NCBI RefSeq assembly: GCF_000003815.2
Contig: NC_049994.1
Coordinates: 1,370,626-1,434,625 of the forward strand
Length of the DNA: 64,000 nucleotides
From: Branchiostoma floridae
Taxonomy: Eukaryota; Chordata; Leptocardii; Amphioxiformes; Branchiostomatidae
Reading direction: 5' to 3'
Below are positions 1-64,000 of the stretch, in pieces. The notes under the pieces are model-generated. The model was not told where the DNA came from. It was given only the letters and a program-made list of their open reading frames with translations, and did not search any database. The translations under genes and the position numbers were made by a program. Position 1 is the first letter of the stretch, and each line of letters opens with the position of its first letter.

Positions 1-1794
1 GGCTGGGGACCATGGCGGGCGCACATCTCGTCGCCGCTCTTAAGGGCCCTTAAAAAGCCCTGGCTCCCATTGGAATGCATTGCGCCAGGGTTTTTACACC
101 TATTTTTTTAATACCAAGAAAGTACCGCCGGCTTTTAGCACCAGGACATGCCGGTCGGTCGTCATCATCGACCTAGCGCGAAAGACCCGGCCTCTGGTGG
201 CCGCTGACCGCCTGAGGCGGTGAAAACGGGCCCTCACCTGTCCAGGGCTGTGACGTCATCGTGGCCTCGGAGCCACGGAAAGGTATAATGGCAAGTTATG
301 GCGAGAAAGAGACATCACAAATGAGTCACATGACTATATGACAAAATAAGAACGCACACCAATTCCTTGTTCTTCAAAGCAGCAGAATAGAAGCGAACTA
401 CTACCCTGATGTTACCTATGCTACTACCATGCGGGGATAATGTGGACATTCAGCCGACTCACCGAGGCAATCAGATGTAAAGGTCACGCGCATTGATACA
501 ATGAATGGACGAACATGCACCACGTATAATCTCTCACATGCGGCCTGAAAGTTGACTCACTATACTACCATATAGCAAAGTTCACTCCCCGCTGTCTTTC
601 ATGTAACAATGTTTGCATACGCTTCAAGATTTCGGTCGCACTTTTTTTTACCCTTGCGTCATAGACGCGAAAATGCTTATCTGGGTAATCAGGCGATAAT
701 GTCGCTTTCCCAGGAAGTTCTCGACCGATATATCGGGAAAATTTTCGGTGCCCAATCCCAAACTAAGGTTAAAACCTATGATATTACCAATATCTTCTGA
801 GATTACCAATTTTGATACTATAAAGCAACGTCTGCACAGTACATACATATTTCTCCTCACCATGGTCCGGTTCGGAGTTTTTTTTACGATTTGGTGCCGA
901 TTTGACTGTCTCTGAGAAAAGCACTAGCGCTTCTCAAAACATCGTTTTTCGGATAATTCAATGTTTCCGATAGAAAAGGGTGTCTTGTCGCTGACCGACA
1001 GACACATTTGACATTTTCTGTAGAAACGTTATTTTTGGTAAAAACCATCATTAAAATACAATTTTCACCCAGAAATTGCTAATTTTGGGGCTTTTTTTAC
1101 AGGCCGCTGCACGGAAAAAATGAATTTTCCTGGGATAATGACTAATATGGCAATGAAGGTCAAGAGTTCTTCTGTATACCGAGCAAGAAGGAAGAAAAGT
1201 TATCCGATACGTTTTCCGCAAGCTCCAATGGCGCTAAAACAACCAAAACGCACATAGAACGCACGATCTGGATAATCAGGCGACGAAACGCTTTACCGCT
1301 ATCGCCGCGCACTAATACCAGGAAGTGTTCGCCACACGATCAAATCTCCGACACCATAAAACACTACGAACAACAAGCATTTGGAGAAGCATAAAAGATT
1401 ATACATTGTTATGCGATAGCCAGAAAATCTAGAGCCAAAACTATAGAGACAACCTCTGATTTGCGTCTTATTCTTAGGAACTATTTGGTCATCTGGTCAC
1501 TTGAAATTCCGACCCGGAACCGAAACCGGCAGTCTTTCTACTTGACAGTTGGTACCAGCACATTCCAGTCGTAACTTCAGCATCGTAAACAAATTCAACA
1601 TGCACATACATTCGTTTTAAAATACAATTATGTTTTTGTTTCTTTTATATATTTTTTTTTCGGCCAATGAGTAATTTATGCTCGATTCTAATAGAGCTAA
1701 GAAGAACCTGAAATCACTTTTTTAGTCTCTGGAACGATAAATGTCGGCACCATACCTTCCTATGATCTATACGATGCAGTAGATTCCCTTTTGC
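1..1794. other. Gene-free stretch, unassigned
   Basis: No exon with convincing coding character or splice sites was found. The only structure seen is a diverged direct duplication: roughly 655-850 and 1245-1395 share phrases such as ggtaatcaggcga / ggataatcaggcga and caggaagt(g)ttc, which suggests a decayed interspersed repeat. Short open frames here look random. Confidence 0.5.
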
Positions 1795-1858
1795 GTCATG
1801 AAAAAGCCTTGGTTGGAGAAAAACGGACCTAAAAAAAATATGGCGGACCGGATGTTGG
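1795..1858 (+). mobile_element. hAT-type MITE, left part, split by a later insertion
   Basis: This stretch matches the 5' portion of the MITE seen whole at 33448-33887 and again at 52025-52395, with shared order: a Ttggttgga-type motif, aaaacggacct, ggcggaccggatgttgg. Its continuation resumes at 8410, after the Foldback-like element. The exact left end is blurred by divergence. Confidence 0.6.
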
Positions 1859-2439
1859 TGTTGGACGCCCGTTTGAGGCACTTGACATGGTCACGTAAAA
1901 AAAAGATTAAAAAATTGCGGTGGGCTAAATCAGGCTGTCAAAGGTGTCCTTGTAATCTCCACGAGTTGTTCTATCTGCCTTGTGAATCTCAAGCGATGGA
2001 CTTTTACGAGAAAGTATATATTTGATGTCAAAGTTGACCGATTTTCGACAGCTTTTTCCTATGGTTTCGCCATTGTTTTCAAGCCGAAATACGCACCGTA
2101 TGGGGGTTTCGGGGTGTCCGCTTAGTGGGCGAGGTTCAACTGTTTCCGGGTCACGCTATACCGTTGCGGCAGTCACTCGGGACCTCACTCGGTAGTGTAC
2201 ACAAAGTACTTTTGATGGTGCTGTCAGCGTTTTATCATGTTACGAAGTAATATTGAAATGTCTTTCAAGTATAAGACAGCACTATGATCTGTAAGGTGTT
2301 ATTCCAATAGGTTGCGTCGTGGGTAAAGTGAACTGTAGGTAACGTTACCCGACGAAGGCTTTTTGCATCTGACTGTTAACTGTTGAAGATATTTAAGATA
2401 CATTGCTCGCGCCTGACTGAGGGATTAACTAAGATTAGA

Positions 2440-4060
2440 ACAGTATATAGCTAATCAATAGCGAAAAACGTGTTCAGAAGAGAAACTGTGCCAATTTGAA
2501 TGACACAAAAAATAGCGCCGTAAGAATTGTAACGTTATATAGCTAACTAGTAGCGGAAAACGTGTTCAGAAGACAAACTGTGTCAATTTGAATGACACAT
2601 CTAAAGGACCGTTGTGCGCTGCATTAAGTGTATATAGCTAACTAATAGCGAAGTGTAGTGATCAGAAGAGAAACTGTGTCAATTTGAATGACACACAGAA
2701 CAGTAAGAACTATAACGTTATGTAGCTACATGTAATAGCGCAAAACGTGTTCAGAAGACAAACTGTGTCAATTTGAATGACACACTTGCAGATAGCGCAA
2801 TAAGAACTGTATATAGCAAACTAATAGCGGAAAAAGTGTTCAGAAGACACACTGTGTCAATTTGAATGACACACTTGCAGATAGCGCAATAAGAAATGTC
2901 ATAGCTAACTCATAGCGAAGTGTAACGTGTTCAGAAGACAAACTGTGTCAATTTGAATGACACACTTACAGATAGCGCAATAAGAAATGTATATAGCTAA
3001 CTCATAGCGAAGTGTAACGTGACCAGAAGACAAACTGTGTCAATTTGAATGACACACTAGCAGATAGCGCAACAAGAACTGTATATAGCAAACTAATAGC
3101 GGAAAAAGTGTTCAGGAGACAAACTGTGTCAATTTGAATGACACACTTGCAGATAGCGCAATAAGAACTGTACATAGCTAACTCATAGCGAAGTGTAACG
3201 TGTTCAGAAGACAACTGTGCCAATTTGAATGACACACTTGCAGATAGCGCAATAAGAACTGTATATAGCAAACTAATAGCGGAAAAAGTGTTCAGGAGAC
3301 AAACTGTGTCAATTTGAATGACACACTTGCAGATAGCGCAATAAGAACTGTATATAGCAAACTAATAGCGGGAAAAGTGTTCAGAAGACAAACTGTGTCA
3401 ATTTGAATGACACACTTACAGGTAGCGCAATAAGAAATGTATATAGCTAACTCATAGCGAAGTGTAACGTGTTCAGAAGACAACTGTGTCAATTTGAATG
3501 ACACACTTGCAGAATAGCGCCAAAAAACTGTATATAGCTAACTTAAAGCATAAAGTGAGTTCAGAAGACTACCTGTGTCGATTTGAATGACACACCTATA
3601 GAATAAGCATTGTTACAACATGTATATATATTTAACTAACAGCGCAACGTGTTCAAGAGACAAACTGTTGTCAATTTGAATGACACATTATAGAACAGTG
3701 CTGTAAGAACTTTATATAGCAAACTAATAGCGAAAAACGTGTTCAGGAGGCAAACTATGTCAATTTGAATGACACACTTACAGAATAGCGCCGTTAAAAC
3801 AGTATTTAACTTACTTAAAGCGAAAAGTGTATTCAGTAGACTACCTGTGTCAATTTGAATGACAGATTTATAGAAAAGTGCTGTAAGAACTGTATATAGC
3901 GGAAAACGTGTTCAGGGGACAAACTGTGTCAATTTGCATGACATACTCACATTATAGCGCCGTAAAAACAGTACATAGCTAACCAATTTAAAAAAACGTG
4001 TTTAGGATACAAAATGTGTCTATGTGAATGACACATTCATAGAACAGCGAGGTAAATTTA
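2440..4060 (+). repeat. Left subrepeat array, 18 copies of ~90 bp
   Basis: I counted 18 copies of a motif close to gtgtcaatttgaatgacac, each a small hairpin (stem gtgtca/tgacac), at ~90-bp spacing. Each is followed by agatagcgcaataagaactg and tatatagctaact and preceded by gtgttcagaagacaaact. Copies at 2760-3500 are the most alike; those after 3900 decay. Minus-strand open frames here are repeat artefacts. Confidence 0.9.
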
Positions 4061-4129
4061 TTTTGACGAAAGCTTGCTCTAACAAACTTTTTCAATCGGA
4101 TGATCATACTATTTAATTATCGCTTTACT

Positions 4130-7100
4130 TTACTTGTGTGTCATATTAATTGACACAGTTGCCCTCCTAACGAAGTTTTCTGTTGTAAAATGGTTATATG
4201 CAGTTCTTACAGCGCCTTTCTTTAGGTGTATCATACAAATTGACACAGTTTTGTGTCCTGAACACATTAGCCGTTAAGATTTAGTCATACATTTGTATAC
4301 TATACGTTCGGCGCTATTCTACAAATGTGTCGAAACAAATCGACACAGCTGTGCTTTTGACTACGTTTTCAGCAATAAAGTTGTTAGGTACAGCCCAAAG
4401 TACACTTTTTACCAGTGTGTCATATAAATTGACACAAATTCTTTACTGTCCAACTTTTTCCGTGATCAATTTTACACACGTTAAACAGCGCTTTTCTAAT
4501 TGTGGGTGATATAGATTGACACAGTTGTCCCCCGGAAAAACGTTTTCCAATTTTAAGACACGGTTCAAACATCGCTTACAAAGGTGTCAGACAAATTCAC
4601 ACAATTTCCCTCCTGAAAAAGTCGTCCGCCATCAAGACAATTTTACACTGATTTCACATCGTGTTTCATAGTGTGTCATATGAAATAACAGTTGTCCTCG
4701 AGCTCCTGACAAGGTTTTCTGTCATTTGATACAGTTGTCGTACTGACCGTGAGGGTTTTCCGTTTTGTGAAATTTTAATAAGTTTTAAAAAACTTGTTAA
4801 TTGACACCGTTGTCGTCCCGACCAAGTCTTCCATCATTTTAATACTGTTTAATCATCGCACTAGTGTGCCATACTATCAGTGACAGTTGTCCACCAAAGT
4901 TTCCGTCATGAGGCAGTTTTATACTGTTTACCACTCGGTTATTAATTGCAAAGCCGTCCTCCTGACAAAGTTTTCTGTTATAAACTATTGTGTCAATTAA
5001 TGTGACAAACTAGCAAACTGAATAGATATGCCTAAATCGTATAATCATTCGATTGAAAAAGTTTTCGGCAGAGCGAGTTTTCCGTCATAAGATAGTTATT
5101 ATGCGTTTCAAAAGTGTGTCATATGATTGACACAGTTTTCAGCTCAGACAGCGCAGTACTAGATTTGACAGTTTACTTGAACAAGTTAGTATTTCAGTTA
5201 CTTTAAACCCTACCATGGTCCAAACTCCAGTAATCAGTTGTTAATTGATATGAAATAACCGCATCTAAAGTCATATATATACGAAGGAACGCCATTTAGT
5301 TCGTAAGAAGGGACCTTAGAACTTGTCTGACACACTTGCAGAAAAGTGCTGCCTGAACCGCGCTATTATGTAAGTGTGTCATTCATATTGACACAGTTTG
5401 ACTTCTGAACACGCATTAATATTCCGCTTTAAGTTAGCTATATACAGTTCTTACGGCACCATTATATAAGTGTGTCATTCAAATTGACACAGTTTGTCAA
5501 CTGAACGCGTTACACTTCGCTATGAGTTAGCTATGTACATTTCTTATTGCGCTACCTGTAAGTGTGTCATTCAAATTGACACAGTTTGTCTCCTGAATAC
5601 GTTTTCGGTATTAGTTTGTTATATACAGTTATTTGGGCGCTGTCTACAAGTGTGTCATTCAAATTGACACAGTTTGACATTTGAACACGCATTCCGCTTT
5701 AAGTTAACTATATACAGTTCTTACAGCGCTATTCTATAATGCATTGTGTCATTCAAATTGACACAGTTTGTCTCCTGAACATGTTTTTCGCTCCTAGTTA
5801 GCTATACACAGTTTTTACGGCACTATCATGTAAGTGTGTCATTCAAATTGACACAGTTTGACTCCTGAACACGTTTTTCGCTATTAGTTAGCTATATACA
5901 GTTCTTACGGCACTATTATGTAAGTGTGTCATTCAAATTGACACAGTTTGACTCCTGAACATGTTTTCCGCTATTAGTTAGCTATATACAGTTCTTTTAG
6001 CTTTGTTCTATGAGTGTGTCATTCAAATTGACACAGTTTGACATTTGAACACGCATTGCGCTTTAAGTTAGCTATATACAGTTCTTACAGCGCTGTTCTA
6101 TGAATGCATCATTCAAATTGACACAATTTGTCTCCTGAACACCCTTTTTCGCTATTAGTTAGCTATATACAGTTCATTCAGCTTTGTTCTGCAAGTGTGT
6201 CATTCAAGTTGGCACAGTTTGACACCTGAATACGTTTTCCGCGATTTCTTAGCTATATACAGGTCTTACATTGCTGTTCTATAAATGTGTCATTCAAAGT
6301 GACACATTTTGTCTGCTGAACACGTTTATCGCTATTAGTGAGCTATACACAGTTCTTACGGCGCTATTATGTCAGTGTGTCATTCAAATTGACATAGTTT
6401 GTCTCCTGAACACGTTTACGCTATTAGTTAGCTATATACAGTTCTTACGACACTATTATGTAAGTGTGTCATTCAAATTGACACAGTTTGACTCCTGAAC
6501 ACGTTTTCCGCTATTAGTGAGCTATATACAGTTCTTTTAGCTTTGTTCTATAAGCGTGTCATTCAAATTGACACAGTTTGACATTTGAACATGCATTCCG
6601 CTTTAAGTTACCTATGTACAGTTCTTACAGCGCTTTTCTATAATGCACTGTGTCATTCAAATTGACACAGTTTGTCTCCTGAACACGTTTTTCGCTATTA
6701 GTTAGCTATATACAATCCTTACGGCACCATTATTTAAGTGTGTCATTCAAATTGACACAGTTGGACTCCTGAACACGTTTTTCGCTATTAGTTAGCTATA
6801 TACATTTCTTTCAGCTTTGTTCTATAACTGTGTCATTCAAAGTGACACAGTTGGACTCCTGAACACGCATTGCACTTTAAGTTACCTATATACAGTTTTT
6901 TTTACAGCGCTGTTCTATGAATGCAACATTCAAATTGACACAGTTTGTCTCCTGAACACGTTTTTCGCTATTAGCTAGCTGTATACAGTTCATTCAGCTT
7001 TGTTCTATAAGTGTGTCATTCAAATTGACACAGTTTGTCTCCTGAATACGTTTTCGCTATTAGTTTGCTATATACAGTTCTTTGGGCGCTGTCTACAAGT

Positions 7101-7880
7101 GTGTCATTCAAATTGACACACATTGACATTTGAACACGCATTCCGCTTCAAGTTAACTATATACAGTTCTTACAGCGCTATTCTATAATGCATTGTGTCA
7201 TTCAAATTGGCACAGTTTGTCTCCTGAACATGTTTTTCGCTCCTAGTTAGCTATATACAGTTCTTACGGCACTATCATGTAAGTGTGTCATTCAAATTGA
7301 CACAGTTTGACTCCTGAACACGTTTTCCGCTATTAGTTAGCTATATACAGTTCTTTTAGCTTTGTTCTATAAGTTTGTCATTCAAATTGGCACAGTTTGA
7401 CACCTGAATACGTTTTCCGCGATTACTTAATAGCTATATACAGGTCTAACATCGCTGTTCTATAAATGTGTCATTCAAAGTGACACATTTTGTCTCCTGA
7501 ACACGTTTCTCGCTATTTGTTAGCTACATATAGTTCTTACGGCGCTATTATGTAAGTGCGCCATTCAAATTGACATAGTTTGTCTCCTAAACAGTCGTTT
7601 ATCGCTATTAGTTAAGCTACATACAGTAGTACGCGCTATTATGTAAGTGCGCCATTCAAATTGACATAGTTTGTCTCCTAAACAGTCGTTTATCGCTATT
7701 AGTTAAGCTACATACAGTAGTACGCGCTATTATGTAAGTGTGTCATTCAAATTGACACAGTTTGTCTCCCCAAGGAGGTCTCCCAAACACGTTTTCCGCT
7801 CTTAGTTCCCTGTATACACTTCTTACAGCACTGTTCTTTAAATGTGTTATTCAAATTAACACAGTTTGTCTCCTGGTGTC
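4130..7880 (-). repeat. Right subrepeat array, inverted, ~28 good copies plus decayed ones
   Basis: This is the same unit as the left array in reverse orientation (gtgtcattcaaattgacac, then agtttgtctcctgaacacg and agttagctatatacag). About ten diverged copies occupy 4130-5130, and 28 clearer copies run from 5374 to ~7860. Two adjacent units (7551-7736) are virtually identical, a recent tandem duplication. The array breaks near 7780 and is followed by unique inverted-terminal sequence. Confidence 0.88.
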
Positions 7881-8409
7881 TACGAGAATGCCAGTTAGTT
7901 CGTTCGGAAGGGACCTTACAACCGTTGCAGATTCGCAACGTGGGCCGAGACGATACGAACAAACACAAACTTAAAAAACGTTCTGCAAGTTCAAACATAC
8001 TTTCGCCAAGAGTCCCTTAACAAACCTAATTTAACAATATGCGTAAGCCTGACTTGAATCCTCCTCTACCGAACCTAGCGCAGACTGAGACTGTCAAGAT
8101 ACCTGGTGACCCGCGTTCAATGACCTCACTCGTACGACCCGGAAGTATATGATCGTAATCGGTTGCACGGAAACCCCCATGCAGTGCGAAATCGAGGCCG
8201 AAAACAGGCATAAAGAGCCAGTTTGAAGGCTAACTTTGACTCTTCAAATCTCATCCCGAAATAATATTTGAATCAACACGAGTACTGTAGGCGATAGAAC
8301 AACTCGTGAGTATTACGTGGGCACCTTTGACAGCCTGATTTGGGCCACCGCGATTTTTTAATCTTTTTTTTACGCGACCATGTCAAGTGCCTCAAACGGG
8401 CGTCCAACA

Positions 8410-8746
8410 TTGGCTCTATTGGAAAATGGACGGAATATCTGATTAGGCATTCAAACGTTTCGGGGCTTACCGGTCGAAGAAAAATAACAAGGGCGAAGTA
8501 GTGTAGAGTCTATATAGTTATTTCTACCAAGTTTTACAGTCAATAGTACTGAGGCAGTTAGCCTTGTATTCTTTTAAAACTCCAGTGGGAGTCGAATACT
8601 CCACAAAACAGATTTCTTTGTTGCGAAATGGACCATTGTTTTGATTGTCGTCCATTCACAAGTTCTCACATACTGAATCAGGTCCAGGTTCAGGTCCGGA
8701 CCTGGACCTGATCCTCTGGACCTGAATTTTCTGCACGGCACCCACT
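8410..8746 (+). mobile_element. hAT-type MITE, right part of the copy split at 1858
   Basis: It continues the MITE interrupted at 1858. Shared landmarks with 33448-33887 and 52025-52395 include aaataacaaggg(c)gaagtag, gcgaaatggaccattgtttt, a CA-rich tcaggtccaggttcaggtcc stretch and the terminal cctgaattttctgcac...cacccact. It contains the short palindrome tcaggtccggacctg-type sequence near 8690-8715. Confidence 0.72.
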
Positions 8747-10136
8747 TCCTAATTTAGATGTCTTACGCCAACCCTTAGACTTCTACCAACACAAGGATCT
8801 AGAAAGACCTTCCAAGACTACAATATTAAATAAAAGATGACATGAGACTTGTATTGAAAGATGCAGAAACCCGTAGTTTACTTTTATTTGTCAAATTGTA
8901 CAACATTCGAGTGAAGACAGTATTGCCAGAATAATACTCACGGATATCTTACAGTGTTGGCAACAGAAGTTCGTTTTTGTAAACGATTTTCAAAATATTT
9001 GAACTACTTGAGAAGAAAAAAAACTTCAACATAACATCACGTTCCAAGAAATTAGTCATTTCGTTTTACTTTTGTATATTTTTCTAGTTAAACAATATAT
9101 TTCAAACGACAGGTAACATATGTAAAACATCGTATTTCTTTTATGGAATATGGAAAAAGAACGCTAACAGAGCATAAACCCCTGAAATCATTTAAGTTTA
9201 CCCCCACAACATCCAGGTGGCGAGCTTTAATGTATGTGTGAAAGAACAGTTTTATTTTTACTTATATGTGTAACATTTCTAAGCTGAACAACCCATCTAC
9301 AACTGGTCTGTTTGGAAACGTCGAACGAAATCAACAGTATATAACTGTAAGAGTCATCTTACGCAAATCATCATTAGTGAACATCACTTTGTATCCTTGT
9401 AAAACTCTTCTTGATGCATTGTCATCATTACCTGGAGGTATTGTTTTTTATAATTCACATATCATTACGTTGGTCTTCGTCACAGTTTAAAGGCATGACA
9501 GTTCATTCATCCCTTTTCACTTCTCCTGCACTATGCCTTTGTCACATCATTGCCATCTGGTCGGGAATGGTCAGGCCTGCATTACCCTCAGTTCATCATG
9601 CTGCAGGAACACAGACATGCTTGTCAGAATCTAAGCGTAGATTGTCGACAGAGTTCACATTCTTTTGCCGTGTGCAGAAACTTCATAAACAACAGGAAGG
9701 CAACAGCAAGTAAATTTTATGGATGACATCTTAGGCGTAATGCAAAAAATAACTAAAAAAAAGATGGGTAAAAGAAACAAAACAAGAATAGAAAAAAAGC
9801 CCACAGACAACGCCCTTGTGGCGTAAAAGTGCGTCAATAGAGAGAGATGTAGACATGCAGATAAGCCCACAAAACTTTGTCAGGTACTCCCTCCCACTGG
9901 TGAATGAACTTGGGAATATAGATAACTTACTTGATGCTGATCACAGCAATGTCTATTTACTTACGGTTAGTGCAAGCAGCACTGATCCTGGGACTCCCAC
10001 CTGCTTATACCTGCGGCAGAACATGCTTTCCTCAGAAAATACTAAAGGTACGACAATTACATTCAGTTTGATGTTGCTTGTCAAAATAAAAAGCATCATT
10101 TAAGCTAAGTCATTCAAACTACTTTCGGATGACATT
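8747..10136. other. Gene-free stretch; inverted-repeat end at ~8950-9030
   Basis: There is no supported gene. The segment at 8950-9030 (gttggcaac ... ttgaactacttgagaagaaa) reappears inverted at 12092-12165, so 8950-12165 could be one ~3.2-kb element with imperfect terminal repeats. Open frames at 9266-10103 have no recognisable protein signature. Confidence 0.4.
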
Positions 10137-10220
10137 TTAGTGGACGTGTATAAAGAACAATAAAGCACTGAATACCATTACACGTGAAGATGTAGACAGA
10201 AGATGAATCCGTCGACCCAC

Positions 10221-10366
10221 CTTGATTTGGTCGACGGAAATGCCACTGGCCACTTCTTCGTCCATCAAAGGTCTCAGCCTGTGACTGCCCCAGAGCTCCC
10301 GAAGCTTCTCACTTTGCTCAACAGTCAACATCTCGCAGTCTACTGCAAAAATGTAGCCCAGAACAC
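10221..10366 (-). CDS. Possible isolated coding exon, function unknown
   Basis: On the minus strand an open stretch is bounded by a plausible acceptor (cgatacag, exon from 10366) and a good donor (aatcaag/gtgggt, exon end 10221). It would encode about 48 residues with mixed, protein-like composition (GYIFAVDCEMLTVEQSEKLR in its first half, then a GISVDQIK end). A candidate downstream exon at ~9968-10015 (VGVPGSVLLALT before gtaagt) is not in matching phase without further assumptions. I do not recognise the protein. It may be a fragment of a dead gene or of a transposon. Confidence 0.3.
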
Positions 10367-10370
10367 CTGT

Positions 10371-10683
10371 ATCGAATGTTATCGCGGCCCAGGTATGACA
10401 TATTATTAAGGCTTTTTTTATGTCAAACCTGTGACGTGAAAACGGTCGATACGGGTGTTCCAAACCGTGTGATAACTTCCGTATCACACGGGTTAAAGTT
10501 TGTATCACACAGGCTTCCTTTGAGTAAATCGAACTATTTCGAACGCCGAATACGGCACGGTTGAAAATTCGAATACCGGATTCGGACGTTAGAATTGCTG
10601 TTGTTACAATATTTTGTATTCTATGTTTATTACCCGGTCCGGAACACCTTATCGAACATTATCGCGGCCCAGGTATGACATAA
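10371..10683. repeat. Direct repeat flanking a ~250-bp insert
   Basis: The sequence around tatcgcggcccaggtatgac occurs at 10378-10400 and again at 10657-10680, each preceded by a cacct(g)tatcgaa-like string. The interval contains gtatcacac / gtgtgatac motifs in both orientations. It looks like an inserted or duplicated small element next to the possible exon at 10221-10366. Confidence 0.5.
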
Positions 10684-12473
10684 AGGTAAAATACAAATGA
10701 CGCTAAAGCTGACTGTCTTCCGTAGGAAGTACAGAAAATGAAGTGAAGTTTACAGAAGGGCTCTATGTAACTTTTAGCGGCGATGCAAAGTGCACGGCAT
10801 GGTGTCGATGTAAACAATCATCCATCGTGTTATCTCAGTGGACTACTTGGGGAACTTTTTTGGGGAAATGATCAATTATATGGCCTTTAGAAAAATAACT
10901 CCAGAGAGAAACACCCAGCTGACATTAAACTGGTCACCCTGAAAGAATTTTTGGCCGCAGATTTGTTTTTTTAAAGAAGCTCGCACGGCGATAAATCCAA
11001 CAGAAGAAATATGATGCCATACAGAAGTTGAGGCAGACCGACTAAGATATTTTCCAAAAGGAGAGTTTTTCATTTCTGCCTGCGCGTTTTCTGTAAAACT
11101 GCGTTGTTAACAAATCGATCGTAAACTGGTAACCTTGCGTTAGCCTCAGCGGCTGTAGTTTTACAGTGGACTTCATTTCATTTCTCTTTACACTCAAGGG
11201 AAAAAGCTATATTTAACGAGATAGGTATACTACGATTGTCCAGTGCGACAGTTTTAACAGTCGATAATAAACGCATGCCTTCCGAATCATGGATTAACAT
11301 TTTCTTTTAGATGCGGTACACGCTGAAAGTTGCTGGTGATTTTGCTTCGTCCGACATAATATCGAAAATAAAATTTATATAACGTTACAGTTGTGACTAG
11401 AACAAAATTCACTCAACACTGACAAGGTCAGGAAAGGGACAGGCATCGATGTCAGGCAAAACCTGAAGTGAAGATCTAAGGGACACTGACACAAGAAACA
11501 AGGACACCTTGTATCGCTTATAGTGTACCCTGATTATTTGATGTTTCTTCATGAAACTAAATTCAATCCAACGGAAGAAAATTGCGAGTAGAAGTAGAGT
11601 ATTGGGGGGGGGGGGTGAACGGTATTTGAATTCGTTACGCCACAAAACAAATTCACACGGAGCGCTGATATCGGTAACGTTACATCAAGGACAAACGAGA
11701 TAGGTAGGACAAATCCCAGTCAATGAGCTCATAAAATATAACGTTAGTGTCATTACAACGTACCTATGCTGATGTCGACTATTTTGCCGTCACGATCTAA
11801 CGTTAGCATGTTACCACATTTTTCTTGCATACAACAACAGAGGTTGGTAACGTAATCCCCTGTTATGCCGTACACTTGTAGCAAAATACGACACCACAAT
11901 GGACACAATAACGTAGCGGGAAGGGGCAGGCCTATTCGCAATATATAGAAAATATGTCTGGGTCTTGCACAGACGGCTCACCACAAAATATCTACCGATC
12001 TCCAGCTGTGTGATATGAAAAAAAATATAACCTGACAGTAAAACGAAGTGACTAATTTCTTGGAACATGATATTATGTTTAAGCTCACTCCTTCGTTTCT
12101 TCTCAAGTAGTTCAAATGTTTTGAAAAGCGTTTAGTGAAATGTTGGCAACATTTTTTAAAGTAACTACACAGATATCTCTATATTTGGAACAATTTTCAA
12201 ACATCAGCATAATTTTCAAATTTGTATAGTTGTATCCCCATTTAAAAAAGGGAAATGCTTGAAAAATGCCAATATTAGAAAAAGATAATTATGTACAACA
12301 GCGCAGATAAAACTCACTTATATAACATCTATATATATATATATATATAACAACTGTAGCTACTGTACTAAGCTACTGTAAGTGCAAAGACACTTTTCAC
12401 TTTTGTTATTTCCTCGACCGGTAAGCGCCCAAACGTGTGAATGCCGGATCAAGTACTCTGTTTATATTCTAAT
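10684..12473. other. Gene-free stretch
   Basis: No supported exons. A ten-base G run is present near 11607, and a short (TA)n tract at 12324-12350. Repeated aacgtta strings are noticeable but unordered. The segment 12092-12165 is the inverted partner of 8950-9030. Confidence 0.4.
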
Positions 12474-12568
12474 AGGTCCAACATCCGGTCCACCTGATTT
12501 TTTCAGGTCCGTTTTTTTTCGGACCGGTCCAATAAGAAAAGCCGGTTTTGTACCGATACCCTCCCCCA
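12474..12568 (-). mobile_element. hAT-type MITE, 5' fragment
   Basis: The reverse complement reads gggtatcggtacaaaaccgg, then tcttattggaccggtccgaa and ggacctg...ggtggaccggatgttgga, matching the first ~95 bp of the copy at 52025. Only one end survives. Confidence 0.75.
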
Positions 12569-13200
12569 GCTGCGACAGTTTGGAGATTTACATAGCCACC
12601 TGAATGATCTAATAACCTCTTAATTCACTAAAGATGGCGTACAACGATGGCATTCAACTAATAACTTCGTATATAGAGAGTAAGGTGATACTGAATAATG
12701 AGAAAATGAATCGCAAGTTTTTTCAATAATTTTTATTGAACGAGCAGGTCCACAAAATGTTGCACTTGTATTTCTCAAAATCAATATGCATTTTTTTTCT
12801 GGTACAATCCTGATTGTACAGATTGAAGCCATTATATAAATACACAGTTTTGTTACCATTTCAGGCTTGAGAGCTCAGAGTTGAAGAATATTACATGTTG
12901 TGTAAAAGGAGAGAGAAAACACTACACAAACTAATACAACCCAGGGAAAATACAATCGTCGAATGAATTGTTGGTTCTAAACCAGTTTCAACATGACTAA
13001 ATCCCATACCCGAGAGTCCTTCTCTGTTCTCTTCATTCACTTCCTGATTTGAGTGAGTTTAGTGTCAACAGATGAAAACCATTATCCACAAGTGGCATTC
13101 TCTTTGAGTCGGATAACATTGCATGTCACATGAGAATAATACAAGCCAAAATATAGTCAATCCGAGAAAAATAGAATCGAAGACCAATCGTTTTTTGGTT
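12569..13200. other. Gene-free stretch
   Basis: AT-rich sequence. The part from about 12890 to 13200 contains two loosely similar passages (acacaaactaatacaa... and acaagccaaaatatagtcaa...), which also resemble the 3' flank of the intact gene near 19490-19620. It may therefore be the decayed 3' untranslated region of the mirrored pseudogene. Confidence 0.35.
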
Positions 13201-13227
13201 CTTCATCAGTTTCAGGTTTATTCTTTT

Positions 13228-14050
13228 TTTTACTCTATATTCCTTCTCTGTTGACCTTCTTCCTGATTCGCGAGTATGTTCTCCACTTCCTCGTTCTGTA
13301 GTTCCCGTGTATCCAAGTGTTCACTGGCCTCATCAAGTTCCTCCAGGAGCGACCTCGCCTCTTCCACAACCTCCCTCAACTCTGACTCAGCTGGACGGGG
13401 AAAGGAAAGACTGATATTATTAGACAGCTGTGACAAATAACTATAGTACATCGACTTGGGGTACAGCGCCGATGTGTAGTGCAGACATGGATTCTTTTCA
13501 AGAACACTTGTTGACACTGAAACAGCAAAGTTTGTATTATAGAATGTATCAGTACTAAAATAAAGCCCTTTTCGCTTTCTGTTAGCTACTTAGCAACATT
13601 ATCTACTTAAACCCTGGTCAAATTAAAAAGACAACGCCTAGACAAAACCAAGACGTCCATCTGAATATTTGACCGAAACAAGCCAATCTTCCATGTAGAT
13701 CCACTAAATTGAAAAAAAAAAATCCCTAAGAAAAAATCTCGTAGCCCGAGTTTCAGCCTTGTTATAGTTTATTGGAGCCTCCATACTAATTACTGTAAGT
13801 TTAGGAGCCCCGGTAAACTAACAAGGCTGATACTCAGGCTTTAAATCTGGTACCCAGGGTACGTAAAAACAACAAGGAAAAGTGATTGAAACAATGGAAA
13901 TATTTTAAGACTTGTTGGCAAGAGTTTGATACTTACAGAATTTCTCGACACGTAGATCACTCTGAGGTCACGGCTGGCGGGAAGGAATGAGGAGGGCTCG
14001 CGGGGATGGAAATATATACTCCACAATGTAAGACAAGTATGCAAATGAGC
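13228..14050 (-). pseudogene. Mirror copy of the secreted Arg-rich peptide gene, lacking its signal-peptide exon
   Basis: This inverted copy of 18290-19490 keeps the TATA-bearing promoter and first exon (around 13920-14050), the second intron, and the last exon encoding SELREVVEEARSLLEELDEA and the ILANQEE end. It has no counterpart of the exon that in the intact copy carries the start codon, signal peptide and Arg run: sequence matching intron 1 (near 13690) joins directly to sequence matching intron 2 (near 13640). Without that exon no secreted product can be made. The open frame through the last exon survives, so the loss may be recent or the sequence is still shared by gene conversion. 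Homology continues outward to ~14310 and inward to ~13180. Confidence 0.75.
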
Positions 14051-15300
14051 CATTGTTGACTTTGGTACTGACTTAGAGTTTATTGTGTGTCAATAATGAT
14101 GCTATGGCCGTGTCACACTCGACAGAAGACAACTGTGAAATGAAGACAATCACTCGTTTGTGAAAGAAACTTGTCTGTTAATGTGTGTCATACTGACCAT
14201 GCAAAAAAGAGAAGACAACTTTGATAAGAATGCACGAATATGTTTATGAAAGGAAAGGGTATCTTAATGCTAGATATGTGATAAGTCAGCACAACGTAAG
14301 AAAATCAACAGACTAGGAACCTACTATAAAATTGAAGTTAACAAACATTTCTCTGGCCGAAGAACATGTTGGAAACTTGGCATACTTGTGCGTTGTTGTG
14401 AGTATATACTGTACAGTAGTCAGTGAAGCATCCCGTTTCCGTTCTAACTACAGCGCTAATATGGCTAGTTTGTGGAACTGTTATTTACGAGGGGCCTTCA
14501 AACAGTAATGCCACTGGTTTTATAACAGGCTCATTTTTTCATCGAATGAGTTGAAATTGGGCACAAAGGTGCAAGAATATATCCTCTTGAGATATCTCAA
14601 AATGTTGTTCAAATTTTTATGAGTTCAAGATGACCACACCCTTGTTATCTCGTCGGAAGAAATTAGAGGTTCAATTAACGTGCAATTGATAATGTCCCTG
14701 AATCACTTGTAGCTATTGTAAGAAACTAAAACTGCACATGTATCAAGTTGCATTTCTCTATAAGCCACGTGCCTATTTTCATATTTCAAATCCAATCATT
14801 TATTCTTTTTTTTTCGTTCCTGGGGTGAAGTGAGGTTGTCAGGGTTGTGGATTAGGGGTGAGCTGCTTAAAGTTTCCGTAACCGATTGTTTTATGTACTG
14901 AGAAAAATTTAGCACACTTCTTGGTCTTGAAACAGTTAATAATTGGGCCAAGTTTCACATCTTTTGGTTAATGGAAAAGCAGTCTACAAAAACCTTTGTT
15001 CAACAAACACGTAGTTGGCTATTAATAAAACTCTAATATAGCAACTCGTTCCATTCTATAGCTAGTGGCTGTAATAGATGAACCATTGAGAGTTCAGGCA
15101 TAAAAGTTGACATGTAATCTATAGAGACATTTGTTATCATACAGTTGAAATTTCAGCTAAAATAGATCTAGTTTTAAAAAGGTCAGATCTAGAGGAACTG
15201 ATCTCCTGATAAGCTCCAAGGGTGTGGTTATCTTGAAATCAACTCAGTTGCGAATAGAAATCTGAACAATGAATTGAGACATTTCAATGTCAAGAGGATA

Positions 15301-16158
15301 TACGAGGGGTGATCAATAAGCCCTCGGCCTCACTCAGAAATAATAAGCACAACTCAGATTTTGAGGCACAACTTCATAGTATGAAGCCTTTTATCAATAT
15401 CCTCCAAATTACAAATCATTTGAATCATTACTTTCCCGGCACTCGTTTTTCCTAAATTAGAAAGTAAGTGGGGAGAAAAAGAAGGGTGAAGTATGATCAG
15501 ACAATTTGACCTCACACCTCAGGCTGCATTATCAATTGTCCACTTTTTTTCGTTATCCCTTACCTAACGTTACTGGGTGTTGCCTGCAACGTAAAGATCA
15601 CAATAATCTGAATTTTGGTACACATTCATATAAGACTTTATACATGTACGTGGGGTTAAGTCATCGGCTTTACCGAAAAATAATAAGCACAGCTCGATCA
15701 GATTTCGAATCATAGATGTCAAGTATAAAGTCTTATATAAATATGTACCAACATTCAAATTATTGTGATCATTACTTTGCAGGCGACACCCAGTAACGTT
15801 AGGTAAGGGAGAAGGAAAAAAAACGTGGACAATTGACCTGACCTGAGTGTGCAGGTCAACTTGCGCTGCTGGAAGTCAGACACCCTATTTTGTTGCTTGA
15901 AATTTGACAATGTCTTTTGTTAATTTACGGCATGGGGAAGTCGACCCATACATGTCTGATCACAATTCACACCACTTTTTTCTCGCCACTTACCTTCTGA
16001 TTTGAAAAAACAAACAAACAACGAATGCCTATAAAGTAATGACTGCAATGATTTGAACTTTAGCGGATATTGATAAAGGCTCCATACTATGAAGTTGTGC
16101 CTCAAAATGTGAGTTGTGTTTATTATTTCTGGGTGAGGCTTATTGATCACCCATCGTA
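15301..16158. mobile_element. Mariner-like element A inserted in element B
   Basis: Terminal inverted repeats of about 100 bp: the left end tacgaggggtgatcaataag continues through aataataagcacaactca and gaggcacaacttcatagtat; the right end is the same in reverse. Outside it, element B runs up to aagaggata on the left and resumes at tgtttgtgcctttgtgcc on the right, with TA at the junctions. No transposase is visible. Confidence 0.72.
15528..15838. repeat. Internal palindrome within element A
   Basis: The left arm contains tcaattgtccac, ccttacctaacgttactggg and ttatataagacttt-like strings; the right arm repeats them in reverse (cccagtaacgttaggtaagg, gtggacaattga). The arms are ~110 bp with a ~60-bp centre, which itself holds a copy of the aataataagcacagctc phrase from the element end. 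It may be a third, palindromic element nested in A. Confidence 0.6.
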
Positions 16159-16704
16159 TGTTTGTGCCTTTGTGCCTAATATCAACTCATTCGATGAAAA
16201 AAATGATACTGTTATAAAACAAATGGCGTTACTTTTTAAAGGCCTTTCGTACTATTTCAACTCGCTATTTCAAGCCTAGACTACTCACACACAGCCGTTA
16301 TGCCACTTATTGAGTGTTCAAATGCCAAGAAGTGTGCTAAGTTTGAGTCTCCTGATTATAGGACTCAGGATACTCACACGTACAGCGACACACAAGTGTA
16401 CCAAACTTTCAATGTGTTCTATTGGTCAGAGAAATGTTACTTAAACTCTATCGTGGATGCCCAGTCTGTCGGTTTTCTGTACAACAAACAACATACAGTA
16501 AGCCGACAGAGAATATTTGCTCTCTATAGACGTGTTTTGACTTAGTAACTATAGAATTCAGATTGACACTTACGATTGGGTGCTATGGCGACTGTAGTAG
16601 TACTGTAGAGGCTGGCTGGGAATAGTTAGAATGAATAACACGTCAAACAACGTTTCTTGACCTCTGTCTATGATGACGTCATTGTCGAATTACAAAGCCG
16701 GAAT

Positions 16705-17407
16705 ACAAAGTTTATCTATATCTAATGAGTTGAACTTTAGCACAAAGGTAAAGCCAGATATCCTCTTGAGATTGGAATATCTCAACTTGTCGTTCAGGAT
16801 TTTATGGGTTGACTTCAGAATGACCACACCCTTTGAAGATGTAGTTTAATTCAGATCGGTTTTCAGGGTACTGAATATGCCGATAAAAAGGGTTTGTAGC
16901 ATACTTTCCAACAAACTAAAAAGAATCAAATTGAGCACACTTCTTGGTCTTTAAACATCTAATATCTTTGTAAAGTTTCGTTTCTTTTGGTTGATGGAAA
17001 AGTAGTCTTTAAAAAAACCTTCAATCGGCAAACAACGAATCCAACTGTTTCTGATGTCTCAACGCACTCCACCTAGCGACTGACTGTAAAATGGAACTAT
17101 CGGGCGTTCAGAAATGAAAATAGGCCCGTAACCTATGTAAACATTCTGCCGATGTAATTTCAGTTTCAAGCAGTAATCTTACACGGGTCAGATGTATGTA
17201 GAGGAAGTGAACATTTGGAAAACTTTGAAGGTTGTGATCATCTTGAAATTATCTTATTTAGTCATAGAAATCTGAACGACAAATTGAGATATTTCAATCT
17301 GAAAAGGATATATGGCTTTACCTTTGTGCCAAATTTCAACTCATTCAATGAAAATAATGAACCTGTTATAAAACCAATGACGTTATTTTTTTTCGCTCAC
17401 CCTCGTA
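16705..17407 (-). mobile_element. Second, truncated copy of mariner-like element B
   Basis: Ends in ctcaccctcgta at 17407, preceded by aatgacgttattttttttcg and ataaaacc, matching the terminal repeat of element B in reverse. Internal phrases shared with 14600-15000 include atgaccacaccctt and ttttggtt(g/a)atggaaaag. The opposite terminus is degraded. Confidence 0.6.
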
Positions 17408-18321
17408 TCACTGTACTGCTGTCATTTTGGAGCAGAAATGCGGATTCTGTATTCTGTATGTTTTGCAACATTTCGTTGACCAATAAAGTTTCGCGCACTT
17501 GTGTGTTCTTGTGTGTACAGAAAACCGAAGCCATTTTCCGTTCCAAATATCATCTATACATACAACAATATGATTATTACTAGGCCCTAAGCTACCCACA
17601 AAGAATCAATCGTAGATGTACATGTCCGTCCAATCTCAATACAAGTAAGAACAGATATTATCTGTTAGTTTTCTGTACATCGTTTGCTTTGCTAGCATAT
17701 ACATTTTTCTGACCAAAGTCAGATAAAAGTCGTTGGAACTATCGCACACTTTTGTATATTGTGTGGACTTCTTGTTTGTTATTCCCTCTATCCTGTGCGG
17801 TAAAGAACCCACTCTACGTTTAACCCATGTTACCACAACATGGTTGTGAAAGTTGTAGTTATGTTGTTGTTAGTTTGACTGCTCACATAGCCTCCATAGC
17901 CGGCTATCAGAAAAGGCCAGCAATCAGCGACCCAGTACAAAAAGAAATGGCCAGCAAAAGTGTACTATGAGCCAAAAAAGGCCATAGAGAGCCTGCTATG
18001 GAGGCTAGCTCACACACGTCATCCAATTCTATCGTAGGTGCCCAGTATTTGTTGTCTGTTACTTTTCCGCACATATCTAGCATTAACATACAATTTCCTT
18101 TCATAAACATGCAAGTGCATTCTTTAAAAAAAAGTTGTCTTCTCTTTTGGTGGTCACTACAACACAAATAACCATTGACAGTCAAGTTTCGTTCACAAAT
18201 GTGCGATTGTCTTCTTTTCTTTAAGCATGTGCCCATGGTACTGTTATTGACAGACACGAATCTCTAAGTCAGTACCAAAGTCTACAATGGCTCATTTGCA
18301 TACTTGTCTTACACCTTGGAG

Positions 18322-18416
18322 TATATATTTCCATCCCCGCGAGCCCTCCTCATTCATTCCCGCCAGCCGTGACCTCAGAGTGACATCGTGCCGTGATCTA
18401 CTTGTCCAGGAATTCT
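18322..18416 (+). promoter_or_regulatory. TATA promoter and non-coding first exon of the secreted-peptide gene
   Basis: A TATA box (gtatatattt, 18321-18330) is conserved in the mirrored copy. About 30 bp downstream begins the probable first exon, which ends at 18416 at a strong donor (attct/gtaagtatc). The exon has no needed start codon, since translation starts in exon 2. The promoter block is among the best conserved parts of the inverted duplication. Confidence 0.6.
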
Positions 18417-18886
18417 GTAAGTATCAAACCCTTACCAACACGTTCTTTTCAGTTACTTTTCTTTGTTTTTGTACGTACAAGTACCATGGTATCATACGCG
18501 CCAGATGTTCTTGGTGTTTTTAGTTTTCTTCATTTAGCGGGTCTTGATGGAAGATGGACTTGTTTTGTGAGAAATTGTACAAACGTACAAATCAAATTAT
18601 GAAAATGATTTCTATCACATTACCTAAATCAAAGTAAAGATTATAGATTTTGTCGAATAATAATGGTTTACTGTTGACCCAAACATATCAGAGACAGCTT
18701 TCTTGAGGTAGCTGTAGCTATATGAGAAGCGATATTCTTCCTGCAGTTTTGTCAATTTAATTCCTTGAGTTTGTTTGATAGATTTGTAGTGAATTTGTGC
18801 AGTCTTATGCTTACCAGAATGATAGAACTGAATTAGATGTTTCACCGAATAATCGTGATTATTTTGTTTCCCCCTCCCTACATCAG

Positions 18887-19481
18887 CTGAAGCTACACCA
18901 TGAAGCTGTTTGTCTGCATGATGCTGGTGACGATGGTTGTCATGGCAACGCTATTCGACGACTCTGAGGGATGGAGGCGTCGGCGCAGGCGCAGAAGGGG
19001 TCGTCTTGATGTCGATGCAGATGGTACGTTTGGTGATTCAGACGGAAACTTTGGTTTTGTCTAGGCGTTCTTTAGAATTTGACCAGGGATAAGTAGATGG
19101 TTTTCCTATATGTAGCAAAAAGAAAGCGAAAAGGGCTTTATTTTAGGACTGATACATTCTATGATACAAACTTTGCTGTTTCAGTGTCAACAAGTGTTCT
19201 TGAAAAGAATCCATGTCTGCACTACACATCGGCGCCGTACCCCAAGTTCTATGTACTATAATTATTTGTCACAGCTGTCTAATAATATCAGTTTTTCCTT
19301 TCCCCGTCCAGCTGACTCCGAGTTGAGGGAGGTTGTGGAAGAGGCGAGGTCGCTCCTGGAGGAACTTGATGAGGCCAGTGAACACTTGGATACACGGGAA
19401 CTACAGGACGAGGAAGTGGAGAACATACTCGCGGATCAGGAAAAAGTTCAAAAGAGAAGGACTCTCGAGCAAGGAGTATAG
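18887..19481 (+). CDS. Small secreted Arg-rich peptide precursor (antimicrobial-like architecture)
   Basis: Coding exons are 18887-19023 (ATG at 18900) and 19312-19481. Splice sites are catcag/ctgaag, gatg/gtacgt and cgtccag/ctgac, and phases agree (1/1). The 97-residue product has a hydrophobic signal peptide (MKLFVCMMLVTMVVMATLF), an acidic DDSEG, a Trp followed by eight Arg and GR, then an acidic, helical, Glu/Leu-rich tail (SELREVVEEARSLLEELDEA onward) ending RRTLEQGV. A poly(A) signal aataaa lies at 19709. A cationic segment paired with an acidic segment behind a signal peptide is a common layout of antimicrobial or hormone precursors, but no family is recognised and the function is inference. 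The intron between the exons contains a further open stretch at 19185-19258 with an acceptor but no good donor. Confidence 0.7.
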
Positions 19482-19714
19482 TTGAGTTGAATCTAGTTTA
19501 GAACCAAAGGATGATTGGTCGTCGAATTTATTTTTCTTCGATTGAATATGTTTTGTCTCGTGTTAATCCTTTCACACAACATGTAATGTTATTCAACCAA
19601 AATATCAATTTGAGCTGGTAAAAATTGTGTCTGCTAATGGATTCAATCTGTTGAATAAGAATCAGCCAAGTCAATGTATTATATTTTGTACTTGATTCTT
19701 ACTGATTTAATAAA

Positions 19715-20930
19715 ATTTTATTGATGGCAAACTGAAGCAGTTTCTTTCCTATTTACATAAATAAGCGGTAGTTTAACCAAAGTAAGCAAGTAAATGTATT
19801 CACACTGAATCATTTTACTTTCTGTATTTCCACGTAAACTAAATTTAGTAGTGGAAAGAAAGGAATGTTAATTCGGAAACAGGAAACGCCCATGATGAGT
19901 ATTCGGAAGAACAGGCCCTTTTATCCGTCCGGACATGCACCAAAACATGTCCTGACTCATGTCATGATGTCTTTAGATATGCTAAGTATCGAAATGCCGT
20001 CTGAAGATGGTCCAGAAATAAGGCATATCATACTTGGTGCAAACTCCTAATTTGTCATAATATTCATTCTCGGAAGTCGGAACATATGGACCTTGGATAG
20101 AAATCCAAGTCGAAAATGTACATACATGCAGTATCACGTACTCAGTATTCGGAAGCAAGAAACGTTAATGACGCGTATCTTGAAAAACAGAAAAGTCTTA
20201 TTTGTCAGGAGACGCAACAGAACAATTCTTAACTCGCCAGCTCGATATTGCCAGATATGGTAAATATAAAGTACAAAGTTAAGACTGACTTGAGCTCGGG
20301 ACGACCTGTCATTCTGCCGTGCCAGGAAGGCCTTATGTCTTCCTTCCAGGAGTTGTGTTATGGTCTCATCATTCTCATGGACCTTTTGTGTACTTATCTT
20401 TGGCTGAAAGTGGCGATGCGTTTAAGGGCCGCTAGAGGCGCTATTGAAATAAAACATCTAAAGATTTCTTTCAACGACCTCAATGTTGACGTCCAATCAT
20501 GGTCGTGTATCTCAAATATGATAAATTTGAAAAAAAAAAACTTTGGCAGAAATGGCTAAACAAAGAATTTTTACATGTTTCCATTTGTTTCATTGTTTTT
20601 ATAATTCTCTGTAAGGATATATATGCTGAGAGCCCGGGGAAAAGAAAAATTAAAGATAACCTAGCTCGTTCGATCACCATCGAACTACCTCCAGTAATAC
20701 ACAAAAGAATTTTTACTTGTTTAATACAAGTGTAACTCATTCATGTTCTGTGGCCATGGGACAATTCATGTTACCAGTTTTGTATTTATGATTTTTTTAT
20801 TTTATTTTCAGTTTCCCCCTCTCGCAGTAGTTTTGTAGTCTTCAAAGGATGCCATCCATAAATAGAGACTTTGAGACTTTATTACCTGCATGTATGCAGG
20901 TATGGTTTTCACGGGCGTGGGAAAATTTGG
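19715..20930. other. Gene-free stretch
   Basis: No supported gene. Short repeated strings (ttcggaa, attcggaag) recur at 19870-20160, suggesting an old tandem or palindromic repeat. Poly-purine runs occur near 20530. Confidence 0.4.
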
Positions 20931-20939
20931 AAGCTGGGG

Positions 20940-21520
20940 ATTTAGGGCGCTGTATCTCGAGAACGGATGGTGCGAGCACAACGATTTTTGGTACGTGGGT
21001 TGGGGGTGGTGGCTTGACACTCAGGTTTGATTTTGGGCCTCCTGGCGCTTGAACTTGACATTGCAGATGGCATTTTTGGTGTTTTGGGGGCACTTTTGGC
21101 GCTGTGTGTCCGGAACGATACGCACCATTGCGACGATTTTTGGTGCATGGGTGGGAAGTTGTTGCCTGTTGCCTAGGATTGACTTTGGGCCTTGTCGCGT
21201 TTGAACTTGACGCGGCAGGTCGAATTTTGTGTCCGGGAGGGGTATTTCCGGAGTTATATCTTCTGAACGGTTGGTGCGAGCGCGATGATATTTGGCACAT
21301 GTGTCGGCGGTGGCTGAATAATTCTCAATTTTGATTTTGGCGCCCTTGGTGCTTGAACTTGACATTTTAGGTCACCTTTTGTGCGGGCACGGGGCGTGCG
21401 CTGTATCTCCGGAACGCAAGGTGCCATTGTGTTGCTATTTGGTACGTGAGTTGTTGGTGGTGTCCTGGTGGTGAGGTTTGATTTTGGGCCTCCTAGTGCT
21501 TGAACTTGATACTGTATAGG
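20940..21520 (+). repeat. Degenerate satellite, about four ~150-bp units
   Basis: Successive units repeat the order: gctgtatctc(g/c)(a/g)gaacg, tg(c)gagc...gatttttggtacgtgg, gg(t)ggtggcttg, tttgattttgggcc, gcttgaacttgac. Unit anchors (the gaacg string) fall near 20960, 21112, 21265 and 21412, a period of about 150 bp. Minus-strand open frames of over 100 codons here are by-products of GC-rich repetition. Confidence 0.7.
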
Positions 21521-21529
21521 TTGACCCTG

Positions 21530-23284
21530 TTTTGGTGTGGTTGGGGCATCCTCCCAATATCTGCTTGGTTCTGAAAACAGATTACGGTTGGGTGTAGAAC
21601 CATCATCTGGCCTGGGGCAACCTTCAATGTATCAGGTTACTTTGTATCCCCTCTCCTGTCTTAGTGGCACTGACGGTGTGCCAGATGACGGGAGTGTACC
21701 AGATGATATATCTGTTGGTCAGGTATAATTGGAGTTTGCTTATTACTCTTTGTGGTGTTTCTAGAGCTGTATAGTACTGAGTTTAAAGTTCTGGTACAAG
21801 TTCCTTTACCCTGTTGGCAATCATGGTTGAACTTGAACTTAAACAGAAGAAGATGCAATTTTCTAATGTGGAGGAGAACTGTATATAGCGTGGGCATAAG
21901 AGAAAGGTATGTGTATGATTTGTCCTGCGTTTCTTTTTGTTTCTTTGGTAATGCCATTTCCAATTCCATACTGTATACAGGTAATTTGTAGTTTTGGGCT
22001 AGTCATATTCGCTTGGTTTTTGGGCCTGCTTAATCTATAGTACAGGCAGGGTTAAGTGGTGGAGGCTTAGCTTGGTTCTGTTTTAAATTCAGTATCGTTT
22101 GTTGCATTTTGTCGCGGCAAATATATGATGAAATTCCCCTTCTAAGCAACTGCTCATTGGTTTGGGGGGATGTTTGCTGGGTGTTTGCTCTGACTACAAC
22201 AGCTTCTGAACTTTTCAAAGCTTCCATTGCCAGCAGCTTGCCATCTATAAATGGGATTGACAAGGACATTTTTCATAGTAAATTATGCTGTTAAATTTGG
22301 CTTAGATGCTACAGGAGATTTAGATTTGGGTTGGATGGATTGAATGAAAATATCATACCACCCTGGGGACTAACTGTTGCTGCTGCATCATGGGGGCCAG
22401 CACTATTCATATTGTCTAATGTCTATGGAACTACTATAAAAGTATCATTGGTCAAATTATGCAAGTAACCTTCCGATGTCAAGTGAATAACACCCCAGAA
22501 ATAAATCTTTAATGAGTATCATTGGAAGAACACAAACCAAGGAGATTTAGCAGCTGCATTAGGTCAGTACATTGAAATAGGAAGATATTAGTACTGAATA
22601 TATCATGTGACAGAGTAACTACATGTACATGGGCCATCTGAGACAAAAAAAAGGTTGCGTCTCAACAACTTCAAGGTACTGTGGTTGGTTACATACTTAA
22701 GAAATCCAAAATAAGTAATGTTCATCCATGTCCAAACTTACAAATTCAGAAAATGGAATTTCAGACTTTTGCATGGTGCACAACCAACAGGGTAAAAAGC
22801 TCATTTTTCCAACCACGTACCACAGACAAAAAGGCAAAAATACACAATAGGTCTACAGAAACCCAATACATTTCATGCAGGCCTGAGGTCTACGAACTCT
22901 TGTTTGAAAATGAAATCAGCATAGCCAAAAAGGTTAAGTCCAGTGGTTTGGGGATTTGTCCCTTACCTGTGCCGTTCCGTCTGCTAATTTGTCTCAGCCA
23001 CCTGACCAATATTCATGTGGCATGTGTTCCCCGGCCAGCTCTGTTGTTCACATGACTGAGACTGGATCTGTCTGTGTACTCTCGATGTACTGGACAGAAA
23101 CACAGTTATCCGTTTAAAAGTGACCGTATTTTATTAGCTCCGTAAAGTACGCTAACGACTTGAGTGTGCCGTCTCCATGCCGCAATAAATGCTGCAATAT
23201 AAATATGGTTCACCCCCTACGATTGATTGTGTATGTGTGTTTGTATGTGTGTATGCTAAACTCAGGATCCCTCAGATGCATTTG
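21530..23284. other. Gene-free stretch
   Basis: Several short open frames (including 124 codons at 22681-23055) lack recognisable domains or convincing splice context. A composition shift to C-rich sequence at 22940-23040 is noticeable. I see no supported feature. Confidence 0.4.
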
Positions 23285-23496
23285 TAACGCCAGTTCACCT
23301 TTATTCGCAGGGTAATCTATATCCGTTGTTTGAAGCATTGAAGGATATCGAATCGACGGACTATGGTAATTTTAAATTGCGATTTTCAAAATATTACAGT
23401 TTAAAACAGAAGTCCGTCGACTTGAAATCCCTAAATACCATGTTTTTACAAACAACGGGTATAGGTTACCCCACGGATAAAGGCGAACTTGCGTTA
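23285..23496. mobile_element. Palindromic MITE, GTTCACCTTTAT family, copy 1
   Basis: Terminal inverted repeat taacgccagttcacctttat, then cgcagggtaatctatatccg. The right end reversed reads taacgcaagttcgcctttat and ccgtggggtaacctata. The internal halves are also mirror-like (gtcgacggac / gtccgtcgac). Other copies are at 37421, 39011 and 49745. Confidence 0.8.
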
Positions 23497-23557
23497 TGTA
23501 CTTTGGCATGTCGGTAGCTACATTGTATAGTGTGCCTGTGTGGTTCCGATTATGCAC

Positions 23558-23769
23558 TACTCTCCAAGCAGAGGTTAGGCTCCGGCTGGTTTGTAACGTT
23601 TTTAGTCGTTTTTACCGGGCTTTCTATTTTGTCATTTTTCTTGAAGTACGCCAGCAAAGTTAGGTTTTGACACAGCAAGATACAATACAAAATAGAAAGC
23701 CCGATAAGAACGACAAAAAAAAAAAACGTTTAAAAAAACAGCCTAAACCTAACCTCTGCTTGGAGAGTA
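23558..23769. mobile_element. Palindromic MITE with 9-bp target duplication
   Basis: The ends are tactctccaagcagaggtta and its reverse complement at 23769. The inner arms share gggctttctattttgt / acaaaatagaaagccc. Directly outside, attatgcac occurs on both sides (23549-23557 and 23770-23778). Target duplications of this length fit Mutator-like or Merlin-like elements; family not established. A decayed relative is at ~39896-40085. Confidence 0.82.
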
Positions 23770-23778
23770 ATTATGCAC

Positions 23779-24351
23779 ATTGATTTGGGGCACAGTCGCA
23801 GTATCTCTAGGTAATATAAGGTACCATATAGAGGGACGCCCCCATCTGGATGGCAGTGGTACACTGAGGAGATTTCTGGTGTCTCACTGGTTCGTCTTGC
23901 AGCATTGTCCAGTGAACCGCGGCTCTAGTCAGCGGTCACTACGGAGGATGGTACTCAGGCTCTATGTAGCCTGGGTACCATGCGTATTCTACCGGGGCTC
24001 CTTACCCTTTCTACTGAAGCCAAGTACCGGTAGTAACGAGTGGAAAGAGCCCCGTAATAATACTTATGGCATCCAAGTGAGAACGTCCATTGACTACAAC
24101 AAACATATTGATGGGTAGCAAACCCTTCTGCCTTCAACTTTGAGCATTTTCTCAGCAACAAGCATAATGTTGGAAGGGACATCTGCCCCAACGTCATTTG
24201 TTGCCATGTTTACTACAAGAGACAACCATAGAAACCAGTAGACCCTTCTCCTGTGAATGGCGACGACTCTATAACAAGCTGCAGAACCGAAGCATTGTAC
24301 AGTTGGACCCCGCCAGTTCTTTATCTGTCACCCACTCGGGGGCAGTGACGA
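23779..24351. other. Gene-free stretch before the gap
   Basis: No splice-bounded coding sequence could be supported. The sequence is GC-richer than its left flank and may be part of the region interrupted by the assembly gap. Confidence 0.4.
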
Positions 24352-24912
24352 NNNNNNNNNNNNNNNNNNNNNNNNNNNNNNNNNNNNNNNNNNNNNNNNN
24401 NNNNNNNNNNNNNNNNNNNNNNNNNNNNNNNNNNNNNNNNNNNNNNNNNNNNNNNNNNNNNNNNNNNNNNNNNNNNNNNNNNNNNNNNNNNNNNNNNNNN
24501 NNNNNNNNNNNNNNNNNNNNNNNNNNNNNNNNNNNNNNNNNNNNNNNNNNNNNNNNNNNNNNNNNNNNNNNNNNNNNNNNNNNNNNNNNNNNNNNNNNNN
24601 NNNNNNNNNNNNNNNNNNNNNNNNNNNNNNNNNNNNNNNNNNNNNNNNNNNNNNNNNNNNNNNNNNNNNNNNNNNNNNNNNNNNNNNNNNNNNNNNNNNN
24701 NNNNNNNNNNNNNNNNNNNNNNNNNNNNNNNNNNNNNNNNNNNNNNNNNNNNNNNNNNNNNNNNNNNNNNNNNNNNNNNNNNNNNNNNNNNNNNNNNNNN
24801 NNNNNNNNNNNNNNNNNNNNNNNNNNNNNNNNNNNNNNNNNNNNNNNNNNNNNNNNNNNNNNNNNNNNNNNNNNNNNNNNNNNNNNNNNNNNNNNNNNNN
24901 NNNNNNNNNNNN
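24352..24912. other. Assembly gap (561 N)
   Basis: Run of N. Open frames reported across it carry no information. Confidence 0.99.
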
Positions 24913-25059
24913 GATGAGGGGGTGACCTTGACAGAAGGAATAGTCGCCGTTTCTAGGAATTTTGCTGGAGTTTTTAGCGTTTTTTCCAGCTTGACGGCTT
25001 TTTTGTTGGCGGGTTCCGTGTGGTGCACAGCCAAGCTGCCTCCCACACCCCGTCCGGGG

Positions 25060-25510
25060 CTTGTCGTGACGTCAGACGAATGTCCCCCTGACGGCTGGGT
25101 GTCCACGTGGGGACGTGGTGACCAATCAGGGGTGGGGAGGCTGACCCCACCGCCCCACGTGCACACCCAGCTGCCGCCCATATATGGGCATGAGACAAAC
25201 ACGATTACCGCCCCCCACCCAATCGCACCACTGCAGCCGGGGGGAAATCACAGGGGAGGGGAACAGTTGTCTTCACCAGGGCCATTTTCTCCCCTTTCTT
25301 CCAATTTCTTCTGGATTTCTCGCAAAGTATTGATATAGGGCGTTACAGACGTGTCATCGGGGTCCACCTGCCGAACTGTACGGTACAGGAGCACGGTTTG
25401 GCCGGGTAGAAGCGGGTCGGAGTCGGTCCACCATCTGGCCCACACAGCCGACAAAGCCCAGCCCTTGGGGGTCAGAGTACGTGACGTGACCACCGGACGG
25501 TAAGCCCAGG
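25060..25510 (+). promoter_or_regulatory. CpG-rich promoter-like region upstream of NAB
   Basis: This GC-rich, CpG-containing stretch holds a perfect cAMP-response palindrome tgacgtca (25067-25074), a CCAAT box (gaccaatcag, ~25121), an E-box cacgtg (~25157) and a perfect CArG box ccatatatgg (25178-25187), the SRF-binding core. A possible untranslated exon ends at 25500 (gacg/gtaagc) and another at about 25858 (ggg/gtaaga). The first coding exon of NAB begins 1.9 kb downstream at a splice acceptor, so an upstream untranslated exon is required. Which donor is used is unknown, and the region could also serve the minus strand. Confidence 0.5.
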
Positions 25511-26483
25511 CCCTGACGGCCTCACACGGTTATTTTACCGCTTTTCTTTCCAGTTTGTGATCATGTGGAGCAACAATTTGCTGTTTTCTCGAGCTGACCG
25601 TGGGCTGGGGCCGATGTTGGCCGGTGTTGGGTACGTGTGCGCCCGACTAACGTGAAAACGCCTACGGCGGGCGGGGGATGCGCGCAACTGGGGACTGGAG
25701 GATTCGCATATGAATGGCGCGCCCGGCTCAAAGCAAAATGGGGCCAAAACAGGCTTTTCCTAACCGTTTCTAGTCTCGATTCTTCTTGTTTTGCCCGAAC
25801 GAGTGTTTTTCTAAGCCGTTCACATGTCTGCATTGTTTTGGAGGGATTTTTAAATCGGGGTAAGAGAACCCGGAAGTAAGGGACAGAGGTGTAACATGTG
25901 GTCCTTTTTACAGGTCCGGTATGGAAACAACAACAACATGCGGGTCTCCATTTTCTGCTGCAGTTTTCTACAACAAGCTCGCAAAGTTACTTTGCATAAA
26001 AACATCATTTTACCTGTTCTATAATCGCTGAAAGTTCTGCATCGGCAAAACATGTTATGTACACTGTTACATATGCACTTGTTGAACATTAAACTTTGGC
26101 AGCAAATAGCGTATCATTCATTGAGATAAATGTAGTCAGATGTAGTAGCTGTGTTGTAACATTTTTGTGTGGACTGAATTTTGATGTTATTTGTAGGAAG
26201 TTTCTTACAGTGAAGATTGGGAATTTTTCTTTGCTTTTGTAACATGCAAACACAAAAGGGTATGTTGATAAAGCATTTGCTATTGAAACCGAACTCCTTT
26301 CTACCTTATGGTATTATGTAAATTAGGTAATTTAGAGGTGATTGACAGAAAAACGAAATCCCTTAGCCAAAATTTAACCTCTGTAACAGTAAAAATTAGC
26401 ATCTATTGTAATCTTGATATGATTATAGATTCATAATATGTGTTGGGCACAAGAAATTAATTTCTTGGTTCTTCATAGATTTC

Positions 26484-26722
26484 AGGGCTTGAAATACTGG
26501 GTGCATGTGCACCCAGGTGCACCCAAAATTGGAACTGTGCACCCAATTTTTTTCAGTGTTACTTGTGTAAGAATTTGATAGCTTGTAACTAAGTTTAGTT
26601 ATTATTTTTTTTTTGACATTCTACTTAAATCTAAGTGGTGCACCCAAAAATCTTTTGGTGCACCCAATTTTTTAAGCTGGGTACACCAGTGCACCTAATT
26701 CCAAAAATGAATTTCGAGCCCT
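26484..26722. mobile_element. Palindromic element, AGGGCTCGAAAT-ended family, copy 1
   Basis: Starts agggcttgaaatactgggtg and ends, in reverse, with agggctcgaaattc. The interior is built of gtgcaccca / tgggtgcac words in both orientations. Related ends open the copies at 31148 and 32358 inside NAB introns. Confidence 0.65.
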
Positions 26723-26999
26723 GGATTTGCTTCCTTCTCATTTTTGTCATTACTTCATTTGGCCATGTTAAGTTGATTGTATGGATGATATCCACGAGCA
26801 TCGATTTTTGTCCATTCAATTTCAAATTTCGTACAACGTAGCTGCAAACTGAGGAAATATTTGCCATAAATTACTAAAATATCAGAAGACGGATACTAAT
26901 GTCATCAAATGCCAAAGTCAATTCCAAAGTCAAAGAAATAGATATAACGTTAGAAGAACAATTAGAATCTATAGTTTGGAATATGAATTTTTTGTCATT

Positions 27000-27125
27000 T
27001 GTCGAAACTTCCTGACCGCTTAGATTTCATAATGACTTATTTTTTGTCAAATTTTTTTTTCCGTTTAGGGGTTCTGTCAGGATGATGTCCATATAATGCA
27101 ATCGACTTGGCCTAAACCATATGAA
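27000..27125 (+). repeat. Interspersed repeat (ttcctgaccgcttagattt family)
   Basis: Shares tcatttgt, cttcctgacc(g/a)cttagattt and gatgtccatataatgcaa with 57753-57895 (+), and in reverse with 49268-49393. A shorter related phrase is at 52984-53050. Ancient, non-coding, probably a dead transposon family. Confidence 0.5.
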
Positions 27126-27370
27126 TCAATCCCAAAATTCTCCTCTTGTTGTAGCAGTTGAAGAAAGACCTTTGAAGATGATAATGGTTGCAGCAGTTTT
27201 TTTCTTAATTTTCATTTTGCCCACGCACTCCATCGATTCTTGAAAAATTTGAGAATCGAGATATCAATCTCATTCTGGTATGACTTAAAGGTACAAATAA
27301 AGGTACAGAAATAAGTAAATAGATACAAGAATCAGAGAAGGATCAAACACTTGACTATGTTGTATTGCAG

Positions 27371-30300
27371 GTATCGTGTTCTGACTGCTCTATGGATGGG
27401 AACTGTGTAACCAACATGGCGACCGTTCCCAATCACAAGCCCGCAAACCTGGGCGAGCTCCAGCTGTACCGCGTGCTACAGCGCGGGAACCTGCTGCAGT
27501 ACTTCGACGTGTTCATCTCGCAGGGTGGAGACGACGTGCAGCAGTTGTGTGAGGCTGGGGAGGAGGAGTTTCTGGAGATCATGTCGCTGGTTGGGATGGC
27601 CAGTAAACCCCTTCACGTCCGCAGACTCCAGAAATCCCTTCAAGAGTGGGTCACCACGCCCGCGCTATTCCAAGATGTCATTCCGACCTCGCCCCACCAA
27701 ATTCCCATTCCTCCGGGCGTGTCGTTGGGGATGGCCAGTCAGCAGGCGCAGGCCCAACAGGTGTCGCCCATGTCGTCATCGTGGTCGCAGTCGTCTGTAC
27801 GAGACGGACCGCTGGCGATGCAGCCGTCGCCTCCGTCGCCAGGCAACAACAGCCTCTCCCTGCCCCCCACCTCCACCACCCCCCCACAGCGGTCTATGTC
27901 ACCATCGAGTGTGGGGCGGAGCTCCAACAGCTCCCCGGTTCTGAACATGTACGAGTCAAGCATCCTGGAACCCAGCACTGCAGCCGCCATTAAGGAGGTT
28001 GCGTACGCTATCGTGCTGACTACGCGGAAGGACGGAGAAGAGCTCCCCAAATCGTTGCCAAAGAAACTGGAGAAGCAGCTGCGGAATGTGATTGAGATGT
28101 CTGAGGAAGACCCCATGTTGGAGGAGGAGGTACGGAAGTGGAGTGCCATCTACGGCCGCTTTGACTCCAAGAGAAAGTCTGAAAAACTCCTGACATTACA
28201 TGAGGTAAGCTGAGGGCTTGTGTTGTAAGAGTCAATTTCCTGCATTTATTTGTATGTGATGTTATATGTACTAGTATTACTATGACTTGTGCTGCATACT
28301 TCACTTGTAGATTCAGGAATCAGGTCCAGAGATTCAACATGTGTGCCAGAAATTGCTTTTTTCAGTTGCCTTTCCCCTGCAAATTTCATACACAATCTAT
28401 GCAAGGTTCAGAAACTAGACATGGTAACATGGAAATTCATGACTTGTATTGACTGATGTTCAGTTTTTTTGTGTTTTTTCAACTTGAACTCCAGAAGGGT
28501 TATTTTCCAATAGATAAGTATCGAAAACATTTTGTCGAACATTTGCGGTAATATACTCTTAGAATGTCATGGGTTAGACCATTATTTACTTGTTTGATTG
28601 TCAGGTAGGAGGGTTGGTGAGTTTTTGTTTGGTCCGTCAAATGAACCGTTGGTTGCTTGGTTATGTATACATAGTTGATACGCACATGTAGTTGATTTGT
28701 TGGATGGTTTGCTGCTATGACCCATAAAAAGGATAAGGGATAGGAGAGGTGAGATGAGTTGAGGTGTGTTGTTCGCTGCATTTTTGTTGTTGTTTGAGTT
28801 CATAGTTGTAAGAGTTTCCCCCCATTACCCATGCATTGTATGTACATATGTATGTATGTATGTATGCATTGGAAATTCCAGTGTTTGAAGAATTTACCAG
28901 AACCTGGTATGGTGTGGCTCCAATTTTAGAGTTGCAGAATACCTAGTATTTGTCCCTCTTGCTTTCCTTCAAAATACTGAGAACCATTGAATTAGTGTTG
29001 TAATGGATGATGGAAATGTCACAAAGTTGAAGTATGCATCCTACAAGCCATATAGTTACCCTGCTGGCCATACACTGGCCAAGAAGGAATGTTGTCTGTT
29101 ATCCTGTAAAAAAGTTTTCCTTTGACGTCAATGTAGCACTGGGGAGCTGTACCAAAGTCACCCATGGTACATCCATGGTACATCAAGGATTTCTCACCAG
29201 TCAATCGTCCAATGACAGACGGAGGTACTTTTCCAACCTTCTCCCTGCTGCCCTCCCTTTGAAGCTTCATCAATCCAAATTTGGTGTCATGGGAGTGCTT
29301 CTGCAGGGTCCGCTAAACAATTCAACCTAAAGACATATCTCCTGTGGCAGTCCTGTTTTCCTTTGTCTACGTAAAATTTGGTCTTCAGATCTACAAAGTC
29401 GTCTCTTCTTGATGACGTTCCCCATATATTGTATATATGATTCTCCACTATATCCCTTCCCATAACTAGTTAAAAAAAGCAACAGGAATTCTTAACTAAC
29501 TTCAGAGTCAGAGCTATTAGAAACTGCTAAAGTTAGTTCCTTTAGACTCTTTTGAGTCGAAGGCTCTTTTCACACTTTGTGAAATCAGTTCAGGTTAGTG
29601 CTTTAATAGATTGAATCAATATATCAACTCAATTTATTGCTAGATAAATATAAGATAGAGGAAAAGTTTGAAAAAACAACAACAAAGTGCAATATATTTT
29701 TGCCAAAAGATTGCAGGAATACATTTTAGGTGTCCATGATTATCACAGATATATATTAGTGTATGATTCAGTATCTTTCTCACCTAGGATAGGAGCTGGA
29801 TGAAACAAAGACAAAATTTAGAATAAACATTTTACTGCCTTCACTTATTAAGAATAAGATATTAACATCAGACAGGAGAATGCCAACTATCTTTCTCGGT
29901 GTGTGTTCCTCTGGTCTTGAGTTCTCCACACATGTAATTTAAACATTAGCCAATTTTTTTCACTTGAAGCAAAATCCTGCATTAGTTTTTCTACACCAGG
30001 GCATTTTTCTGGCTCACTCTACCTTGATGTAACCCACTAAATGTGACTAATGTACCCAGGAGGGGAGGAGATGTCCCACTGAAGGGACTCTACCTGTCAG
30101 TCTGTCTGCATCAAAGTGGGGAACAAGGCCTTATGGGACATGCCACCTTTGCTCTCCTCCCCAGGGCACCTAGCAGCAGCCTTGAAAAGGGGTTCCACCT
30201 CTGCTCTCCTCCCCAGGGCACCTAGCAACAGGCTTGAAGTAGGCCAAAAGGGCAATCCATCTTGAAGAATGGTAGGAGGATGGGTTAGCTTGACTTCCCT

Positions 30301-33300
30301 GAGGGGGATAGGGCTGTGTGTATTGGCTGGGCCCAGTGTTTCATGGCTGCTCACTCTGTGATCTACATAAGATAAAGGCCCCTTTCCTGTGAAGGCAGAA
30401 GGCCTATTGTGATTCCTGTAACTTGCAGGAAAAGCTGTCTTGGTCATGTAACTCATAGAGAGGCGACCAAATTGTTCCATACTGTACGTACTAGTAATGT
30501 AATTTTAAGTGTAAATGCATTTAAGTTCGCAGGGATTTGAATTCGCGGGAGTGGGATGGAGTATTCGCAGTGGTGCGCAGTTTGCAATAGCGACATCTAC
30601 TGTCATGGAAAAATTCGCAGTGGTTTTCAGTTTGCAGTGAATTAGCAACACGAAAACCGCGAACATAAAACCATCATGAAGACATTAAAATATATAGAAG
30701 CAACTTATGTATGGAAGCATGTAACATGCACTTCATTATCAAAATGCTAGAGGGCTTCTGGTGCAAGGCCTTCAGTTTTTTATCAGGTTCAGGAAGAAAG
30801 CCTTCTGAGTGATTTAAGTCTGGCATATTCTGATTGTGTACTGATTGTAATCAAAATGTCCCTAGATTCTAGAGTATTGTACTATCAGTAAGAATTACTA
30901 AGACTTTTATAGTATACAAATAATTTGCTTGTGTTTTATATGATAATAGAGAAGAAAAATGAATGTTGTTTCCAGATCATGGTGAACGAGGCAGCGTTTG
31001 CCCTGTGCATGTACGACCGTATGTTGCTGTGTCGGCGGGAGGAGCTGTTCCCATTGGCTCGGCAGGTGGTGCGGGAGAGCGGATACAAGTTCAAGCACGG
31101 AAAATCTCGGTAAGAATGCAGCCCATATCAGGCAAGTTTCTCAGGGCAGGGCTCGAAATACTTTTTTCTGCATACTTGCATTGGTGCAAGTGACATTGCA
31201 AATTACATGCACCAGACAAATTTTACCTGCACCTCTCTGAATTAAGGAAGTATAAATCATACTAAAATTGTTCTGGAACTGTTGCTATTTTTTTTTAATA
31301 CTTTATAGGTGGTAACAGTCAATGCAGCTGATAACAATCCATATACACCTGCATCATAAAACATTAATGTAAAAAACAGTACATGGACCAGTGCAGGTTA
31401 GGTGCAGGTAGACACCAGAAATACCTGCACAGCTCCAATTTTACCTGCACTAACCTTTATATGCAGGTGGTATTTTGAGACCTGCAGGGGCAAGTCAGTG
31501 TTTGCTGGATCTAATACATTTGAACAGTACACTGTGTTCCTCAGTCAGAAAAGTTATGAAATTCAGACTTTATCTTGTTTTCAATCTGTTATCTTCATTC
31601 TTAATTTTCATTGTTTATTTTAACCACCATGCAATATTCTCATCTTTGTGGAAGAAATGACACGTTTTTAGTAAACAATAAGTTTAAAAGTTATACGCCA
31701 TAACTTCAAAAAAGGCATATTCAGGTTAAGTACCTGTACAGTATTTTGGATCAGTACCTATATGATTTCACTGGTACTGTAATAGGCCTGGGTTCCAGCA
31801 CACATCCCAATCATTGACCTTTTCACCTCAATTAATTGACACATCTACATCCACATCAGATTCTATTTCCAAATATTATTTTCCTGTTGAAAGAGTGTGA
31901 TTTTCTTGTAGGTGAATTAGTGAGTTTCTCTTGCTTTTCAGTCCTCAGAAGCTTGTGTTACTATATTCTTTGCTCTCCACCTGAGTAACAACCCTCTTTT
32001 ATTTTCATTTTCATCTTTATACTGACAACGTGGTTTTCTTACTCTTTCCCGTTCTTTTCCTTTCCTGCTTCAAGTTCTGCATCCAAAGATGTTGAATGCT
32101 ATTCCAGGGCTAAGGAGGTTTCCCGGCAAACAGACGCGACGGGGACGTCGTCGCAACCACCATGCAAGAAGATCAAGGTCGAACCAGAGGGGTCCAGTGT
32201 CAAACCCGACAACAGCGAGCATACACGCACGGTGCAAGCAGAACTCTCCAAGATTAAGAGACAGGTACTTGCCTGGTCAGACAGAAGGTTATGTTAACTC
32301 TCCATTGTGCTATGATGGTATGTTTGTGTATCATGTATGTGTGTATGATGTAAATACAGGGCTCGAAATCCTTTTTCTGCATACCTGCACTTGTGCAGGT
32401 AACATTGAAAATTACCTGCACCAGACAAATTTTACCTGCACCACTTTGAATTTAGGAAGTACTAAAATTATAGGATCATACTAATATTGTTCAGGAACCA
32501 TTGCAATTCTTTTTTAATACTTTATAGGTGGTAACAGTCAATGCAGCTAATAACATCATTGGACATTTATGGACCAGTGTAGGTTAGGTGCAGGTACATG
32601 GTTGTAGACACCAGAAATACCATTAAAAATCGCTTTGGGTGCCTTTAATTTCAACAGTATTCAAGAACTTAGCTTACTTTTGCTAAGAGTTTGGGCCCAT
32701 CCTTTTTTGTGGTGCAAGATTGTAGCCAGCACCCGTCCTTCCGTACTTTGACGGAATTTTGCAGCTGGGGACGGGAAAAAATTTTGCCCATTCCGTCCTC
32801 TGTGAAGCATACCCCTGGACACCCAAGGAACGTCGCGCTGCGGTCGCTCGATAGGATTCAAAATCGAGGGGAAGGAAAATGATTTCAGGCCGGCTACAAC
32901 CCTGTGTGAGTGGATCAAACCTACTTGTATTCCTTCTTACTGCATGTTTTATTCTTACTGTATGTTTCCTCTGCTTGGATAGGAGAGAATGACAGAGATC
33001 TCGGAGACCCTGAAGGACAAGCGTGACAAGTTAGAGGTTTGTAAGGAGAGGATACAGACTGCCAAGGACACCTCCGACTATCCTTGTGTGGCAGACTTAC
33101 AGGTAAAAAACACTGAATACTACATTGAGCAGTCTTCTTCATTACACAACCTTCTTAACTTCTTCAGTAAACTTTTTAACAACCATCTTTTGTCTTCATC
33201 ATGTCATTGTAAAATCATTTACTGAAGAAGGTTGTGTAACGAAGAAGACTTTGTTCAATTGATCAATCAACCTGATGAAACTATTTACGGATGTACAGAC

Positions 33301-36300
33301 CACTTAAGTATCAACATTACCAGTAGGAATGGTCAAAGCAACATGAAATCAAAACATTTAGTACCAACAACTTAAAACTTCATACTACAAGTGTACATGC
33401 AGGACTCAAAATACCAACTACCAGTTTTCAATTTGTATGGTTGTGAATAGGGGTGGGTAAAACCATTTTTTCTTCTTTTTGGACTGGTCTGGAAAAACGA
33501 GATTTGAAAAAAAATCAGTGGACTGGATTTTTGACCAATTAGAAAATTTTATACTGACAGGCGTTTATGTGTGTTGGGGCTTATACCAGCCCAACAAAAT
33601 AACAAGAGCAAAGTAGAGGAGAGGTTTTTTAATTGTCGTGTTTGCCAAGTTTCTACAGTCAAATTTGGTCGAAGTTAACAGAGGCATTAGTTTTGTTTAC
33701 ATGAAGATAGGATCTTCAAATGCCAGTAGAAGACGGGTACTCCATCAAACAGATTCCTTTGTAGCGAAATGGACCATTGTTTTGAGTATTGCCCATTCAC
33801 AAGTTTTCACAGACAATAAGGTCCAAGTTCAGGTTTAGGTCCGGAAGGTACTTGTACCTGAATTTTCTGTACCGGTACCCACCCCTAGTTGTGAAAACAT
33901 ATGTCAAGGTGAATGTTGTAAAACCAAATGTTTTTTATCTTCATTTTAGGATGGAAAAACAATATTGAGAAAAGTCATACATTTTAAGTTGTCTAATCAT
34001 GTCTAACTGCCCCCCTCTCACTCATCATTAGATGGAACTTGAACAGCTGACCAATGAGCAGCTGGCTCTCATGACAGAACAGGCTGATCTAATCAGGCAA
34101 CAGAAGAGATCTGACAAGTAAGTAACCTGATAACTATAGTATTGTAGTAACATCATGTTCTCAAATAGTTCCAATGATAAGTGCTCACACCAATTTAAAA
34201 AAAATAAGATTTGTGCCGAATCGGATATGATCCAACAAATACAGTCAAACAATGTAAAACTGAAACATATCAAGACACTGTTGTCTTTATCATCTTATTG
34301 AAATCATAAGGGAGGGACCATAACATAAGATGTTCCCTAACATAAGATGGATTGGTAGTTTTGGGCGGGCTAACTCCTATGGTGTGTTATCCATCTACAT
34401 GTATTTGGCCAATCTCTACTTTTTCCAGTGACAGAATGTGAAGCCTGGTAGAGGCTAAATGAACCATATGATTGTGAATGCATTTCTTACTACATGTGAT
34501 TTGTCCTAATTTCACTATCAAAACCTGATTGCTAGGACTTACATGTACCCAAAGTTTCAGCTAACTCTGTCATCCTTGTACACGGAATGTACCCGTCTAC
34601 TGCTACTCCTGGCATGTGATATCAGAAACACCCCTTGCAAAGAAATCTGGTTTCCAATTGTAGAATTTTAACGGGGGACGCCATAGGTTGTCTGGTATTT
34701 ACAACCCTTTGCTGTTGTCACGCATCTCAGACGTCACATACATGTACAAGAAATTTAAGTAAATGGTTCCATTCCGTGACAAGGCTTAGAGAGTAAGCCA
34801 AAAAAATTATGTAAATCCCAATTCTTCAAAATGTTGGCAATGATAAGTTCAGTCTTTCATAATGTCACCTTCCAACACACATCGACTTTCATGCTAATAA
34901 CCCAACAGGTACTACAGAACAAAAGCACGCATGGCGGAACAGAACGGTGACGAGGACAATAATGACATCACCATTAAACAGGAGCCAGCAGATGAAGATG
35001 ACATCTGTGTCACAGGTATGAGTTACTGTAAATGCATTTAACTTCACAGGGATGTAATTTCGTGTTAGCGGGACAAAGGTCTTTTTGCAGTGGTTTTAAG
35101 TTTGCGGTAGCACCATGCACTGTAGTCTCTTCCTGCCATGGAAAAATGTTCGCGGTGGTTTTAAGTGGTCACCGTAAAAACCACGAACATAAAACCACCG
35201 CAAAAGTTCTGCATTTACAGTACTGTACAGTCTCTATCCTCAATGACTCAAACACACACAGTCTCAGTCCATGGAGTTTGTAATGCCCTTTTTTTGCAAT
35301 CTGTAAGCGTCATGTTTCCTCACAAGAATAAAGATAAGAACACGCTGGACAGCAAGAAATGGCTAATGGAGATTATGCAAAGCACCAATGTACACGTACA
35401 TAGCTATTTCACTTGGAATGTTCAGAAGAGATTTGTCATCTCCATGAAACTTGAAAGCTCCCTTGCTCAATACATGTATGACAGCAGTTTACACTGGGCC
35501 CATAGAAAGATACAATGTACAATGTTTGTGTGTCTAAGGGTCTAATAATCATGTAACTTATCCTGTCATTGTCCAATACACTAGCTTTTAAAACAAAATT
35601 CTCTGCTTTATAATGGTAGGTGCCCAAAGATGGTACCCGCCCTAAGATGGCATAAATTTTTTGCTGATCTTAATATGCATAAGTACGCAGTGTTTGTTGC
35701 CACTGACTATGCTGATTAGAAAGGTAAATAAAAGGTAACTATCTGACAACTGGCCATGGAGCGCAGTGAGTTTTAGCACGTGAAAAAGCGCACCATGTCA
35801 GGGCACCTCCCGTTAAAGATGTAAAATTGTCAGCAATGATTTTGAAGACTGTAACATTGATGGTGTTCTCCCCCTCAGGAGCGGACTCTTCTCTCATGTC
35901 CAGTACTGGGTCCTCCCCGTCCAGGGATATACCTGAGGTCACTCTCACACACACCAGGACACCCAGGAAAAGTGCTCTTCCAACAAAGAGACTAGTACAG
36001 GAAACACTCATGGAAGAAGGTAGGCAGTAAAAAAGTCTCCCTGGCTAGTTAAAGGTGAAAAGGTTTAAAAAAGATAACTTGTTATTTAGTCAGTTTTTGT
36101 GGATTGACGTCAAATGCCTTTAGGTTACACAGAGCTGTCCATTGATTCTGTTAAACTTCCATTCTTTGGAAATGACTCACGATGATTCACTAGTATTTGG
36201 GACATATTGGAAAAAATGTTTGTGCCAAATTCTGATTATATATTTAAAGAAATAGAGAGATAGCAGAAACAGAGGATGCCCTCATACATTGTATGTTATT

Positions 36301-36720
36301 GTGTGCATGCCACACTTCAGGGTGAAAAAAAATCTATGGGGTTGAAATCCTAATTGTGTTGGTTCACTTCGACAGATGTCATATACTTTAGTAAAATCTA
36401 ACCCTTCTCACTGGCAAAAATTTTTTATGTAGTCATTTCTACATGACCAGTTATAAACTGCCGGGCCTCTCTGATGCCTACTTTTGGTTATATCTTGGAT
36501 TCTATAGATTCCATAAAAGTGTTAGAACATATCTTATGCAGGGTGCTTGATATGATGGATATGATTGTTTGTTTTTTCAGGCCTAAGATTGGCACAAGAA
36601 CATCTGCAGTCGGAGGAAATGACATCTAATGGCACAGAGGACTCTGAGCAAGAGGAAAAGGACCATACCACTGCACACGAGGGGCCCAGTCTGCGAAAAC
36701 TCATCAAGCAAGAGACGTGA
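27371..36720 (+). CDS. NAB: NAB family EGR co-repressor (NGFI-A binding protein)
   Basis: Coding exons: 27371-28204, 30976-31109, 32075-32264, 32983-33102, 34032-34117, 34909-35015, 35879-36019, 36581-36720. All junctions are GT-AG and phases agree. ATG at 27392 (alternative 27416) gives ~576 residues, slightly longer than vertebrate NAB1/2. NCD1 lies at about residues 20-100 (GELQLYRVLQRGNLLQYFDV, then GGDDVQQLCEAGEEEFLEIM), a Ser/Pro-rich linker follows, and NCD2 at ~188-315 is split between exons 1 and 2 (NEAAFALCMYDRMLL). The later ETLMEEGLRLAQ matches the NAB2 C-terminal region. NCD1 binds and homodimerises on EGR transcription factors and NCD2 represses transcription (family knowledge), so it acts in the nucleus. 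Sites IKVEPE (exon 3) and IKQEPA (exon 6) fit the SUMO consensus, and the protein ends KLIKQET. The introns host many MITEs. Confidence 0.95.
30520..30690. mobile_element. MITE with tgtaaatgcattta end, NAB intron
   Basis: Begins tgtaaatgcatttaagttcg and contains cgcagtggttttcagtttgc and cgaaaaccgcgaacataaaa, as in the fuller copy at 35028-35221. The right terminus is decayed. Confidence 0.65.
31148..31492. mobile_element. AGGGCTCGAAAT element, copy 2, NAB intron 2
   Basis: Opens agggctcgaaatactttttt; the interior has ttacctgcac / gtgcaggt words in both orientations and a shared ataggtggtaacagtcaatg core. The end near 31485 (attttgagacctgca) is a decayed inverse of the start. Confidence 0.65.
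32358..32625. mobile_element. AGGGCTCGAAAT element, copy 3, NAB intron 3
   Basis: Near-duplicate of copy 2 (agggctcgaaatcctttttc, cctgcaccagacaaatttta, ataggtggtaacagtcaatg). It lies just after the exon ending at 32264, with a weak right end. Confidence 0.65.
33128..33253. repeat. Inverted repeat just inside a NAB intron
   Basis: Left arm cagtcttcttcattacacaa / ccttctt; right arm aagaaggttgtgtaacgaag / aagact. The arms are ~27 bp with one mismatch, with an inner ttcagtaaa / tttactgaa pair. It starts ~25 bp after the donor at 33102 and is probably a very small MITE. Confidence 0.65.
33448..33887 (+). mobile_element. hAT-type MITE, complete copy with 8-bp target duplication
   Basis: Ends tagggg tgggta... 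and ...tacccacccc ta are inverted copies, and gttgtgaa stands on both sides (33440-33447, 33888-33895). An 8-bp duplication is characteristic of hAT elements. It has no transposase and is 440 bp long. It is the reference copy for 1795-1858 + 8410-8746, 12474-12568 and 52025-52395. Confidence 0.88.
35028..35221. mobile_element. MITE with TACTGTAAATGCA ends, NAB intron
   Basis: Begins ttactgtaaatgcatttaac and ends, in reverse, tactgtaaatgcagaacttt. Inside, gcggtggttttaag occurs with its inverse aaaaccaccgc. Directly follows the exon ending at 35015. A fragment of the family lies at 63384-63445. Confidence 0.75.
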
Positions 36721-37420
36721 CATTTATCAAAAGCAATATAAAACAGGCCATAATATTGTATAAAGTTGGTAGAAACAAAGAAAAGAAGAAAGACTTCAAC
36801 ATTGCACAAACATGTGCAGGTGTGAAGACTCCAGTCTAGCATTCAAAGTTTTATACCAGGTACGACAAAAGCAATGAACATTGATAATGCAGTATTGTTA
36901 AGTATTTGTGATTGATTATATCAACCTACACATGAAGAACATTAGTAAATTAGAATCTTTCAGTATCACAATATGATTACGTATCATCAGTCTTGTAGGA
37001 AGGATGACTATGTTAGTCTGTAATGTGAGGAAACTCTCCACAGAGCAAACCATTGAACATTACACATTTGAATATTCCCTTTTACAATTGTAACATGATG
37101 TACAGTATAGAAATATGATTTGAAAGACAACAAAAATTTTTTTTTTTGTATATGATTGCAAGGTCCTAAAAACTGGTCAGTAATTTGATGATCTGATCAT
37201 AGCAAGTTTAATCATCATTACCTTACAAATGTACCTTTTGGACATCAGTTTTTCTACCCAACTTGGAATGGAATTAGCAGATTTTGAAGTACCCTGCTGA
37301 TTAATATTTGCCAGAAGATTCAGTGTTACCAATTTAAAGGGATTGTGAATTTCTGGTTGCTTATGTTACTTCAAGTTTAAGTTTGACAACTTTGACCAGC
37401 TTGACACCAAAGTTTTTGGG
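36721..37420 (+). other. NAB: Probable NAB 3' untranslated region
   Basis: AT-rich, non-coding sequence directly downstream of the NAB stop codon at 36718-36720. No strong poly(A) signal was identified with confidence, so the 3' end is undefined. Confidence 0.4.
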
Positions 37421-37640
37421 TAACGTTAGTTCACCTTTATCCGCAGGGTAACCTATATCTGTCGTGTTGCTAAACAGGGTTTCCATGGATATCAAGTCGA
37501 CGGACGGCAGTTTCAAATTGTACTATTTTCCAAATATTGCAGATTGAAACCGCCATCTGTCCACTTGATATCCCTAAATATATTGTTCTTAAAAAGAATG
37601 GATAAAGGTTACCCTAATGCTTAAAGGTAAATTATCGTTA
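37421..37640. mobile_element. Palindromic MITE, GTTCACCTTTAT family, copy 2
   Basis: taacgttagttcacctttat, then ccgcagggtaacctatatc; the inverse is decayed at the right (ataaaggttaccct, aaaggtaaattatcgtta). It contains atatcaagtcgacggacggc and its mirror. Confidence 0.75.
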
Positions 37641-39010
37641 CATCTATATCAGGACAGAAGCTGTAATGACAGAATAGAAATCTAACATTCTTATGTTTAT
37701 GTTTGAAGTATGGCAAGAGTTTGTCTGTTGGTGCAAGGAGATGTAAGGCTATGTAATTATTAATTTATGATCTAATCGTATATTACATATCTTGCAGCTA
37801 AGTGCTGAGGTACTGATAGAAGTCTGTTGGCATAACATGTCAACTTGTGGATGAACATGCTACATAGTCCTGGCACATCTAATGTCTGGATGCCTACTCT
37901 TGTTTCTGGTGACATTGCACCTATAGTGTTACAGTAGATACAAATGTGGGTCACATTTCCAACTTTATCCTCTGTTATATTTTGTATTAGCCAGGGTTGT
38001 ATTAGCCTGAGCTTCCTAGAAAACAATTTTATTAGGGAGCGAGACTTTTGTAGCACCTGAAATGATTATTCAAAATAATGATGTTAATGGATCTGTGTTA
38101 AAGTACTGTGAAGTTTCCTATATCTTTGTTAGTATACTCTGATTGTAGATATTTGATTGTCCCAAGTGAAAGGGTATGAAATCACTGTACATATGTTTGT
38201 AATATGTGTAATATGTATCCAGCAGTATTAAATTATGGGCAGAGGCAATTGACATGTAAATTTATGAAGTCACCAACCAATTCATATTTAAGTTTTCTCA
38301 TGATTGACTTTACAATTCTGCAGAAATTTGATCTTACTGAATTTCTTTCAGCATCCTTCTAAAGATGTTTTCTCTCTTGGTCTGGAGCAAGTTTCTATGT
38401 TGACTTAGCCTGATGATGACACATGCAAAGCCCCTCCTCCAACACAAACTACTTTTCACCAAGTTATTGTACATTTAAATGTAGTCTATCTGTTCACATT
38501 CTAATGCCTAGATCAGAATTTGATTTATATACAATAGCTTTGTAATCATATTTGTATTAAGTTTGCCATGAATGTTGATTGCTGTAATAGTATTGCAAAT
38601 GTACTAGTATCTTGTAAATTGTAGACAGTAAATTACTTAGTGATTGCTGGTAGTAATATATTTTTTGTCATTATTTTTCAAATATTGACACAGTCGTCAC
38701 CAAAGAGAGGTTAAAGAAAAAGCTACTGAAAAACTACACCTGATGTCATAAAATTATTTTACACAACTGTAATGAATAAGGCTACTCGAATGTTTCACAT
38801 GACATTTCAACTGGAAACCCAAGTTTTGTGGTCTACTTTTTTTACTTCATAGATTCTTTCTGTCACTAATCATTCAACAATCTGAAATTGATATCTGTTA
38901 CTCCCGGCCTAGAGACAGTATGATTAACGGTCGATAGATGGCGCTTTTACTATTTATTTATGACGCGGGGGCGGGAAGATAGAATCTTCTACTGGTAGTT
39001 AGGTACACAA
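37641..39010. other. Gene-free stretch
   Basis: AT-rich; no splice-bounded coding sequence seen. Could include distal NAB 3' untranslated sequence. Confidence 0.4.
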
Positions 39011-39225
39011 TAACGCTTGTTCACCTTTATCTGCGGGGTAACCTATATCCAATGTTTTTAAAGCAGCTTTTTAGGGATATTAATTTGACGGGCGGTGGTT
39101 TCAAATGGCAGTATGTAAAGGTCAGAAAACATTACACTACTTTGCAGTTTGAGACCACCAGCCGTCAACTTGATAAAAACAATGGTGGATATAAGTTACC
39201 TCGCTGATAAAGGTGAACTAGCGTC
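39011..39225. mobile_element. Palindromic MITE, GTTCACCTTTAT family, copy 3
   Basis: taacgcttgttcacctttat, then ctgcggggtaacctatatcc; the right end mirrors it (gataaaggtgaactagcgt). The interior is partly mirror-symmetric (gacgggcggtggtttcaaa / tttgagaccaccagccgtc). Confidence 0.78.
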
Positions 39226-39474
39226 AATACTTGATTATGATTTGTTTATTGGAAAAGAGAAAAGAGTTCGCCGATTATGAATGACGACTACATGTTATAT
39301 TGCATTCCTGACTAATATAAAAACAAGTCAGTTGCTCTTTCATATAAGTACTTTCGTCATGATAATAACTTTCTGTCCTTATCGTCATTTAATCAGCTTT
39401 GATAGTTTCTATCGAAATAAATACGTCAAATCTGGATATAAAGAAATCCGCTATTGTCTCAAAAGCTGACACCG

Positions 39475-39772
39475 TACATCACGTGACTCGCCTCAGCCAA
39501 TAGAACGACTGGGACCGTAGTCTGAAGTTTTAACAGTAAAGTATGTGAGGACAAGCGTCATTTAGTAGTATTGTGTTGTAATGCCCCTGCTCCTTGGTAA
39601 CCAGCTCGGACTAAGAAAACACGAGGTCACAGTTGGTCGCACCTCGAGCCCAGTACACATCTGTTCTTCTCACCGCTCGGGGCGCAGTTCTCCAGTTTAG
39701 AAGGGAAGTTTTCTTCCCTAGACTTTCTCGTGTTGTCTTCTCTGTCAGCTGCCGGCGGTTTACGAAACTTAA
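39475..39772 (+). promoter_or_regulatory. Probable promoter and untranslated first exon of the ankyrin gene
   Basis: GC-richer sequence with a cacgtg E-box (39479), a CCAAT box (agccaatag, ~39495) and an ending at a strong donor (acttaag/gtaagtg, exon end 39772). The first coding exon at 41795 begins one base before its ATG at a good acceptor (ttctcttttcag), so an upstream untranslated exon is needed; this is the best candidate. A ggtaac half-site near 39596 resembles half of an RFX X-box, too weak to rely on. Confidence 0.5.
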
Positions 39773-39895
39773 GGTAAGTGCAAGCCTTTTGTATAAGGCA
39801 GAAAAATCTTCAAAGTTATTTTAGATCACATTCTTGTGCAGCTATGAATTTCATGCACACAGGCCGTGCAGTTTCTGTGAAAACAAACAGCTTTA

Positions 39896-40085
39896 AGTGC
39901 TCTCCGAGCAGAGGTTTGGCGACGATTTGTTTGGGACTTCTTTTAGTCATTTTTAATCGGACTTAAGCTTTCTATTTGCAAGGTTTCCCTTTTGTCCAAA
40001 CTGGCTGGCGGATAAAAAGAAATCCTAACAAACTAGGAAGTCCAATAAAAACGCAGAAAAGACGTCCAAAAAAGAAAGTCTTCAC
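39896..40085. mobile_element. Decayed relative of the 23558 MITE
   Basis: Shares gctctccgagcagaggtttg, ttttagtcatttttaatcgg and gctttctattt with 23558-23769, but the right arm is lost or rearranged. Confidence 0.55.
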
Positions 40086-40549
40086 GTTTTTCGATAGTTT
40101 TGACGACGGAGGTTCGTTGTCAAAGTTGCAAATATAAAGTGACAGCTGGTAATGTTTTCTACGCCAAGGTTACTTATAATGACATGTTGTTGAGCAAGTG
40201 TATGAATAGACCCAGGTAACCAACAAGCGTTCCAAAGTTCGTGTGAATCAAGTAAAATACAGGTGCTATCAGGTTCAAATCTAATGTGGTGTAATGAATT
40301 TGTATGCACACAAAGATCACTTTAAACTTCATTACCAATGATTACATTACAAACATTCTTAAAGCAAGACTTCCTTTTGCGATTTGCATGTGGATACTGG
40401 TCATGATCAAAAATAGCTAATGATAAAAATACGTTAGGAGTGTGAAAATGAAGGCTTTCGTTGTTCTCTTGTTGTGAGGATCTTTAACCGAATGTTTGAC
40501 ACATCGCCTGGAATTACGGCTGGTTGCTAGGCCTGGGACCAATCAACAA

Positions 40550-40905
40550 CGTCTTAATCTGGAGCGGTAACAATACGGACTGTCAGGGCACACTTCATGA
40601 GCCCGTAGGTCAACAATGTTCCGCCGGGAGTTACGGCTAAAGTACGGTTGTTACGGCGTCGACGGACGTTACACAAATGAAGTAGGGTGTCTTGCCCAGA
40701 GCCTAGAGTTCCTGGGTTCGAATCTCCTGACATGCTGACATCCAAGAGGATTTACCGGTGGCACGTACACATAGTACAGTATTCAAAGCCGGCCAAGCAG
40801 TATCTAATCTTTGTGGAGATTATTGTCAAATCCAGATGAATGGTCTGTGCCATTAGGAAAGGCGCTTTACACAACTTTCCTCACTTCACTCAATGAAAAC
40901 TGCAG
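40550..40905 (+). mobile_element. tRNA-derived SINE remnant
   Basis: Carries a pol III B-box-like cctgggttcgaatctcctg (~40710) and a downstream tail with gccattaggaaaggcgcttt and acacaactttcctcacttc, the same tail as at 50260-50310 and 45300-45330. The A box region is degenerate. Confidence 0.6.
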
Positions 40906-41430
40906 TTAGATACGTCCTCGAGTAGCGGACGTTAAATGGAGGTCCCGTGTTTGAGGAGATCTAGAGTCACGCCTCGAGCACCATTCTCTGGGCTTGGCCA
41001 AACCTTAACCGTTACGCCAACGCGACGCCAGTTGTGATGTTGGAACATAGTATCGTAGCAGTCCCAAATCAACAACAACGTTAACAACAACGACGACGAC
41101 AATTTGAAAATCGTTCTAGAGTGTTGTTTCTTTTGCATTTTAAAGCAACACAAAGTGGTCGCTAGAGGCAAAAGCAAAGAAAGACAACATTTAAAGTAAA
41201 GAGATCAGTGACTGTGAGATTGTGACCAAGCGGACCATGGAAAAGAAAAGAGGATTACCTGTACCATACAAGAAAAAGATCGGATAAATCCCTTCAAGTC
41301 AGACAGAAAAAAAACACTTGGTTTTATTGCCTGGTCATCATCATACGGTATTTCTTAGTAGTAATTTTTTTCTTCATTTTTCAAATGTGTTTAAAATGGA
41401 GGTTTGCATAGTGCTGAAACCTGCAACTAT

Positions 41431-41733
41431 AAAGCTAAGGGCACAACCCTTACGTGCAAATACGTGCTGTCTACGTGCCAAAATGTGGGCAATTTTGGCG
41501 GATCCGTAAGTGGTAAGTACCGCCTCCGTACGAACTCGTATGGAATCCGAACTTTACGTCGAGGCAAAACTTTGTGTGCCATCGGGTTGCGGATTCTCCC
41601 CACGTACGTGCCAGTACGGGCGACGCGCCTGTCCTGTACAGCCTCAACGTTTTCAGAAATACGTGGCGGACGTGGCCTTCCAAAAAGGAAGTACGGACAA
41701 ATTGCACGTACGGCGGGTTGTGCCCTTAGCTTT
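41431..41733. mobile_element. Palindromic MITE directly upstream of the ankyrin coding start
   Basis: Perfect terminal inverted repeat aaagctaagggcacaaccc; inner arms rich in acgtgc/gcacgt words. It ends 62 bp before the first coding exon, so it lies immediately upstream of that exon's polypyrimidine tract. A 201-codon open frame crossing it is in a different frame from the gene. Confidence 0.78.
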
Positions 41734-41794
41734 ATTCTCTGCCCCAAGAGTTTCATGTCAAAGCTTCATGTACTAGTAACTTTTCTCTTTTCAG

Positions 41795-44700
41795 CATGTC
41801 ATCCGATGAAGAGTACGAGTCTGAATCCGTCCGAGAGGACGTTGACTCCGAGAGAGGCACTAGTAGCGAGTCTCCTGACGAAGAGAAGAGACAGCGAAGG
41901 AGAAAAAGAACGAAAGAACAGAAAAGGAGTGAGAAGGAGAAGTCCGAGGTTGATGTTGAGGCTATACAGGAGTTTTGTCGGGCGGTGTCGGCAGGAGATG
42001 TGGAGATGATCGGGAACTGTCTGGATAAGAACGACATCGACATCAACGGGTTTTACTTCAGGTGAGTCGGACATGTCACGATGGGTCATGAAATGTACAG
42101 AACGCTGTCAGTGTTACATGTTTTTTGGGGGAGCAGTTTTGCCGCCTTGAGATATCCCCTTAATCATTCGTGTGAACTATAAAACAGCAACAACTAAATC
42201 ATTTCTATTTTATTCCTTTCAATACGCCGACTGGACGACTTTGATAATAAGTTTGAACCTTAAAAAGACGTTGAAAGCGATGTGAATGTCCTCAGCCCAG
42301 TTAAGTGTACTGGTGCTTTTATACGACCAAGGACCTACTGCAACTTCTTTCATGGCACATTTTACACTGACTTTACGGTGATGCTTAAGAGTGATCCAGT
42401 TCTTTTTCGGATTTCCGTTCCTTAGAATTTTAGAAACCTTTTTGCTTGCAAAACTTTAAATTGTTGCCCTACTTGTCCAGGACTACTGTTATCCATTGTC
42501 AACTATATATATCTATCATATGTTTATCATCTATATTGCATGCTTATATTACTGCATGCTTGTATCTACAATAACATTACGTATTGCTCTCTTTCATTGT
42601 GTGAAGTGAAGGGAAGTTTACATCACTTCACCTAGCGACAGACCAAGGTATGACAGACGTGATACAGTTCCTGATCGACAAGAAGGCGGGTGTAAACATC
42701 GCGTCCAGGGTAAGGCTCCTCGGCTTGTCCATAAATGACTTTTTCTACATCTTGTATTCTCTTATCGTGCATTTTGATTCTTCAAACAACCCTCAAACAT
42801 GTCTAAAACAAAATCATCAATGACTTTCTAAATTCCTATCAAACAAGAAATTGCTTGAAACTCGTTTCCATGGGCTCCGCCACCATTTCTGTAACAGTCT
42901 TCCCCTAGCTGTGTCTTAGAAGATATGTGAGTCTATGTCTTACACGTTAGACCCTTTTCTTGTAATATTTACATCTTTAATATCCTGATTTCCTACCGTT
43001 GACTTATTCTATGTTCGTTGACTTATTCCTGCCGCAAACGACAAAACAGAACGTTTGTAGGGAGTTGTTATTAAAGAGGCGAGTCGAAACTGTGACTAGC
43101 TCCGTACTAGTAGTACTAGTCCTCGACGCACGTAAGAAGTAACGAAAAATTAGAACTCAAAATCTTCCAACTATTGATATTATTTAGTTTAGAAAATCAT
43201 AAGGTGTAACAAACATAACACATGCGTTGCTGTGGATGTCGTATATAGTTGATCCAGAAGTCATTTTTAGAATATTTGATTCAGTAGTATCTAACAAACT
43301 ATTAAAATACGCTGTCTATAGGGAGAATGTTTGAATGGCCGTGCAGTTTAGAGTGTGAAATGTTAGCCGTCCTGACTCTTCTCGAGAATCATTCCCCCTT
43401 TTGCCAAATTTTTCGATCCACACCCCCGTGAAAAGGCCTGGTAAAGGCTAGGTATACTTTGTGTTAACGTCACCATGTACAGATGTTGGCGGTCTGTTTT
43501 ACCGTGAAGTGTTTACGTTGCTACCTCATGTGTCACAGGTGTCTTCATCTAATGCATGGCGTTGTTTTCAAAAGAAAGGCGGTTCTTTGTTAAACACGCG
43601 GCGTACATTAGCCGTGCACGGTGTAGGATTGGTACGGGTCATCAGAAAATATGTGGAGATAGTAGAAAATATTCTGCAACTGTTGGACAACTAGCCACTC
43701 TTAAAGATAAAAGATTTGGGCGATTTCGATAACATTTTATACAATTTCTTGTTCTTTATCTATGCCCAAAGGATTTCGCGTACCTATTCTCTGAGGGAAT
43801 TGCGGGTATGAATTGTTGGGAAGAACAAATCTGAAGAGCAGTATTCCGTGCAAGCGAGCCCTGACCCTGACCTCTCTTGTCAGAAACAGTTGGTTCATCT
43901 ACATGTGCAATATCCCAGACGCAGTTGTAAACCATGCAAAATCATGAGTTATGTTTTATTTAACAGTCACCACAGTATAATTAGTGTAAAGTCTACATCT
44001 GCGGTTTCGGTGCCAAATTTCCGTGTAATTTCTCACTTACGACAATCATTTTTATTTTAGATCTGTTACGATTTTCTCCTTGGTCCACCAATAGTATGGT
44101 CTATAGAAAATACCTAAATTCGGCAATGTACGGGAAGGAGGGCCGGGTGGGGTGTTGGTGGGGGCTGGTGTGTCCTAAAATCTTGACAGAGGAGGGCTTA
44201 AAAGATTAACAAATGAATTTTAACAAATGTGAAATTGAAATGAATTCTGCACTGGATTTTTCAACAGCATCATGTTATAATCACACAGATGAATTCATAT
44301 ACAAGTACAAGTATGTTATCAAACTGAAGGAATAAGTACAATTTTCACTACCCATTCTCACATCAACAGTTCAAAGCCCCAAATTGTAACAAAGTGAAAT
44401 ACAGAAAGTCTGTTTTGAATTTCATTAATCAGACTTCAGCAATGTTATTTCCCTTCAAGCGGCCGAATAAAAAGGCTTGCCGGGTCGACTGGTCTTGTCA
44501 GGGTCAGTCGGGCAGCCGGAAACAAATCCCCTACGCCTTAAAGGACGCGGCATTATCAAGGACCGTGTGGTAAATGTTTGTTAAAGAAAGATTTGACATG
44601 TATACATTATTAAGTGCCTGGCCCTTTGGTTCGTTTGTTCGCGAGTGATTAAGGAGTGGTGAGTATCTATTATTCATGTCGGTTTTGTCTCTAACTGGAG

Positions 44701-47700
44701 TTTCTATTTCAAAAGGATGACTTGCAGTTACGATATGATAACACCAAGGAGGTTATATAGAGATTTACACACAGAAACATTTTTAATCATCCGACAGGGA
44801 TGTTACTTTCTTCTGGTTTGTGATTTGTGTGGCCACGGATTTCAGTGGGTTTTTATCATTTTTACCAGTTCGCCAGGAAGGTTATGTTTTGGGTAGCGTT
44901 TGTACGTATGTATATACGTCTGTATGTATGTTTGTATGTAGAAGACCAGCATAACTCCTGAATGGGTTGTATTGATATTTGGTATGTGGGTAGGTCTTGA
45001 TGAGACTTGCAAACGTTTAGCCCCCTAGCGGCATGTTACGGTACTGCAGCGGAATTTTCGGGATTGATATCTCGAGTTCTGGACTTGCTGTGGCTATGAT
45101 TTTTTATTTTTATCATATTAGCCCTTTTAGGATTTTGAACCTCCTTGGTACTTGTTATAATGATGATGGTACAAGCTATAGGAAATGGCGACAGTTCTGC
45201 TACGGAGGGAGTGATGGTACGGTGTTCGGTCCAGATCCTAGGTCCTGGGTTCAAATCTCCTGGCATACCTCATTGCCGTTCGATGTTGATTGTTCCCTTG
45301 GAGAAGGCATCTTCACACGACTTTCTTCACTTATGTTATCTAAGTTAAATCTGATTTTGCACAATCTTTATGTTTATGTTACTTAAGTAATTTGGTTTAA
45401 TAGAGCTTTATGTATGATTGTGTTATTCAAGTTAATTTGGTTTTCTTGCATTTTATGTATGACTTATTTTCGGGGTTCTCCCCCAGAGGGCTTTGAAAAA
45501 TGCCGTCAGGTGATATGCTTTAACCCTGGTTAGATAAAGAATAAACAAACAAACAAACAAACAAACAATGAAGATGAGTAGCCAAGAGTGGTGAGGGCCG
45601 TCCCTTGGATAGGACGTTGAATGCCGAAGGTCCAGTGTTCGAACCTCCTTGGATGGGGACCACGTAAAAGAACCCGTCGCATTGTCAAGAAGAGTAGCGA
45701 TGGAATAAACCTGTCCGGAAATACTCTTCAATACACTGTGGTGTCACTGACGAAAACTACTCGATAGTAGTTGAAACGTCTGACCGTTTCCAAAACCATA
45801 TCCAGTTGCTTGAGTAACTACATTTTGGCAAAATGTGGTTCGTCATGAAGCGGTTTACCGCAACGGAACACAAACAAGCAAACAAACAAGCAAAAAATGT
45901 TGGAACGTGGGTAGATGATAGCGAAGCCAAAACGAAGGCCAATGGCCCCCTAGCAGTTTTTAAAGGCACTTGCTGTTTTGATACCTATGGTCCTGGAAAT
46001 GCTATGTTCGTGATTTTTGAGTGGCAGATACCACTTTAGCTTGCGGAAGAGGGCAAGTGGTGTAGCGCCCTCTCGGGACTTTTCAAACTGTTTTGGAAAC
46101 TGTTTCAGACTCAATCCGTGAATGTTTTCTTACCTCATTCTCTCCACCCGAACGTACTTACAACATCAAATCTCGGTGGATGTTTTCTGACAGAATCCAG
46201 TCCCGGAAAAAGCGACGTATCCGCTAAACCTGGTGACGTCAGAGGGTCCGTGCGGAGCCACGCCCCTTCACATCGCCGTGACGTACGGAGACGAGGCGCA
46301 CCTGGAGGCGGCGGACATTCTCATAGACAACGGCGCGAACGTGAACGCACGGGACAAGGTAGGGTAAAGTTACGTCAGAACGTGAACGCACGGGACAAGG
46401 TAGGGTAAAGTTACGTCAGAACGTGAACGCACGGGACAAGTTAGGGGTAAAGTTACGTCAGAACGTGAACGCACGGGACGAGGTAGGGGTAAAGGTACGT
46501 CAGAACGTGAACGCACGGGACAAGGTAGGGTAAAGTTACGTCAGAACGTGAACGCACGGGACAAGGTAGGGGTAAAGTTACGTCAGAACCTGAACGCACG
46601 GGACAAGGTAGGGGTAAAGTTACGTCAGAACGTGAACGCACGGGAAAAGGTAGGGGTAAAGTTACGTCAGAACGTGAACGCACGGGACAAGGTAGGGGTA
46701 AAGTTACGTCAGAACGTGAACGCACGGGACAAGGTTGGGTAAAGTTACGGTCAGAACGTGAACGCACGGGACAAGGTAGGGTAAAGTTACGGTCAGAACG
46801 TGAACGCACGGGACAAGGTAGGGTAAAGTTACGGTCAGAACGTGAACGCACGGGACATGGTAGGGTAAAGTTACATCAGAACGTGAACGCACGGGAAAAG
46901 GTAGGGGTAAAGTTACGTCAGAACGTGAACGCGCGGGACAAGGTAGGGGTAAAGTACGTCAGAACGTGAACGCACGGGACAAGGTAGGGGTAAAGTTACG
47001 TCAGAACGTGAACGCGCGGGACAAGGTAGGGGTAAAGTACGTCAGAACGTGAACGCACGGGACAAGGTAGGGGTAAATTTAAAGTTACCTCAGAACGTGA
47101 ACGCGCGGGACAAGGTAGGGGTAAAGTTACGTCAGAACGTGAACGCGCGGGACAAGGTAGGGTAAAGTTACGGTCAGAACGTGAACGCACGGGACATGGT
47201 AGGGTAAAGTTACATCAGAACGTGAACGCACGGGACAAGGTAGGGGTAAAGTTACGTCAGAACGTGAACGCGCGGGACAAGGTAGGGGTAAAGTTACGTC
47301 AGAACGTGAACGCGCGGGACAAGGTAGGGGTAAAGTACGTCAGAACGTGAACGCACGGGACATGGTAGGGTAAAGTTACATCAGAACGTGAACGCACGGG
47401 ACAAGGTAGGGGTAAAGTTACGTCAGAACGTGAACGCGCGGGACAAGGTAGGGGTAAAGTTACGTCAGAACGTGAACGCGCGGGACAAGGTAGGGGTAAA
47501 GTACGTCAGAACGTGAACGCACGGGACAAGGTAAGGGTAAAGTTACGTCAGAACTTGAACACACAAAACAGGGCACGGATAAAGTTACGACAGAGCGATA
47601 ACGCACAGGACTAGATAGGTCCTGTAAAGTTACGTTGATCGTGAACGCACAAATCAGGGTACAGGTTACTTACGACATACACGTGTAAAGTGAACACACA

Positions 47701-48364
47701 GGACTAGTACTAGGTACAGGTAAAGTTTCGTCAGATCGTGAACGCACCGGGCAAAGTTAAGTTCGAACGTGAACGTACAAGACAAGGTACCGATAGCTAG
47801 TTACGTCAGAACGTGAACGCCCGGGACAAACATGTAGTATTGTTAAGGTACGCGGTACAATGTACATGTAATGCACAAAACAAATTAAGGTTCAGGTCAA
47901 GTTACGTCAGAACGTGAACGCGTGAAAATATGGGTGACGTTGCGTTAAAACGTAATTTTTTAAACTCTGCTTGATGTCTAGTAACTTTATGCTTGTTATG
48001 ACTCTACAGTATAGGATGTTGTACAACTTGCTGGATGTCAGAATCGTAATTCTCACTCCGGATTATGACGTCGACAGTGACTAAAATAATTTTTCCTGCC
48101 TTATTTTGCATTTAATATGTCATTCAAGAAATGCTTCTGTTAACATTTCTGACTCATGTTAGTCTTGGCTTTATGATATCTAAGAAGTTGGAGGTATTGA
48201 GTGTGAATGAGTGAAGAATTTGTGCAGTTTATCTAACTTTGTTCTTCTCTTACTTAGAACTGGGACACGCCCCTGCACCAGGCTACCTACCACGGGAACA
48301 ACAAAGCCGCACGGCTACTGGTGCAGGCAGGGGCAGGGTTGGATAACCAGAACAAGGTGAGCTG

Positions 48365-48448
<84 letters not shown>

Positions 48449-49087
48449 CTAATCAATCAGTTAGTTAAGTAGTCAGCTAGTCATTTAATCAGTACCATAA
48501 TGTCAATTCATCAGCCAGTAAGTCAATCAGTAAGTCAGTCAGTTAGTTAGTCCATAAATCAGTCAGTCAATCAGTCGGACATGATCAGTCAGTCAATCCA
48601 TCAGCTATTCAGTCACCAATTTGACCAGTAAATCGGTACGTTAGTCAATGAATCAGTCAATCAGTCAGTCAATCACCAGTCAATCAATCAGCTAATCAGT
48701 AACCAATTTGATCAGTAAATCAGTAAGTTAATCAATCAATCAATCAGTCAGTAAGTCAATCAGTTAACCATCCATCTATCCATCAATAGATTGATCGATA
48801 AATCAATCACCAGTAAACCTGATAGGTTATTGATGAATCATCATCTTTTTAAGTTACTAGAGGTACACTTGATAAATGCTGGCACATCTTGAGCGAGAAT
48901 AACCATGACTTTATCCTGAAATGATTTAGCATATTAACATGATAATTCTATGATATTCCAGAAGGGAAAGCTCCCTGAGGATCTTGCCTTTGAAGAGAGT
49001 ACACCTGTGGGGTGTAAGAGTCCGAAATCACGGAACAGCCTGCTGAAGGGAAGACAGAGAATTCTTCATATCATCAAGAGAATCAAG
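41795..49087 (+). CDS. Ankyrin-repeat protein
   Basis: Coding exons 41795-42061, 42607-42709, 46194-46358, 48258-48356 and 48962-49087, with GT-AG junctions and matching phases (2, 0, 0, 0, 0). The ~253-residue product has an acidic/basic N-terminus ([11 protein letters not shown], then [14 protein letters not shown], a possible nuclear signal), then ankyrin repeats: [77 protein letters not shown] Lys-rich end ([12 protein letters not shown]) follows. Ankyrin repeats mediate protein binding; the partner is unknown. If the last donor (49088) is not used, the frame closes after VCRK at 49100-49102. If it is used, the phase permits joining to the C17orf98-like exon at 50985. The third exon's 3' end seeds the minisatellite that follows. 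Confidence 0.85.
45165..45340 (+). mobile_element. tRNA-derived SINE remnant
   Basis: A degenerate tRNA head ending in a B-box-like cctgggttcaaatctcctgg (~45243) is followed by the shared tail (gagaaggcatcttcacacga, ctttcttcactta). Confidence 0.55.
45480..45690 (+). mobile_element. Two retroelement ends: (AAAC)n-tailed piece and a tRNA-like head
   Basis: The first piece ends ctttaaccctggttagataa and an (aaac)n run (45538-45566), the style of a retroposon tail. From ~45584 a tRNA-like unit follows (gggccgtcccttggatagga ... ccagtgttcgaacctcc, B box at ~45634). Confidence 0.5.
46338..47940 (+). repeat. Minisatellite made of an exon/intron boundary, ~29 good copies of 41-42 bp
   Basis: The first unit is the last 21 bases of the ankyrin exon ending at 46358 (aacgtgaacgcacgggacaag, coding NVNARDK) plus 20-21 intron bases (gtaggg(g)taaagttacg tcag). 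This whole unit recurs head to tail: 29 well-conserved copies up to ~47540, then decayed copies to ~47940. Nearly every copy retains the donor aag/gtaggg and ends in a cag before the next aacgtg. Variants come in blocks (gcacggg / gcgcggg; ttacggtcag; gacatgg), showing higher-order duplication. The last good copy has the stronger donor gtaagg. Confidence 0.93.
48362..48830 (+). repeat. (ATCA)n microsatellite and degenerate tail
   Basis: Starts 5 bp after the donor of the fourth ankyrin exon. Nearly pure tcaa repeats run to ~48457, then a long region of decayed cagt/caat words to ~48830. Confidence 0.9.
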
Positions 49088-49267
49088 GTATGCAGAAAGT
49101 GAGATGTCAATCAGCAAAGGAAATATTCTATTTACTTTGCAAAATGTAGGTTTTCTAGTTATTACTGTACTCTAGTTGTAACTTTGTATTCAATGACATG
49201 GGTTGAAAATCTCGGGGACAAAATTCCTGATCAGATTTCATGATTAAACCATGCAGGTAAGTAAGGC

Positions 49268-49393
49268 CATATTAATCTGATAATCATAATGAATGACATT
49301 CTCTTGGAACCTCAAAACAGTTTGAAAGAAAAGTTTGGCCCCAAAATGTTACCTTTATCATTGTAAGTGGTCAGGAAGGTTGAGCAAATGACT
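49268..49393 (-). repeat. Interspersed repeat, same family as 27000-27125
   Basis: In reverse it shows gtcatttgctcaaccttcct, gaccactta, ccaaacttttct and ttgaggttccaagagaatgt, paralleling 57753-57895. Confidence 0.5.
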
Positions 49394-49494
49394 GTGTACT
49401 GTGTATCCAACAATAGATTCTTGCCTTTAGTTCTTTCACTGTTTATTCTTTGATTTTAGAATTGATAAAAAGACGTTAGTATCCAGTTCCGGGT

Positions 49495-49575
49495 ATAAGC
49501 AGATACGCAGTAAATTGCAAAACAGATATTGGGATTCCCAATATCTGTTTTGCAACTTACTGCGTATCTGCTTAT
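49495..49575. repeat. Near-perfect 81-bp palindrome
   Basis: Arms of 40 bases (49495-49534 and 49536-49575) pair with a single mismatch around a one-base centre (ggga t tccc). The arm begins ataagcagatacgcagtaa. It stands alone, 170 bp before a MITE, with no matching copy noticed elsewhere in the window. Confidence 0.92.
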
Positions 49576-49744
49576 ATTTTGCAGCAGCTTTGCAGGACCG
49601 AGCTACTATATGGTCCAAAAATGTGAAGTGCATGCATATGTGAATGTCATCCATAATTGTTTTAATCAAATCAACATGGTCTGAGCAATTAAATGCCTCT
49701 GAGATATGAAAGAACATGAAGCCATCGAAATGTCTCATCGTGCT

Positions 49745-49957
49745 TAACGCTAGTTCACCTTTATCCGCAGGGTAACCTATATCCGTTGCTTTTAAAGACA
49801 TTTAATTTAGGAATACCAAGTCGACGGACAGAGGCTTCAAACTGCAATACTTGACAAATATGTACAATTTGAAACCATGCATTGATATCCCTACGTTACC
49901 CTGTTCTCAAACACAACGGATAAAGGTTACCCGGCATATAAAGGTGAACTAGCGCTA
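49745..49957. mobile_element. Palindromic MITE, GTTCACCTTTAT family, copy 4
   Basis: Left end taacgctagttcacctttat then ccgcagggtaacctatatcc; right end mirrors it (ggataaaggttaccc, aaaggtgaactagcgcta). The best-preserved ends of the four copies. Confidence 0.85.
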
Positions 49958-50195
49958 TAAATGTTGGGTAAATTTGTAACCATACAACCCGAATGGGTTT
50001 GGTCTAAATATTAAGAACTCTGTTGACACAGTACAGAGTACAGTGCAAAGTATCAAATAACCTTGTCTCCTATTAACAAACCTAATGAAATGGACCTGGG
50101 TCCTGTTGTTTAAGCTGTTAGTGTTGACCATGGAAAAGCATAATTTGGTTGTTATTTGTGGTACATGTGCATGGTGTCAAATGGCCATGTAACAG

Positions 50196-50325
50196 TTACA
50201 TGTTACTGTTAATGGATGTGAGAACAAAAGGTCATGGGTTCGATTCCTGCCATTCTTCACTAGACATTGTGCCTTTGGTAAATTTACTCAACAAAACTTT
50301 CCTCACTCCACACTGTTGTAAAAAT
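50196..50325 (+). mobile_element. tRNA-derived SINE fragment
   Basis: B box gggttcgattcctgcca at ~50235, followed by the tail cattgtgcctttggtaaatt and aaaactttcctcactccac, shared with other SINE pieces here. Confidence 0.6.
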
Positions 50326-50555
50326 ATCTGACTTTGGTTAGGAAGGTAAAAGGTGGTGGAAGGAGAGAGCTTATTAGCCTGGTTACCAAACCCCAGCCCG
50401 ATCTGAAGTATCTATCGTGCACTATCAACACGAAAGATATTTGAGGTTGGGGTATGGTATCCAGGCTAGAGAGGGCTGGGGTCAGACTTCCAATACAGAG
50501 TGGGTAACAACCCACTTCCCCTATGGCATCTTTTTTCTTTACCTTTTACCTTTTA

Positions 50556-50849
50556 GGTGGGGTCACACATGCGTATATATTCAAGTCCGTTTTAGGTGCG
50601 TATGAAGCTCTTAGTCTCTACCAGGCTCCACAGGTCGCAGGGAAAATAGTACAAATTGGACAAATATAGAAACATAACAAATTGCCAGATGAGTTAGCTG
50701 ACCGAGAAGTATGGTTAGCGACCAAGCTAACTCGTCTGACTTGCTACCTGTTTATTTTTCCAGCGACCTGTGGGGCCTGGTGGAGGCAAATACTCCCATA
50801 CGCACCTCATATATACGGACTTAAATATATACGCAGGTGTGACCCCACC
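50556..50849. mobile_element. Palindromic MITE with GGTGGGGTCACAC ends
   Basis: ggtggggtcacacatgcgta then tatattcaagtccg at the left; cggacttaaatatatacgca then ggtgtgaccccacc at the right. Inner arms also match (ctccaccaggc-type and cacaggtcgc / gcgacctgtg). Confidence 0.85.
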
Positions 50850-50966
50850 TTTTGTGTGAACATTGAGTGACTGTCTTCTACAATATCTACCGTAACAGTA
50901 ACTCGCAAAATAAAGTAGATGTCACACACATAGTCCATTCTTTCAGCCCCTTCTGAACTAATTTGC

Positions 50967-53684
50967 ATGTTCTCCGATGCCCAGGAAAACGCGGAGAGTG
51001 CCAGTTTCGCTCGCTCGTCTCACAGGATGAGTCGTCCTGCCAGGAGACCAATCAGGTTCAGCGATTTCCCTCAGAAATCGCCCGAAGAACTGCGTGTGTT
51101 GGAGAGACGTTTTGTTCTGGACTGTGTGGCTGTGGCCAACATCTCACAGGACTATGGGAAGGTACCTTTTAGAAAAATAATTTAACATATATCATAGAAT
51201 AACACATTTTGATTTGTTTCTGTAAAACCAGAAATTTAAGTTCAACTTGTTAGTAGCAAATTCAGTATTGTATGTATGTAGGCATCCGTCCATCTTGGAA
51301 GATTAATTAATATTGATTTATTAGTATGGGCCATGTCTGGCAGATTACAAGGCCAATATTTGTTAACTACATGATGTCCCTGTACTTGTTAGTAGCAAAT
51401 TCAGTATGTATGTATGTAGGCATCCGTCCATCTTTGAAGAATTTGATTTATTAGCATGGGCCATGTCCGGCAGATTACAAGGCCAATATTTGTTAACTAC
51501 ATGATGTCCCTGTACTTGTTAGTAGCAAATTCAGTATGTATGTATGTAGGCATCCGTCCATCTTTGAAGAATTTGATTTATTAGTATGGGCCATGTCCGG
51601 CAGATTACAAGGCCAATATTTGTTAACTACATGATGTCCCTGTACTTGTTAGTAGCAAATTCAGTATTGTATGTATGTATGCATCCGTCCATCTTGGAAG
51701 ATTAATTAATATTGATTTATTAGTATGGGCCATGTCCGGCAGATTACAAGGCCAATATTTGTTAACTACATGATGTCCCTGTAGCTCAACTGGTAGCGGC
51801 CTCACAGTTGAGCTCCTGATTCCAACTAGTAGGTGACTGGAAGGCCGCAGACCAAATCCAGGAAATTATAGGGATTAGAATTCTGGTTAGAGCTGCAACT
51901 GTCTGACAGAAGGGATGTAAAATGAGCCCGGGGTACAATGTTTTGAGAAGGTGCTTTGAGCACATAACAACAGCTCATTACTCAAATGTGTAGTAATTCA
52001 TGTAGTACAATGGATATAACTATGGGTGACCGGTACTACACCGTTTTTTCTTATTGGACCAGTCCAGAAAAAAGGACCTGAAAAATTTGGTGGACTGGAT
52101 GTTGGACTGACTGAAAAATGAACAGATTATATGATCAGGCATTCACACATTTTTGGGCTTACTGCAGCTGGTTGAACGAAAATAACAAGACCGAAGTAGC
52201 ATAGAGTCTATAACGTTAGTTATTTCTACCTTGCTCTACATTCAATCGCACAGATCTAGATGCAGTTAGCCTTGTAGGATTTTACAATGTCATTGTTTTG
52301 TTTACACATTCTGAATCAGGTCCTGGAGGTTCGGGTTTAGGCCCTCTGGACCTGAACCAGATAGACCTGGACCTGAATTTTCTGTACCAGCACTTATTAT
52401 TATTACACACCCTGCAGTTCAGGTTTACATGTACAAGTATCAGTCCGGATGATCCATCATTGTGGAGATTTTGTTCCAATCCAGGCCAATCCGAAGATGG
52501 GTACGGCCATCCCTCCCTACAATGCACAGAAGGACAAACATGTGGAGCCTTACTTCAACTTTTATGGAGTCAAAGATGTACTGAAGACTACAGGACAAGT
52601 TTGTACAACTTTCCACTGTGCTTTGGAATTTTCTTTTTAATTTGACATTTGTATTGTTTGTATGATGTACTATAATTGGAGTTCTTGTTTTTGTAACTTT
52701 TGTGATAAAAGTCAGTACTGATGCTTACATTGCAAGACCCTCAGTATATCAGACTTAGATGTTCCATGTAGTTCGAGTATCAATTTGATACAAGTAACGT
52801 TACATTGCTTGAAGTGAGTTTTGATGTTTTTTTTCTTTTTGTTCAGTATGGAAGTAAGAGTTCCTCAATCGACGGTCCCGTCATCGACCGGTTTGTCGGT
52901 CTGGGTAAAGGATATCAGTATCTGTCCAAGCGGAACAAGTTTGGAGCTGGTAAGGGAACATTGTCAACTTGATTGTGAAAAATCTAATGTGAGCAGGTGA
53001 AAAAAAAGTTTGACAAAATCTATGTGGTGAGGAAGGCTGAACAAATGACTTAACATGCATGGTACACAATATTATGGATTAAATTTCTTGACTTTGGCAA
53101 TGGGCCAAACATTGACCTTGATCTTTAGCAAGTATCCCATTGAAAACTACCCTTATACTGAAAATTCCAATATAATGCTGACACGGAACATTAATCTTAC
53201 GAATTTTAGGGTTGATCGTGAAATCAGCCTTTGTAGTGTGCTTGTCTGTGAAGTGAATTCACAGCCTAATTAATTCTGCTCTAAACCTGTATTATCAAAT
53301 TGACCAGGATCTTTATCAATCATCCCATTGGAACCAAGCATCCTTGTTATTCTATGATGATAGACCACTATTTAACATAACATTGTTGGGAAACATGTTT
53401 CCTTTTTCTGGTATATTGAGCCAAGCTTACAGATCAGTGTTCTCACACATTTTGTTGTCTCTTCAGGACACTCCAGGGAAGCGACAGACGGTCACGGACA
53501 GTTCATGACAGGCGTACAGCCCATGTTTGGGTACCGCGGCTTGTACGGATACCGAAGGAACACGCCCTGGCTGCGAAATATCCCCTCCCCCTTTGGTGTG
53601 GATCCTCGGTCACCCCTGCACGCCAGGGAGCGACTTCCACCGATTTATTACCGTCGCCAGTTAGGCTGGGCGGCTAGCATGTGA
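50967..53684 (+). CDS. C17orf98: C17orf98-like protein (ciliary/sperm-type)
   Basis: Exons: first exon to 51161 (ATG at 50967 or 51027), 52485-52598, 52847-52949, 53467-53684, with GT-AG junctions and matching phases. From 51027 it gives 189 residues. Diagnostic blocks agree with my recollection of human C17orf98: FVLDCVAVANISQDYGK, AIPPYNAQKDKH, GLGKGYQYLSKRNKFGAGHS, GYRRNTPWLR. The N-terminal RPARRPIRFSDFPQKSPEEL and C-terminal RLPPIYYRRQLGWAASM ends are extensions beyond the human protein. The human gene is testis/cilium-associated and poorly characterised; a role in axonemal structure is inference. The exon may instead be preceded by an acceptor at 50984 (gatgcccag/gaaaac), in phase with the ankyrin gene's last donor. 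Tandem repeats and an old MITE fill intron 1. Confidence 0.88.
51245..51786 (+). repeat. Four tandem copies of a ~130-bp unit
   Basis: Units start at acttgttagtagcaaattca at 51245, 51384, 51514 and 51644 (spacings 139, 130, 130). Units 2 and 3 are almost identical; units 1 and 4 share an extra attaatt segment. Each contains a tatgtatg run. Confidence 0.92.
51780..51995 (+). mobile_element. tRNA-derived SINE remnant
   Basis: Begins tgtagctcaactggtagcgg, a tRNA 5' half with A box. The later body (gtctgacagaagggatgtaa, gaaggtgctttgagcac) is of the SINE type. It abuts the tandem array, so the array may have arisen next to it. Confidence 0.55.
52025..52395 (+). mobile_element. hAT-type MITE copy in C17orf98-like intron 1
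   Basis: Parallel to 33448-33887: gggtgaccggtac, ttcttattggaccagtcc, ggacctg, gtggactggatgttgg, acctgaattttctgtaccag. Ends are decayed, with no clear target duplication. Confidence 0.8.
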
Positions 53685-55745
53685 AAAATTACTGTGAACA
53701 GAGTCGCAAATTCGTTGCCTGAAATTGTAAATTCTAAGAAAATTAAGAAACGAGGCGTGAACTGAATGCCAACAGGTGTGCTCACTGCAAATCTATTTAT
53801 GATGAGTAGGTTTGATTTTAATTCAAAGGCAAAGCTGCGATTTCAAAAGTGTTATCTTGACTTGGGGCTGGTAAGTTACTACACGTAAAAATGTGACATT
53901 CTGCGTAACATGACCATTGCATTTGTAGAGGTCAATGTATTTTACCAGCATATTGCTTGTCAGTGTATTCGCACAGGAAAATTGGCAAAAAAAGTTGCAA
54001 ATTACTGTAATGATTTATCACAAAGAGTCCAATCTCCAATGTAATACCCAGTTAAGAATTGTGTGAACAGGAAAGGGTAGACTTGTGTGTACATGTATGT
54101 CAGGTCGGTGTGAGTTCCGTATATACATTTTTTGGCTTAGGTGAAGTTTGCGGTCATAGAAGTGATTTTTTTTGCTCAATAATCTGGCGGCACAAGTGGG
54201 CCAAAGTACAAAAGAACTCTTCCCTGCAAACTTACAAAAATGTATTTTGATGGACTATGCATAAGTGTGACAGCCCTTTTAGGACCATAACGAATGTGCT
54301 CAATAATTAGAAGACATATTAAATTCTGATTTTCTTTATTATAAACATACTCCATTATACAGTACTATAGCTGAAAGACAAAAAATCCACAAGAAATGCT
54401 CTGACATACTGTAGAAGTACACTGAACTGCTCTGACTGGCTTTTCGTCGCTGTTTACATATTACATGGTTCACACAAGCTCTCACTACAGTATAAAACTG
54501 GCAATAAAAAGTTTTTGAGAGACTGCAGCTGGGTGGGCACAGAAATGTAGTAATCAATGGAGAACTTTTTGAATCTAATTATGATTGTCAGTTCCTCTCT
54601 CTAAGCATCCTGCACAGTAGCAATATTAGTCATGTATCCAGTTGTCAGGGCTGATCTTGGAAATTTGTCATGAAAATAAGGGTTCAGTTATTAATATTAG
54701 GTAAACATCACAGCTGTGTATGCAGAAGTGTTGAGTCCTGTGAATACACATCAACGTAATCTCTGAATACTTTAAAATTTCTTGGTTTCAATGATTTTGC
54801 AATCATCAGATGAAGAAAATTAAAAAAGCTAGTCCAATAGAAGTACTAGCTCTTTGGGGAAGTAAGAGTTGCTTTTAATTAAATACTTTGAATAAGGGTA
54901 TCAACTAAGCGTTTTTGAACAGTTTGCATACTTTTCCTACAGGTAAACAATTGATTTTTGCGTGTGTGTCTAGTAGCTATTTTAGAATAATTCCCAACTT
55001 GTTCAATACAATGTACATTCATGTGCCTCTGCTATTAAAGCTTTTAGATATCTGAGGCTCTGTTTGGTTCTTGTTTATATTCTATATCTCCTAGAACAGC
55101 CCTAACGCAACAAACATCTTTACTCTCCACCGAAAATAGCTTTAAACATACCTTCCAAATGGATTGCAATACTGTTCAATGGTTAGTTACATAACTACGT
55201 CATTCACTATGGTTGCATTTCCTGGTTTTATAAGACACCATTCATGATCAATGCAAAATTACTGAAAGCTGTTCACCATACAAAAGTATATCTATTTTTC
55301 ATCTCCTTTTTTTTCTTCTGTATTTCCTTTTCTCATGCTTGCAAATAGAAGGACACTTGTGTCTACAGATAAGTGTAGCTCAAAATGAAACAGTACTTTC
55401 ATCTGACACTTTGGCAAATGTATGTCAGGATTAAACATTGTATTCCGTGATGCCGCTTCTTCTAAAAATCCTATCCCAAATCCTAATCTTAGTACTGTGA
55501 TTCTAAAACCTCCCCCATCTATGTTTTTATATAGGAACAAAATACTGCTTCAAACTTGGCTTTGAATAGATGAACACAAAGTAAAATTTTTACCTTCCTT
55601 ATAATTCCAAAGGATAGAAATTGGATAATGTGATTAAAAGCTTTCTGACAACACAAACACACATTCTTCCCTGCCCCCCTCCCCAACACACACATACTTA
55701 CACCTCACATACAGAGACATTTGTATTCAACCCTCCTCACATCTG

Positions 55746-55760
55746 CACACACACACACAT

Positions 55761-55799
<39 letters not shown>
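55746..55799 (+). repeat. (CA)n microsatellite
   Basis: Interrupted once by a cat gta step near 55759; otherwise pure ca. It lies within the long STAT 3' flank. Confidence 0.97.
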
Positions 55800-55806
<7 letters not shown>

Positions 55807-56993
55807 GATGCAGCTTTTGGCTCATTGAAAGCAAAAATCCATTTCATAGCCAGTATCATAATCAAGAAACTTAAGTGTACCACAATTACATTGTAGTTAT
55901 AGATTTATAACTTTTGTAGAGTATAATATGATAACAGCAGCAACATTTTCATGTATAAAATACGGCACAAGCCTGGAAAGATTCATGTTCAGTACAAGCA
56001 CGTTTAGCCATGAATGAGGCAGTAACAATTGGCACTGCCATGGCATGCGTGTAGCAGTCGCTTGGATTGACAAAATTGCAGTTTGTTTTCATGATGATTT
56101 TGATTTTAAATTCCTACCCACAAACGTTTTAAGACCTACATGTATACCATGCTTTGTGTCATCATACTTGTAATAAAGTAAAGCATTTACCAAGAATCTT
56201 CTGACCAGTCCTCTGGTCCTTCTCAATCTTCATACAAAAAAAAACTGTATTAATTTCATTTTCCTGAATATTGTAAATATGCAGGCCTAATACATTTTAC
56301 TATATTGTGTACTCTAAAGTCCTCAAAGACAATATACTACACTACCTTTATGACACTGAACACAATTTTACTACAACTTACACCAGTCACAAGTCAAGTT
56401 TGAATTCTATATATCCCAATATATAGAGAATTTCAAACCTAGGTACTTTTGAATAAAACAGTGCACACACCTAAGCTGGACAAGAAGATTTTCTCTTCCG
56501 TACAGTGTGTACCTTCCAATAGGCCATAGCACCACAGGACATTTTTGTTGCATTTCTTGATCTCATCTGACATGTTTAGCAGTCTTTTAAAGTCTTGGAA
56601 TCATGTAAAAATGCTTTCCATAATTTCACAATCATATCATAATAGCTTGCTGCTGTCCTAACAATTCTTCAGCCCCAAAGCTCCAAAACCCACTGTACCG
56701 CCTGGCACTGTAGTCCGCCCTCAACTCTATACACACTGAGTCTGTCAGATTTTCAGGACACAAATGAAAATACCAAGTCAAGCAATCCAAAGCCCAAAAG
56801 AAAATAACCACAGAATCATCTCACATATCCGTGGAGTTACCGAGCTTATGTAAATTTCTTTTTTTACCTCCGAGGGTTTCTTTGCTTAAATGTAGACTAA
56901 TTTTCAATAATTTTTGCGCTATCTTGAGTGTATCTATGGACAAACACTGCCTGAGGCATTGGCCAGGGGTAAACTGTGATTAATATAATTTCC

Positions 56994-57150
56994 TGTCAAC
57001 ATTCTGTCACCTTTAACCCAGACTTCCTGCCAGTATCTCTGATGTGCCTAGCATTGAAGTCCCAACTGCAGAACCGTAAGTATGGACAGACCAGTGACAA
57101 ACACACTGACAGCAAGTGACTACAAAACCTCCGTTTCATGGAGGTAAAGA
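56994..57150. repeat. Interspersed repeat, related to 61060-61190
   Basis: Both carry cacctttaaccca/ccta, cttcctgccag / ctttctgctagc, gtgcctagca / gtacctagca, and a closing ctacaaaacct(c/t)c. The second copy lies in a STAT intron. Confidence 0.5.
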
Positions 57151-57336
57151 ATTTTACCCCAGCATTAACCCAATACAATGAGCAGAAATGTTAAAAAGTA
57201 TATACATTCATTTAGCCTAACAATCTCTACTGAGTAAGAAGATTAGTGCTTTTTCTTGTATAATATGTCTCATTGGTATAGAATTTCAAATGATTAGCTG
57301 TTTTGATAATGATATGTTAAGGAGAAAGACAATGAC

Positions 57337-60300
57337 TCAGAAGGGTTTGGCGTCCTTGTCCACAAACTCCAGGTTGAGAAGCTTGTTGACATCTATGTTG
57401 TCCGTCAGGTTTTCCGAGGAGAGATTTGATAACTCACTCAAGAAGTCGTCAGACATGTCTGCCTCGCCACCATTGCTGGGAAATACAGACAGACAAATTA
57501 TGCATGTTTCCTACATGTATGGATGTGTCATATATGTAATACTATAGTTACATTATGTATCAATGATAATTATGTAATGATAGTCTATTAACTTAACAGT
57601 GTAAGGCAATGTTAATTCAACAAAATGGATAACATCCATGCATGCATCAGTTTTCGCTTGTGCAATTTATACCATCTTGTAAACTGTACAAAGCAGCTGT
57701 GAAATGAGCAAATACACGACGTGTACATCACTGTATGTTCCATACTCTGTCATTTGTGCAACCTTCCTGACCACTTAGACTTCATTCTGTGGAATTGAAG
57801 GCAACTTTTTTACTTGCCAAACTTTTTATGCACACTCACATCAGTTTTGAGGTTCCCAGAGGATGTCATCCATATATTTGAATCAACATAGCCTAAGGTT
57901 GCACCACGATCTTAGTTCTCATATGTTTGCATGAAAATAGTGAAGCAGTGGAGCAAAACAAAAATTATATCAATTTGGGTGGAGTTAGCCCTGCATCAAA
58001 GTAAGGTTTCCTCCCTGGCTAATTATAAATTGGCACATTACTCACTTGTCATTGTTTCTCACAAATATATGAAGACAGTACTGGAAGTGCATTAAATATT
58101 GATAGCTGGGTATGGAAGAATTTCTCCACATAACATTCAGGTCCACATCTAAAGCAACATGATAGTGACAGCTGGCCAACAAACAACACTGTTTCCACTT
58201 TCAAAACTGAGAGGGTTAGCTGCCGTCAAAGTAAAGGCAAGAAAGGCCCATCAGCAAAGGACTCCAAACCAGCAGACTTGCCATACTCCTGCAGTGGAGT
58301 GGCTGTCCATCAACAAAGCAGAACATGTTTGGCACTTTCAGAGAAAAACATTTATTTCCTGCCATATTCCTATATTGCCTATACATAGAAATGCAAAACA
58401 ATTTGCTTGGACATTATTGCCAAAAAGTGCTTTTTGAAATAACATCTACAAAATTTGTAAAGGACATAAAAGGCTTGAAATGCCTGGAGAATCAGTTGGG
58501 CTGATACTTCTTTGGTGTACTCTTTTCTAAACTCAAGAAGTGCGGGTGCTGTCTAATTTGGGGGTGAAGCCGGCAAGCATTGTGCAAGTTTTAGTGGTGT
58601 ACCGCAGTGTGCAACGTGGAGTCAAAATCACCAGAGCGGCATAACGGACCATAAGACTTCCAAAACTGAGGCTTTTTCTTTCTGACTTTCCTTCATGATT
58701 TGGCTAAATTCTTTAGAAAAATTCCAGCCATGTGGTGTATCTAATTTTTGTATTTCCTTTGATAATTACTGCACTGTAAACAACATACCACATGCAAACA
58801 TGGACTAGCTACACAGCTGTTATTTTCCTACAGAGATTTGCAATAGATATCAAATAGTTTTGTGTGTTTATATTAGTTACCTTTTATTACTGACTTGTAA
58901 TAATATAACATTCAGAATTTTCTTGTCTTTTGAACTTCGCAACCTGAAATGCTGGTCTATAGTTTAATCCAAGTTGTAAAATGTAAAAAAAAAATCTGAT
59001 TTCCTGTTTCTTGAATTGATATTTTAAACTCTGTAACTCCTTTCGGCAAGTTTCTCTACAGTGTAAATTAGTGATATTCCAGATGATCATGTCTGCCAAA
59101 AGCTAATAAGTTCTTTTGACGTTTTAGTCGGAAATAGTTAAAGAAAAAAAGAAAAAGACCAGCACCAGCGTAAGCATCATGTCACGTGGAACAGAATGGG
59201 TAAAGTAAGTACCGGAAATGTAAAGGAGTGTATTCACCCGTCAAAGTCAGCTGGTCCGCAGGCCCCGAGCATCTCAGAGTCCGGACTCATGATGGTGGGT
59301 TTCTCTGTGGGGGAGGTGGGCCCCTCCATGGGGAGGGGGGTGTTGGGGTTGTCATAGGTCATCGGGGAGGCGATGGGAGGGGGTAAGGTTTCTACTGTTG
59401 CCTTCAGGGCCGCGGGAACGTAGCCATCATTCTGGGGGTTCTTCTCTGTAAAATGCACAGAAAAATCTGATTATATTTCAATCATTTTCCGTTATTATTA
59501 ATAGTATCATCATGTAGCGTTGGTGCTTATCAATTATTAATAATAATATTATCATGTTTCTTAAATTGTGGTGTCAGTGTGGCGTACATAATGGTTAGAG
59601 TGTGAGGCTCATGATCAGAACCAAAAGATCCTGGTTTGATACTTGCCATGCACCAACATGAGTGTGTGAGTGGATCATATATCAGATCAGAACCAATAGA
59701 TCTGATGAATCAGACAGAACCAAAAGATCCTGGTTTGATACTTGCCATGCACCAACATGAGTGTGTGAGTGGATCAAATATCAGATCAGAACCAATAGAT
59801 CTGATGAATCAGACAGAACCAATAGATCCTGGTCTGATACTTGCCATGCACCAACATGAGTGTGTGAGTGGATCATATATCAGATCAGAACCAATAGATC
59901 TGATGAATCAGACAGAACCAATAGATCCTGGTCTGATACTTGCCATGCACCAACATGAGTGTGTGAGTGGATCAAATATCAGATCAGAACCAATAGATCT
60001 GATGAATCAGACAGAACCAATAGATCCTGGTCTGATACTTGCCATGCACCAACATGAGTGTGTGAGTGGATCAAATATCAGATCAGAACCAATAGATCTG
60101 ATGAATCAGACAGAACCAATAGATCCTGGTCTGATACTTGCCATGCACCAACATGAGTGTGTGAGTGGATCAAATATCAGATCAGAACCAATAGATCTCA
60201 TGAATCAGACAGAACCAATAGATCCTGGTCTGATACTTGCCATGCACCAACATGAGTGTGTGAGTGGATCAAATATCAGATCAGAACCAATAGATCTCAT

Positions 60301-63300
60301 GAATCAGACAGAACCAATAGATCCTGGTCCGATACTTGCCATGCAGTGACATTGTGCCTTAGGGAATTAGGCACTACACACATGTTGTACATGTACATTT
60401 TGTAAACTAACACTGTGAACCTGTGGTGAGATCAATGGCATATTGGTATAAAGAAAGAGTAGGGGTCCTTCCTGGTGTGAGTGGATCAAATAAATCTATT
60501 CAGATATGCTTGTACTCTTCAGGTGTGTTATACCATCAGGCATTATACTACATGTAGGTATGCCAAACAAAGAAACAACTGTACACATGTGCATATATCC
60601 CACCTCGAATAGGTGTGTAGTACTTAGAGAAGGCCTCGTCTTTAGGAATGTCGGGGTACAGGTTGACCAGATGAGGCAGGTCGTGGATACGGTCAGCCAG
60701 GGAACGAATCCCGAAGTCCCGCGTAGTGAACGGCTGCAGGTTCCACACCTGTCTTTCACCTGGATTGTGTCATACACAAGTCAACAGGTTCAACTTACCT
60801 TAACTACTACAAAATAACTACAGAATACTCAGTCTTTCACCTGGATTGTGTCATACACAAGTCAACAGGTTCAACTTACCTTAACTACTGAAAAATATCA
60901 ACACAGATGTACCCAGTCTGTGAAATATTTAGGGTTTTTGTAAATTTCTTGTTTAAATTTCTTTTGCTTTAAGACAGTGGTTCATCTTGTTAATAATCTC
61001 TGGGCTGTTTTAACTTCCTTCATGCATGTGGATAAAATCGATGCATGGACATCTTTCTGTGACCAATCTTCCACCTTTAACCTAAAACTTTCTGCTAGCA
61101 TCCAATGTACCTAGCACTTCAATGACAATACCCAAAGTGAGGGCAGACAATAATGGGTACTACAAAACCTTCAATTCACAGACTGAGGTACTCATTTTTT
61201 TAGGGAAGTTGGGACAGGCCAATGTCCTATTTTCCACAATGTAAGTTATTGCACTTTCAAAGATACATGTGTAATAAATAAAAAAGTCAATAATATGGTG
61301 TCTCCTGTTGTCAATGATGGATGCGTTTTGGCACTTAATACAGTCATGTACATTATTTGACAACTTCAGCAGGGGTTCCTCAGAGTTTTATGGAACACAC
61401 ACAAATGTTGGATTTAGAATATCATGGATTAACTCACTTGGGTTATTTGGGTCCTGGGCTACCCATGCGATAGTGATGCCCCCTATCTCTGAATCACTGA
61501 AGCGCAGCAGAAAGGTGCCATTCTGTTTGGACATCAGCATGGTGTCCCTGGCTCTGTCTTTGTTGACAAAACCCAAGATTGTCCTGTTACAAAAAGATGA
61601 CAGACACCATCTATCAGTTTTGAATCAAAAGATGACCAATTCTTACAAGATACATCTAACAGTTAACTCAAAGGACTGTTGTCTGAAACATCTGACTTTT
61701 TCCAAAGTCCAGCAAAGTATGTGCCAACGGATTACATTCCATAAAATCCTCAGTAAAAGTTATTACAAACATGCATAATCACATTTTGTTTGAAAGCTTA
61801 AAAATACTAGACTAAGTTCAAATATAGCAATGACAGAAAGACAAAGTATGTTGACAAGCAATAATGCACATAGAATTTACAAGAAAAAAGTAACTGGCAG
61901 TGCATGTACATGTATTTTCATAACATAACATGTAGTTGAATTGTCATGACTGTACAGTACCCATCCTCCCATGGTCCCTTCAGGTTCTTCTTGGTCAGCT
62001 CCATCACCCCATCAAACCACTGCCAGAAGGTGAAGCTCCTGTTGGGCTGGAGAGGCTCCTATGGAGGAAAAATGTACATTTTTTGTTGTTTATTGTTGTT
62101 TATTAAGAAACCTTTTAGCCCTTACAGGCTAATCTTCCAAGGTTCAATCAATCAACATGACTATACACCATACATTTAAAAAAAATAAAATAATCAACAA
62201 TCAAAGTATTTACAATAGAGCACAGTGTCTAGAGGTCAAAGGTCTAGGTAACAATGTTTGAGATAGCTTGTTTAAAACTGGACAATGTACACAGTGACTT
62301 AAGGCCACACCAATTTAATTTCTTGGTTCACGGATTTTTTCATAAAAAATATGGAGCGAGAGGGCGAAATAAAAATAAAAATTGTAAAATGGTTGGGGTA
62401 AAGGTAACGGCTAATCCAAAACATAAAGAAAAAAAGTTTTCAGCTTGAAAAAAGTACAAAAACACTATTTTTGTACAGTAACAGCACCTGTACCCACTCT
62501 TTAAGGAGCTTATAATATAAAGGCCAATTTGCTACACCAGAAAGTTGGTGAATGGTTTCATTAATGGTGAAAATTTGCTGAGTGGTAATTTTTATTTTTA
62601 TTTTTTTTTCCCAAAAAATAGGAGCGAGCGAATCCGTGAACCAAGAAATTAAATCGGTGTGGCCTAATTGCTCGGTACAGGAAGGTACGTTTTCCACTGT
62701 TTGTTTTAGGTTTGGGTATTTTTTATCATCATATAGCCAGATGATGTTGAGCAATCAGAAGTCCTCATTACATTTTATAGAAGTGCCACTGTTTAGAATC
62801 ATATGAATCTCCAGGTTTCTGAAAGAAATTTCCAATCAGAAGGAGAGTTACAAAGGTTATTGACCAATCAGAATTACACAGGGCATTGACCAATCAGAAT
62901 AACACCTAGCAAGGAGAAATGATCACATAAACTTAGGAGGAATCATCATGAATAGAACAGATATTATCAAGATTGCAATGTAACAAATATCTTGAAGTTC
63001 TTAACCGTGGTTAGCAAACAAAATTGAATCAATATTGAATCAAGGGTTACTGGTTACTATCATGGAGGATGTTACTCACTGGCTATTTTTCTTCTACTCT
63101 TACATTGAGAGGAATTCATCCACAATATTTGCTTATCATAGCCTAAATTCTGCGCTCTATGGCAAACTGACCTTGTTGAACTGCGACCAGGAGATCTTCG
63201 ACTGTCCAAAATCTTCCGACTCAGGAGGGTCTACGAGGAAACCAGGCAGAGTTTTATTAGCAACAAATATTCCCATGCTCTCAACATTTCAGAAAATGAA

Positions 63301-63787
63301 TTGACTTCTCTAGACATAGCCTTCAGTTGGTGTATTTACATGTATGCTTGTGTCTAGGCATTATCATGTAAGATAATGTACAGCAAATGTATCTTAAATT
63401 TGCGGTGGTTTACACATGAATGTTTGCGGTTTTCAAGGTGTCTTTATCCCCTTGTCTAAGTGCTACATGTACTACGTATTGTACAGTCTATGGTTACCGT
63501 ATTACATGCATGTGTTAGAGGTGACCGAGTTGCTAGTCGATGTAGGTGTTTTCTGACTGACTGTTAAAGGCATCTGTGTTTCCATTACTGGAACTTTCTT
63601 ACAAAAAAATGTCTTTTTCTTGCCAATGAAACAAAAACTCACTGTTGATGTTAAAGGCTTTGGCTGCCAGGTATTTCATGTTGCTGTCAGACAGTGGTCT
63701 CCCGTTGACATACGTCCATTTACAGTTCAGGGCGCTGGCCAGCTGGGACCACGTCACTTCAGCCGGCACGCAGAACGGGTTACGGTT
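57337..63787 (-). CDS. STAT: STAT transcription factor, STAT5/6 type, 3' part
   Basis: Coding exons (minus): 63787-63643, 63230-63172, 62058-61961, 61583-61438, 60759-60604, 59445-59238, 57475-57337; upstream exons lie beyond 64000. All junctions are GT-AG with matching phases; 316 residues are seen. Order: linker region ([40 protein letters not shown]), SH2 domain ([19 protein letters not shown], phosphotyrosine-binding Arg codon 61502-61504), then [15 protein letters not shown] and [12 protein letters not shown]. The activating tyrosine is in [13 protein letters not shown] (codon 59420-59422), closer to STAT6 than to STAT5. A Pro-rich stretch and an acidic end ([20 protein letters not shown]) form a probable activation domain. 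STATs are phosphorylated by JAKs after cytokine signalling, dimerise through SH2-phosphotyrosine and enter the nucleus (family knowledge). Confidence 0.95.
57753..57895 (+). repeat. Interspersed repeat, same family as 27000-27125
   Basis: Contains tcatttgtgcaaccttcctg, accacttagacttcat, ttgccaaactttttatg and ggatgtcatccatatat, in the same order as the other copies. It lies in the last STAT intron. Confidence 0.55.
59584..60355 (+). repeat. SINE-derived 99-bp tandem array, ~7 copies
   Basis: The left edge looks like a tRNA-derived SINE head (gtggcgtacataatggttag, agatcctggtttgatacttg as B box). Seven or so 99-bp units follow, each from tacttgccatgcaccaacat to agatcctggt(c/t)tga. The right edge (catgcagtgacattgtgcct) resumes the SINE tail. 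Because 99 is divisible by three, a 237-codon open frame appears; it is a repeat artefact. It lies in the STAT intron between the tyrosine-motif exon and the SH2-end exon. Confidence 0.9.
60754..60888. repeat. 81-bp tandem duplication spanning a STAT splice acceptor
   Basis: tttcacctggattgtgtcat and the following ~50 bases occur at 60754 and again at 60835. In the minus-strand STAT transcript the duplicated part contains the acceptor and first six exon bases of the exon starting at 60759. Confidence 0.92.
62300..62666. mobile_element. Palindromic MITE, TAAGGCCACACC ends, STAT intron
   Basis: Left taaggccacaccaatttaat then ttcttggttcacggatt; right aatccgtgaaccaagaaatt then aaatcggtgtggccta. 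The inner sequence holds atttttatttttattt and its mirror. The long arms make the element nearly fully fold back. Confidence 0.85.
63384..63445. mobile_element. Fragment of the gcggtggtttt MITE family
   Basis: cttaaatttgcggtggttta and tgtttgcggttttcaag echo the interior of 35028-35221 and 30520-30690. Ends are lost. Confidence 0.4.
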
Positions 63788-63854
63788 CTGTATGCAACAA
63801 TTTAGACATTATAGTTAACAGGAATGTAAATGTAGCGAAGCCTTCCTCACCCAT

Positions 63855-64000
63855 TCTCCTTCACTCACACTCCCTCACTTACTGATGTCTCACTCACTCA
63901 CTTCATGCTCACTCACTCATCTTCATGCTCACTCACTCACTCACTCACTCACTCACTCACTCACTCACTCACTCACTCACCAACCTTCCTTTTACTCACT
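63855..64000 (+). repeat. (CACT)n microsatellite region
   Basis: Runs of ctcactcactcactcac interrupted by ttcatgctcactcactcat. Lies in the STAT intron at the window edge. Confidence 0.92.

Follow-up and report, generated by a model that had tools for sequence, protein, structure and literature searches.

A donor-side minisatellite across an ankyrin exon/intron border in Branchiostoma floridae

The intron at 46359-48257, between two ankyrin exons of the cephalochordate Branchiostoma floridae, is mostly occupied by a tandem array whose unit spans the exon-intron border: unit 1 consists of the last 21 bp of the exon and the first 20 bp of the intron, and is followed by 28 more copies. (Coordinates are those of the window, i.e., the whole 64,000-nt stretch of DNA that was analysed.) We consider it very probable that this array is a ‘mirage’, in which a segment of about 41 bp was duplicated across the border, the exon-side donor is the one used, and the array is neutral. 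The mirage phenomenon is already published; the ankyrin array is a long, clean donor-side example that is newly described here. As judged from its sequence, the array most likely leaves the protein unchanged.

The array and its host exons

The features that bear on this interpretation are as follows.

46194-46358, plus strand: ankyrin exon (NPVPEK...NVNARDK), which begins and ends in phase 0, with AG before it and GT after it; the joint frame is open
46338-46378, plus strand: unit 1; it holds a TAA in the exon frame at 46365-46367 and, at 46359, the GT of the authentic donor
46379-47551, plus strand: units 2-29, near-identical copies of the border (41, 42 or 48 bp) inside the intron
47178-47343, plus strand: units 21-24, a four-unit block that recurs exactly in units 25-28
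47344-47509, plus strand: units 25-28, second copy of the four-unit block
47552-47922, plus strand: about 7-8 decayed copies of the unit (nhmmer, E 0.00018 to 1.9)
48258-48356, plus strand: following ankyrin exon (NWDTPLH...NQNK); 88% of the 17 bases scored at its acceptor are pyrimidines

Read unit by unit, positions 46338-47551 contain 29 near-identical tandem units of 14 sequence types, of which 10 are 41 bp long, 18 are 42 bp and one is 48 bp; these are the 29 good copies of the roughly 29-fold minisatellite that the original prediction had placed across the ankyrin exon/intron boundary. Tandem Repeats Finder (TRF) reports a single array of period 42, which runs from 46337 to 47650 with 31.3 copies and 91% matches (score 2112). 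The exon half measures 21 bp in every unit, and reads AAC GTG AAC GCA CGG GAC AAG (NVNARDK) or a near copy of it, while the intron half, which mostly starts with GTAGGG, is 20 bp in 10 units, 21 bp in 18 and 27 bp in one, such that the proposed composition of 21 exon bases plus 20-21 intron bases fits 28/29 units. Retention of the splice signals, also predicted, is extensive: GT is kept in 28/29 units (copy 3 has TT), AAG/GTAGGG is exact in 22/29, and TCAG forms the terminal bases of all 29. Units 1 and 2 have the same sequence. On the intron side, degenerate copies extend to approximately 47922, close to the predicted array end of 47940; nhmmer picks them up in nine pieces, several of them individually weak (E 0.00018 to 1.9), and they bring the total to some 36-37 copies. 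The E values of the 29 units against their own profile (3.3e-12 to 1.6e-15) are circular; the best score for that profile in the rest of the window has an E value of 4.1.

The exon half of unit 1 continues the ankyrin exon without a break and is therefore the real exon end, and the two ankyrin exons, once joined, match Pfam Ank with an E value of 1.2e-15. Five exons (46194-46358, 48258-48356, 50985-51161, 52847-52949 and 53467-53684) place the ankyrin exons in phase with SPMAP1-like exons (Pfam PF15075, E 3.9e-29), and the two sets form one open frame to a stop over 46194-53684. From these reading frames, a fusion gene of ankyrin and SPMAP1 across 46194-53684 is possible; so is a separate SPMAP1-like gene, with a Met codon at 51027. 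A TCAA microsatellite of about 24 copies (48365-48459) starts 8 bases past the first intron base at the donor of the 48258-48356 exon.

Donor sites, reading frame and splicing

Donors were scored with a matrix of vertebrate frequencies and by pairing to the U1 5′ end. On this scale the authentic donor (46359) scores 9.28, with a U1 pairing of -9.7 kcal/mol, and its 9-mer recurs unaltered in 21/28 later units. The donor of unit 29 is stronger (11.26; -10.0 kcal/mol), that of unit 4 is nearly equal (9.07), those of units 13, 21 and 25 are weaker at 7.28, and that of unit 10 is weak (4.55); an extra GT within unit 4 (46495) scores 9.34 with poorer U1 pairing (-6.4). Altogether, 24/29 units have a donor that lies within 0.3 bit of the authentic one or above it. 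On the plus strand of the window, 45 GT sites equal or outscore the authentic donor, and 24 of these fall inside the array, compared to 0.41 expected from the density outside it. Computational scoring thus bears out the expectation of a ladder of near-identical 5′ splice sites, in that 22/28 downstream donors equal or exceed the authentic site (21 being identical and that of unit 29 stronger). With so many rivals scoring at least as well, exclusive use of donor 1 would have no explanation in the site itself.

In the frame of the exon, the intron half of unit 1 reads GTA GGG TAA, so that splicing from any of donors 2-29 (28/28) would bring a stop two codons beyond the exon end; donor 1 alone gives an open frame. 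It had been proposed that use of a downstream donor adds intron-coded residues, with the 42-bp copies remaining in frame. That proposal fails whatever the spacing of the later units, because unit 1 is a 41-bp copy that already contains the in-frame TAA. The same stop terminates all 28 donor extensions and so excludes the idea that the ankyrin domain is lengthened by translating units beyond the exon end.

Bearing in mind both the strength of the downstream donors and the early stop that every one of them brings, we weighed the alternative that the ladder is partly used, that the resulting transcripts include the TAA of unit 1 and are lost to nonsense-mediated decay, and that array length thereby tunes output. 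Agreement with this idea comes from the 22/28 downstream donors that match or surpass the authentic one, that of unit 29 doing so in both score (11.26 versus 9.28) and U1 pairing (-10.0 versus -9.7 kcal/mol); furthermore, RT-PCR on stable mRNA, the approach applied to other mirages (PMC3087553), could overlook decayed forms. However, the published mirages are said not to disturb splicing (PMC3087553, PMC3902484), and we regard decay tuning as unlikely. It is similarly doubtful that the share of transcripts lost to decay depends on the unit count, such that a hypervariable array would alter output between individuals, perhaps between cells.

The only in-frame, open additions that the array could supply are internal cassettes: 52/406 acceptor-donor combinations qualify, among them all 28 single-unit cassettes. 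The internal 21-bp exon halves might then act as micro-exons that add NVNARDK units to the ankyrin domain, in which case cDNA would carry NVNARDKNVNARDK. Such cassettes would require internal acceptors, and these have poor pyrimidine tracts: the 29 acceptor-like unit ends contain 29-53% pyrimidine (mean 35%) versus 88% at the acceptor at 48257. This measure alone is indecisive, since the real acceptor at 46193, in the same gene, likewise reaches only 53%. Two further considerations count against micro-exons, namely that seven added residues would disrupt the 33-residue ankyrin period, and that introns of about 20 bases between adjacent units would be too short for splicing; we judge this possibility to be exceedingly slight.

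We hypothesize instead that the mirage arose when a segment of about 41 bp straddling the ankyrin exon/intron border was duplicated in tandem. The exon-side copy would have stayed joined to the exon while the remaining copies were displaced into the intron, and the mRNA would be normal provided that the exon-side donor is used; only donor 1 would be expected to yield stable mRNA. The array would then have grown and become homogenised through slippage or unequal exchange, the decayed intron-side copies presumably being older, and it would be neutral.

Probable expansion of the array

Units 21-24 are the same as units 25-28, i.e., one four-unit block of 166 bp is present twice, and an equally long repeated run appeared in 21/5000 shuffles of unit order. 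Such block-wise variants point to repeated expansion of the array, in line with what had been suggested from them originally, and the doubled block is indirect evidence that its copy number is unstable. Units 1-29 are clean, and decay is found at the intron-side end. Tandem arrays are often mis-sized, and it could be argued that the length of this array, or the array in its entirety, is an assembly error. We consider this very unlikely: ordered block-wise differences and decay toward one end are not the product of random mis-joining, and arrays of like kind are found at other genes in the same assembly (see below).

When the array was searched against the whole assembly (513,431,437 bases in 431 contigs, with only the best candidates scored and very common words skipped), all 16 matches lay in the ankyrin exon and the array; among these best candidates, no paralogous array was seen elsewhere. 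Variation among the exon halves comprises five distinct changes, of which four alter the amino acid, so there is no sign of coding constraint, although so few events make for a weak argument. On the same grounds, the idea that selection acts on these exon halves was considered and set aside, as four of five distinct changes are nonsynonymous, bearing in mind that five events prove little. A comparison of exon and intron diversity (0.042 versus 0.152) was discarded, because inconsistent gap placement in the length variants inflates the intron value.

Border-spanning arrays in lancelets

Tandem repeats over exon-intron borders have been published in lancelets as mirages in Adh3, globins and PGBD5 (PMC3087553, PMC3902484). 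The Adh3 mirage was described in B. floridae and B. lanceolatum by Canestro et al. (2002, Nucleic Acids Res; via PMC3087553 and PMC3902484), and, like the ankyrin array, consists of short units (10-72 bp) repeated in tandem over an exon-intron border; the ankyrin array differs in its gene, its unit and its 29 good copies. Globin mirages have also been reported, and RT-PCR together with the Adh3 data is taken to suggest undisturbed splicing; the clusters are unstable in length, at Adh3 even somatically, and have been proposed as a source of new introns (PMC3087553). BflGb6 has 150-160-bp units, with 6 copies in one haplotype and 3 in another, and BflGb9 a 157-bp repeat at the 3′ border of exon 2 (PMC3087553). 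These share with the ankyrin array border-spanning units, block-wise concerted evolution and an inference of normal splicing, whereas their units are longer and their copies few; moreover, BflGb6 repeats the acceptor side, while the ankyrin array repeats the donor side in 41-42-bp units. In PGBD5, 60-bp and 108-bp repeats abut or overlap the 5′ and 3′ splice sites, and copy number varies between assemblies; unlike the ankyrin units, the copies are imperfect and number 2-7, and one gene model took the repeats as exon (PMC3902484, where troponin C is also mentioned). Outside lancelets, intron gain in potato RdRp (PMC4974935) similarly involves tandem duplication that multiplies splice signals. 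In contrast, the ankyrin array has created no new intron, the duplication having occurred at an existing border. In the open-access literature, we found no publication on the ankyrin array itself.

Comparable arrays also occur at other genes of this assembly. At one globin locus (L017), a 158-bp x 4.2 array lies over the acceptor of the exon, which fits BflGb6, and at another (L013), one of a pair on contig C7, a single duplicate, offset by exactly 157 bp, runs across the point where the exon match ends on its 3′ side, which fits BflGb9 as described (PMC3087553). At a third globin locus (L016), a direct duplicate of about 80 bp (1751-1830 and 1867-1947, 81% alike, offset approximately 116 bp) lies just beyond the end of the globin exon match (1722) and overlaps the end of the open frame (1779); it may be a further border duplicate. 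One exon at an ADH-family locus (L019), probably that of Adh3, has a 59-bp x 6.9 array over its acceptor (1122-1526) and, over its donor, a ladder of 33-bp units (x 9.8; 1712-2035). At another ADH-family locus (L036, approximately 1571-2125), a 143-bp x 3.8 array crosses the border of a different exon; the parts of the published mirage accounts consulted (PMC3087553, PMC3902484) make no mention of it.

The placement of the globin matches agrees with the map published for B. floridae; the arrays at L017 and L013 speak for that species more strongly. On contig C4, some 4 kb separates two matches, and a third lies at a distance of about 290 kb, where BflGb1 and BflGb2 are given as 2.3 kb apart and BflGb8 as 276 kb from BflGb2 (PMC3087553). 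The two matches on C7 are 42 kb apart on opposite strands; BflGb5 and BflGb9 are described as head-to-head at 40 kb, the authors adding that trace data suggest head-to-tail (PMC3087553). Our search returned 9 matches versus the 15 genes listed in that paper, and no second globin turned up on C18 in the exon-by-exon search, although BflGb12 is placed on the BflGb6 scaffold (PMC3087553). Misses of this kind are to be expected because exons were searched one by one.

Are exon borders special? With arrays defined by TRF (period at least 9, score at least 60), 9.0% of the window outside the ankyrin array is covered, and in the flanks of 62 family-match loci, some of which overlap and are counted twice, arrays occupy 3.1% of bases (5793/186000). 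The 62 loci derive from three family searches, one contributing the best 30 of its 173 matches. Four border-crossing arrays were detected by TRF at 3/62 loci, a sample that is biased in that globins and ADHs were picked because mirages are known in those families; with L017 and L019 set aside, the count is 1/60. TRF also undercounts, having missed the two-copy 157-bp duplicate at L013, which was found by self-alignment (applied to the 9 globin loci only). Over at most 124 borders this amounts to about 3% or somewhat more, approximately the array density, and no excess of arrays at exon borders is shown for these 62 loci by TRF. With 9% of the remaining window lying in arrays, the border location needs no special cause. 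The simplest account would be that minisatellites arise genome-wide, and that selection retains those border cases that keep a working exon-side copy.

Other arrays were noted in the window. A 99-bp x 7.4 array at 59616-60345 (98% matches) is open throughout as 33-residue repeats (244-aa frame), but, 99 being a multiple of three, this may be due to chance. Arrays of one 89-90-bp unit, which has 18 plus-strand and 31 minus-strand matches, occupy 2437-4035 and approximately 4136-7875 in opposite orientations as a large inverted pair. The window also contains part of a gene for a NAB-family transcriptional co-regulator (27323-28213; SAM_NCD1, E 3.4e-43; NCD2, E 6.3e-20) and a run of 561 N (24352-24912), which is either a gap in the assembly or a withheld stretch; RNA-family and tRNA scans of its 64,000 nt were empty.

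In model pre-mRNAs, a splicing factor can reportedly shift choice to proximal 5′ splice sites, as Krainer is said to have described in 1990. If the published mirages are a guide, the exon-side donor of the ankyrin array wins among two dozen near-equal sites, which would make this locus a clean natural test of splice-site choice. It raises the questions of how the exon-side donor wins, and of whether transcripts from the other donors are made and then destroyed.
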